Shown here: in pieces, positions 1 through 33,733 of the stretch
How the letters are laid out: each line of letters starts with the position of its first letter
How positions within the stretch are numbered: the first letter of the stretch is position 1
From: a virus
IMG/VR virus record: IMGVR_UViG_3300009762_000002
Coordinates: 1-33,733 of that record
Length of the DNA stretch: 33,733 bases
Reading direction: 5' to 3' (one strand)
Made by a program: the position numbers and the translations under genes
Notes under the pieces: model-generated
What the model saw: the letters and a program-made list of their open reading frames with translations, nothing else
Database searches by the model: none
Told to the model about the DNA's origin: nothing

Positions 1-128
1 GCAATAACAAAGGTACCGATTGTCCCCTCAATATTTCTACCACAAAATGCTACTATGCTTATAACAAACAATCCAGCGGCCATAATTAAACAAATAACGG
101 CCATTGTTTTATCGGAAATATCATACAT
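1..128 (-). CDS. small membrane protein, 3' end outside the window
   Basis: An open frame starts at ATG 126-128 and runs off the left edge, so the C-terminus is missing. About 42 residues are visible: a short polar N-terminus (MYDISDKT), then one hydrophobic membrane segment at about residues 9-27. The ribosome binding site GAAGGA lies in the last codons of the upstream gene, whose stop is 2 bases before this start. It is one of several single-span micro-proteins in this end of the window. Function is not recognised; a holin-like or host-membrane role is possible but unsupported. Confidence 0.6.
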   Translation of the reverse strand, partial: MYDISDKTMAVICLIMAAGLFVISIVAFCGRNIEGTIGTFVI

Positions 129-130
129 AT

Positions 131-634
131 TTATTCCTTCGCTCCTGGCCTATGGATTAGGCTTTTGTCCCAAGGGGGAAGAGGACCGATAATTGCATCC
201 ATGCCTACGTCTTCAACACCACCAAATCCCGAAACATGCCCCCACGAGACGTTTTTTTTAATTATTTTTTCTCCGGTTTCTCGATATGCCCAAGGATGAC
301 CTCTGCTTTTGTCTATTGCCACCCAGTTATAGCCTTTGGGTATTTTATTCCAGTCCACATAGCTCTTAGGCTCGGAGTCGGAAAGAGATTCGATAGCCGA
401 CTTGATCCTTAAAAGATCGGGGCATTTATTAAAATACAGTTCGATCTTTATTGTGTAGAAACCGGCAGGGATAGGGGCCGTATCATGCAATGTATATTGC
501 TCTATAGAAATATTGCTAACATCAATCTTGACCGGCTCCTCCTTCTTCCTCGCCTCATCCTGCAATCTTGACAGCTCTCTTTGATCTTCCTTGATCTTCT
601 CTTTCTGCTCACGGATTCGAGATTCGATTGACAT
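131..634 (-). CDS. hypothetical protein with N-terminal coiled coil
   Basis: This 167-residue protein begins with a charged helical stretch (about residues 3-36, rich in E, K, R and Q) that looks like a coiled coil. A beta-rich domain follows, with several Trp and Gly residues and a C-terminal Pro/Trp-rich stretch near PLPPWDK. An ATG 15 bases further upstream is open, but it has no ribosome binding site and would overlap the preceding gene. The ATG at 632-634 has GGGGGTGG at good spacing and starts 2 bases after the upstream stop. I do not recognise the family. Confidence 0.75.
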   Translation of the reverse strand: MSIESRIREQKEKIKEDQRELSRLQDEARKKEEPVKIDVSNISIEQYTLHDTAPIPAGFYTIKIELYFNKCPDLLRIKSAIESLSDSEPKSYVDWNKIPKGYNWVAIDKSRGHPWAYRETGEKIIKKNVSWGHVSGFGGVEDVGMDAIIGPLPPWDKSLIHRPGAKE

Positions 635-636
635 AG

Positions 637-744
637 TTACCACCCCCATGATTCAATATGTGCAAGAGCATAGCCCATACCACCGGCTATTACTAATACA
701 ATAACCCAGAACACCAACCACTCAAGCATGTCTTTAACTTTCAC
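637..744 (-). CDS. 35-residue single-span membrane micro-protein
   Basis: A GTG start at 742-744 is preceded by GGAGGG and begins 3 bases after the stop of the upstream membrane protein. The product has a short charged N-terminus (VKVKDML) and one hydrophobic helix of about 17 residues, ending in SWGW. It fills the gap between its neighbours almost exactly, which is the main reason to believe it is coding. Function is unknown. Confidence 0.55.
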   Translation of the reverse strand: MKVKDMLEWLVFWVIVLVIAGGMGYALAHIESWGW

Positions 745-747
745 TAC

Positions 748-939
748 TCACCCTCCAATCAATTGTATACCGATTGCTACAAACTGCGCAAGTAGACCGG
801 CAAAGAAAAGCCAAGCAGTAACCCAGCCCGCGACGGCATTCTTAGTCTTAGCCTTGCACATCTGCCAGGTTGAACTAGCTACGCCAGCAATTCCGATGAG
901 AGAATAAACCGAGACGTAAAGCAGATAAAGAAACTTCAT
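748..939 (-). CDS. 63-residue two-span membrane protein
   Basis: Two hydrophobic segments (about residues 3-22 and 39-61) flank a short basic loop with a KAKTK stretch, so the protein is probably a hairpin in the inner membrane. Its ATG overlaps the stop of the upstream gene as ATGA, indicating translational coupling. A small two-span protein can be a holin, but there is no lysis gene beside it, so I leave it unassigned. Confidence 0.75.
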   Translation of the reverse strand: MKFLYLLYVSVYSLIGIAGVASSTWQMCKAKTKNAVAGWVTAWLFFAGLLAQFVAIGIQLIGG

Positions 940-1118
940 ACTTTGCTCTCCTTTATTTTCTTAGCCAATACAGGCAAATACATATACGGGCACTCCCGCT
1001 TTAATTCATCGTACTCTAAACAGTGACGCGGGCCTAGGCCGTATGCCGATAATTTTACCTTTTCATTTTTACACCATGCTCCATGATGATTGTAAATGCA
1101 AGGTACGTCAACTGGCAT
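936..1118 (-). CDS. 60-residue cysteine-containing hypothetical protein
   Basis: The likely start is the ATG at 1116-1118 (MPVDVPC), which has AAGGGA upstream and overlaps the stop of the previous gene as TAATG; an earlier in-frame ATG at 1149 lies inside that gene and has no ribosome binding site. Four cysteines occur in the pattern C-x9-C-x16-C-x10-C with nearby histidines (YNHHGAWC), so metal binding is possible. It resembles the small Cys-rich accessory proteins common in phages. Function is unknown. Confidence 0.65.
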   Translation of the reverse strand: MPVDVPCIYNHHGAWCKNEKVKLSAYGLGPRHCLEYDELKRECPYMYLPVLAKKIKESKV

Positions 1119-1279
1119 TAATCTTCCCTTCGGCACTCGATTGCATCCCAATATTTCTGAGCGCGAAAGGCATCACCAGTAAAAGTCCCGCTTAGATTCG
1201 CTAACTTTTCCTCGGGAAATTGAAAATACCGAGCTGTTTCTTTTATCTCTTCCTTACGAAACTCTTCAAAATCAGTCAT
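1118..1279 (-). CDS. 53-residue acidic helical protein
   Basis: ATG at 1277-1279 overlaps the end of the thioredoxin-like gene by 8 bases, and the stop TAA shares a base with the next start (TAATG). The product is charged and mostly helical (MTDFEEFRKEEIKETARYF), with a C-terminal YWDAIECRRED. The reading frame fills a gap that would otherwise be empty in a tightly packed operon. No family is recognised. Confidence 0.6.
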   Translation of the reverse strand: MTDFEEFRKEEIKETARYFQFPEEKLANLSGTFTGDAFRAQKYWDAIECRRED

Positions 1280-1547
1280 CCCTCGCCGCCTTAATCAAAT
1301 CAATCACGCCTTGCCGAGTCACCCCCGAGTCTATGCGACCCACCATTTCACCATCGTGAAGCACTACCACAGTAGGCAAACCGCATACATTGTACTGCAT
1401 CCCCACGGGCTCGCCATCGGGCTTGGATATGTCGATTGTTTCTAGCTTGACATTCATGTCCTTGCAGACTGCGATAATGTGAGGTTTCATTCCAGCGCAT
1501 GCGGGACAAGCCCATCCGGTTGTCATAAAGTATAAAACGGTTATCAT
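1272..1547 (-). CDS. thioredoxin-like protein
   Basis: A 91-residue protein with a complete small thioredoxin fold: beta strand (ITVLYF), redox motif WACPAC (cysteines at residues 14 and 17), helix, strand, and the cis-proline loop GLPTVVV (Pro58) that sits opposite the active site. It is shorter than E. coli TrxA (about 108 residues), as phage thioredoxins and glutaredoxins often are. It would act in the cytoplasm as a dithiol/disulfide carrier, for example for a ribonucleotide reductase, though no reductase is encoded in this window. ATG at 1545-1547 overlaps the upstream stop as ATGA. Confidence 0.87.
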   Translation of the reverse strand: MITVLYFMTTGWACPACAGMKPHIIAVCKDMNVKLETIDISKPDGEPVGMQYNVCGLPTVVVLHDGEMVGRIDSGVTRQGVIDLIKAARDD

Positions 1548-1681
1548 TTTATCCCACGCAATCGATCTATTGCACCCATGAGAGCCTTTGTCCCGGCAGC
1601 CTGGTTAAAGGCTACTAGATATAGTATGCGTAATAAAACTAAAACACCCAGCGTCAACACGATTGCAATATAAACAAGCAT
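1544..1681 (-). CDS. 45-residue single-span membrane micro-protein
   Basis: ATG at 1679-1681 has GGAGGG five bases upstream, and the stop overlaps the thioredoxin-like start as ATGA. Residues about 2-24 form one hydrophobic helix (VYIAIVLTLGVLVLL); the C-terminal tail is basic (DRLRGIK), predicting a cytoplasmic tail. It could anchor or partner the thioredoxin-like protein made from the next frame, but this is only positional inference. Confidence 0.65.
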   Translation of the reverse strand: MLVYIAIVLTLGVLVLLRILYLVAFNQAAGTKALMGAIDRLRGIK

Positions 1682-1689
1682 ATTCCCTC

Positions 1690-1917
1690 CTATGACTTAA
1701 ACCATAAGCATCCTAGCGCATTATATAGCGCCTTCTTTTCATCTTCCTTTAGTTCGTTCGCAACATGGTTAAATTGCATTTGCACATTATACTCTGATTT
1801 CCAGCATATAAGCTCGCGGGCCAAACCCTTAAAAAACAAAGCCTGCTCCGTGCTGTCCATGTTTGCAAATTGTGCGCCAAAGGCTTCGAGGTCTATAGAT
1901 ACCGCCTGTACTTTCAT
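1690..1917 (-). CDS. 75-residue hypothetical protein
   Basis: ATG at 1915-1917 has a near-perfect ribosome binding site (AGGAGGG) and follows the strong promoter at 1939-1968, so this is the first gene of a transcription unit that includes the thioredoxin-like protein. The sequence is mixed helical with a repeated pattern of aromatic residues (ALFFKGLAREL, ALYNALGCLWF). No family is recognised. Confidence 0.72.
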   Translation of the reverse strand: MKVQAVSIDLEAFGAQFANMDSTEQALFFKGLARELICWKSEYNVQMQFNHVANELKEDEKKALYNALGCLWFKS

Positions 1918-1938
1918 ATTCCCTCCTATCTTTTCAGC

Positions 1939-1968
1939 ATTATATCATAGCTTAAAGAAATTAGTCAA
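1939..1968 (-). promoter_or_regulatory. sigma-70-type promoter TTGACT-N18-TATAAT
   Basis: On the minus strand the -35 box TTGACT lies at 1963-1968 and a consensus -10 TATAAT at 1939-1944, separated by 18 bases. It overlaps the last codons and stop of the upstream 57-residue gene and precedes the strong ribosome binding site of the 1690-1917 gene. Confidence 0.75.
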
Positions 1969-2118
1969 GAGCTTAACTTTTGCCCTTAGTCTCTTTACCT
2001 CTTCGGCGAGAATAGCCCTTTCTTCCCATACGGGCAAATCAGCCATAAAATCAGGAGCCCATAATTCCTTCTCGCTTGCCTTTAGTATCCTGTCTACGTC
2101 AGCCTGGCTATATTCCAT
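1945..2118 (-). CDS. 57-residue helical hypothetical protein
   Basis: ATG at 2116-2118 directly abuts the stop of the upstream gene, whose end supplies the ribosome binding site (GGGGAAATAA). The product is charged and helical, with WEERAILAEEVKRLRAKVK predicting a short coiled coil at the C-terminus. Its last codons double as the promoter of the next transcription unit. Function is unknown. Confidence 0.6.
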   Translation of the reverse strand: MEYSQADVDRILKASEKELWAPDFMADLPVWEERAILAEEVKRLRAKVKLLTNFFKL

Positions 2119-2358
2119 TTATTTCCCCTTCTTGAATATCTTGCTTCTAAGTTCTTTCCATTGCTCATCTGATATTATTCCCTCTGGACACTCAAATGCT
2201 TCACTGCCATTGGGAAAATATTTATCCCACAAAGAAAGAACAAAATGCCCTTCTTGCTCGGGATCTTTGTCGTTACAATGCACCCCGCTATTCCAGGAAT
2301 AGTAGGTTCGCAATAGAGAGCCTAGGTCTTTGTATATCTCTTCTTTTGTATAGTCCAT
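2119..2358 (-). CDS. 79-residue hypothetical protein
   Basis: The ATG at 2356-2358 shares a base with the upstream stop (TAATG), and GGGGAGG lies just upstream. The product is acidic and has aromatic clusters (LLRTYYSWNSG, LWDKYFPNG) with a C-terminal basic helix ending KIFKKGK. No family or catalytic motif is recognised. Confidence 0.7.
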   Translation of the reverse strand: MDYTKEEIYKDLGSLLRTYYSWNSGVHCNDKDPEQEGHFVLSLWDKYFPNGSEAFECPEGIISDEQWKELRSKIFKKGK

Positions 2359-2528
2359 TAGTCGGCCTCCCCATAATATTCAGCCGGTATAGACAATTGT
2401 TTCAGAGCTAGGCTTATTCCCCAAGATGCTCCAACCTGCCCCCATGTCAAAATCTTGACGATTGTAATACCGACAAAAAGCACTTCTATCCCTAAGTTAA
2501 TAATTGCATATTGCGGCCTAAACTTCAT
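2358..2528 (-). CDS. 56-residue membrane-associated micro-protein
   Basis: ATG at 2526-2528 is followed by a basic start (MKFRPQY) and one hydrophobic segment at about residues 8-28 (AIINLGIEVLFVGITIVKIL). The tail is amphipathic and ends in YYGEAD. The stop overlaps the next start as TAATG. It is one of the run of small membrane proteins in this end of the window; function is unknown. Confidence 0.6.
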   Translation of the reverse strand: MKFRPQYAIINLGIEVLFVGITIVKILTWGQVGASWGISLALKQLSIPAEYYGEAD

Positions 2529-2529
2529 T

Positions 2530-2817
2530 CTACTTGCCTCCGTTTATATCGGATAGGACGGTATCGAGAGCGAATACTAAAGATTGCAACTTCGCATCGC
2601 TCATAGCATCATTAGGCGTCCCTTTACTAATACCAGCCCCTCGATTTATTATCGCCTCTTTGCACTTCTCTATGATGGCAGAGTCACGAGACTTGGTGAG
2701 AGCAACTAGTTCGGATAGCATTCGATCTATGCTCCAACCGTCTTCTCCGCAATAGGCATGCAAAACAATATCTTCTGTTTCCCTCGCAAACTCTTCCGCG
2801 CTCATTATCTCGGTCAT
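2530..2817 (-). CDS. 95-residue hypothetical protein
   Basis: The frame begins MTEIMSAEEFAR at 2815-2817, overlapping the upstream stop as ATGA. It is predicted to be largely helical with regularly spaced hydrophobics (DRMLSELVALTK, SLVFALDTVLSDI). The pattern AEEFARETEDIV is frequent in small phage early proteins, but I cannot name a family. Confidence 0.7.
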   Translation of the reverse strand: MTEIMSAEEFARETEDIVLHAYCGEDGWSIDRMLSELVALTKSRDSAIIEKCKEAIINRGAGISKGTPNDAMSDAKLQSLVFALDTVLSDINGGK

Positions 2818-2987
2818 AGACCCCTCTTACTCTTCCAACGCATTACCATTGATATCGGTAATAGCACAACGCTTATGGCACATAAATATGTGCCTGCGTT
2901 CCAAGTCCTCGATGCGGTGACATAAAGACCAACACATGTCGCGCATAAAATCCAAACAATCGAATCAAAAACAATCCAAATTTTCAT
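2814..2987 (-). CDS. 57-residue two-span membrane micro-protein
   Basis: ATG at 2985-2987 follows a perfect AGGAGGT site at 8-base spacing. Two hydrophobic segments (about residues 2-24 and 33-49) are joined by a short polar loop with TASRTWN, and the C-terminus is basic (RWKSKRGL). The strong ribosome binding site and the ATGA coupling to the next gene support it as real. Function is unknown. Confidence 0.65.
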   Translation of the reverse strand: MKIWIVFDSIVWILCATCVGLYVTASRTWNAGTYLCAISVVLLPISMVMRWKSKRGL

Positions 2988-2995
2988 AGTACCTC

Positions 2996-3265
2996 CTAGT
3001 CTTCTACGTCAAAACCGCAATGCTTAATAATTCTAGCAAAATCATAGCAATCACCTTTTACAATTTCATCACGGAGGCCAAGGCTTGCGGAAGCCGCATA
3101 TTGTAACATAGATATGGGCACTTTCGGCCTAGGGCGCGGAGAGTCGAGAATAAACATAGCTTCAAAGGTATCATAGTTTATGTGCCCATCCTTCCCGGAA
3201 TGATTTTGTAATACTTCCCTTATTTTCTCTACTTCCTCTTTCGTGAAAATCACCTGATCGGACAT
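2996..3265 (-). CDS. 89-residue hypothetical protein
   Basis: ATG at 3263-3265 with AAGGAGGCC upstream. The N-terminus is a charged helix (FTKEEVEKIREVLQNH), followed by a Pro-rich link (SPRPRPKVP) and a C-terminal helical region. No known motif is visible. It is followed 9 bases later by a small membrane-protein gene. Confidence 0.7.
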   Translation of the reverse strand: MSDQVIFTKEEVEKIREVLQNHSGKDGHINYDTFEAMFILDSPRPRPKVPISMLQYAASASLGLRDEIVKGDCYDFARIIKHCGFDVED

Positions 3266-3277
3266 TAAAGGGCCTCC

Positions 3278-3457
3278 TTAGACATAACGGCTAAGAGAAT
3301 CAAGAACGCGCTCAAGATCGGCGATATCCTCGTCCTTGTCCTCAAGCAAATCATTGACCTGATATTGCAATTCCCGTAAGTCATCGCGGTCTTTTTCTAG
3401 CCTCTTGATAAGGCTCGCCAAACTACGCATTACCGATTTAGTGCCAGTTACTTTCAT
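3278..3457 (-). CDS. 59-residue coiled-coil protein
   Basis: ATG at 3455-3457 lies after the GGAGG site at 3467-3471, inside the end of the upstream gene. From about residue 12 to the end the protein is one continuous heptad pattern (LASLIKRLEKDRDDLRELQ), so it is probably a short dimeric or trimeric coiled coil. It could be an adaptor or inhibitor peptide; this is not decidable here. Confidence 0.65.
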   Translation of the reverse strand: MKVTGTKSVMRSLASLIKRLEKDRDDLRELQYQVNDLLEDKDEDIADLERVLDSLSRYV

Positions 3458-3460
3458 TTC

Positions 3461-4066
3461 CTATTCCTCCTTTTTGTCGCGAAGGGCGATAGCTTCTTTC
3501 ACCGGCTTAATTGTTTCATCATTGTAATCCGGAATAAGAAAAAGCCCAGCCCCTAAATCGAACCCCTTAGAGTTAAGGTAATATCTACTAAGCGAGTTTA
3601 TGGCTTCCGTATCCTTCTCTACTATCTCCTTGTACTTGTCTCGCTCGGCACAAACTTCAACGTATTTTTCATCTACAGTCTTTCCGAACTTTCGCCCGAA
3701 GGTGAGATAATAGGCATCCGTATCGTCGGCGAAAGATAGCGAAGTAGTCACGAAGTTTTCTCCTCCGTGCGCTTTCATCATTTCACGAACAAACGCGGCG
3801 AGAATAGGCCCGAATCCGGTCTTCATTGTTGCATCGAATTGGCCGTCTTTATAGACCAATTCTTCAATAATAACATTAGCCGCATTTTTTCGGAGCTTTT
3901 CATTTTCCTTTGCTATTTCCTCTCGCTCGGATTTCATGGAAAGATAGGCTTCGACCATAATTGATGCAAACCTCGAGTAATTATCATACCCAAGATCTCG
4001 CATATTAGCTTCGTGGGATTTATTGATCCACTTGATAGCCTCTTCTATTTCCTTCTCACTCGGCAT
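3461..4066 (-). CDS. 201-residue hypothetical protein
   Basis: ATG at 4064-4066 with AAGGAGGTC upstream. The first 65 residues are charged and helical (SEKEIEEAIKWINKSHEAN; SEREEIAKENEKLRK), consistent with a coiled coil. Residues 70-130 are mixed alpha/beta, including YLTFGRKFGKTVDEKYVEV, and a second charged helix follows. It is the largest unassigned gene in the left part of the window. No catalytic motif is recognised. Confidence 0.72.
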   Translation of the reverse strand: MPSEKEIEEAIKWINKSHEANMRDLGYDNYSRFASIMVEAYLSMKSEREEIAKENEKLRKNAANVIIEELVYKDGQFDATMKTGFGPILAAFVREMMKAHGGENFVTTSLSFADDTDAYYLTFGRKFGKTVDEKYVEVCAERDKYKEIVEKDTEAINSLSRYYLNSKGFDLGAGLFLIPDYNDETIKPVKEAIALRDKKEE

Positions 4067-4083
4067 TAGAGACCTCCTTGAAA

Positions 4084-4269
4084 TTACTCCGATACATCGA
4101 CGATTAACCGTCGCCTTAGTGCCATCTTTTCTTGTAGTGTTTTATTGTGCATAATAACAACGGCATCGCCTTGTGTAAGCTCAAAACCAAAACGTCCAAT
4201 TATTATTTCATCTTTTGAGTTAAACCAGGCAACTACATCGCCTTTCTCGGGGTCAACTATATCATTCAC
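4084..4269 (-). CDS. 61-residue SH3-like small protein
   Basis: The frame overlaps the upstream stop as ATGA. The sequence MNDIVDPEKGDVVAWFNS followed by short strands ending in a basic RRRLIVDVSE gives the look of a small beta-barrel (a GDVV turn is typical of SH3-like folds). This is a fold guess only, and the function is unknown. Confidence 0.65.
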   Translation of the reverse strand: MNDIVDPEKGDVVAWFNSKDEIIIGRFGFELTQGDAVVIMHNKTLQEKMALRRRLIVDVSE

Positions 4270-4628
4270 GGCTTGCCTTCCTCCTCTAGTATCCCTATTA
4301 TGCGCGATAGCTGGGAATCTGTCAATCTCTTAACCGCCTCATAAGATGATGGTCCAAATATATCTGTAAGAGGACGCTCCAAACTATATCTTGCCCGTTG
4401 TTTGACTATCTCCGCTTTTTTATCAGCATCGAGCAGATAATACATATCATGGCACAATCTCTCGGCACCCCGCCTGGTTGTATAACCGTGCTCCATGTCT
4501 ATGTAATAAGCAAATCTTTTAGTAAACGCTAAAGTCTTTGTAACCCGATTTACTTTACCTGCGTAAACTACCTGCCCAGAGTTGATATAGTACAGCTCAT
4601 CGCCTACTTCTAGCTTATTGTCTTTCAT
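4266..4628 (-). CDS. 120-residue hypothetical protein
   Basis: ATG at 4626-4628 has AAGGAGGAAGG upstream. The N-terminal half looks like a small beta-barrel (VGDELYYINSGQVVYAGKV), and the C-terminal half is helical with RLTDSQLSRIIGILEEEGK. It is translated together with the 61-residue protein that follows, which shares the GD-turn beta pattern, so the two may have a common origin. Function is not recognised. Confidence 0.7.
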   Translation of the reverse strand: MKDNKLEVGDELYYINSGQVVYAGKVNRVTKTLAFTKRFAYYIDMEHGYTTRRGAERLCHDMYYLLDADKKAEIVKQRARYSLERPLTDIFGPSSYEAVKRLTDSQLSRIIGILEEEGKP

Positions 4629-4657
4629 GTCCTTCCTCCTTGGTATAGATAGAGTAA

Positions 4658-4729
4658 TTAGGCTTTAGTCTCGATAAGCCAAATCAGAAAAGTCTTCGCA
4701 TCGCAAAGTAGCTCGTCAGAATACTGCAT
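4658..4729 (-). CDS. 23-residue micro-protein with a perfect ribosome binding site
   Basis: A very short frame (MQYSDELLCDAKTFLIWLIE, then TKA) starts at ATG 4727-4729, with a perfect AGAGGAGGT site and a promoter directly upstream. In a phage with such dense packing, an ideal site in front of a 24-codon frame suggests translation, either for the peptide itself or as a leader for the 120-residue gene that begins 30 bases downstream. It may equally be a degraded gene. Confidence 0.45.
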   Translation of the reverse strand: MQYSDELLCDAKTFLIWLIETKA

Positions 4730-4752
4730 ACTTACCTCCTCTTGATACCCTA

Positions 4753-4790
4753 ATTATATCTATATCTCGGATAATTGGCCTAATTGTAAA
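4753..4790 (-). promoter_or_regulatory. promoter with shared 13-base box
   Basis: On the minus strand TATAAT lies at 4753-4758. Six bases upstream is the 13-mer CAATTATCCGAGA (4765-4777), which occurs at the same distance from TATACT in the promoter at 5026-5053. A TTTACA at 4785-4790 with 18-base spacing to GATATA (4761-4766) is an alternative core. It precedes the 23-residue gene. Confidence 0.55.
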
Positions 4791-4995
4791 CACATGCCCG
4801 GATAGTAGTGTACATATTCCTATTAGGCTTCGCAAACGTTCCCGTAGGGCAGGAGTTCATTAGCTTCTCGCCTACATCATAGCGTATTTTATCGCCATTG
4901 ACTTCGTACCTTAGCATTTGTAGCGGGGCAGAAATGGCGCATACTTCAACGTGTTCCCCATCTTTAATCATCTTGTAAACTTGGCTAGCCTTCAT
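4780..4995 (-). CDS. 71-residue hypothetical protein
   Basis: ATG at 4993-4995 follows AGGAGGATC. The N-terminus, MKASQVYKMIKDGEHVEVC, resembles the opening of phage proteins that begin with a small helix and then a beta sheet. The remainder has strands and three cysteines, none in a CxxC pair. It is expressed from the promoter at 5026-5053. Function is unknown. Confidence 0.7.
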   Translation of the reverse strand: MKASQVYKMIKDGEHVEVCAISAPLQMLRYEVNGDKIRYDVGEKLMNSCPTGTFAKPNRNMYTTIRACVYN

Positions 4996-5017
4996 GTGAT
5001 CCTCCTATCAATCAACC

Positions 5018-5257
5018 TTAATAATAGTATATATCATTCTCGGATAATTGCAAGAGAAAATCGATAAAAAGGTGAAATATTTTTAGATTGGCTGTAAAAT
5101 ATGCCTTCGCTTCCTCTATTACTGCCTTGCGATCAGCTCGGATTAAATCGGCTACAGTTACATGCGTGCTGTCTGTAACGTATCCGTCCCATTCAATCAT
5201 TCCAGAAATCAATCCCGAAATCTGGATAGCTAACTCATTTGCCTTTTGTATAGCCAT
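5018..5257 (-). CDS. 79-residue hypothetical protein
   Basis: ATG at 5255-5257 sits 2 bases after the upstream stop, with GGAGG in the upstream gene's last codons. The N-terminal two thirds is helical (IQKANELAIQISGLISGMIEW; LIRADRKAVIEEAKAYF). The C-terminal end is unusually hydrophobic and ends in YYY; these last codons overlap the next promoter, so the tail may be constrained by DNA function. No family is recognised. Confidence 0.65.
   Translation of the reverse strand: MAIQKANELAIQISGLISGMIEWDGYVTDSTHVTVADLIRADRKAVIEEAKAYFTANLKIFHLFIDFLLQLSENDIYYY
5026..5053 (-). promoter_or_regulatory. promoter TTGCAA-N16-TATACT with shared box
   Basis: Minus-strand -35 TTGCAA at 5048-5053 and -10 TATACT at 5026-5031, 16 bases apart. 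The spacer contains the same 13-base box (5038-5050) as the promoter at 4753-4790, six bases upstream of the -10. It overlaps the 3' end of the upstream gene. Confidence 0.6.
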
Positions 5258-5259
5258 AG

Positions 5260-5421
5260 CTAAACCTCCATGTATCCCAGCGCATCAAGTTCTATCCATG
5301 CCTTGCACTCTAAAATATTACCCCTAAAACAAAAGATATCAGCCGGGGCTGATCGTTTGTAAATAGTATATATTTTTTCTCGGTCGAATTGCTCATGCGA
5401 TGCTAAGTAGTACTTGCTCAT
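5260..5421 (-). CDS. 53-residue hypothetical protein
   Basis: ATG at 5419-5421 has GGAGG at 7-base spacing, and the stop is 3 bases before the next start. The product is basic and beta-rich in the middle (EKIYTIYKRSAPADIFCF), with a helical end (CKAWIELDALGYMEV). It fills a gap between two genes of the same operon. Function is unknown. Confidence 0.62.
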   Translation of the reverse strand: MSKYYLASHEQFDREKIYTIYKRSAPADIFCFRGNILECKAWIELDALGYMEV

Positions 5422-5441
5422 CTATTCGCCTCCATGTTCCT

Positions 5442-5834
5442 CTATCCTAGCACTCTTTGATACTTCCCGTTAGTGGTAGTTATACCTTCAACGGGAAAGC
5501 AACCACCGCCCCAAACATCACGGCCAGGCTCTCCATGCGATGCCCATTTAACAAATGTTTTGGCTATTCTTTCCGCCTCGGCTCGATTAGTAACAGTAGC
5601 CGAAAACTGATCGCCCTTGTCTAATTCATCCCAACACTCGCGCCACGCCCCATCATGCTCGTCCCATATCGCGTTCTTTTCCTCATTTACAATAACCCGG
5701 TAGTGAGATGCACCGGGCGCACTACCTACCCACGATTCTATCGATACATGCATACTTCTCTTTTCGCCCGTCTTACTAGGCCAGCGCCTTGCAGAATCTA
5801 AAGTATAATCAGAAAGGTTGCCGCCAATTATCAT
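5442..5834 (-). CDS. 130-residue hypothetical protein
   Basis: ATG at 5832-5834, with AAGGGG upstream and a promoter at 5853-5882. The protein is rich in Trp and Gly and looks like a single alpha/beta domain: strands around MHVSIESWVG and YRVIVNEEKNAIWD, a helix AEAERIAKTFVKWAS, then a Gly-rich loop DVWGGGCFP. It is the first gene after a strong terminator, so it opens a new transcription unit. No family is recognised. Confidence 0.72.
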   Translation of the reverse strand: MIIGGNLSDYTLDSARRWPSKTGEKRSMHVSIESWVGSAPGASHYRVIVNEEKNAIWDEHDGAWRECWDELDKGDQFSATVTNRAEAERIAKTFVKWASHGEPGRDVWGGGCFPVEGITTTNGKYQRVLG

Positions 5835-5852
5835 ATTTATACCCCTTGCGTT

Positions 5853-5882
5853 ATCCTATCATACTTCCCCTATTCTTGTCAA
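5853..5882 (-). promoter_or_regulatory. promoter TTGACA-N18-TAGGAT with extended -10
   Basis: Minus-strand TTGACA at 5877-5882 and TAGGAT at 5853-5858, 18 bases apart, with TGA directly before the -10 (extended -10). It lies just downstream of the terminator at 5886-5919 and ahead of the 130-residue gene. Confidence 0.65.
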
Positions 5883-5885
5883 GCC

Positions 5886-5919
5886 TAAAAATAAAGCGCC
5901 TCGGGTGAGACGCCTTATT
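5886..5919 (-). terminator. rho-independent terminator
   Basis: Read on the minus strand, AATAAGGCGTCTC and GAGGCGCTTTATT pair over 13 positions (two G-U) around a 4-base ACCC loop, followed by TTTTTA. It ends the unit containing the 95-residue gene at 5939-6226. Confidence 0.75.
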
Positions 5920-5938
5920 GAGTTCGCTTTGTTAGTTT

Positions 5939-6226
5939 TTAGTAATCGTCGCGTGTAAATTCGTAGACCTTATCGGTATAGTCGGCCTCGTCTTCAATTT
6001 CCTCTCGGGCGATTTGCTTGAGCGTCTCGACAATCTTTCCCGTCCAGCGCTCATGTACATCGGCAAGCGAGCCGGAATTGTTAGACCACCGTACTGTGTT
6101 GCCCTTGTATACCGCCCTGTCTTCATAGAGCCGTACTGACCACTTGCAATTGTCCCAAATCCCGACCTTTTCGTAGTCAGTCCACTCCTTGACCAATACC
6201 CTACTGTAGCTAGCCGGTGTACTCAT
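5939..6226 (-). CDS. 95-residue hypothetical protein
   Basis: The ATG at 6224-6226 (MSTPASY) has AGGAGG nine bases upstream and is preferred to an ATG 60 bases earlier without a good site. The product has two strands with conserved-looking aromatics (WTDYEKVGIWDNCKWSVRLY) and then a charged helix (GKIVETLKQIAREEIEDEAD). It is followed by a strong terminator, so it is the last gene of its unit. Function is unknown. Confidence 0.7.
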   Translation of the reverse strand: MSTPASYSRVLVKEWTDYEKVGIWDNCKWSVRLYEDRAVYKGNTVRWSNNSGSLADVHERWTGKIVETLKQIAREEIEDEADYTDKVYEFTRDDY

Positions 6227-6296
6227 CTGTTTGCGCCTCCTATGCGCTTGTAAAAACAATAAGCCGACGCCCTTTGTCGTCCGCACTCTTTAATCT

Positions 6297-6575
6297 TTAG
6301 CGCTCCGAGCGCTCCATCTCACGCATCCACCCCGCCGTAGTAGTCGGGAGCTTGCCGGTAACCATCCTAGACTTGTCAATCTCGATAGTATCAATATCAT
6401 CAACCGCAAACTCTACCGACTTTTTGCAGCTCTCCTCGCCGTTGATTACTACGTAATTGTTGTGCTCGCGAGCGCCATTCAGATATATTTTACCGTTGTA
6501 ATTTTTGCCATTATAAAAACCTTCGTAAACTTTGGTCGGTCCGTACTTGCTCGCCTTAGTCGTAACCTTTGTCAT
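6297..6575 (-). CDS. 92-residue hypothetical protein
   Basis: The ATG at 6573-6575 (MTKVTTKASKYG) has GGGAGG at 5-base spacing; an in-frame ATG 18 bases earlier lies in the ribosome binding site. The sequence is beta-rich with Tyr/Asn/Gly repeats (YEGFYNGKNYNGKIYLNG) and an acidic strand (FAVDDIDTIEID). It is driven by the promoter at 6605-6633, right after terL. No family is recognised. Confidence 0.7.
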   Translation of the reverse strand: MTKVTTKASKYGPTKVYEGFYNGKNYNGKIYLNGAREHNNYVVINGEESCKKSVEFAVDDIDTIEIDKSRMVTGKLPTTTAGWMREMERSER

Positions 6576-6604
6576 TTCGTCCTCCCTCATCAATCTCTAT
6601 ATAT

Positions 6605-6633
6605 AATGTAGCACGGCGGGAGATTCGTGTCAA
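6605..6633 (-). promoter_or_regulatory. promoter TTGACA-N17-TACATT
   Basis: Minus-strand TTGACA at 6628-6633 and TACATT at 6605-6610 with ideal 17-base spacing, in the short gap after terL. It starts the transcription unit of the 6297-6575 and 5939-6226 genes. Confidence 0.7.
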
Positions 6634-6695
6634 CAAAATAATCAATAAATCGTACTTATTTTGATCGATTTTTTACTTAACGGTTGTATAGTAGT

Positions 6696-8093
6696 TTACC
6701 AGACATTGAAACTTTTCTTGGTTCCGATGATCTTTTCTATAACCCCTGTCAACGCATCCTCGATGTCGTCGTGCGCCATTTTTCTAGTACGGCTTGCCAA
6801 AGACAATTCCCCATAAACTTGTGGCCATGCTTCTTTCCAGTTTTTCGGGAATCTTAGACAATTAGTCACCGAAGTTGCATTCGACAAAATACGCGCCATT
6901 TTATTCTCGCCCTGATGAAACCATTCTACTTGCGTAAAAGTGTTTCCATTATCTCTCATTAGTTTTTCTACATTACGAGCGAATCCACGCCCTCCATTAT
7001 TACTTTCGATTACTGCTTTGTTTACTTTATTATTAGTTAGCATTAACGCGCTTTGCGGTTCGGTCAATTCCATGGAATCTTGCGTATACATTAAATCAAG
7101 TACATCTCCTATTCCGTCTTTTACGCCTACTACAATTCCAGCTAGATAATCGTTTCCTTCGTCCGCTGTATCAAAATAGGCTTCTATCTTTTCATACTTT
7201 TCTTGCACCGTTTCGTAAATCTTAAACTCGCCGTATAGTTTGTCTTTGTTTTCAAACGGTTCTTGATCGTAGTTGGCCGAAAATATCATAGGATCGGCGT
7301 GGAGCTTTCTTGACTCGTAAGTTTTCAGATCGAGGATATCCGGGCAAAGCATCGTATTGTCTTCATTATGCGCTGGCATTTTTATAACGTGCCAATCATC
7401 CGGCGAGCGCGCTAGTAGTTTTCCGCAAAGATCATTTGCGCACCAGCGCGTCATTACTAACAATTCCTTAGCCCCGGCTTCAAGGCGCGAGCTATAGGTA
7501 TTATCGTACCATTCCAAATGCTCTTCTAGTATCCTATCATTAAATGCCTCTTTGGCATCCCTAATCAAATCATCAATCATTCCCCACTTGCATCCAACCC
7601 CCGTCATAGTTCCGGTAGGCGAAGTAGCAAGAAAGGAAAACGGAGAACCATCAAGCGACCACATCTGATAGCTTGCATCGCCATACTTTATTTTAGTGTT
7701 CGGAAAAATATCACTATAGACTATTCTGCCAGAATCGGCTTTTATCTCTTGTATGCCATCGCGAACAGTTTTAGCCGAGCGCCCCGAAAGGGTTTCATTG
7801 TAGCAAACGCGGATAATCGAATCTAGGTTATTCTTTCCGAATATCCATTGGCTAAACATATCGACGGTTAGGGTCTTACCCACACGCGGGGCGGTGTTAA
7901 GCATGAGCTTCTTTACTTGCCTACCGTCTTTATCGAGTAGCTTTCCCTCATAGAAGTCTTGTAGTGTATGACATAGAGTATATAAATGCTTCCTATGCGG
8001 AAGATAGAACCGAGGCTTAAGCACACGACAAAATCGGTAGAAGTCTTTTGAACATTTGTCTATAAGGAATGCTTGATCTTGTGGATTCATCAT
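6696..8093 (-). CDS. terL: terminase large subunit
   Basis: This 465-residue protein is the DNA-packaging motor: an ATPase that pumps DNA into the prohead and a nuclease that cuts concatemers. The N-terminal ATPase has a Walker A-type loop NTAPRVGKT (residues 66-74), Walker B GMIDDLI (171-177) and a TRW coupling motif (215-217). The C-terminal RNase H-like nuclease has acidic residues in YFDTADEGNDY (D308), VIESNNGGRG (E363) and HDDIEDAL (441-448). Length and layout match typical terminases. ATG at 8091-8093 has only a weak ribosome binding site and is separated from its natural upstream partners by the opposed ASCH gene, so it probably has its own promoter in 8094-8146. Confidence 0.95.
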   Translation of the reverse strand: MMNPQDQAFLIDKCSKDFYRFCRVLKPRFYLPHRKHLYTLCHTLQDFYEGKLLDKDGRQVKKLMLNTAPRVGKTLTVDMFSQWIFGKNNLDSIIRVCYNETLSGRSAKTVRDGIQEIKADSGRIVYSDIFPNTKIKYGDASYQMWSLDGSPFSFLATSPTGTMTGVGCKWGMIDDLIRDAKEAFNDRILEEHLEWYDNTYSSRLEAGAKELLVMTRWCANDLCGKLLARSPDDWHVIKMPAHNEDNTMLCPDILDLKTYESRKLHADPMIFSANYDQEPFENKDKLYGEFKIYETVQEKYEKIEAYFDTADEGNDYLAGIVVGVKDGIGDVLDLMYTQDSMELTEPQSALMLTNNKVNKAVIESNNGGRGFARNVEKLMRDNGNTFTQVEWFHQGENKMARILSNATSVTNCLRFPKNWKEAWPQVYGELSLASRTRKMAHDDIEDALTGVIEKIIGTKKSFNVW

Positions 8094-8119
8094 AGATTAT
8101 TCACACCTATATATATTTT

Positions 8120-8136
8120 ATATGTAAACATATGTT
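8120..8136. promoter_or_regulatory. overlapping dyads between divergent promoters
   Basis: ATATGT-AA-ACATAT (8120-8133) is a perfect 6+2+6 inverted repeat, and AACATATGTT (8127-8136) is a perfect 10-base palindrome overlapping it. They lie between terL (minus) and the ASCH promoter (plus), where a repressor could control both directions. The AT-rich setting makes some symmetry expected by chance. Confidence 0.4.
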
Positions 8137-8146
8137 GTTTTTCTCC

Positions 8147-8175
8147 TTGACAAGAAATACCAAATAGTGTAAAAT
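8147..8175 (+). promoter_or_regulatory. consensus promoter for the ASCH gene
   Basis: Plus-strand TTGACA at 8147-8152, 17-base spacer and TAAAAT at 8170-8175. Only six bases separate the -10 from the ATG at 8182, so transcription should begin at or next to the start codon, giving a leaderless mRNA. This is the only confident plus-strand promoter in the window. Confidence 0.8.
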
Positions 8176-8181
8176 TGTCTA

Positions 8182-8538
8182 ATGAAAGCGATAACAATAA
8201 AAAACCCTTGGGCATATCTAATATGCTCGGGACAGAAAGATGTCGAGAATCGATCGTGGCGGACTTCTTTCCGAGGGCGCATACTCATACACTCTGCGGC
8301 GGGCATCGATAAACGCGATTTTGTTCCTCGCATTATTTGTCCCTCACCGTGCTCTGCAATCATCGGCTCTATTGAAATAGTAGACTGCATACAGGGTAGT
8401 GCAAGCGAATGGGCCATGTCGGGATATTGGCACTGGGTACTACGTAAGCCCGAGTTATTTGTGCATCCGATCCTAGACATTCGCGGGGCTCTCTCGTTTT
8501 GGGACATACCGGAAGGAATATGTATTCCGATTAGCTGA
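8182..8538 (+). CDS. ASCH-domain protein
   Basis: A 118-residue protein with the ASCH/PUA-like signature: KNPWAYLICSGQKDVENRSW at residues 7-26, then RGRILIHSAAG (32-42), a central acidic strand (AIIGSIEIVDC) and a C-terminal strand region (IRGALSFWDIP). ASCH domains are PUA-related beta-barrels thought to bind RNA or modified bases; some have nuclease or amidohydrolase activity. It is the only gene facing plus. It has a consensus promoter but no ribosome binding site, so the mRNA is probably leaderless. Its last 66 bases overlap the 3' end of the ABC-GNAT gene tail to tail, so the two transcripts are antisense to each other. Confidence 0.85.
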   Translation: MKAITIKNPWAYLICSGQKDVENRSWRTSFRGRILIHSAAGIDKRDFVPRIICPSPCSAIIGSIEIVDCIQGSASEWAMSGYWHWVLRKPELFVHPILDIRGALSFWDIPEGICIPIS

Positions 8539-9555
8539 CAATGTTTTGTTAAGCGTTTTTATTCCAGCGTTAGGTGCGATTCTTCCTGCTCGTATTAGCT
8601 GCCAGTTCTTATTCCGCATCATTGATTTAGCGAACCCATTTAGGCTCGTAGTAATACCGAAGTATTCTTTTTTGTTTACATAGTCATCGCCTATTAATTC
8701 CATCATTCGAGAAGCTATTCCTATTCCTTGATAGTCTGGCAATACTACAACCCGATGTATTTTCCGCATGGGTGAAATATCGGGATGGGGAAAGTTAATG
8801 ACCGCGCAAAAGGCTATAGGTTTATCATTTATAAATGCCACAAACTCGTGCGATGCCTTACTTATATCGTGGCTTAAATAGTGATAACGCCGAAACATTT
8901 CCCAGTATCCCTTAATCTCTCGTACTTCGATACTAATTTTCGGCCGACGAACCGACCCCCTTGTAATTTGCATTTCCATCGTATCAGTATTAAATACCCA
9001 GTCCGGTTCTAGCCATTCTATTACATCATAGTGACAAGTGACTGCTATAAACTTCTTATTAGATCTGCGGACGCTTTTCTGTAGCGCAAGACTCCCTATC
9101 TGCGCTACTTCTCTATCAACTACAGAAGTATATTCATCGAATATTATTATCTCTTGCTTTTGTAAAATAGCTCTCGCCAAATCAACCCGCATTTTTTCGC
9201 CATTTGAAAGTACGCCGTATGGTTTAAGCCATGACGGAGGAGAGGCAAAGCCAACCGATGAAAGAACGCCGAAAAGCTCTGTACTCGGTATGCTTTTATC
9301 AAAGTCATCCACTACACACGCGGCAGAATATTCAAAGTCTGCGAAGTATTCTCCGAATAGTTCTCTTGCTATCGTTGTTTTTCCAGTGCCAGATTTGCCA
9401 ACGATAACGCCTATATTCCAAAAATCGGGCGGTTCTATATCTCCGATGAAACATTCATCAAACTTGTTTTCATTAAGATCGAATTGATCGTATAATTGGG
9501 CAACGCGGAAAGATTTAGTGCCTATTTCGTTATGTTTTATAATGTTAAACTTCAT
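8473..9555 (-). CDS. ABC ATPase fused to GNAT acetyltransferase (COG2401-like)
   Basis: 360 residues in two parts. Residues about 1-200 are an ABC-type ATPase: Walker A GKSGTGKTT (53-61), a signature-like LSNGEKMR (116-123), Walker B IIIFDEYT (136-143) and the H-loop histidine in AVTCHYD (175). There is no membrane domain, so it is a soluble ABC protein. Residues about 205-330 are a GNAT domain with the acetyl-CoA loop in VVVLPDYQGIGIASRM (269-284). This matches the ABC-ATPase/acetyltransferase fusion of COG2401, whose function is unknown. It follows the TerS-like, ParB-like and GIY-YIG genes. A DNA-modifying GNAT, by analogy with the Mom protein of phage Mu, is one speculative role. Confidence 0.85.
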   Translation of the reverse strand: MKFNIIKHNEIGTKSFRVAQLYDQFDLNENKFDECFIGDIEPPDFWNIGVIVGKSGTGKTTIARELFGEYFADFEYSAACVVDDFDKSIPSTELFGVLSSVGFASPPSWLKPYGVLSNGEKMRVDLARAILQKQEIIIFDEYTSVVDREVAQIGSLALQKSVRRSNKKFIAVTCHYDVIEWLEPDWVFNTDTMEMQITRGSVRRPKISIEVREIKGYWEMFRRYHYLSHDISKASHEFVAFINDKPIAFCAVINFPHPDISPMRKIHRVVVLPDYQGIGIASRMMELIGDDYVNKKEYFGITTSLNGFAKSMMRNKNWQLIRAGRIAPNAGIKTLNKTLSANRNTYSFRYVPKRESPANV

Positions 9556-10075
9556 GTGTAATACCCATCTCTAACCATATTCTTTTATTGTTTATTAGTT
9601 TCCATGTCATACCCTTCTTAGACTTGGGTAAATGAAGATTGCTTTTCTGGGAAATGCTCATTTTTTGTTTAGTTTCTTTGGAATGCTTAAACCCAAGATG
9701 CCCTTTATTGCCTATGGCGGATTGTCTCATTTTTTCTCTAGATTCATTGCACGGTATGCCAGCACCGCCGCCGCTTTCTAAATTATACCCATCTTGAACA
9801 GAATTATAGTATTCAATCCAATATATTTCCTTTACATCAAGATCATGTCTGTCTTTGGCATAATCTATAATTTCCCAGACAAAGCAATTTTCGCCATATT
9901 TACGGATAGCGGCATGAAACTTGTCTTTATTTGCATTTTTATTAGCATAATATTCGTGTTGCGACTTTCTACTACTCAATGAAACAACGGTTTGACCTAT
10001 ATATGTTTTACCGTTGGTAACATTGCTACATTTGTATACAATTCCATATTCCCCTAAAGTGTTGAAATGCGGCAT
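9545..10075 (-). CDS. GIY-YIG homing endonuclease with NUMOD3 repeats
   Basis: 176 residues. The nuclease domain (about 10-95) has GIVYKCSNVTNGKTYIGQT (residues 11-29, with the YIG element at 25-27), the helix arginine in SSRKSQH (R36), and the metal-binding region YWIEYYNSVQDGYNLESGGG. The C-terminal part carries NUMOD3-type DNA-binding motifs (SREKMRQSAIGNKG and HSKETKQKMSISQK), which is typical of free-standing phage homing endonucleases. It overlaps the ParB-like gene by 22 bases and the ABC-GNAT gene by 11, so it has inserted at a gene junction without breaking either one. Its A/K/N-rich composition looks different from its neighbours and suggests recent gain. Confidence 0.92.
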   Translation of the reverse strand: MPHFNTLGEYGIVYKCSNVTNGKTYIGQTVVSLSSRKSQHEYYANKNANKDKFHAAIRKYGENCFVWEIIDYAKDRHDLDVKEIYWIEYYNSVQDGYNLESGGGAGIPCNESREKMRQSAIGNKGHLGFKHSKETKQKMSISQKSNLHLPKSKKGMTWKLINNKRIWLEMGITHEV

Positions 10076-10626
10076 ACCATTGCCCTCCCTGTTAATTCAG
10101 TATACAAGTCCTCGGCTTCAATCTCGTTTTGCAAAGTAACGATAAGCTCTATTTTGCTATCATAGTTTATTGTCTTTGTTTTTTGATCCTTATCGTCTTT
10201 GTTTTCAAGAATACTTTCGTCTACAAGTCTCAATGTTTCGACAATAGAAGCGTCTATATCATTTAGCCATATATCAAGCTCTTCTTTTTGCCATTCCCCA
10301 TATTGAGAGGCTATGGACAAAAGCATACGCCTCGCCTCTTCCTCATCATTAGCATCTACATAGACGACAGGTATCGGTGGTATATCCCATCCATCGCGTT
10401 GTAATGAAGTAAGAGCCGAAAGCCTTTGATGCCCATCTAATATCATTTTGTTATCTTCATTATTCCATATGAAAATCGGAGCTATAAACCCATCGCTAAC
10501 TATTCTTAGTTTTAAGCTAGAAAGGTTTTTATTAGATAGTTTTTTTATGCTTCCCTGAAAGGCTCTTAGATCATCAATCGCTATAGTATCAGCGCCACTA
10601 CATCTTATCGCTATCGTCTTGCTCAT
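10054..10626 (-). CDS. ParB/Srx-fold protein
   Basis: 190 residues from ATG 10624-10626 (MSKTIAI), which has GAGGG upstream; an earlier in-frame start lies inside the TerS-like gene. The ParB-like core has DGHQRLSAL (residues 64-72), preceded by APIFIWNNEDNKMIL, and a long acidic helix after it (DANDEEEARRMLLSI). Phage ParB-like proteins near terminase genes usually have this compact form and may be CTP- or ATP-dependent nucleases or DNA-modification accessories. The C-terminus ends in a conserved-looking LYTELTGRAMVCRISTL, so the gene is complete despite the overlapping homing endonuclease. Confidence 0.85.
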   Translation of the reverse strand: MSKTIAIRCSGADTIAIDDLRAFQGSIKKLSNKNLSSLKLRIVSDGFIAPIFIWNNEDNKMILDGHQRLSALTSLQRDGWDIPPIPVVYVDANDEEEARRMLLSIASQYGEWQKEELDIWLNDIDASIVETLRLVDESILENKDDKDQKTKTINYDSKIELIVTLQNEIEAEDLYTELTGRAMVCRISTL

Positions 10627-11074
10627 TATTGCCCTCTTTACCAACAATCTTTCCGTCTATGCCGTCAACATATTTATTTAGTATCTTTTCCATGATCTCG
10701 TCTGGCACAAGAGACGAATCCATATGTCCAGAATCAATAGATGCCTTTACTTCGGTCATTTGCGTAGACTTGCCATATATCCGGTCAAGAAGCTTTTCTA
10801 TATTGTCTAGTCGGCCATTCGAGAAATCGGTCAAAAATGCCTTAACCAAAAGGCGCACTAGCATGGGCTGGCCTTTATCAGTCAATAACGTTTGTAGCTC
10901 TTCTTGATTCTTTTCAAAGACTACATTTTTCATTACTCGACGCACGTCATCTATTGATATACCGCTATCCTTAATAAAAGCATTAAGCGCAGAAGGCTTG
11001 CGCCCTGGATTCTTAGGCGGGTTTTCGCTCGAGAAGGGTACTAGATTCGCCAAACTATTCGGATTAACTGCCAT
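10598..11074 (-). CDS. terS: terminase small subunit-like protein
   Basis: 158 residues with an N-terminal NPNSLANLVPFSSENPPKNP followed by GRKP, a motif common in the DUF5681 group of small-terminase-like proteins, and helices that would form the DNA-binding and oligomerisation core (ISIDDVRRVMKNVVFEK; NIEKLLDRIYGK). Its position as first gene of the terS-parB-ABC/GNAT-terL series supports the call. The small subunit binds the packaging site and hands DNA to TerL. Start ATG 11072-11074 follows GAGAAAA, a weak site, so it is probably coupled to the preceding small frame. Confidence 0.7.
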   Translation of the reverse strand: MAVNPNSLANLVPFSSENPPKNPGRKPSALNAFIKDSGISIDDVRRVMKNVVFEKNQEELQTLLTDKGQPMLVRLLVKAFLTDFSNGRLDNIEKLLDRIYGKSTQMTEVKASIDSGHMDSSLVPDEIMEKILNKYVDGIDGKIVGKEGNNEQDDSDKM

Positions 11075-11141
11075 AATTTTCTCTTTTATTTCTCTTTATT
11101 TCTTGCTCTTCCGTCTCGTCTGTTTTGATATCATCTGACAT
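11064..11141 (-). CDS. possible 25-residue leader peptide
   Basis: A charged 25-codon frame (MSDDIKTDETEEQEIKRNKR, then ENYGS) starts at ATG 11139-11141 with AAGGAA upstream and ends 11 bases inside the TerS-like gene. It may serve to couple translation into that gene, which has a poor site of its own. It could also be non-coding. Confidence 0.35.
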   Translation of the reverse strand: MSDDIKTDETEEQEIKRNKRENYGS

Positions 11142-11144
11142 AAT

Positions 11145-11423
11145 CTATTCCTTTGCTTCCTTGTATAATTCATTTCCGTTATCTTTCATATACCTAGATA
11201 TTTTAGCATAGGCTTCGGAGGTTGACTTATCATCAAAGCCCCTAAACTTCACCCTGGCCGGATAACACCTAATAACCGGGCCGTTAGTATCTTGATCGTC
11301 TACTTCTACAACCAAGGCCCATCCAAAGATATGCAAGAATTGATTGACAAGCAAAAGTAGCCCGGCATCCCTAAACTCTTGCCATGTCTTTTCTTTTACC
11401 ATTTCGTTTACTTCGTCACTCAT
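11145..11423 (-). CDS. 92-residue conserved-looking phage protein
   Basis: MSDEVNEMVKEKTWQEFRDA starts a helical region, then GLLLLVNQFLHIFGWALVVE and the motif YPARVKFRGFDDKS. The pairing of a hydrophobic FGWALVVEVDD strand with YPARVKFRGF is a pattern I associate with small conserved phage proteins found near terminase genes; their function is unknown. The start at 11421-11423 overlaps the previous stop region with a good AAGGAATA site. Confidence 0.78.
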   Translation of the reverse strand: MSDEVNEMVKEKTWQEFRDAGLLLLVNQFLHIFGWALVVEVDDQDTNGPVIRCYPARVKFRGFDDKSTSEAYAKISRYMKDNGNELYKEAKE

Positions 11424-11426
11424 AAT

Positions 11427-11663
11427 TTATTCCTTTGCATTGTGCCATTTATAGTACAGTAATCGCCTATCTATAATGCGGCTTGTAATAGTTCCGCTAT
11501 CGGATAGGATATTAGCATCTATGCCTTCCCCGGCTAATTCCCTAATAAAGGATACTTCCCATATAAGAGGATAACATATTCCAGTTTTACATCTACCGGT
11601 AAAATAAGCCCGTATGGTATTTAGAGATTGCTTGTAGCCTTCATTATCTAGCAGTATATCCAT
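11427..11663 (-). CDS. 78-residue hypothetical protein
   Basis: ATG at 11661-11663 preceded by AAAGGTACCAAGGG. The product is mixed alpha/beta with two cysteines (GRCKTGICYPLIW) and an N-terminal helix. No family is recognised. It is followed 3 bases later by the 92-residue gene of the same unit. Confidence 0.68.
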   Translation of the reverse strand: MDILLDNEGYKQSLNTIRAYFTGRCKTGICYPLIWEVSFIRELAGEGIDANILSDSGTITSRIIDRRLLYYKWHNAKE

Positions 11664-11697
11664 TCCCTTGGTACCTTTGTTGTTTGACTAGGATTGG

Positions 11698-11934
11698 TTA
11701 CAAATCTCCGCAAAAGGCAAGATTCTTAATGGAATCCCGCAAGCTTGTAGTATAACCGCCAACTGTATACCCTACGGCTGGAACATTGGTATAGGTTACA
11801 CTACTCTTTCCTAGTGCCTGATATAATTTCCCATACAGCCTTTGGGCCTCTTCCTTGGATAAAATTACTTCAGTCTCGCCGATCCTGAGCTTAAAACTAC
11901 CGTCTACGGAAATATTCTTTTCTTGTGTTGCCAT
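11698..11934 (-). CDS. 78-residue hypothetical protein
   Basis: Starts MATQEKNISVDGSFKLRIGE, which gives two short beta strands, then a helix (SKEEAQRLYGKLYQALGKS) and a Gly/Tyr-rich stretch (VPAVGYTVGGYTTS). The VILSKEEAQRLYGKLYQAL helix resembles the core of small phage proteins that carry a regulatory helix after two strands. Function is unknown. ATG at 11932-11934 has AGGAGTAAATAGAA upstream. Confidence 0.7.
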   Translation of the reverse strand: MATQEKNISVDGSFKLRIGETEVILSKEEAQRLYGKLYQALGKSSVTYTNVPAVGYTVGGYTTSLRDSIKNLAFCGDL

Positions 11935-11947
11935 TTCTATTTACTCC

Positions 11948-12184
11948 TTACTTAGCATTGCTTTCATGCCGTTTAGTCTTGCATAAATCACACTCATAAA
12001 CAGAATGAATCTTGTGAGCATCTTGACTTCTGCCTACAAGTACATAGGTTCCACCACAAGAGCAAGCGTTAGGATCGGGCTTGACGTACTCTTCCTTAAT
12101 TTCAGGTATTTTCTCCTCAGTCGTAGCCGGATTGTCAACTTTTTCCGCTTCATTGCCAACTTCTTTGTCTTTCTTGTCAAACAT
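11948..12184 (-). CDS. 78-residue zinc-ribbon protein with acidic tail
   Basis: The ATG at 12182-12184 (MFDKKDK) has AGGAG at 7-base spacing; an ATG 15 bases earlier lies within that site. Residues 1-40 are charged and low-complexity. The C-terminal half has CSCGG and YECDLCKTKRH, two cysteine pairs that would hold one zinc ion. Such proteins often bind nucleic acid or other proteins, but the partner is not evident. Confidence 0.7.
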   Translation of the reverse strand: MFDKKDKEVGNEAEKVDNPATTEEKIPEIKEEYVKPDPNACSCGGTYVLVGRSQDAHKIHSVYECDLCKTKRHESNAK

Positions 12185-12341
12185 TGTTTTCTCCTTCAAA
12201 TAGTTTCATAGCGTCTCTTAATCCCTCGATATATCCGCATAATTGAGCCGCACGTATACGCATTGTACTTTCAAGCATTAGTTCTTTCTCGGCTTGGCTT
12301 GCTAGAGCTTCTAGCTTTTCTAATATTGCGTCAGATTTCAT
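12177..12341 (-). CDS. 54-residue helical protein
   Basis: ATG at 12339-12341 overlaps the upstream stop as ATGA, and the 3' end overlaps the next start by 8 bases. Nearly the whole chain is one helix pattern (ILEKLEALASQAEKELMLES; QLCGYIEGLRDAMKLFEG). The tight overlaps on both sides support translation. Function is unknown. Confidence 0.65.
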   Translation of the reverse strand: MKSDAILEKLEALASQAEKELMLESTMRIRAAQLCGYIEGLRDAMKLFEGENNV

Positions 12342-12982
12342 AGATTCCCCCATTGTTCAGCCATCGCCTTAGCTATTCCAGGGAATGTCTTACTTCTGGC
12401 CTTTGCTCTTTCCTCTTGCCCGCCTTTAACATTGCGCATTCCTTCGCACCATCCTATTTTCTTTCCCTTGCACTTCTCGCCTTCGCAAATATACATAGGC
12501 TTAGGCTCAGGGAGCATATTAGTAGGCAGTAAAAGAGGGAGCCCCTTTAACCATAGGCACGTTCTTTTTTTAGCGTCATCGCCAAAGTAATAAGGATGAA
12601 TAATTTGATCGGGCTTTCTATATGCCCTATTCATATATCCGACTGGGTTCTCTATTGCTATTTTCGCACAATCCGCATTGGCAAACATCATAAAGAATCG
12701 CGCAGCGGCATCTCTTTTTAGTTTCCGGGACTCTACCTTTTCGGGGGGGTTTATTCTAAGGCTATAATGTCTAGTACCCGCATTAGTCAAATATGTGCAA
12801 GTTGGGAAGGCTATTATCATATCCCATTTTTCTTGAAGCAATGGGATAACATCTTGCTGTAAATGCCATTCAGGATGACCGCCCGAACATGGATACAAGT
12901 CACAAGAATATGCCTCATGCCCTAGCCGTCGGAACTCTTTAGTAACCGCTTGGCTTTCTTCGCAAGCTACTAATACTCTCAT
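12338..12982 (-). CDS. cytosine-C5-methyltransferase-like phage protein
   Basis: 214 residues. The N-terminal RVLVACEESQAVTKEFRRLG and YSCDLYP look like a Rossmann SAM-binding start, FPTCTYLTNAG occupies the place of the catalytic Pro-Cys loop, and IENPVGYMNR corresponds to the ENV motif. This matches a compact family widely found in phages and often annotated as DNA cytosine methylase. The family consensus at the loop is PPCTYL; here it reads PTCTYL. A C-terminal CEGEKCKGKKIGWC segment adds a possible zinc site. Methylation could protect phage DNA from restriction, or the protein may have another role. Confidence 0.75.
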   Translation of the reverse strand: MRVLVACEESQAVTKEFRRLGHEAYSCDLYPCSGGHPEWHLQQDVIPLLQEKWDMIIAFPTCTYLTNAGTRHYSLRINPPEKVESRKLKRDAAARFFMMFANADCAKIAIENPVGYMNRAYRKPDQIIHPYYFGDDAKKRTCLWLKGLPLLLPTNMLPEPKPMYICEGEKCKGKKIGWCEGMRNVKGGQEERAKARSKTFPGIAKAMAEQWGNL

Positions 12983-13410
12983 TGTACATCCTTATTTATA
13001 TTTTCCCAAATCTTCAAAGGCAAAAATACATTTTCATAAGTTGCACACTTCCCGAACAGCGGAGCGATTGCCCACACCGGCCACGAACCTAGCCCGCAAT
13101 AATCAAACCCTACAACGTAATACCGATTGCCGGGATTAGCTGTAGCCTCTGAGATAAACTTGTCGACAAAATGCGCAATTCGTGGAAGCGACAGCTTATT
13201 CCTCATATCTTTATCGACCGTAGGAATAGCAAAACAATTGCCCTGCATTCCGTACGCCTTTCCGTATTGTGCGCCGTATCGAAGCGAGGCTAAAGTCTGA
13301 TAGACCGAAACAGCCGCACCTTTCATATTGGATGGGTAGGTCCATATTTCATTTTTTGCTAATTGACGGTCAAATATATCATCGGGTGTCACCCGGAGTG
13401 AGTCTGTCAT
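12979..13410 (-). CDS. A1S_2505-like phage non-structural protein
   Basis: 143 residues: EIWTYPSNMKGAAVSVYQTL, GKAYGMQGNCFAIPTVDKDM and a C-terminal GLGSWPVWAIAPLFGKC with NVFLPLKIW. The order matches the A1S_2505-type phage protein, whose usual N-terminus reads IFVFGSNxAGRHGAGAA. Here the Gly/His-rich loop is replaced (YPSNMKGAAVSV), so the supposed ligand-binding loop looks degenerate. The family may have a macro-domain-like fold; no reaction is established here. ATG overlaps the YopX-like stop as ATGA. Confidence 0.68.
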   Translation of the reverse strand: MTDSLRVTPDDIFDRQLAKNEIWTYPSNMKGAAVSVYQTLASLRYGAQYGKAYGMQGNCFAIPTVDKDMRNKLSLPRIAHFVDKFISEATANPGNRYYVVGFDYCGLGSWPVWAIAPLFGKCATYENVFLPLKIWENINKDVQ

Positions 13411-13763
13411 TTATCAACCTTCAATAAATCTGGATTTTCGAGGGTATTCCCTAAAACTTCCGGGAGATACCCGTATTCGTTATAGTTCCATTGCTGTATA
13501 TTACACCCCCACGCCGGGTCTATTTTTACTTCAAAAGTATACTGCGCTTCACCACCAAGGCCCAAATCAATCCACGCCTTGACTATATCACTTTCAAATA
13601 TTTTCTTTCTGTTTTTATCTAATTGCCCAATAAACCTATCAAACGAAATAACCCCTAAACCGGAAGCTTTGCCATACAAAATATCAAAGATAGTGTAATA
13701 TCCTACTATCTCTGGCTTACCATATCTATATCGCCATGCCCTAAACTCTTGCGAATCACTCAT
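13407..13763 (-). CDS. YopX-like protein
   Basis: 118 residues that begin EFRAWRYRYGKPEIVGYYT and contain FDRFIGQLDKNRKKIFESDIV, which corresponds to the conserved QYTGLKDKNGKEIYEGDIV of the YopX phage family, and end LGNTLENPDLL, matching the VIGNIYENPELL tail. The function of YopX proteins is unknown; they are common accessory genes in Gram-positive phages. The usual catalytic-looking residues are not defined for the family. Confidence 0.85.
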   Translation of the reverse strand: MSDSQEFRAWRYRYGKPEIVGYYTIFDILYGKASGLGVISFDRFIGQLDKNRKKIFESDIVKAWIDLGLGGEAQYTFEVKIDPAWGCNIQQWNYNEYGYLPEVLGNTLENPDLLKVDK

Positions 13764-13831
13764 TATTACCCTTTTTAGCGTTCACACAATCCCCCTTATA
13801 TATAATACCCAATTAAGAGCACTTTTTCCCA

Positions 13832-13865
13832 CTAGCGCGCCACAGTTAATACCATGACGCGCTAG
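13832..13865. repeat. 34-base inverted repeat in a gene gap
   Basis: CTAGCGCG (13832-13839) and CGCGCTAG (13858-13865) form a perfect 8-base dyad around 18 bases, with a possible inner CA/TG pair. Neither side has a T-run, so it is not a normal terminator. It lies between the DUF2158 gene and a TATTATATATA stretch upstream of the YopX-like gene. Confidence 0.5.
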
Positions 13866-13870
13866 CTAGC

Positions 13871-14074
13871 TTAATCCTCTTCTACAAGCAAAGTATCTGC
13901 ATTAAAAATAGCTGTCCTAGGCTCGCCCACCCAAGTGCCAGCACAAGTACATTCAAACCAAGTCGCCGTAACCGTTCCTTTCTCCTTGTCAATGGCAAAA
14001 ACAGTCATACCGGGACCGCCACTAATAAGAAAAACCACATCACCAACCTCAAACTCTACAGTAATGTTTGCCAT
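13871..14074 (-). CDS. DUF2158 (YodC-like) protein
   Basis: 67 residues: FEVGDVVFLISGGPGMTVFA is the DUF2158 signature (VGDVVxLxSGGPxMTV), followed by GTVTATWFECTCAG and a closing DTLLVEED strand. Small SH3-like proteins of this family are widespread in bacteria and phages and have no established role. ATG at 14072-14074, with GGAGTAATTAAT upstream. Confidence 0.88.
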   Translation of the reverse strand: MANITVEFEVGDVVFLISGGPGMTVFAIDKEKGTVTATWFECTCAGTWVGEPRTAIFNADTLLVEED

Positions 14075-14106
14075 ATTAATTACTCCTCTCCATCAAAATC
14101 ATCGCC

Positions 14107-14355
14107 CTAATCGTCCCCATACACATCTTCACCGCCATCCGTTTCGATAGTAACCCTAATAAAATCGGGAACATCTTTATACGATTCCTCTTCGTAGGAC
14201 ATCGTGTCTTGATCTTCCTTCAATTCCCAAATCTCTACGGTAAAAACTGGATCATCATCCATAGAGAAAAAAAGAGTGGCATCTGGAATGTCGGCAAGCG
14301 CTGCCCGCAACTCCCCGACATTTCTAGCAAATCTAGCCTTTCCGATACGTTCCAC
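14107..14355 (-). CDS. 82-residue acidic hypothetical protein
   Basis: The start is a GTG at 14353-14355 preceded by GGAGGAGG at 7-base spacing and sharing a base with the upstream stop (TAGTG). After a basic first turn (MERIGKARFARNVGELRAAL), the chain is strongly acidic and ends ETDGGEDVYGDD. No family is recognised; a DNA-mimic-like acidic protein is possible. Confidence 0.68.
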   Translation of the reverse strand: MERIGKARFARNVGELRAALADIPDATLFFSMDDDPVFTVEIWELKEDQDTMSYEEESYKDVPDFIRVTIETDGGEDVYGDD

Positions 14356-14504
14356 TACTTGACCTCCTCCATCTTCGCCACTTCCTCGTCGGTATAGGAC
14401 GTGCCAGCCCTACCGCGCTTCAATTCCTTGCCGATTGCCTTAGCCCTACGCTTGGCTTCGTCGATTGTCCAGCCCTTAGACTCTGCTACCTGCTTCGTGT
14501 TCAC
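14355..14504 (-). CDS. 49-residue basic helical protein (MerR/excisionase-like)
   Basis: GTG at 14502-14504 overlaps the upstream stop as GTGA and has GGAGG upstream. The sequence MNTKQVAESKGWTIDEAKRR then AKAIGKELKRGRAG resembles a short winged-helix or MerR/excisionase recognition segment: a helix-turn-helix followed by a basic arm. This is a resemblance only; a DNA-binding role is inferred. Confidence 0.6.
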   Translation of the reverse strand: MNTKQVAESKGWTIDEAKRRAKAIGKELKRGRAGTSYTDEEVAKMEEVK

Positions 14505-14923
14505 TTCTTGCCTCCAATATCAATCCACTTATTTGCTAAGTCGCTCGCTCGCGGCTTCATCCTACGTCTAAAAGTAATCTGCCATATTGGCCCCTCCGGT
14601 TCGGAGCCATTCATAGACCATACTCGCTTAAGCTCTAAAACAGGAAGCCCATTGTCAAAACAAACCGAAAGCGCGCGGAATCCTTCTCCATAAGAACCAA
14701 TAAAATCGACCGTGGGTTCAGGATACGCATGTCCCGGCCCACCCTCGCATGATTGACACGTTTCTATATTGTTTTCCCGGAGAATGTTAACAGCCCGCTT
14801 AATACCATAATCAAATGGGCCATCCTTACTTTTATAATCGGGCTCATGCGGTTCCGGTTCCTCTTGATCCGATTTATTATCAGCGAATAGTTTCTTGCGC
14901 TCTTCGATATAGTCTTGTTTCAC
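14501..14923 (-). CDS. 140-residue conserved phage protein
   Basis: A charged N-terminus (about 1-35) precedes a compact domain with IETCQSCEGGPGHAYPEPTV, FIGSYGEGFRALSVC and LKRVWSMNGSEPEGPIWQIT. The CQSCEGGxGHAYPEP motif recurs in unannotated phage proteins. A CxxC pair plus a His may bind a metal. Function is unknown. Confidence 0.78.
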   Translation of the reverse strand: MKQDYIEERKKLFADNKSDQEEPEPHEPDYKSKDGPFDYGIKRAVNILRENNIETCQSCEGGPGHAYPEPTVDFIGSYGEGFRALSVCFDNGLPVLELKRVWSMNGSEPEGPIWQITFRRRMKPRASDLANKWIDIGGKK

Positions 14924-14928
14924 TCTGG

Positions 14929-15174
14929 CTACTTTCCATCGGGGCGCTTATCGAGCCCCTTCTCTGCAAGAATTGCCGCTAAGTCGTCTACATGCAAACA
15001 ATCACATAGACAAGCCACACGCTCGAATGGAACCTCTTCCAAGCTTCCATTGCAATAATCACCTCCGGCGACTGCATTGGCTAACTCTCCGAAACCTACT
15101 ACCTGCCCGGCATCCCAGTCTAGTTGTACGATCTTGTCCCCGTTCTTGGCCTCGCGCCCATTACGATAATGCAC
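14929..15174 (-). CDS. 81-residue conserved phage protein
   Basis: Starts MHYRNGREAKNGDKIVQLDW and continues AVAGGDYCNGSLEEVPF, CLCDCLHVDDLAAIL. The YRNGREAKNGDKIV opening followed by a DYCNG turn is a pattern I recognise from small uncharacterised phage proteins. The cysteines (C-x11-C-x1-C) could bind a metal. It overlaps the upstream gene by 14 bases. Confidence 0.75.
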   Translation of the reverse strand: MHYRNGREAKNGDKIVQLDWDAGQVVGFGELANAVAGGDYCNGSLEEVPFERVACLCDCLHVDDLAAILAEKGLDKRPDGK

Positions 15175-15346
15175 TTCCTTCTCCTTTGGCTTCCGCCACT
15201 GCTTTCTTATACTCAGCCTTGAAAATCTTCAAGGACTCTTTACCGTATTGTTTCCTATACTGCTTTTCGATAAACCTTCGCTCATGCCGATTAGGATTGT
15301 AGGGGATAGGTGCATCCGGTGTATCGTTCGCTGTCTTTTCGTCCAT
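15161..15346 (-). CDS. 61-residue basic protein
   Basis: ATG at 15344-15346 with GAGGTAACGA upstream. After a Pro/Asp-rich start comes NPNRHERRFIEKQYRKQYGK, a strongly basic Arg/Tyr segment that could bind nucleic acid, then a helix rich in Lys and Ala. Proteins opening NPxxRHERR are common in phages, sometimes as a C-terminal tail of other genes. Function is unknown. Confidence 0.65.
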   Translation of the reverse strand: MDEKTANDTPDAPIPYNPNRHERRFIEKQYRKQYGKESLKIFKAEYKKAVAEAKGEGSALS

Positions 15347-15354
15347 TCGTTACC

Positions 15355-15576
15355 TCAATCTTTTGGCAAGTGATAATCGTTTTCTAAATCACCTAGTTCA
15401 TTTCGTATCGTTTCTATAGCCTCGTCAATCGTCTTGAATGTATGCCCATATTTTAGATACCTTCGCAATACTTCCTTTATTTCAGCGAGCGCCAAAGAAT
15501 ACCCTAGCGCATGGGAATAAAGTTCCATCGTTTCGTTATCGTAGGCATAAAATACGGCTATCGGCTTATCATCCAT
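15355..15576 (-). CDS. 73-residue hypothetical protein
   Basis: ATG shares a base with the RNA ligase stop (TAATG), so it is co-translated with the ligase. It is acidic and helical in the middle (ALAEIKEVLRRYLKYGHTFK) after a strand (KPIAVFYAYDNETMELYSH). No motif is recognised. Being the ligase's direct partner, it may share its function, but this is positional inference. Confidence 0.68.
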   Translation of the reverse strand: MDDKPIAVFYAYDNETMELYSHALGYSLALAEIKEVLRRYLKYGHTFKTIDEAIETIRNELGDLENDYHLPKD

Positions 15577-16658
15577 TATATTAACCCGTCGTAATCACAA
15601 GAATTAAACTTAGCCCACGTTTCCTTTTCTTTCCCGTCGTACCATGTGAAGCAATACTTTCGCATTTTCTCATGCACCGTTGACATAACCCACAATGCAA
15701 AATCCTTTCTTCCGTCCATCTTTTTGCTTGTAACGGTTACTAATGTCTTATTTAGATAATCAAGCGACTCAATATAGCGAGCGCGGATTTTATCAAAATG
15801 ATCCTTGTACTCAGGGAAGTAATCGACAAACTCCGAATCATTTCCCGAGCGTATAAGCTCCAACACTCTATCCGGGTTTACGCTTCCGTTATTCTTAATA
15901 TGATGCGCTTGCAAGTAGGCTAAAGATTTAACCTTAACCCGATTCCATTTACTATCGACTACTACATACCCCTCGCGATCAAACGGAAGCTCGGCTGTCG
16001 TTTTTACCATATCTTCCCATGACGCAAAATCATACTTGCACGGTTTCCGTATTCCAATATCCTCATCAAACTCTAGCCCGGTTAAATTATCCCTCGCGCC
16101 GATATGATATATTCCAGTCTCTTTGTACGGTACAACCACGCGATTCCATGGCGAAACAAGCTCGAAAATCCATGTAGTATTAGCCCTTAGTTTATTATAA
16201 TCCAGGCCCGAATTACTAGCCGCAAGAGTAAATAAATCGTAGTACGTTTCTAGCCCAACTTGCGGAATCTGCGACCCGGCATTATGGGAATCGATTACGC
16301 CATTAGTGGATATATGCCAAGCCCCGTCATCGAACCATACCTTTATTATAGACCCGTCAATTTTCTCTTGAATCCTCGCCGTATTCCAATCTACTGAATG
16401 CGCGTTAGGTTCATTGTAGTTGAAAAACTTATCGAAGGCATGACACACTGTTATTGGATCGCCAGATTCGCAATCCCTTAGAATAATACCGCGACAGACT
16501 TGCACTATCGGAAGTTTGAAATCTGAGTCAATTTGATTATAACTAAACAAAGTATATGGCCCATCATCTTTTATAGATATACAATAAGGCTTAGCTGAAA
16601 GCTCGGCCCGCCATTCCTTGTTATTGCGTATGTAGTCTACCAAAATGTTCAATGCCAT
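15576..16658 (-). CDS. T4 Rnl1-like RNA ligase
   Basis: 360 residues with the nucleotidyltransferase motifs in order: an upstream CRGIIL (residues 55-60) with the FDKFFNYNE segment after it, motif I EKIDGSIIKV with the adenylated lysine K99, motif III WIFELV (163-168), motif IV DREGYVV (227-233) and motif V VKVKS (241-245), then a helical C-terminal domain of about 110 residues. The enzyme joins 5'-phosphate to 3'-hydroxyl RNA ends using ATP; T4 Rnl1 repairs tRNA cut by host anticodon nucleases. It begins 23 bases downstream of the terminator of a tRNA-like RNA gene, which makes that RNA or a host tRNA a candidate substrate. ATG 16656-16658 has GGGGG upstream. Confidence 0.92.
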   Translation of the reverse strand: MALNILVDYIRNNKEWRAELSAKPYCISIKDDGPYTLFSYNQIDSDFKLPIVQVCRGIILRDCESGDPITVCHAFDKFFNYNEPNAHSVDWNTARIQEKIDGSIIKVWFDDGAWHISTNGVIDSHNAGSQIPQVGLETYYDLFTLAASNSGLDYNKLRANTTWIFELVSPWNRVVVPYKETGIYHIGARDNLTGLEFDEDIGIRKPCKYDFASWEDMVKTTAELPFDREGYVVVDSKWNRVKVKSLAYLQAHHIKNNGSVNPDRVLELIRSGNDSEFVDYFPEYKDHFDKIRARYIESLDYLNKTLVTVTSKKMDGRKDFALWVMSTVHEKMRKYCFTWYDGKEKETWAKFNSCDYDGLI

Positions 16659-16680
16659 ACAGCCCCCTAAATCAAGTTAA

Positions 16681-16704
16681 TAAAATAGCCGAACTTCGGT
16701 CGGC
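16681..16704 (-). terminator. terminator of the 273-base RNA
   Basis: On the minus strand GCCGA and TCGGC pair around 7 bases and are followed by TATTTTA. The stem is short (possibly extended by one mismatch and one pair), so efficiency may be moderate. It separates the RNA gene from the RNA ligase gene. Confidence 0.6.
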
Positions 16705-16954
16705 CTCCTAGTGTCTTTCCACCGTCGTGCTAGTCCCGCGACTTAACTCCCTAGCGCGATTGCTATCCGGCAATTGGTACCTACTAGGCTAGGCGCACGT
16801 CTTATTGACGCCCTAACGGCAGAATCCTAGATAACTACCGATGGAGGTGATGGGAATTGAACCCACTAGTCCACGAGTGAACCGTCAATAGCTAGGCAAG
16901 CAGATGCGGCCAGTTGTGTATAGGCCGTATTCGTCTTACTTTAGCATCGCCTCC
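16682..16954 (-). ncRNA. structured RNA with tRNA-like T-arm
   Basis: About 273 bases without a coding frame, between a consensus promoter and a terminator. The expected transcription start falls on GGAGGCG at 16954. The first 113 bases close like a tRNA: 5' GGAGGCG pairs with 3' CACCTCC (six of seven), followed by A, and just before this is a canonical T-arm, GTGGG-TTCAATT-CCCAT. A class-II-like variable hairpin (GTTCA-CTCG-TGGAC) precedes the T-arm. The usual D-arm and 7-base anticodon loop are not found; instead GATG/CATC and CGGCC/GGCCG pair around an 11-base loop. The remaining 150 bases hold more hairpins (CGGTAG/CTGCCG, ATTGC/GCAAT, GCTAG/CTAGC). It matches no tRNA, tmRNA or RNase P pattern I know. 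Confidence 0.7.
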
Positions 16955-16960
16955 GAAAGA

Positions 16961-16990
16961 AATATATCATACCTTCCCGTTCTTTGTCAA
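16961..16990 (-). promoter_or_regulatory. promoter TTGACA-N18-TATATT of the tRNA-like RNA
   Basis: Minus-strand TTGACA at 16985-16990 and TATATT at 16961-16966, 18 bases apart, with TGA before the -10 (extended). The -35 lies within the last codons of ruvC and the -10 directly after its stop. The predicted start is base 16954, the first G of GGAGGCG. Confidence 0.8.
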
Positions 16991-17518
16991 GAGGGTATTA
17001 AACACTATGCCTTTCTTATCCATTTCTAGCCTTAGCCTTTCGGTGGGTTCTGTCGGTAAAATATTGTTAGCCGCAATCATCGCGCACGAATAGTAAATCA
17101 TCCAAGCATCGGCAGAATCGGTAGAATCAAAGCCTTGCCCAAACTTTTTATACACTAAATCAATATAATCAGCCCGTTCCTTTTTGGTCGCCTTCTTGCC
17201 GGATATTCCCGTGATATATTTCCAGGTCGAAATACCCACTTCAATAACCGGTTTATTTTCGGCAGAAAATGCGGCACGCGCGAGACCCCCTACTTCTGCT
17301 TGCACTGTAACCGATTGCGAATGCCGGCTAAAGGCATAGTCCTCGATTAAAAGCGCATCGTAATACTTTGCTTGCTCCTCAAATCTTCGCAAAAATAAAC
17401 CAAGAACTTGAATGCGGTCGCCTTTCTCTTGTATCGAAAAAGATGAATCGTTACCGAAATCACGCGAGCCATAAAAGCCACAAGAGCGTAGAGATGGGTC
17501 AATAGAAATGATATTCAA
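16967..17518 (-). CDS. ruvC: RuvC-like Holliday junction resolvase
   Basis: 183 residues with an RNase H-like fold: the first catalytic aspartate in NIISIDPSLRSCGF (D7), the second acidic residue in ALLIEDYAFSRHS (E59), and the C-terminal pair in DSTDSADAWMIYY (around D134-D137). The residue order and length fit RuvC-type resolvases used by phages to resolve branched replication and packaging intermediates. The start is TTG at 17516-17518 with AGGAG at 5-base spacing; a strong promoter (17560-17588) sits in the gap before it. Its last codons contain the -35 of the RNA gene that follows. Confidence 0.88.
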   Translation of the reverse strand: MNIISIDPSLRSCGFYGSRDFGNDSSFSIQEKGDRIQVLGLFLRRFEEQAKYYDALLIEDYAFSRHSQSVTVQAEVGGLARAAFSAENKPVIEVGISTWKYITGISGKKATKKERADYIDLVYKKFGQGFDSTDSADAWMIYYSCAMIAANNILPTEPTERLRLEMDKKGIVFNTLLTKNGKV

Positions 17519-17559
17519 TTAGACTCCTTTTTGTACCTAAAACCGTTTGCCAACTCCCA

Positions 17560-17588
17560 ACTATAACACATTATTAAAATCATTTCAA
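17560..17588 (-). promoter_or_regulatory. promoter TTGAAA-N17-TATAGT of ruvC
   Basis: Minus-strand TTGAAA at 17583-17588 and TATAGT at 17560-17565 with 17-base spacing and TGT before the -10 (extended). The -35 overlaps the dnaB stop region. It drives ruvC independently of the replication operon. Confidence 0.75.
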
Positions 17589-18883
17589 GTGGGCGATTGC
17601 ACGTCTTCAAACTTCGTTATCGTCGTCAAATAGTTTATCTTTGTCAATCCTACTGGACCATTGCGTTGTTTTGCGCATATCAGTTCCATTTCGACAATTT
17701 CGGCGTTTAATTCGGGAGGCTTCGGACGATGAAGGAAAAATATTATATCTCCGTCTTGCTCTAGCGCCCCTGACTCGCGCAAGTCTGCGAGATTAGGCTG
17801 TTTCCCTTCGGCGTCTCTTTTTAATTGCGAAAGCGCTACGACAGGAATATGAAAGTCTCTCGCGAATGCTTTTAGCTCTCTAGATATGTATGATACTTGC
17901 TCCCATCGAGGAAGTTTAGGCTGTTCAGCATCCATAAGCGTCAAATAGTCAATAAAAATAATCTTGACGCCTTTTTCGTAAATCAATTTCCTCGCCGACG
18001 CCTTAAATGAACTTAGCTTGATATTTGACATATCGTTAATATAAAGAGGTGCAGACTCAATTGATGCGCATGCCGTCATAATGTTAGTCATCATTGATGG
18101 AGTAATATGTCCTAGCTTTATGCGTCTAGTCGATATCCTTGACCTCATTGCAATCTCGCGTAGATTCATGGCCCCCTCGCCCATCTCGCATGAAAATATA
18201 GCGGTTGGTATTCCTTGATCTACAGCCAACGAATCAGCGCATGTTAGCATCAATGCCGTCTTACCAAGGCTAGGGCGAGCGGCTAAAATAATAAAATCAT
18301 CCGGTTCATATCCCGAAGTCATATCATCTATGCTTTTTAATCCAGTAGGTAACCCACTCAATGCCCCTGGATGCTCTACCCATTGTTTCATTTTGGCAAT
18401 CGACTGAGGGATAACTTCGCCCATCGTTTTATAATCACACTGAGCCGTGCTTGTAGCTATATCGCTAGCGCTCTTGCTCACATCCAGCGCAATAGATGAC
18501 GGATCATTAGTCGTATCCTTCAAACTCACAAGCGATTCATGAAGCTTTTTATACATCGACCTTCGCATTGAATGTTTTTTAACTATATCGGCATAAAATG
18601 AAACATTGGCCGAGGACACTGTATTGCTTGTTAGACTAGCAATGTATGCCGGTGAAATATCTAGCCCTTTATTCCTCACCTCGTCGTTAATGGTTACAAT
18701 ATCAACCGGCTTTTTATCATGCGACAGAAAAAGAATAACCCCCCATATCAAAACATTATACTGGGTATAAAAGTCTTCTGGCTTCAAAGTTTCGCGCAAT
18801 ACTTCGATACAGCTATTGTCTAGGATGGATGAGCCTAAAACTGAAAGCTCGGCATCGCTATCGTAAAAGGTGGGCTTATTCAT
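17585..18883 (-). CDS. dnaB: replicative DNA helicase, DnaB type
   Basis: 432 residues. The N-terminal domain (about 1-115) has the DnaB pattern DAELSVLGSSILD and PVDIVTINDEV. The C-terminal RecA-like motor has Walker A ARPSLGKTA (202-210), EMGEGAMNLREIAMRS, Walker B IIFIDYLTLM and the DnaB motif ALSQLKRDAEGKQPNLADLR, followed by ESGALEQDGDIIFFLHR. It unwinds DNA 5'-3' at the replication fork as a hexamer and is loaded by the DnaC-like protein encoded at 22267-23019. Its length matches family members. The start overlaps the upstream stop by 8 bases. Confidence 0.95.
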   Translation of the reverse strand: MNKPTFYDSDAELSVLGSSILDNSCIEVLRETLKPEDFYTQYNVLIWGVILFLSHDKKPVDIVTINDEVRNKGLDISPAYIASLTSNTVSSANVSFYADIVKKHSMRRSMYKKLHESLVSLKDTTNDPSSIALDVSKSASDIATSTAQCDYKTMGEVIPQSIAKMKQWVEHPGALSGLPTGLKSIDDMTSGYEPDDFIILAARPSLGKTALMLTCADSLAVDQGIPTAIFSCEMGEGAMNLREIAMRSRISTRRIKLGHITPSMMTNIMTACASIESAPLYINDMSNIKLSSFKASARKLIYEKGVKIIFIDYLTLMDAEQPKLPRWEQVSYISRELKAFARDFHIPVVALSQLKRDAEGKQPNLADLRESGALEQDGDIIFFLHRPKPPELNAEIVEMELICAKQRNGPVGLTKINYLTTITKFEDVQSPT

Positions 18884-21134
18884 TCACGGCCTTACTAAAA
18901 AGATCATTATTGTTTTGCTTTAGCTCAAACTCTGCCTTATCTAAGTTGTCAACCATCTGCTTAAAATACTCGGGTTTCAATTCTCCAAGAATAGCATATC
19001 TGCCATCAATAATGGCTTTGTACCCCTCCGATCCAATTCCGCCAAACGGAGAATAAACCTTTTCACCCTTGTTTGAATAAAGTCTAACAATGATATCAAT
19101 AACATCCAATTGGAGTGGGCAAACATGGCGCTCGTCTTCATCATATTTAATCGTGTTGAGAGTATAAGTCTCTCTGACATGGGAAAGAATGCCCGATGCT
19201 ATGTCTATCCATTCATCGCGAGTTACGTCCGATCCGTCAAAGTCGCCATTCTTAATTCTTTGTTCTGGTTCTCCCGGCTTACGAAATATCTCAACATAAT
19301 CCAGAAGCGCTGGCCGAGACCATGACGAATCTTTCTCAAATTGTGTAAATGTGAGCCCCTTAGAATGTGTGCGGATACTCTGTGCTTGCGGATTCTTGGG
19401 AATTACAAACTCGCCATGATAAACGAATCCGGCCTTTGAAAAGTGCTCGATGATATCTCCCCGAAAATCCTTAACCCCGATATAGCCATCCTTGTTTAGC
19501 AGTGCCGGGACTTGCATACAATGGACAGCGCAAAGACGACCTGTCTTTATAACCCGGAATAATTCAGGGATAAGGAACATAAAATGAGTCCAGAACTCCT
19601 CGTCATTAAGTGAGTTCCCCATATCGCGCATCGAAGGAGAATATGTGTAAAGAGAAAAAAATGGCGGAGAAAAAATAGATAAGTCTACCGACTCATCATC
19701 AAGTGTCTTAATCGTCTCGCAAGAATCGCCTTCCATTGCCGTATAGTGCTCGCCCTTAACTGTATTCACTTCCATTTTATCCTCATACCTCATTGTCCCT
19801 GTTTGGATTTCGTCTTTCGTAAAATCAGACATTTCTTTAACGACACCATCTATTAACTCTGCATTTTCTTTTTCCTTGCGCATAACATTAGCTAATATCC
19901 CCTGCTCCGCATTCGATAAAACTATCTTTACATTCACTGGATACTTTTGCCCGAATCGATATTCTCTTCGTATGAGCTGATAATAAAGCTCGAATGAATC
20001 ATTAAGGCCCACCATTGCCATATTGTGAGCATTTTGGAAATTCATTCCGAACCCGGCGATCTTTCCTTTTGTGTCAAGCACCTTTATTTTGCCATGCTTA
20101 AAATTATTCATTGACTCAATTTTGAACTCTATCGAATCCTTTCCGCAAACATTAACTGCGCCGTCTATTTTTTTTGCAATTAAATTGGCCTCATCGTCTA
20201 ACCCCGCCCATATAATCCATTGATCCGAAGACGCATTAACGATAGGCGCTATCGCATTAACTCGGCTCTCGATTGTCTTTCTTCGTTCATCAATACGCCC
20301 TGTTAGTCCTTTTACTTTATCGACTGGGAATAATTCGCCATCAGGGATAAACTCAGCATCGGTATAAATCGCATCAATACTAAGCGGTGGAAGCTCGAAC
20401 CCTTCATCTGAGAATCCGATATCAGATGGATGCCTAATAAAAACGCACCATGAGGCCATCCAACGATAAAAGTCTGACTTGGCATGTCCCTTAAGTCGCC
20501 ACCCCGATCCTTTAGCAGAATCATTGACAAAAAACTTTGACAGCATTTCGCTAGCAGACATGATACCAAGAAACTCGACCTGATTAGACATTTCTGAAAT
20601 GTCATTCGGCGATGGCGTGGCCGTGCATGAAAGACGAAAAGGAACATCATGAAACATAGCGAGAATGCGATTTTTAGTTCTTCCGTTTTCGGACTTAAGA
20701 ATAGATGACTCATCAAGTACAACTGCGCCGAATTGTGACGCATCAAAATGATCTAGACGCTCGTAATTAGTTATGAACAATCCTTGCGGGTCATCGGTAC
20801 ATTGGCCTTGATCGGTTACATATTTAATAGATATATCTATCTCTTCGGCTTCGCCTATGGTCTGTTCGGCGATAGATAGTGGGCAAACAATAATACCTCG
20901 TGTTCCATTGTGAGCGCAAATTATTCTAAGCCATTCGACCTGTTGCTTAGATTTTCCTAATCCGCAGTCCTCAAACAGTGCGGCCCGCCCCTTGCGTACT
21001 GCCCACTTTACTATTGCCGCCTCATATGCCCATTTGCCTTCGCGTAACATTGGGTGAATCGATTCAAGTGGGTAATCAAATCCACAATCATAATCTATTT
21101 CTGTTTTCTTTTTTAGAAACTCCCCGTAATCCAC
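18876..21134 (-). CDS. SNF2-type helicase fused to DNA methyltransferase
   Basis: 752 residues, two enzymes in one chain. Residues 1-460 are an SNF2-like ATPase: FEDCGLGKSKQQ (Walker A, K61), VVLDESS (138-144, motif II), TATPSPND (171-178, motif III), GFGMNFQNAH (361-370, motif V) and YYQLIRREYRFGQ (384-396, motif VI). Residues 460-752 are an amino-methyltransferase: catalytic SPPF (489-492) and a SAM-binding FGGIGSEG loop (697-704), with the loop after the catalytic motif, as in beta-class enzymes. The fusion may couple translocation to methylation or antirestriction. Such helicase/methylase fusions occur in other phages. The GTG start (21132-21134) has GGAGGG just upstream. Confidence 0.88.
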   Translation of the reverse strand: MDYGEFLKKKTEIDYDCGFDYPLESIHPMLREGKWAYEAAIVKWAVRKGRAALFEDCGLGKSKQQVEWLRIICAHNGTRGIIVCPLSIAEQTIGEAEEIDISIKYVTDQGQCTDDPQGLFITNYERLDHFDASQFGAVVLDESSILKSENGRTKNRILAMFHDVPFRLSCTATPSPNDISEMSNQVEFLGIMSASEMLSKFFVNDSAKGSGWRLKGHAKSDFYRWMASWCVFIRHPSDIGFSDEGFELPPLSIDAIYTDAEFIPDGELFPVDKVKGLTGRIDERRKTIESRVNAIAPIVNASSDQWIIWAGLDDEANLIAKKIDGAVNVCGKDSIEFKIESMNNFKHGKIKVLDTKGKIAGFGMNFQNAHNMAMVGLNDSFELYYQLIRREYRFGQKYPVNVKIVLSNAEQGILANVMRKEKENAELIDGVVKEMSDFTKDEIQTGTMRYEDKMEVNTVKGEHYTAMEGDSCETIKTLDDESVDLSIFSPPFFSLYTYSPSMRDMGNSLNDEEFWTHFMFLIPELFRVIKTGRLCAVHCMQVPALLNKDGYIGVKDFRGDIIEHFSKAGFVYHGEFVIPKNPQAQSIRTHSKGLTFTQFEKDSSWSRPALLDYVEIFRKPGEPEQRIKNGDFDGSDVTRDEWIDIASGILSHVRETYTLNTIKYDEDERHVCPLQLDVIDIIVRLYSNKGEKVYSPFGGIGSEGYKAIIDGRYAILGELKPEYFKQMVDNLDKAEFELKQNNNDLFSKAVNE

Positions 21135-21148
21135 TTGCCCTCCCTTTA

Positions 21149-21172
21149 CAAAAATAGCGGGCTTTCACCGCC
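21149..21172 (-). terminator. weak terminator of the large RNA
   Basis: Minus strand: GCGG-TGAAAGC-CCGC (with an outer AG/CT pair if one base bulges) followed by TATTTTTG. The stem is short, so part of the transcription probably reads on into the helicase/methylase gene, which has no promoter of its own. Confidence 0.5.
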
Positions 21173-21660
21173 TCACCGTGTTTACGGCTTCCAGCTCCAA
21201 GGTATCCTGGAATCTTTCGCAAACATCCCCGTAGTTTACGGAGTTCGCACGTCTGCACGCTTTGTCAAAGCGTAAGGCCTGTTTCCCGGCCTCATGTTAT
21301 CCGCAACGGTATCTTAACGTGGAACTTTCTTGCGGCATCCCCACGGCCTAATGATACTTGCCCTAGGCTAGGCTTGCGGTATCCATCGGAGCGAGTACCA
21401 CGCTCATTCTATCAACCTGGATACCGCCAACATTTTACTACTTAGGCGGCACTATCGCAACCTCGCTCTATTTAATATAAGGGGTTCTGGTATCGCCTTA
21501 CATCCCGAAGGACTCGGCACCTTAAACGGGTCGCCCAACTCCGTATAATATAGCTACTCACGGGAACCACCGGCTTTTGCCTAATGTTATCACCCAATCG
21601 TAACGGCGCGCCGCCCGATTGCGTTTAGTTGTCCGCTTTCGCCATTCTTACTTTACGTAC
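21149..21660 (-). ncRNA. large ornate structured RNA (about 500 bases)
   Basis: Non-coding in all frames but dense with hairpins on the minus strand. Examples: a 9-base-pair helix 21376-21384/21419-21427 enclosing a GAGCG/CGCTC hairpin (21389-21405); a 7-base-pair hairpin ACGCTTT-GAC-AAAGCGT (21257-21273); CCGTA/TACGG (21229-21241); AGGCC/GGCCT (21275-21292); TTCCAG/CTGGAA; CAATCG/CGATTG; and a UUCG-capped stem. GATACC occurs four times (21201, 21308, 21378 and 21489 on the plus strand as GGTATC). It follows a 96-residue protein in one transcription unit and ends in a weak terminator. Size and location call to mind GOLLD, ROOL or HEARO-type large phage RNAs, but I cannot match any of them by eye. 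5' end not fixed. Confidence 0.65.
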
Positions 21661-21678
21661 TTTGAAAGGTCATCTCGA

Positions 21679-21969
21679 CTACCCCTTAACATCCGCCGCG
21701 ACAGCCTCGACTCCTGCCTTAACTTCCGTCTTGACATCGGCATCAGCCTTAGCGACAGTAGCCTCGACCGCATCGGCAGTCTTAACTACATCCGACTCAA
21801 CCGCAATGCCCTTCTTGGCAAGCGTAGCCTCAAGTGCCTCAACGCGCTTAAACAGAGTCTCGACGCCATCCTCTGCATTCTTGGCGATCTTGTGTGCGCC
21901 GATAACCTTGTCGCTAAACTCCTCCTCGATCTTTTTCCACTCACGCTCAACCGCACTAACAATACCCAT
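21679..21969 (-). CDS. 96-residue Ala-rich helical protein
   Basis: ATG at 21967-21969 (MGIVSAVEREW) has AAGGAG seven bases upstream; an earlier in-frame ATG lies in the promoter/hairpin region. The protein is one long helix: residues 1-50 charged (EREWKKIEEEFSDKVIG), then a low-complexity repeat of V/A/D/K (TVAKADADVKTEVKAGVEAV) that is a coiled coil or an apolipoprotein-like amphipathic helix. It is the only protein encoded between the strong promoter at 22019-22047 and the large RNA, so it may work with that RNA. No family is recognised. Confidence 0.72.
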   Translation of the reverse strand: MGIVSAVEREWKKIEEEFSDKVIGAHKIAKNAEDGVETLFKRVEALEATLAKKGIAVESDVVKTADAVEATVAKADADVKTEVKAGVEAVAADVKG

Positions 21970-21991
21970 TGTAGCTCCTTCGATTAAAACT

Positions 21992-22010
21992 GCCAAGGCT
22001 AGGCCTTGGC
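21992..22010 (-). promoter_or_regulatory. 5'-UTR hairpin of the 96-residue gene
   Basis: GCCAAGG-CCTAG-CCTTGGC is a perfect 7-base-pair hairpin in the leader, about 5 bases after the predicted start of transcription and followed by AGTTTTAAT. It could act as an attenuator, as a terminator for upstream transcription, or as a 5' protective cap. The loop CCTAG matches part of an 11-base motif in both RNAs. Confidence 0.65.
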
Positions 22011-22018
22011 TTATAAAC

Positions 22019-22047
22019 ACTATAGCATACTCGGTTTATTTATTCAA
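22019..22047 (-). promoter_or_regulatory. promoter TTGAAT-N17-TATAGT
   Basis: Minus-strand TTGAAT at 22042-22047 and TATAGT at 22019-22024 with 17-base spacing and TGC before the -10 (extended). It is the promoter for the 96-residue protein and the large RNA. Confidence 0.78.
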
Positions 22048-22051
22048 GCCC

Positions 22052-22246
22052 CTATTTCCTCTTTGCCTTTTCATCATCGGGCGCATACCATCCAAACTCA
22101 TCAATGTCGTATTTGTACATCAATCGACTTCGGATACCGCGAGTATTCCACCAGTGCCGTCTAGCTACTCGATTAGCATACGTCTTAAAAAACTTCCTAG
22201 CCTTCCCTTCGCTTGTAATATATGGCTGACGATAACTTCGACTCAA
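22052..22246 (-). CDS. 64-residue basic protein
   Basis: The likely start is TTG at 22244-22246 with GGAGG six bases upstream. The first part is Arg/Tyr-rich and highly basic (MSRSYRQPYITSEGKARKFF; YANRVARRHWWNTRG), typical of a nucleic-acid-binding peptide; the end is Lys-rich. A promoter overlapping the dnaC 3' end (22264-22292) lies just upstream. Function is unknown. Confidence 0.65.
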   Translation of the reverse strand: MSRSYRQPYITSEGKARKFFKTYANRVARRHWWNTRGIRSRLMYKYDIDEFGWYAPDDEKAKRK

Positions 22247-22263
22247 TTATGTCCTCCGATTAC

Positions 22264-22292
22264 ATATTATACTTTAGCTTCGGTTTTGTCAA
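22264..22292 (-). promoter_or_regulatory. promoter TTGACA-N17-TAATAT
   Basis: Minus-strand TTGACA at 22287-22292 and TAATAT at 22264-22269, 17 bases apart, within the last codons of the dnaC-like gene. It drives the 64-residue basic protein and precedes the next promoter. Confidence 0.65.
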
Positions 22293-23019
22293 CAGGCTTC
22301 CTCTTGCGAAAATCCTCGCCCTCAAAACGGATCATATAACCTTTTTGACCTATCCGGCTTATAATGTCGGCCCCGAAATAGTTTTCAACACAATCGGAGC
22401 ACCCATGGCTAGGGCAATCTGCGCCGAAATGCTTATTGGATATTAGTATAGTACCTAAATAACTAGAGTGTCTTTTGTCAATAATGTACGACAACCATGA
22501 AAACTCACTTTCACTTCCCTTGCTTCGTCCAATCTCGTCGATAACCAAAAGCGGAACGCTCGCTAGCTCGTTTACAATCTCAAGCTCAGTCATCGTAGCT
22601 CTGGCCGTAAAGCTCGCGCGAATGGTAGCAGATATCTCGTACATTGTCATTATGCGCCCCGAACCCTTAGTGTTCAAAGCCGCACAAGCTAAATGTGTTT
22701 TACCAGTCCCGCAACTTCCCGCGTAGACGAGTGATAAAAGCTCGCCCTTCACAAGTTGCTTAGTCCTTTCAAGTGCGCTCGAAAGTCTGTCTGTATTAGC
22801 GATAAAGTTATCAAACGATGCCCGTTGAAACTCAGGCCTAATGTTCATGGACTTAGCTCGTTCAATGGATTGATAGTCAATATCAATAGCCTGATTCCGG
22901 GCTTCCTCAATTTCGTACTCCTCAACACACAGAGGGCAATCGGACTCATATGAAATCCCAAATCCATCATAATACAAAGGCTCATAGTCTCCATGTTTAT
23001 CACAATGCTTTGTAGGCAT
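22267..23019 (-). CDS. dnaC: DnaC-like helicase loader
   Basis: 250 residues. An N-terminal metal-binding segment (Cys6, His9, Cys28, Cys31) precedes an AAA+ module with Walker A GSCGTGKTHL (101-110), Walker B LLVIDEIG (157-164), and a sensor-1-like TILISNKH, with a Cys-rich insert (CPSHGCSDCVENYFG) near the C-terminus. It loads DnaB onto single-stranded DNA. The DnaC-type protein next to the initiator-like 23029-23787 and upstream of dnaB matches a standard phage replication module. ATG 23017-23019 follows AAGGAGTTATT. Confidence 0.9.
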   Translation of the reverse strand: MPTKHCDKHGDYEPLYYDGFGISYESDCPLCVEEYEIEEARNQAIDIDYQSIERAKSMNIRPEFQRASFDNFIANTDRLSSALERTKQLVKGELLSLVYAGSCGTGKTHLACAALNTKGSGRIMTMYEISATIRASFTARATMTELEIVNELASVPLLVIDEIGRSKGSESEFSWLSYIIDKRHSSYLGTILISNKHFGADCPSHGCSDCVENYFGADIISRIGQKGYMIRFEGEDFRKRKPVDKTEAKV

Positions 23020-23028
23020 AATAACTCC

Positions 23029-23787
23029 TTACTCAATTAGACTAGCATCAAACATAGTCGCGGGGCCTTGAAACTTAGCATTAGGTTTTTCTACTTCGGA
23101 AGCAACCCCCTTCCAGTCATCGATATTGTTTAAGAACGTCGAAGGATTTTTAATATACTGCGGATCGGTATGCCTTGCCTTTATCTGCGATTTATAAACG
23201 GCGAGGCGGAACATAATCTCTTCATGACTTATACCTGATGCTATCGCGCTATTGTAAGCTCCGCTAGCTACGCCTTTGTTAACCTTGCTAGGATAGTCGT
23301 TCCAAAAGCTTAGGAAGTCATCACTATATTCTGTTCTTTTCTTAGTCTTCTTCTTGTCTATTCTATTCTCTTCTATCAGATTTGTATCAGACGGTCCGAG
23401 ACAATTTTCTATCCCTAATAGGTTGCTCTTATCTTTATATGCGTCAATGAGTTCCTTGATCTTGTCGCTTCTTGTCTGAGATTTTTCCAAAAATGAATAA
23501 AGTTTAAAGCAAGCAACTTTTTTTTCAACTGTCTCTACACTAAACAAACCTTGATCAATCATGTAGCGCATCATCTCATCAACGTGAGTTGAATTGCAGT
23601 TATAAAACTCAGCTATATCGTCGCAAGTCTCTTCCAGGAAAGGCATTGGGTTATCAGTGTCTACATGCTCTGTTATAGCTTCAACGACAAGATTATAAAG
23701 CCCATAACCCTCTAGACCATATTTTGCAATGACTCTTTTTAGTTTAATGTCGTTTCTCATGTTTGAAGAATGTTTAAAGTATTGCAT
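23029..23787 (-). CDS. replication initiator-like protein (DUF4373/Lin1244 N-terminus)
   Basis: 252 residues. Residues 1-95 have the Lin1244/Lin1753 (DUF4373) pattern: MQYFKHSSNMRNDIKLKRVI, YGLEGYGLYNLVVEAI and DQGLFSVETVEKKVA, a winged-helix-like DNA-binding domain. The C-terminal part (YSDDFLSFWNDYPSKVNKG; YKSQIKARHTDPQYIKNPST) resembles the DnaB/DnaD-type region of phage initiation proteins. It precedes the DnaC-like loader, as expected for an origin-binding protein that recruits the loader and helicase. Start ATG 23785-23787 has AAGGAG upstream. Confidence 0.8.
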   Translation of the reverse strand: MQYFKHSSNMRNDIKLKRVIAKYGLEGYGLYNLVVEAITEHVDTDNPMPFLEETCDDIAEFYNCNSTHVDEMMRYMIDQGLFSVETVEKKVACFKLYSFLEKSQTRSDKIKELIDAYKDKSNLLGIENCLGPSDTNLIEENRIDKKKTKKRTEYSDDFLSFWNDYPSKVNKGVASGAYNSAIASGISHEEIMFRLAVYKSQIKARHTDPQYIKNPSTFLNNIDDWKGVASEVEKPNAKFQGPATMFDASLIE

Positions 23788-23792
23788 CTACC

Positions 23793-23933
23793 CTACTCCT
23801 TATATTCAATTACTTTCAGTCCTTTAGCTAAAGCCTTTTGTTTCATGTCAGCCGTACCGCGTCCACCGGGAAAGAGTATGCAAGCCTCGCGCGTAGGCGT
23901 GTAGTCTCGTCCTCCGGCTATGATTACTTTCAT
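23793..23933 (-). CDS. 46-residue truncated SLOG/DUF2493-like protein
   Basis: ATG at 23931-23933 overlaps the upstream stop as ATGA. The first 10 residues, MKVIIAGGRDYTPTRE, match the opening of DUF2493/SLOG proteins, and the second half, CILFPGGRGTADMKQKALAK then GLKVIEYKE, matches their nucleotide-binding end. The roughly 70 residues normally between are missing without a frameshift. A SLOG-like Rossmann pocket could not form in a monomer, so it is either an internally deleted remnant or a mini-protein that acts as a dimer. It is intact and has normal spacing, so it may still be expressed. Confidence 0.7.
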   Translation of the reverse strand: MKVIIAGGRDYTPTREACILFPGGRGTADMKQKALAKGLKVIEYKE

Positions 23934-24691
23934 TTGCTAGCCTGTAAATCAGAGGCTATTTTCTTGCATACTTTTATAATATTATGGCAAGCCTCTATTT
24001 TGCGGCTATCACTTTCGAGAGTGCCAAGATAATCCATAATCGCGTCAACGAAAGGATCTTCCTGGCCTTCACTTGAAACCCGAATAGCTTCCTTAAATCC
24101 TTGCCGCTCTTTATACTTAGCTGTACTGGCGTCTAGCATAGAAAATAATTCACCTGTTATTTTTTCGCCCTCTTGATCCTTTATTCTTGCTTCTTCCTCT
24201 TGCTTTTCCTTTTCAGCATTTCTAGCCTTGGCTTCCTCTATTCGCTCATCGCGATCAATATCTTCTTGAAGTAGTTTATCTTCCGTTGTTCCCCATCCCT
24301 CGCCCTTAATGCCCGTCTTTCGATATCTCGTTACTTTATCAATAGATTTTTGATATTCACTTTTAATAGCCTCACGTCTAGCGTTTTCTTCTTGCGTCTT
24401 CCTATCTTCCAACTCTTCGGGCGTGAGTAATTTATGCTCTTCGGAAATGTAGCGCTCTAGCCAACGATGGGCAGTGGTTCTATCTATTCCTACTTCCATG
24501 CAATATTTTTGCCAAGTGTTTAACCTTGTTGCATCATGCAACGAAGTCAAATCGCTTCTAAATCCAGGATTAGAATAAAACTTCCTTGCATTGCTTAACT
24601 CTTCCACAATATCAAGAGTTAGCGTATTCCAGTTTAATACCTTTGACTTTAGGTTTTCTGCTGATAGTTCCGGGTTGAATACTTCATTCAT
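23930..24691 (-). CDS. 253-residue charged protein with long coiled coil
   Basis: N-terminal part (about 1-85) contains a helical region with RTTAHRWLERYISEEHKLL, suggesting a small helix-turn-helix. Residues 90-180 are a highly charged coiled coil (ERIEEAKARNAEKEKQEEEA), and the C-terminal 60 residues are helical (FVDAIMDYLGTLESDSRK). Layout resembles phage accessory DNA-binding proteins found upstream of replication genes. No named family is recognised. Start ATG 24689-24691 follows GGGAG. Confidence 0.72.
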   Translation of the reverse strand: MNEVFNPELSAENLKSKVLNWNTLTLDIVEELSNARKFYSNPGFRSDLTSLHDATRLNTWQKYCMEVGIDRTTAHRWLERYISEEHKLLTPEELEDRKTQEENARREAIKSEYQKSIDKVTRYRKTGIKGEGWGTTEDKLLQEDIDRDERIEEAKARNAEKEKQEEEARIKDQEGEKITGELFSMLDASTAKYKERQGFKEAIRVSSEGQEDPFVDAIMDYLGTLESDSRKIEACHNIIKVCKKIASDLQASK

Positions 24692-24694
24692 ACT

Positions 24695-25204
24695 TTATTT
24701 CTCCCACCACGTTTCGAAACTGGATTCTAGTAACTTCCTGATTTTCTCGACCCCTAGTAATGTTACTACGGTTTTATTATATGTTCCCGCCTTAGATTCA
24801 TTGTCCCATTTTTCAACAACTAAATCAAACCATTTAGTAGGATTATTGCAATATTGTTGCTTGGGGGAATTGTCTTTACACAGAATCCCCATGTCAACCA
24901 AGAATGAAAATAATTGATTTCTGCCTACTTGCTTGCCGTCTGATCTAATAAACTTTATGAGTTTAGCGGCATCTTTCATTTCCTGATTAGAGCCTATATC
25001 AACCAATGTATTGTAACTTTTAGATACCTCTACAAGTTTAGTGGTAGTTGCGGAAAGTTTGGCCCTTGTCTCTTCAAGTTTCTTCTGATATGCCGCAATA
25101 ACTAAATCAGGGTCGCTTACAACCCTTTCAACTTCTTCTTTAACCCTAATTACTGCTAGTTTTTCCGCTTCGACTTGTACTTGAGCTTCAAATAAATCGC
25201 TCAT
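24695..25204 (-). CDS. KilAC-domain antirepressor
   Basis: 169 residues from ATG 25202-25204 (MSDLFEAQ), with AAGGAG five bases upstream; a GTG six bases earlier lies in that site. The N-terminal 70 residues are helical. The C-terminal ~95 residues match the KilAC (ANT C-terminal) domain: FIRSDGKQVGRNQLFSFLVD, a Q-Y-C-N turn, and GTYNKTVVTLLGVEKIRKLL. KilAC proteins bind DNA or repressors and switch phage gene expression. The gene lies behind a strong promoter and a structured leader (25220-25292), so its expression is probably conditional. Confidence 0.85.
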   Translation of the reverse strand: MSDLFEAQVQVEAEKLAVIRVKEEVERVVSDPDLVIAAYQKKLEETRAKLSATTTKLVEVSKSYNTLVDIGSNQEMKDAAKLIKFIRSDGKQVGRNQLFSFLVDMGILCKDNSPKQQYCNNPTKWFDLVVEKWDNESKAGTYNKTVVTLLGVEKIRKLLESSFETWWEK

Positions 25205-25219
25205 AAACACTCCTTAAAC

Positions 25220-25292
25220 AAAAAAGACCAATTTTAGTTCCCTGGCAGGGGCGCGGTGGGTATCATTGGCACCGCTAAACTAAAATCAGTCT
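25220..25292 (-). promoter_or_regulatory. three-way-junction leader ending in a terminator
   Basis: The predicted RNA starts at the base of P1 (about 25292). P1 pairs GACTGATTTTAGTT (25278-25291) with AACTAAAATTGGTC (25226-25239): 14 consecutive pairs including two G-U. Inside are P2, GCGGTG/CACCGC around an 11-base loop (25253-25275), and P3, CCCT-GCC-AGGG (25240-25250). P1 is followed by six Ts (25220-25225), so the closed form is an intrinsic terminator in front of the antirepressor. This is the layout of a riboswitch or attenuator. The gene's AAGGAG site is only a few bases after the T-run. Confidence 0.7.
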
Positions 25293-25298
25293 CTAAAG

Positions 25299-25327
25299 AC
25301 TATATCATACATGCCACCCGAAAGCAA
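25299..25327 (-). promoter_or_regulatory. promoter TTGCTT-N17-TATAGT of the antirepressor
   Basis: Minus-strand TTGCTT at 25322-25327 and TATAGT at 25299-25304, 17 bases apart, with TGA before the -10 (extended). Transcription would begin at the base of P1 of the leader. Confidence 0.75.
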
Positions 25328-25345
25328 GTAGGGATGCCGCCCTAC
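25321..25345 (-). terminator. hairpin terminator after the 104-residue gene
   Basis: GTAGGG-CGGCAT-CCCTAC is a 6-base-pair hairpin (25328-25345) followed by TTGCTTTC on the minus strand. It would end the upstream unit and overlaps the -35 of the antirepressor promoter. The T-run is interrupted, so this is moderate. Confidence 0.5.
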
Positions 25346-25404
25346 AGGATGAAAGTTCAAAACTTCACCTATATACTATACCCTCTTTTAAAAAGATTTA
25401 CCCG

Positions 25405-25719
25405 TTACCAAGTTTGCGACTTTCCCTCTTCAATCAATTCCCATAAATCATCTATTGTCGGTATAAGTTTGCACTCCATACCATATCCAGCCATAAGCCC
25501 TTTTTTGCCGAAGTCATTATCGAAACAATACCAACCTATCCACTCATTTTTATCCCCAATAGCATCAGACAGTAGCGAGCAATAAGCATCAAGCAAGCTA
25601 AATCCTACTTCACTCCAGCCACCCTGTGCGATTGCCCGAATATGCCCATTTATTTCGTCGGCTTCCGCATTGAACTTCTTTATTTCAGCCATGCATTTCT
25701 CAAAGGTAGACTTATCCAT
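25405..25719 (-). CDS. 104-residue hypothetical protein
   Basis: The ATG at 25717-25719 (MDKSTFEKCMAEIKK) has AAAAGGAAGT upstream and overlaps the upstream zinc protein by 8 bases; earlier in-frame starts lie inside that gene. It has an N-terminal helix, an aromatic NEWIGWYCFDNDFGKKGLMA segment and a C-terminal IDDLWELIEEG. I recognise the WYCFDNDFGxKG and DDLWELIE patterns from small phage proteins, but no function is assigned. Confidence 0.72.
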   Translation of the reverse strand: MDKSTFEKCMAEIKKFNAEADEINGHIRAIAQGGWSEVGFSLLDAYCSLLSDAIGDKNEWIGWYCFDNDFGKKGLMAGYGMECKLIPTIDDLWELIEEGKSQTW

Positions 25720-25879
25720 TATGCACTTCCTTTTTACAAAAATCACATTTCCCATTAGTGATAGAAGTATGGACGCAATAGCCGCACTTCTCACAATACA
25801 AAAAACCAAGGCCATCGAAGTCTTCCTCGAAAGCCCCGCACTTGGGACAGCGAACAACACTAATATTATCGTCTGACAA
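25712..25879 (-). CDS. 55-residue zinc-ribbon mini-protein
   Basis: The likely start is TTG at 25877-25879 with an imperfect AAAGAAG upstream; no ATG is available before an in-frame stop. Seven cysteines in CPKC, YCEKCGYC and KCDFC positions (residues 11, 14, 29, 32, 35, 45 and 48) form two zinc-ribbon pairs. The sequence fits a nucleic-acid-binding zinc ribbon. It overlaps the next gene by 8 bases, which supports translation. Confidence 0.65.
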   Translation of the reverse strand: MSDDNISVVRCPKCGAFEEDFDGLGFLYCEKCGYCVHTSITNGKCDFCKKEVHNG

Positions 25880-25899
25880 TGTAATTATGCTTCTTTAGA

Positions 25900-26196
25900 T
25901 CAGAATGGAATTGGGTCTGTAGATGCGCTTGCATAGGCTGGTTGGGTACGCGGAGCTTGAGGCGCACTGGGACGCGGCGTAGGTGATCCTTGAGGCCCTG
26001 TAGGCGAATTGCCATCCCTTGGTTGCGAACGAAATATCTTATAGTCCGGTCGCTTTTCGTTTCCGTCCTTTTCATTAACAAATGCAATAAACTCGGATTT
26101 ACTACCGTCGCTATGAGTAAATACGATTGCCAGATACTCTTGACCGCTTTTCTTTGCTGTTCGCTTCCAAATCGCGCCGACAGAATCATTAGCCAT
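25900..26196 (-). CDS. DUF736-like protein with SSB-like C-terminal tail
   Basis: 98 residues from ATG 26194-26196 (MANDSVGAIWKRTAKKSGQE) with AGGAGG eight bases upstream. Residues 1-55 fit the DUF736 pattern (IGAxWKxxxKxGxEYLAI, then KDGNEKRPDYKI). The second half is a Pro/Ser/Gly/Gln-rich linker (PTGPQGSPTPRPSAPQAPRT) that ends in STDPIPF. The final PIPF resembles the tip by which SSB proteins bind partners (D-D-I-P-F), though it is less acidic. An alternative frame at 25866-26189 is a shadow. A role as a single-strand DNA-binding or partner protein is inferred. Confidence 0.72.
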   Translation of the reverse strand: MANDSVGAIWKRTAKKSGQEYLAIVFTHSDGSKSEFIAFVNEKDGNEKRPDYKIFRSQPRDGNSPTGPQGSPTPRPSAPQAPRTQPAYASASTDPIPF

Positions 26197-26383
26197 TGTA
26201 CGTTCCTCCTGCCTTCTTGTAGGCATCAATAATATTATCCCTAGCGGCCTTGTATGCCTCGCGTAATTGCTCGTATTGTATCACTAATGGGTCAGGGAGT
26301 GCAATACCGTTTACGGAGTCGACATAGATTTTAGGCAAGCCGCCGTCATCGACTATTTGATTGTGATAAAGAATTACTTTCAT
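26189..26383 (-). CDS. 64-residue hypothetical protein
   Basis: ATG at 26381-26383 overlaps the stop of the MazG-like gene (TGATG). Short N-terminal strands (MKVILYHNQIVDDGGLPKIY) are followed by a helix (IQYEQLREAYKAARDNIIDA). No family is recognised. Confidence 0.65.
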   Translation of the reverse strand: MKVILYHNQIVDDGGLPKIYVDSVNGIALPDPLVIQYEQLREAYKAARDNIIDAYKKAGGTYNG

Positions 26384-26772
26384 CAGTATTTCTTACCGTG
26401 TAGCTTTTCGCGGGTCGCATTGTAGGCCATCTTCGCCTTAATATGTTCCTCAAGATTTATACCCAAGAATCCCGCCGTATCTGCTATGCGAATCATCGTA
26501 TCGGCTAACTCGTCCGCCGTCGTATCCTTTATGTCTTTCAGAAAGTTCAATTTCCATAACTCTTTATCCGGCCACGCCTCTGGGTCACTATAATAGCATG
26601 GGTCAACTTGGCAATCCCTGCCGTTCCGGTGAGCTTCTAGAGCTTCGGAAAGTTCTGAGTGCATCAATGCTATACATTCTCCAAAGTTTCTGTCCGCTTT
26701 TCCATCATCGCCATAGAATCCCTTAGCTACAGCGTTATTATGCGATGCCTTTACAAGTTCATTAATTGTCAT
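26383..26772 (-). CDS. MazG-like nucleotide pyrophosphohydrolase
   Basis: 129 residues. The helical MazG/dUTPase-like core has EXXE in HSELSEALEAHRNG (residues 38-51) and EXXD in TADELADTMIRIADTAG (residues 86-101), which hold the magnesium ions. It hydrolyses nucleoside triphosphates to monophosphates, cleaning the nucleotide pool or lowering alarmones during infection. Length is typical of single-domain phage MazG proteins. ATG 26770-26772 overlaps the end of the interrupted gene upstream. Confidence 0.85.
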   Translation of the reverse strand: MTINELVKASHNNAVAKGFYGDDGKADRNFGECIALMHSELSEALEAHRNGRDCQVDPCYYSDPEAWPDKELWKLNFLKDIKDTTADELADTMIRIADTAGFLGINLEEHIKAKMAYNATREKLHGKKY

Positions 26773-26963
26773 TTCATTATCTCCTTAAAACATTCCGGCT
26801 TTGAAGTAAACACACAAATAGGAGGTTCACTTCCATCGGGCTTGATTTCATGCCACCACTTATCAGCGGCTAGCCGGACTTGAGGCGTAAGCGCTTTATG
26901 GCAATCTTCACCATGCTAGCATTCCTGATAAAATGAACAGAATGAGCGACTCATAAAATACAT
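26769..26963 (-). pseudogene. zinc-protein gene interrupted by in-frame TAG
   Basis: From ATG 26961-26963 the frame reads 15 codons (MYFMSRSFCSFYQEC), then TAG at 26916-26918, then 48 further codons (HGEDCHKALTPQVRLAADKW, ending SKPECFKEIMK) and TGA, with no frameshift. The joined cysteine pattern (CSFYQEC, DCHKALTP, PPICVF, KPECF) looks like one small zinc-binding phage protein. A good AAGGAGGG site precedes the ATG, and the real 3' end overlaps the MazG start as ATGA. Other genes here use TAG as a true stop, so TAG is not recoded globally. It may be dead, read through, or hold a sequencing error. Confidence 0.62.
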
Positions 26964-26965
26964 TA

Positions 26966-27436
26966 TTACTTACCCTCCTTATCGAATCGCGCCCAACATT
27001 TAGCTTTATTAGAAAATGACGGACAATTAGAAAAAGAACCGCCAAGATTAGCTAAACACGCATCCCAATCAGGCTTACGTTTGTAATCAACCGATTGATA
27101 CCACCATGCGGGGCAAGTATACTTTCGCATTTCGCTATGCTCGGGGAATGACTCATCTTTACTCCATGCCTTATAATCCATTCCGCCAAAGTCTTCAAGT
27201 TTACATATCCCTTCGCGCTCGCCTACGTATATCCCTGGATTGACTTCTAATACGCGCTTGATCCCGCGAGCCTGTACACGTTTTACAAACTCATCATACT
27301 TATGGACAAAATGATGTTTACCAGTACCCTTGCATGTATGGCAAACTACCGCCGCGCCGTCGCGCTCGCCCATGCCAGCATAAAGCCCCGTGCCTCCGCA
27401 ACTTTGGCACTTCTCGTCAAACTCGATTGTCTTCAT
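26966..27436 (-). CDS. DnaJ-type zinc-finger protein
   Basis: 156 residues. The N-terminus has EKCQSCGGTGLYAGMGERDG and VVCHTCKGTGKHHF, two CxxCxGxG repeats of the DnaJ cysteine-rich domain, without a J domain. The C-terminal part holds further Cys/Trp (YTCPAWWYQSVDYK; NCPSFSNKAKCWARF). It is a zinc-binding protein, perhaps with nucleic-acid or protein partners. Start ATG 27434-27436. Confidence 0.78.
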   Translation of the reverse strand: MKTIEFDEKCQSCGGTGLYAGMGERDGAAVVCHTCKGTGKHHFVHKYDEFVKRVQARGIKRVLEVNPGIYVGEREGICKLEDFGGMDYKAWSKDESFPEHSEMRKYTCPAWWYQSVDYKRKPDWDACLANLGGSFSNCPSFSNKAKCWARFDKEGK

Positions 27437-27468
27437 TTTACCGGCTCCCCTTTCTATCTCGGCCGCTG

Positions 27469-27576
27469 TTATGATTTGCGCACCTTCCCCAGCATTTTAG
27501 TAAACGAGTCCCATTCTTGCTCAAACGATATATACCTATCAGGCCAGTGACTACCGGGTACATTAAACTTAATCAA
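27469..27576 (-). CDS. 35-residue protein with TTG start
   Basis: The frame begins TTG at 27574-27576, overlapping the upstream TGA stop as TTGA, and reads MIKFNVPGSHWPDRYISFEQ then EWDSFTKMLGKVRKS. The frame stays open upstream to 27620 but without an ATG, so the true start may be an ATT at 27600. Content (GSHWPDRYISFEQEW) looks like a real protein. Confidence is limited by the start. Confidence 0.45.
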   Translation of the reverse strand: MIKFNVPGSHWPDRYISFEQEWDSFTKMLGKVRKS

Positions 27577-27689
27577 ATCCTTTCCATTAGTGCAAGTTGT
27601 AATCCTTTCCTTCGAGCCGCCCGATTATTGTATCTCCAATATAGGCTAGATCGCATAATCAGTGGAGGATGAAACTTGTATTTTTTCAT
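27573..27689 (-). CDS. 38-residue basic protein
   Basis: ATG at 27687-27689 with GAGGT four bases upstream, inside the stop region of the Cys-rich protein. The product MKKYKFHPPLIMRSSLYWRY and NNRAARRKGLQLALMERI is strongly basic and likely binds nucleic acid or is a small modifier. It fills a gap of a tightly packed operon. Confidence 0.55.
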   Translation of the reverse strand: MKKYKFHPPLIMRSSLYWRYNNRAARRKGLQLALMERI

Positions 27690-27691
27690 GC

Positions 27692-27841
27692 CTACCTCGG
27701 CCCCTCGGGGTCTAAATCAAAGCCATCATCGATTATATCGTATTCAGGGCAGATAGGGCAAGTGGTACACTCGGATGCATGATTGCACTTACAAGCGGAG
27801 TTGTAGGGACAAACCTGAAAAGATTGAGGTAGTTCGATCAT
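27692..27841 (-). CDS. 49-residue Cys-rich zinc-binding protein
   Basis: ATG at 27839-27841 overlaps the upstream stop as ATGA. Six cysteines in CPYNSACKCNH and CTTCPICPEY give two metal-binding pairs, and the C-terminus is acidic (DIIDDGFDLDPEGPR). A zinc-binding peptide is inferred; the partner is unknown. Confidence 0.62.
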   Translation of the reverse strand: MIELPQSFQVCPYNSACKCNHASECTTCPICPEYDIIDDGFDLDPEGPR

Positions 27842-28125
27842 ATATTAGCTCGATAGTTTTTATTAACTATAACGCTAATTTCGATAAGCTTTTTTACTCC
27901 CCCGTCTGCAATAAATCCCGGATCAAGCATAAGAATACCTGCATTTAATCCTCGATCCATAACATCCCCCTCTAAAGGTGTCCTAAACTCAATGCTAGAC
28001 GCTTCGCCCCCGTCAAAAATTATTTTACCTATTGGCGGTTCGTAATATTCATGATTCCAAGTAACAACTGGATTTGCTTTGTACCGAGTTAGATCATAAT
28101 CTTTCATGAAAGATAGGTCTATCAT
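27838..28125 (-). CDS. short prohead-protease-like protein
   Basis: 95 residues from ATG 28123-28125 (MIDLSFMKDYDLTRY) with AGGAGGG at 5-base spacing. KANPVVTWNHEYYEPPIGKI recalls the NPVVLxxHDxxxPIG core of HK97-type prohead proteases, with the histidine in NHEY, and LIEISVIVNKNYRA at the end sits where the nucleophilic serine (usually in ESxV/SIGF) would be. At 95 residues it is about half the usual size, and it lies among recombination genes rather than by a portal or capsid, so it may be a non-capsid relative or remnant. Inference is moderate. Confidence 0.5.
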   Translation of the reverse strand: MIDLSFMKDYDLTRYKANPVVTWNHEYYEPPIGKIIFDGGEASSIEFRTPLEGDVMDRGLNAGILMLDPGFIADGGVKKLIEISVIVNKNYRANI

Positions 28126-28133
28126 TTGCCCTC

Positions 28134-28286
28134 CTATGCCTTTATTTTCGGCATTCCTCTCCATACCCATATTTCGGCTTCAATAGGTCGTATAGGTTGA
28201 TAAGTTCCGCAATTATTGCACGCTCTGTATCTTCCATGCCCATAATATTTAGCCGAGTATCCGCATTTCAAGCATACAAACTTCAT
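28134..28286 (-). CDS. 50-residue zinc-ribbon mini-protein
   Basis: ATG at 28284-28286 with GGGGGAATAA upstream. MKFVCLKCGYSAKYYGHGRY and RACNNCGTYQPIRP hold two CxxC pairs of a zinc ribbon; the end is hydrophobic (EAEIWVWRGMPKIKA). It is co-translated with the HNH nuclease gene upstream. Nucleic-acid binding is likely from the fold class only. Confidence 0.68.
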   Translation of the reverse strand: MKFVCLKCGYSAKYYGHGRYRACNNCGTYQPIRPIEAEIWVWRGMPKIKA

Positions 28287-28604
28287 TTATTCCCCCTTGT
28301 CTATGTCTTCTAAAATACGGTCAATCAAAAGCTCGCGCTCGACAACCTCATTAGCAAGTAGGACTTTGCAATTACATTCACGATGCGTAACCGCAAGGTT
28401 AAACCGATGATCGATTATTTCCTTCCCATATTTATTTAACCATGTCGGCGAGTTAGGGATTCTGTGCGCTATCTCAAAATCGTTCATCGGTATATACTTT
28501 CCGCATACCTCACATATACCTTGGACCTTATTGTACAAGGCTAGGCGCTCTTCATATAACTTTAGTTTTTCTCGCTCAGAATAACTACGTCCTGATAATG
28601 ACAT
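28287..28604 (-). CDS. HNH-type endonuclease
   Basis: 105 residues from ATG 28602-28604 (MSLSGRSYSEREK), which overlaps the upstream stop as TAATG. The HNH core has CEVCGKYIPMNDFEIAHRIP (residues 31-50) and HRFNLAVTHRECNC (residues 66-79); the CxxC pair and the second cysteine pair hold a structural zinc, and the His-Asn-His triad is present. Small free-standing HNH proteins in phage recombination regions can nick DNA or aid packaging. It precedes the NinB-like protein, so a recombination role is possible. Confidence 0.82.
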   Translation of the reverse strand: MSLSGRSYSEREKLKLYEERLALYNKVQGICEVCGKYIPMNDFEIAHRIPNSPTWLNKYGKEIIDHRFNLAVTHRECNCKVLLANEVVERELLIDRILEDIDKGE

Positions 28605-28798
28605 TACTCTACCGCCTTCCATTCGGCGCAAGCTATTCTGTCAATCGGCACCTCTATAGGCATACCGATATTCTTACCACAAGCCGGAACAATTTCGTCG
28701 GCCCTCATCGTCGTTTCATTACCCGACAAGGCATTGTATCTCGTTTGTGTTTTGGTAGTTTTTACCGTAGCCCGGTATCGACACTCTTCGCATTTCAC
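28604..28798 (-). CDS. 64-residue CxxC protein
   Basis: GTG at 28796-28798 with AAAGGAGATAATAAATA upstream. The N-terminus MKCEECRYRATVKTTKTQTR holds one CxxC; more cysteines occur at PACGK and IACAEW. It is a small zinc-binding-type protein with a basic Arg/Thr segment. Function is unknown. Confidence 0.65.
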   Translation of the reverse strand: MKCEECRYRATVKTTKTQTRYNALSGNETTMRADEIVPACGKNIGMPIEVPIDRIACAEWKAVE

Positions 28799-28848
28799 TA
28801 TTTATTATCTCCTTTGGCATTCGGTATAGGATCGACCGGATAGACTCA

Positions 28849-29115
28849 CTATTTAAGCCTTTTTATAGGGCAATTATTATTATAGTTGGGTTGATTTCTC
28901 TCATCATATATCCACAACCCAACTTCAATCGGTAATGTCATTTCTTTTTCATTATGAGTTTTTGAAAAATGATTTCTAAACTCGTTATATTTTATGCCGA
29001 CCATTTCTATAGCTTGCTTTACGGTATATGCCTTAACAACTACACGGGACTGGTTTGATCGGTTACCATATTCACAATTTCTAATAGTACCGCCCCATGT
29101 TTTCAACTCTCGCAT
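28849..29115 (-). CDS. 88-residue basic hypothetical protein
   Basis: ATG 29113-29115 overlaps the NinB-like gene by 13 bases. The product is Asn/Lys/Arg-rich (NCEYGNRSNQSRVVVKAYTV; FRNHFSKTHNEKEMTLPIEV) and resembles small homing-endonuclease-associated or DNA-binding domains. I cannot name a family. The NPxYNNNCPIKRLK tail is basic. Confidence 0.6.
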   Translation of the reverse strand: MRELKTWGGTIRNCEYGNRSNQSRVVVKAYTVKQAIEMVGIKYNEFRNHFSKTHNEKEMTLPIEVGLWIYDERNQPNYNNNCPIKRLK

Positions 29116-29894
29116 ACTTCCCCCTTAAAAACATCTTCAACTATCTTAACAGGGTTTTTACGAAATGTCAATACGGGTATATCTTCATCCACAGTTTCGC
29201 CGGGTTGTGGTGCGTTTGAATCGGCTTCTTTCTTTTCGGCTTCACGCTTCCATGTATCAAAATCAGAAAGCAAGTTTTTATAATCGGCCCCCGTATTTAG
29301 GTCTATACCATAGCTCAAGAGTTGCGCCTCGACTTTTTCGGCAAGTTGGCAAAACTCGGCAACATTCATGTAGGACGAGGTTTTTAGAATCGTGAATCGC
29401 ATCTTTTTAATTTCGGGAATCCACACTTCCTCGATAACTCGCCCCATTGTTTCATTGACCATTGACCGAACAGCCAAAACAAAACCGGGCTCTACGTCAA
29501 TATAGCCGCGAGGTGCATAGAGGCTCATATATTCATCGTGGATCATCTCGGGAGTCACGCTTCCCGATTCTCTCCACTTGACTTTTTGCTCATCTGTCCA
29601 CGCGGATTTATGCCCATTGACAATATTAGCTTCTAAAGTATGCGCGGCCCAAAGCCAAGAGTTTTGATCGACCGACCGCTTGACGTAGTGAATATCGATG
29701 CTTACGTCTAACTCAACAGGCTCCTTCCCGTTGGCCTTATTCGTCGCATTCTTCTCTACGATCTTTCGCATCTCTGTACGTATTTTATTTCGGTATAATT
29801 CGGGATAGCGCAAAATTAAAAGATCGTCGGATTTAGTTACACCTAGCCTTAGATAGTCTGCTACGTCAAAGGAACCTAGAAAATGAGTACGCAT
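29103..29894 (-). CDS. NinB-like recombination protein
   Basis: 263 residues. It carries the NinB/Orf pattern: KRSVDQNSWLWAAHTLEANI (RSxDQN with a nearby Trp), then FTILKTSSYMNVAEFCQLAE (TSxxMxVxEF) at about residues 168-187, with a longer linker and tail than lambda NinB (146 residues). NinB/Orf helps assemble recombinase on single-stranded DNA. It lies in the same operon as a Sak4-like ATPase and a PD-(D/E)XK exonuclease, which supports the call. The final 40 residues are acidic and low-complexity (PQPGETVDEDIPVLTFRKNP). Confidence 0.65.
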   Translation of the reverse strand: MRTHFLGSFDVADYLRLGVTKSDDLLILRYPELYRNKIRTEMRKIVEKNATNKANGKEPVELDVSIDIHYVKRSVDQNSWLWAAHTLEANIVNGHKSAWTDEQKVKWRESGSVTPEMIHDEYMSLYAPRGYIDVEPGFVLAVRSMVNETMGRVIEEVWIPEIKKMRFTILKTSSYMNVAEFCQLAEKVEAQLLSYGIDLNTGADYKNLLSDFDTWKREAEKKEADSNAPQPGETVDEDIPVLTFRKNPVKIVEDVFKGEVCES

Positions 29895-29900
29895 TTAGTT

Positions 29901-30101
29901 CTACTCGGTCACTTCAAGAATTACCGCATCGGGGAAATCTCTGAACTTTCTCGCCGCCGCGAGTCCATAGGTCGCCGAGCTAGTAGAAGTATATCGGCGC
30001 GCTGTCCTCTCAACACAGGTTCTCCCTGGATCGCCTTTCCAGGGAGCAATAAATTGCGTTGCCTTTCCGTCAACTACTTCTAAAGCTACAATGTATTTCA
30101 T
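29901..30101 (-). CDS. 66-residue hypothetical protein
   Basis: The ATG at 30099-30101 (MKYIVALEVVDGKATQF) has GGGGGAG four bases upstream and is preferred to an ATG 48 bases earlier that lies in the preceding gene. It is a small basic alpha/beta protein (CVERTARRYTSTSSATYGLA; VILEVTE strand). No motif is recognised. Confidence 0.68.
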   Translation of the reverse strand: MKYIVALEVVDGKATQFIAPWKGDPGRTCVERTARRYTSTSSATYGLAAARKFRDFPDAVILEVTE

Positions 30102-30112
30102 TTTACTCCCCC

Positions 30113-30661
30113 TTATTCCACTATCGCCGCGATATTTGACGGACTCCACGAAAGAATGGGCCTGTTATCATAAATATATTTATTAACCTCTGTAATCTTT
30201 TCGGCCAATCCGGGCGCAACGTCTTCAAGACTCGAATCTTCGGGAAGATCGTCCCCATAAAAATTATTACCAATCTCTCGCGCATAATTAGGCTTGCAGA
30301 TTACTAATTGCACTTCGCTAGGCGTAGTCTCATGCTCTTCGCACCACTCTTCAAGCTGTTCTCGGTCGGAAAAATAATCGTCTCCCCTAAAAAGAGTAAT
30401 CGGTATCTTCTCGTCCCATACTTGCTTCGGGAATGATCGAAAGCGCTCATCGTCGGCCTTGTCTCGACAATCGATACACTTAATCCATCCCTTTTCACAC
30501 GGTTTACCACACTCGCAAACAGTGTTAGTACAGCCGTCGTATCGGGCTAGACGTTCATCCTTGCCGAAAAAATTGCCATGCCTTGAAACCCATCCCGATA
30601 TCCCGGAAACAAAATGCGCCGCTTCATCGGAAGTATTCAATATCATTTGTTTTTCGTTCAT
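30113..30661 (-). CDS. 182-residue zinc-binding conserved phage protein
   Basis: Starts MNEKQMILNTSDEAAHFVSG and continues ISGWVSRHGNFFGKDERLAR, YDGCTNTVCECGKPCEKGWI, KCIDCRD: a cysteine cluster that would bind one or two zinc ions, followed by an alpha/beta region and an acidic C-terminal part. The GWVSRxGxFFGxDERLARYDGCT segment is a pattern I recognise from unannotated phage proteins. Function is unknown. Its ribosome binding site (GGGGGCA) overlaps the end of the extended nuclease frame. Confidence 0.78.
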   Translation of the reverse strand: MNEKQMILNTSDEAAHFVSGISGWVSRHGNFFGKDERLARYDGCTNTVCECGKPCEKGWIKCIDCRDKADDERFRSFPKQVWDEKIPITLFRGDDYFSDREQLEEWCEEHETTPSEVQLVICKPNYAREIGNNFYGDDLPEDSSLEDVAPGLAEKITEVNKYIYDNRPILSWSPSNIAAIVE

Positions 30662-30725
30662 CTCATGCCCCCTGTTTAATCGCCTTGACTTTTGACTCTA
30701 GCTCGTTTAGCTCATCGAGAAACTT

Positions 30726-31337
30726 TCAATACTTCGACGCCCACTTGTCAAGATACGTCGCCTTGTAAACCGGGAAGTTTCCGAGCCAATCCCAAAACTC
30801 GCGCACTAATGGAATGATAGACTTTACCGATTCACGCCGATACTCGTCTACATAAACCGCGTTTCCGTCCGCATATAGGTATCGCATTCCTAGCGGCCCG
30901 TCTTCAAGCTCCAGATACATTTTCGTTTGCGGGCTTTCGAAATATTTTCCCATCTCGAAGGACTTCCCGAACTTTATATCGTCTATCCAGGCTCCCCCGA
31001 AAGCATCCATGCGGCCATAGAGTAGAAAATCAGTATCCAAAATAGTGACAAGTTTCGAGCCTTTATACTGAAAAATCTTTCCGCGTACATAGCTCGCCAC
31101 TTCTTCGACGCAATCGGCATAACCTAAATCATCGGTATCGGGGGCGATGCCTTCAAGGCACAATTTAGTAACCGCATCCTCAAAAGCTCGCCCCGCCGCC
31201 ATTGCCGGATTATCGGGAATAGGATCACGCCGAAGCGTAGCCTCAAAATCAAGCCTAGCATCGGCCTCTCCGTCATCCCATGAATGCAAGTACCATTCCC
31301 ATGAGTTTAGTAGAGAGGCCGTTACAAGCAAGCTCAC
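30726..31337 (-). CDS. PD-(D/E)XK exonuclease-like protein
   Basis: 203 residues. The nuclease fold has E53 (GRAFEDAV), D111 (YGRMDAFG), the catalytic WIDDIKFG (D119/D120-x-K122) and Q137 in ESPQTKMYLELE, as in RecB/Cas4-type and phage exonucleases. It sits next to the Sak4-like ATPase (4-base overlap) and upstream of the NinB-like gene, the common exonuclease/annealing module. The start is GTG at 31335-31337 with GAGGTGG upstream. After its TGA stop the same frame continues for 20 more codons to 30663 (see findings), so the ancestral protein probably had about 224 residues. Confidence 0.85.
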   Translation of the reverse strand: MSLLVTASLLNSWEWYLHSWDDGEADARLDFEATLRRDPIPDNPAMAAGRAFEDAVTKLCLEGIAPDTDDLGYADCVEEVASYVRGKIFQYKGSKLVTILDTDFLLYGRMDAFGGAWIDDIKFGKSFEMGKYFESPQTKMYLELEDGPLGMRYLYADGNAVYVDEYRRESVKSIIPLVREFWDWLGNFPVYKATYLDKWASKY

Positions 31338-32263
31338 TTCTTCGCCACCTCGAAGCCTTTGTCCTTCACGTATTCAAATCCAAGGGCCTTAATCTTGTTA
31401 TTCAGAAGAAACTTTGCCTCTGCTTTACTTCCGAAAACGTGTTCAGTTTCATTGATCATCTGTAGCGCCTTATCCGCGTCTTTGGGCTCCTTAATCTCGT
31501 CAAACATATTCCGCAGGGAAGACATAAGCTTATCGTAGGTCTCTCCGAGCTTCGACTCTTCTTGCACATTCGCCGCAATTCGAGCAAAGAGAGTAGTGAG
31601 GAAATCGTTAGGCGCTCCGGTCATTACGTTAGGAAGCTCGATAGTCCCTTCGATCCCATGCGTACTTTTGGCATAATATCGGTCAGTGGGCGAAAATCCG
31701 ATAGTGCGCTTATTCCCCGAAGTCTCCATAAATCCGCCCAAGTCCATCGGCTTCCAAATCTCATTACGGGACTTTCCGTCAATGTCGAGGCGATAAACAT
31801 TAGAGTCGTTATCAGTCTCTTCCTTAACGTGGAAGGTAATGACAAGATGCTTGCGAAGTTCCTCGCGGATATAAATAATCATGCGCGAAAACTCATTCCC
31901 AATAGCCCCGTATCCCTGAATCGAAAGTGTCTTCCCATCCTTCTGACAATTCTTGGGATTATTTTTGATAACCCAAGGTTTCATCATGTTAAGGAAAGAT
32001 CCGCCTGTATCGATCGCGATTGTCTCATAGGCTCCGAGATTAGCCGGGATAAGATCGCCAAGTACCTCATCATAATCTTTCGGCTCAATCCTGTCACCCT
32101 TCCGACAATGCGCCGGGACTCTATCCCATCCGCCCGGATCGGTCATAACCGCAAGAGTACCAGGGCCAGAAAGCGCAAGCGTCGACTTGCCAATACCGGG
32201 AACACCCGCCAAAAGAATCGAGTACCGCCTAGACGCCGAAGTCTGATTAGGCTTTAAGATCAA
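31334..32263 (-). CDS. Sak4-like RecA-fold ATPase
   Basis: 309 residues. Walker A GVPGIGKST (residues 20-28), an acidic strand TIAIDTGGSF (Walker B position), a DNA-binding-type loop region and a C-terminal helical part. This matches the phage AAA_24/Sak4 group, single-strand annealing ATPases that work with SSB and the neighbouring exonuclease. The start is TTG at 32261-32263 with GGAGGT upstream, and a consensus promoter (32288-32316) lies in front. It is translated together with the exonuclease. Confidence 0.86.
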   Translation of the reverse strand: MILKPNQTSASRRYSILLAGVPGIGKSTLALSGPGTLAVMTDPGGWDRVPAHCRKGDRIEPKDYDEVLGDLIPANLGAYETIAIDTGGSFLNMMKPWVIKNNPKNCQKDGKTLSIQGYGAIGNEFSRMIIYIREELRKHLVITFHVKEETDNDSNVYRLDIDGKSRNEIWKPMDLGGFMETSGNKRTIGFSPTDRYYAKSTHGIEGTIELPNVMTGAPNDFLTTLFARIAANVQEESKLGETYDKLMSSLRNMFDEIKEPKDADKALQMINETEHVFGSKAEAKFLLNNKIKALGFEYVKDKGFEVAKK

Positions 32264-32287
32264 TGTACACCTCCGTAAAGTTACTCG

Positions 32288-32316
32288 ATCATAGCATAAA
32301 CGAAACCAAATTGCAA
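32288..32316 (-). promoter_or_regulatory. promoter TTGCAA-N17-TATGAT
   Basis: Minus-strand TTGCAA at 32311-32316 and TATGAT at 32288-32293, 17 bases apart, with TGC before the -10 (extended). It drives the Sak4-like recombination operon. Confidence 0.75.
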
Positions 32317-32321
32317 TAGGG

Positions 32322-32558
32322 CTACTTAGTCCTTATCATTGACAAAAACTTCCCGCCCGTATCAGTAGGCTTTGCCGTCATGTCGCCGGTTGCGGTATCG
32401 ATAATCGCATCGGCAATATCCAGGGCCTCTCGGGCAAGCTTGGCTTTGTCGTTGTCGCCTAATGGATAACCCCTTGCTCTTACTAATGTCTGGTAAATAC
32501 TGCCAGACATCCTAGCCGCTATTTCAATGCGCTTAGTTAGTTTTTCATCAGGTGTCAT
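32322..32558 (-). CDS. 78-residue helical hypothetical protein
   Basis: ATG 32556-32558 has AAGGAGGG upstream. MTPDEKLTKRIEIAARMSGS is a helix, then DNDKAKLAREALDIADAIID and a C-terminal TGGKFLSMIRTK. It resembles small phage helical proteins; no function is assigned. It is the last gene before the Sak4 promoter. Confidence 0.7.
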   Translation of the reverse strand: MTPDEKLTKRIEIAARMSGSIYQTLVRARGYPLGDNDKAKLAREALDIADAIIDTATGDMTAKPTDTGGKFLSMIRTK

Positions 32559-32567
32559 AAGCCCTCC

Positions 32568-32963
32568 TTAGCTAAAATCGCCGACGATATAATCACAGGT
32601 TCCTTCGCCATGACCGATACAAAAATCACCTATTTTATGACGCGCTAATCCGTTTGGTCCTGGTTCAGCGATGCTTCGTTGGTACTGTTCTTTTGTCCAT
32701 TTATGGCCACTAATGGCCGAGCGATTAATAATGATGTCAATCATTTCGTCAGGAGTGACAATTCCACCGAATTCGTCTTTAATGATACTTCCGGCGGAAT
32801 TAATCCTATCCTTCCATCCCTCAAAATCTTTAGGGCCTTCCCATTCTCCGACGTAAAGCGAAAAGCACCATCCTCCACTAGACTTTCCAATATGATGCGC
32901 TTCGAAAGCACGACCACAGCACGCACAAGGGCCGCGCTCATACCAGTAATAGTTAGTTCCCAT
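32568..32963 (-). CDS. 131-residue conserved zinc-binding phage protein
   Basis: MGTNYYWYERGPCACCGRAF opens with CxCC and continues HHIGKSSGGWCFSLYVGEWE, a pattern (MGTNYY, CxCC, HIGKSSGGWCFSL) I recognise from a widespread uncharacterised phage family. Two to four cysteines plus histidines would bind zinc. The second half has an acidic-helical region and a TCDYIVGDFS end. Function is unknown. Confidence 0.82.
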   Translation of the reverse strand: MGTNYYWYERGPCACCGRAFEAHHIGKSSGGWCFSLYVGEWEGPKDFEGWKDRINSAGSIIKDEFGGIVTPDEMIDIIINRSAISGHKWTKEQYQRSIAEPGPNGLARHKIGDFCIGHGEGTCDYIVGDFS

Positions 32964-32974
32964 TTCATTTCCTC

Positions 32975-33454
32975 CTATTCGTAATACCCGCCCATATCAT
33001 CGGCATCGAGTCGGGCTAGTTCATCCTTCTTCCACTTTAACGCATTTTCGGCATCGTGAATCTGGCCTAGAAGTATCTCGCGCTTCAATACCTTCGAGGG
33101 CCTCGCGCCTTTCAGAATAAAATAGCTTCCGCCGCAATACGTCCCGCCAGAATCCGTCGGAGCCCAAAACTTATTTGACTCGTCGTACTCTTGCCAAATC
33201 GCGCGGCTAGTCTGCGTAACCTTATCGAAATCAAACAGAAACGTAAACTCATCGAAGTTTTCATCCGTCAACTCGATAGACCTATCTCCGAAATAAGTAT
33301 CGATCATACAAGCCGTGTCATCGTCGCGAACACGGACGGTAAAAGTCCAGTTTCGGCACCATCGAGGATCGTTATTGTACTTACTCGGCGCAGGGACTTC
33401 ATGCCCATAAAGCCCGGTCAAAACTAGCTTGTCAATATTGGATTGTGAAAGCAT
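32975..33454 (-). CDS. 159-residue hypothetical protein
   Basis: ATG 33452-33454 (MLSQSNIDKLV) shares a base with the upstream stop (TGATG), and GGGGAGG precedes it. It is alpha/beta with a beta core (WTFTVRVRDDDTACMIDTYF; FDEFTFLFDFDKVTQ), an unusual Gly/Tyr-rich segment (PTDSGGTYCGGSYFILKGAR) and a C-terminal charged helix. No family is recognised. Confidence 0.72.
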   Translation of the reverse strand: MLSQSNIDKLVLTGLYGHEVPAPSKYNNDPRWCRNWTFTVRVRDDDTACMIDTYFGDRSIELTDENFDEFTFLFDFDKVTQTSRAIWQEYDESNKFWAPTDSGGTYCGGSYFILKGARPSKVLKREILLGQIHDAENALKWKKDELARLDADDMGGYYE

Positions 33455-33733
33455 CACTCCTCCCCGTTCTCAGCGTCTTCGATTAGCTTATTGTTGACGA
33501 GTTTGTAAAAGGTATCAGCCTTGATTTTTACTCCATCGACCTTGGCAGATTTAACATTAATGCGGTGCCAATCGCCATTCTTATCATCCTTCCATTCGGA
33601 AACTACAATATAATTTCCGATGCTCGCCTTAGCCTTGCCATCAATACCGCCAGCAAAAGCTATTGAGTCTTGCCCCGAAGCCGCCGCCGTGCCGCCATAG
33701 CCCGAAGCCGCCGCCATGCCGCCCTCGCCCGAA
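33454..33733 (-). CDS. DUF7666-like repeat protein, 5' end outside the window
   Basis: The frame is open to the right edge, so the N-terminus is missing; an ATG at 33715-33717 is probably internal. Residues at the start show a 9-residue repeat, AAASGYGGT, AAASGxGG, encoded by a 27-base DNA repeat that begins at 33674, 33701 and 33728. Then follow a GNYIVVSEWKDDKNGDWHRI strand and VDGVKIKADTFYKLVNNKLI, matching the C-terminal domain of the DUF7666 repeat proteins. The repeat presumably continues beyond the window. Function is unknown. Confidence 0.72.
   Translation of the reverse strand, partial: SGEGGMAAASGYGGTAAASGQDSIAFAGGIDGKAKASIGNYIVVSEWKDDKNGDWHRINVKSAKVDGVKIKADTFYKLVNNKLIEDAENGEE
33674..33733 (-). 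repeat. 27-base tandem repeat inside the DUF7666-like gene
   Basis: CCCGAAGCCGCCGCC (plus strand) begins at 33674, 33701 and 33728, exactly 27 bases apart, with the third unit cut by the window edge. The first two units differ at a few positions after the conserved core. Each unit encodes nine residues. Confidence 0.8.

Follow-up and report, generated by a model that had tools for sequence, protein, structure and literature searches.

A gene-free stretch of a tailed-phage genome fragment that looks like a rare new RNA, with about 95 bases in common with one other known phage

To our knowledge, no function has been established for large phage RNAs such as GOLLD and ROOL. Curated libraries of RNA are biased towards well-populated classes. 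GOLLD consists of a conserved region and a less conserved remainder, with a tRNA sometimes located within it (in a linker) or beside it, and the solved ROOL RNA is 659 nt long (PMC12286853). The element analysed here lies in a linear 33.7-kb fragment from an IMG/VR virus record (hereafter the window, meaning this whole stretch of DNA). It looks like a rare new RNA of which about 95 bases are common to one other known phage only, and it is probably a functional structured RNA of some kind.

Matches to PHROG families and protein domains identify the genes of the window as the replication and packaging set of a tailed phage, with Sak4, NinB, a replication initiation protein, a DnaC-like loader, a helicase-methyltransferase fusion, DnaB, a RuvC-like resolvase and the large terminase, encoded on the minus strand almost throughout. 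The element is surrounded by replication genes, where the sequence-only reading had placed it, and the helicase-methyltransferase gene is the next gene after it both in the window and in a related phage, L010 (IMGVR_UViG_3300037361_000007). In several more distant relatives (e.g. L004-L007), helicase and methyltransferase are encoded by two adjacent frames, compared to one fused protein of 752 aa in the window. A close relative of the window phage is absent from the phage record collection. Other genes of the window include one for a T4 RNA ligase 1-like protein (PF09511, PHROG 562; 15576-16658, minus strand), which has no match in the L010 phage and belongs to a record in which no tRNA genes were found. 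A 360-aa protein, half ABC-like ATPase and half acetyltransferase (8473-9555, minus strand), adjoins the large terminase, belongs to PHROG 11143 of unknown function and is 78% identical in the L010 phage. A free-standing GIY-YIG homing endonuclease with a NUMOD3 motif (9545-10075, minus strand) is flanked by two genes that are kept in the L010 phage, the endonuclease itself being unmatched there. Family searches on the larger proteins of the window returned no IscB/TnpB-type nuclease and no reverse transcriptase.

When minus-strand ORFs of at least 60 aa are counted, the longest gene-free gap of the window extends from 21135 to 21678 (544 nt), as had been noticed from the letters; the second-longest (27437-27837, 401 nt) has no Rfam match. 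The absence of coding potential claimed for the element was likewise confirmed. Only one minus-strand ORF of 50 aa or longer reaches into it, a GTG frame of 56 aa at 21088-21258 that overlaps the helicase gene, and six stop-to-stop pieces of 38-95 aa from the element gave no PHROG match at E<=0.1. In the absence of a plausible protein frame, and with none of the six pieces matched, a coding region was rejected as an explanation. The features of the locus are compiled in Table 1.

Table 1 Positions of the element, its predicted structures and the neighbouring features in the window.
Feature	Position	Strand	Basis or remark
Sigma-70-like promoter, putative: TTGAAT, 17 nt, TATAGT, with TG before the -10 hexamer	22019..22047	-	Consensus scan; probable transcript start
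8-bp hairpin GCCAAGGC-CTA-GCCTTGGC, presumed 5' end of the transcript	21992..22010	-	Sequence scan
Small gene ahead of the RNA, 96 aa, helical	21679..21969	-	ORF with AAGGAG Shine-Dalgarno sequence
Non-coding RNA element, outer limits (likely about 21150-21650)	21149..21678	-	ORF-free; no Rfam family; fold z -3.07
Predicted terminal helix closing the RNA, AGAAUGGCG (21648-21640) with CGCUAUUUU (21159-21151)	21151..21648	-	Pair probability 0.93
Conserved core module, possible three-way junction UUGCG/CGCAA, CCGCC/GGCGG, UAUC/GAUA, GAGCG/CGCUC	21366..21472	-	blastn, local alignment, covariance model
Alternative long helix GCGGUAUCCA/UGGAUACCGC around a nested hairpin	21376..21427	-	Incompatible with helices one and two of the junction
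Terminator-like hairpin followed by ATTTTTG, immediately ahead of the Shine-Dalgarno sequence of the next gene	21156..21172	-	Consensus scan; weak 5-bp stem
Helicase-DNA methyltransferase fusion, 752 aa	18876..21134	-	PHROG helicase and methyltransferase matches; 83% identical in L010

In comparison to dinucleotide shuffles, folding of the whole element gave z-scores of -3.07 for the minus strand and -1.23 for the plus strand. Since the former value is only modest and the element is not exceptional within the window phage, where a sample of 400-nt pieces from across the window puts it at about tenth place for relative stability, folding stability is weak evidence. Thus, the earlier characterization of the stretch as full of perfect helices was accurate as a description but did not hold statistically, neither by this rank nor by the count of perfect stems of 6 bp or longer, which is ordinary with respect to shuffles (P=0.2). 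The individual helices that had been pointed out are present on the minus strand. The one around a nested hairpin, given as 9 bp, comprises 10 perfect base pairs (21376-21385 with 21418-21427, around GAGCG/CGCTC), and a perfect stem of this length is uncommon in shuffles (P=0.015). The 7-bp hairpin with a 3-base loop reads CTCCGTA-AAC-TACGGGG (about 21229-21245), though the predicted minimum-energy fold breaks it by putting one of its arms into a long-range helix.

The motif GATACC does occur four times on the minus strand (21494, 21383, 21313 and 21206), a number reached in 0 of 2000 shuffles; this enrichment is weakened, however, because the hexamer was chosen post hoc and 11% of shuffles of the element contain some hexamer four times over. 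These repeats, the inverted repeats and the replication genes around them would all be in line with a DNA element of replication, i.e. an origin or a primosome assembly site, in place of an RNA. We consider this very improbable, as the element is GC-rich for the genome (0.48-0.53 versus 0.43 overall), the opposite of an unwinding element, the spacing of GATACC is irregular (70-111 nt), the GC skew has no local inflection at the site, the folding bias is confined to one strand, and in L010 the initiator and DnaC genes are located away from the element. An origin with iterons was rejected on account of the irregular spacing and the GC-richness.

Relatives of the element were searched for among 2.9 million viral contigs, using patterns from the element as well as helicase-based loci for which the helicase-methyltransferase protein served as bait, in collections from which the records nearest to the window's genome may be missing. 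This search yielded one true relative, located in the L010 phage, whose helicase locus is the closest one (83% identity) and has a non-coding stretch in the matching place. In the next-best helicase loci (at most 54% identity), this non-coding stretch is absent, and a covariance model of the module run over about 120 helicase loci found nothing beyond the two phages, leaving about 100 other helicase-methyltransferase loci without it. Six DNA patterns from the element gave the L010 phage as sole real match in the viral contigs. The loci L090-L093 and L123 were rejected as chance pattern matches, with apparent coding sequence where inspected, and 76 other loci from the shortest pattern reached at most 16.4 bits against the module model. 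A 24-base pattern had no match in genome contigs. A search of these contigs for relatives of the helicase, together with the module model run over about 400 bacterial genomes, yielded only three matches of 22-26 bits, which is about chance level. Using blastn, the element had no match among 50,697 phages and 72,556 plasmids, and the element of L010 as query gave tRNA-sized or chance matches only. The element is either very rare or diverged past the reach of our search patterns.

The module is conserved in sequence, position and strand across the two phages. Positions 21374-21467 are 79% identical over 94 nt to L010 4714-4804 (blastn), and the score of the local alignment is 107 at a shuffle mean of 19. 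Also in L010, the module is located upstream of the helicase-methyltransferase gene on the matching strand, and it is non-coding in either phage, so that the conserved protein frame named beforehand as an argument against an RNA was not encountered. What stands of the ornate RNA of about 500 bases proposed by the sequence-only reading is a minus-strand non-coding RNA element, but not a single conserved object, the conserved part being only about 94 nt long. Gene order is largely common to the two phages, with 64-82% identity for Sak4, NinB and others, 91% for a ParB-like protein and 82% for the terminase. With respect to the genes for the anti-repressor, replication initiation and DnaC, the helicase-methyltransferase gene comes first in L010 and last in the window; despite this altered placement, the module is located immediately before it in both phages, at a distance of 240 nt (window) and 197 nt (L010) from the helicase start, with unrelated intervening sequence.

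The conserved segment corresponds roughly to a domain closable by its own helix, for which modelling points to either the junction or the long helix of Table 1. Both phages preserve all 19 pairs proposed for the junction; one pair is changed on both sides and another goes from G-C to G-U. The long-helix fold, composed of GCGGUAUCC/GGAUACCGC and the distal hairpin that it has in common with the junction, keeps 13 of 13 pairs with the same changes, the pair of the long helix that is changed on both sides going from T-A to G-C. Both folds can form in both phages, and their predicted energies are within about 2-2.5 kcal/mol. The check for homologues and covariation suggested at the outset was thus answered in part, by one relative and, in the module, one compensatory pair and one wobble (n=2 sequences); with two sequences, shuffles of the pair letters match the observed covariation score half the time for either fold.

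Upstream of the element, the window has a promoter-like sequence that ends 8 nt before the 5' hairpin, and the corresponding pair in L010, with TTGACG-17-TACACT in the matching place, is in the same register. In the hairpin of L010 (TTGGGGC-CTA-GCTCCAA), four of the eight pairs are changed on both sides yet still paired, one pair goes from G-C to G-U, and the hairpin core GGCCTAGC occurs once per phage, each time at this site. As the alignment score of the two leaders does not reach significance (P=0.33), the case for their relatedness is built on position and hairpin pairing. Possible roles of the 5' hairpin are protection of the 5' end and termination of transcription coming from upstream, and either role suggests a transcription unit that starts there and covers both the small ORF and the RNA. 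The 96-aa protein encoded by this ORF in the window has no PHROG, no significant Pfam and no phage match, and the small gene in the matching place of L010 codes for a 56-aa protein with no similarity to it. The plan common to both phages hence comprises a promoter, a 5' hairpin, a small ORF (mutually unrelated), the RNA and the helicase gene.

That the element always precedes one particular gene would suit a role in cis equally well. A long 5' leader that controls the helicase-methyltransferase gene in cis, with the module switching between two exclusive folds, is the main rival to a trans-acting RNA, since in both known phages the element accompanies the helicase gene, even though this gene has moved relative to others; we regard it as possible but rather unlikely. 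The ends of such a leader would bring CCUUUC beside the GGAGGG ribosome-binding site, and CCUUUC (21669-21664) is predicted to pair with this Shine-Dalgarno sequence (P=0.85). The near-equal energies of the two folds in both phages would likewise suit a switch. A simple leader switch is argued against by the about 200-240 nt of unrelated and unequal sequence between module and start codon. In addition, the predicted terminal helix of L010 leaves its Shine-Dalgarno sequence uncovered, the promoter is upstream of another ORF, and the module is absent from the other examined loci of the helicase-methyltransferase family. A conserved platform at the ribosome-binding site or terminator, as looked for in a riboswitch-like element, was not found in the two sequences, in which only the module is conserved.

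Outside the module, the two elements differ in size and content. The element measures about 500 nt in the window versus about 270 nt in L010, with about 210 nt before and about 215 nt after the module in the former, and 6 nt before and about 175 nt after it in the latter, and these flanks have no significant similarity (P=0.74). A terminal helix of different sequence is predicted for L010, too, and its element gains no folding stability over shuffles (z +0.23). At its 3' end, the RNA of L010 contains a degenerate tRNA-Leu(UAG)-like sequence (L010:4901-4972, plus strand), which scores 36.9 bits with the Rfam tRNA model, has two acceptor mismatches and a short variable loop, and is rejected by ARAGORN. 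This tRNA-like domain, apparently taken up by the L010 relative, could be a tRNA remnant, a decoy or a structural domain; elsewhere, the L010 phage carries a cluster of tRNA-Gln, -Glu and -Ala. Given the module as the only conserved part, this degenerate sequence in the L010 flank and the ordinary stability of both elements, the module might be real and the remainder non-functional intergenic filler, made of decayed genes or tRNA remnants. We judge this improbable, as helices of high predicted pair probability occur in the window's flanks, along with repeats such as GATAACATKAGGC and a raised GC content, and 500 nt of filler are seldom kept in small phage genomes.

Our preferred reading, held tentatively and at slightly less than even likelihood, is a rare structured RNA of phages that acts in trans and whose body varies around a conserved core. 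We lean towards it because the module is far from the helicase start, a platform is not conserved, the promoter precedes the small ORF and the L010 element has a tRNA-like domain. Minus-strand transcription would start at the promoter about 340 nt upstream of the element, and the RNA would form the 3' part of a short unit of 5' hairpin, small ORF and RNA that may end at or near the U-rich tract before the helicase-methyltransferase gene. Functionally, the compact module of about 95 nt, which evolves more slowly than its surroundings, would be central, and the remainder would be a body that varies in size and content from phage to phage. During infection, the RNA would act in trans, like large phage RNAs with one conserved region. 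We infer transcription, the boundaries of the RNA, its folding in vivo and the action in trans from the features listed in Table 1 and their counterparts in L010. Points against this explanation are that it has two members, that the fold energy of L010 is unremarkable and that the lengths and most of the sequence differ. The more far-reaching proposal of a new class of phage non-coding RNA, in which a junction module sits in a fast-changing body able to hold tRNA-like domains and which has its own stabilised unit, acts in trans and possibly forms a multimer, is in our opinion unlikely.

A rare RNA with a definable 95-nt core, a presumed promoter and a relative with a tRNA-like domain would offer a small, tractable system for studying the function of such RNAs, and the preferred reading, if true, would suggest that there are many more near-orphan RNAs in uncultured phages. 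Rfam searches with the element and the leader, at gathering thresholds and at E<=10, gave chance matches only, in agreement with the earlier statement that the stretch could not be matched to any of the known large RNAs. Membership in GOLLD, ROOL, OLE, HEARO or the group I/II introns is unsupported because of this lack of an Rfam match, and assignment to nanocage or ribozyme/catalytic RNAs is unsupported as well. The element would resemble OLE and HEARO in being a large structured RNA, but is unmatched to them in Rfam at either threshold. Unlike group I/II introns, it lies between complete ORFs and not inside a gene; with neither a core match nor an interrupted gene, the intron reading was rejected. 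ROOL is a phage or prophage RNA of similar length class, and the element differs from it by the lacking Rfam match and by a window without tRNA genes. With respect to GOLLD, whose members are often >800 nt long and whose conserved part is a large 3' region, the element is shorter in both phages and its conserved part of about 95 nt is central. Since the Rfam test fails and size and layout differ, the element is not a member of GOLLD or ROOL. What it has in common with GOLLD is that both are phage-borne and non-coding and combine one conserved region with a variable remainder. As for the tRNAs in or beside GOLLD, the L010 element has a tRNA-like domain and its phage a tRNA cluster, and the window has no tRNA gene.
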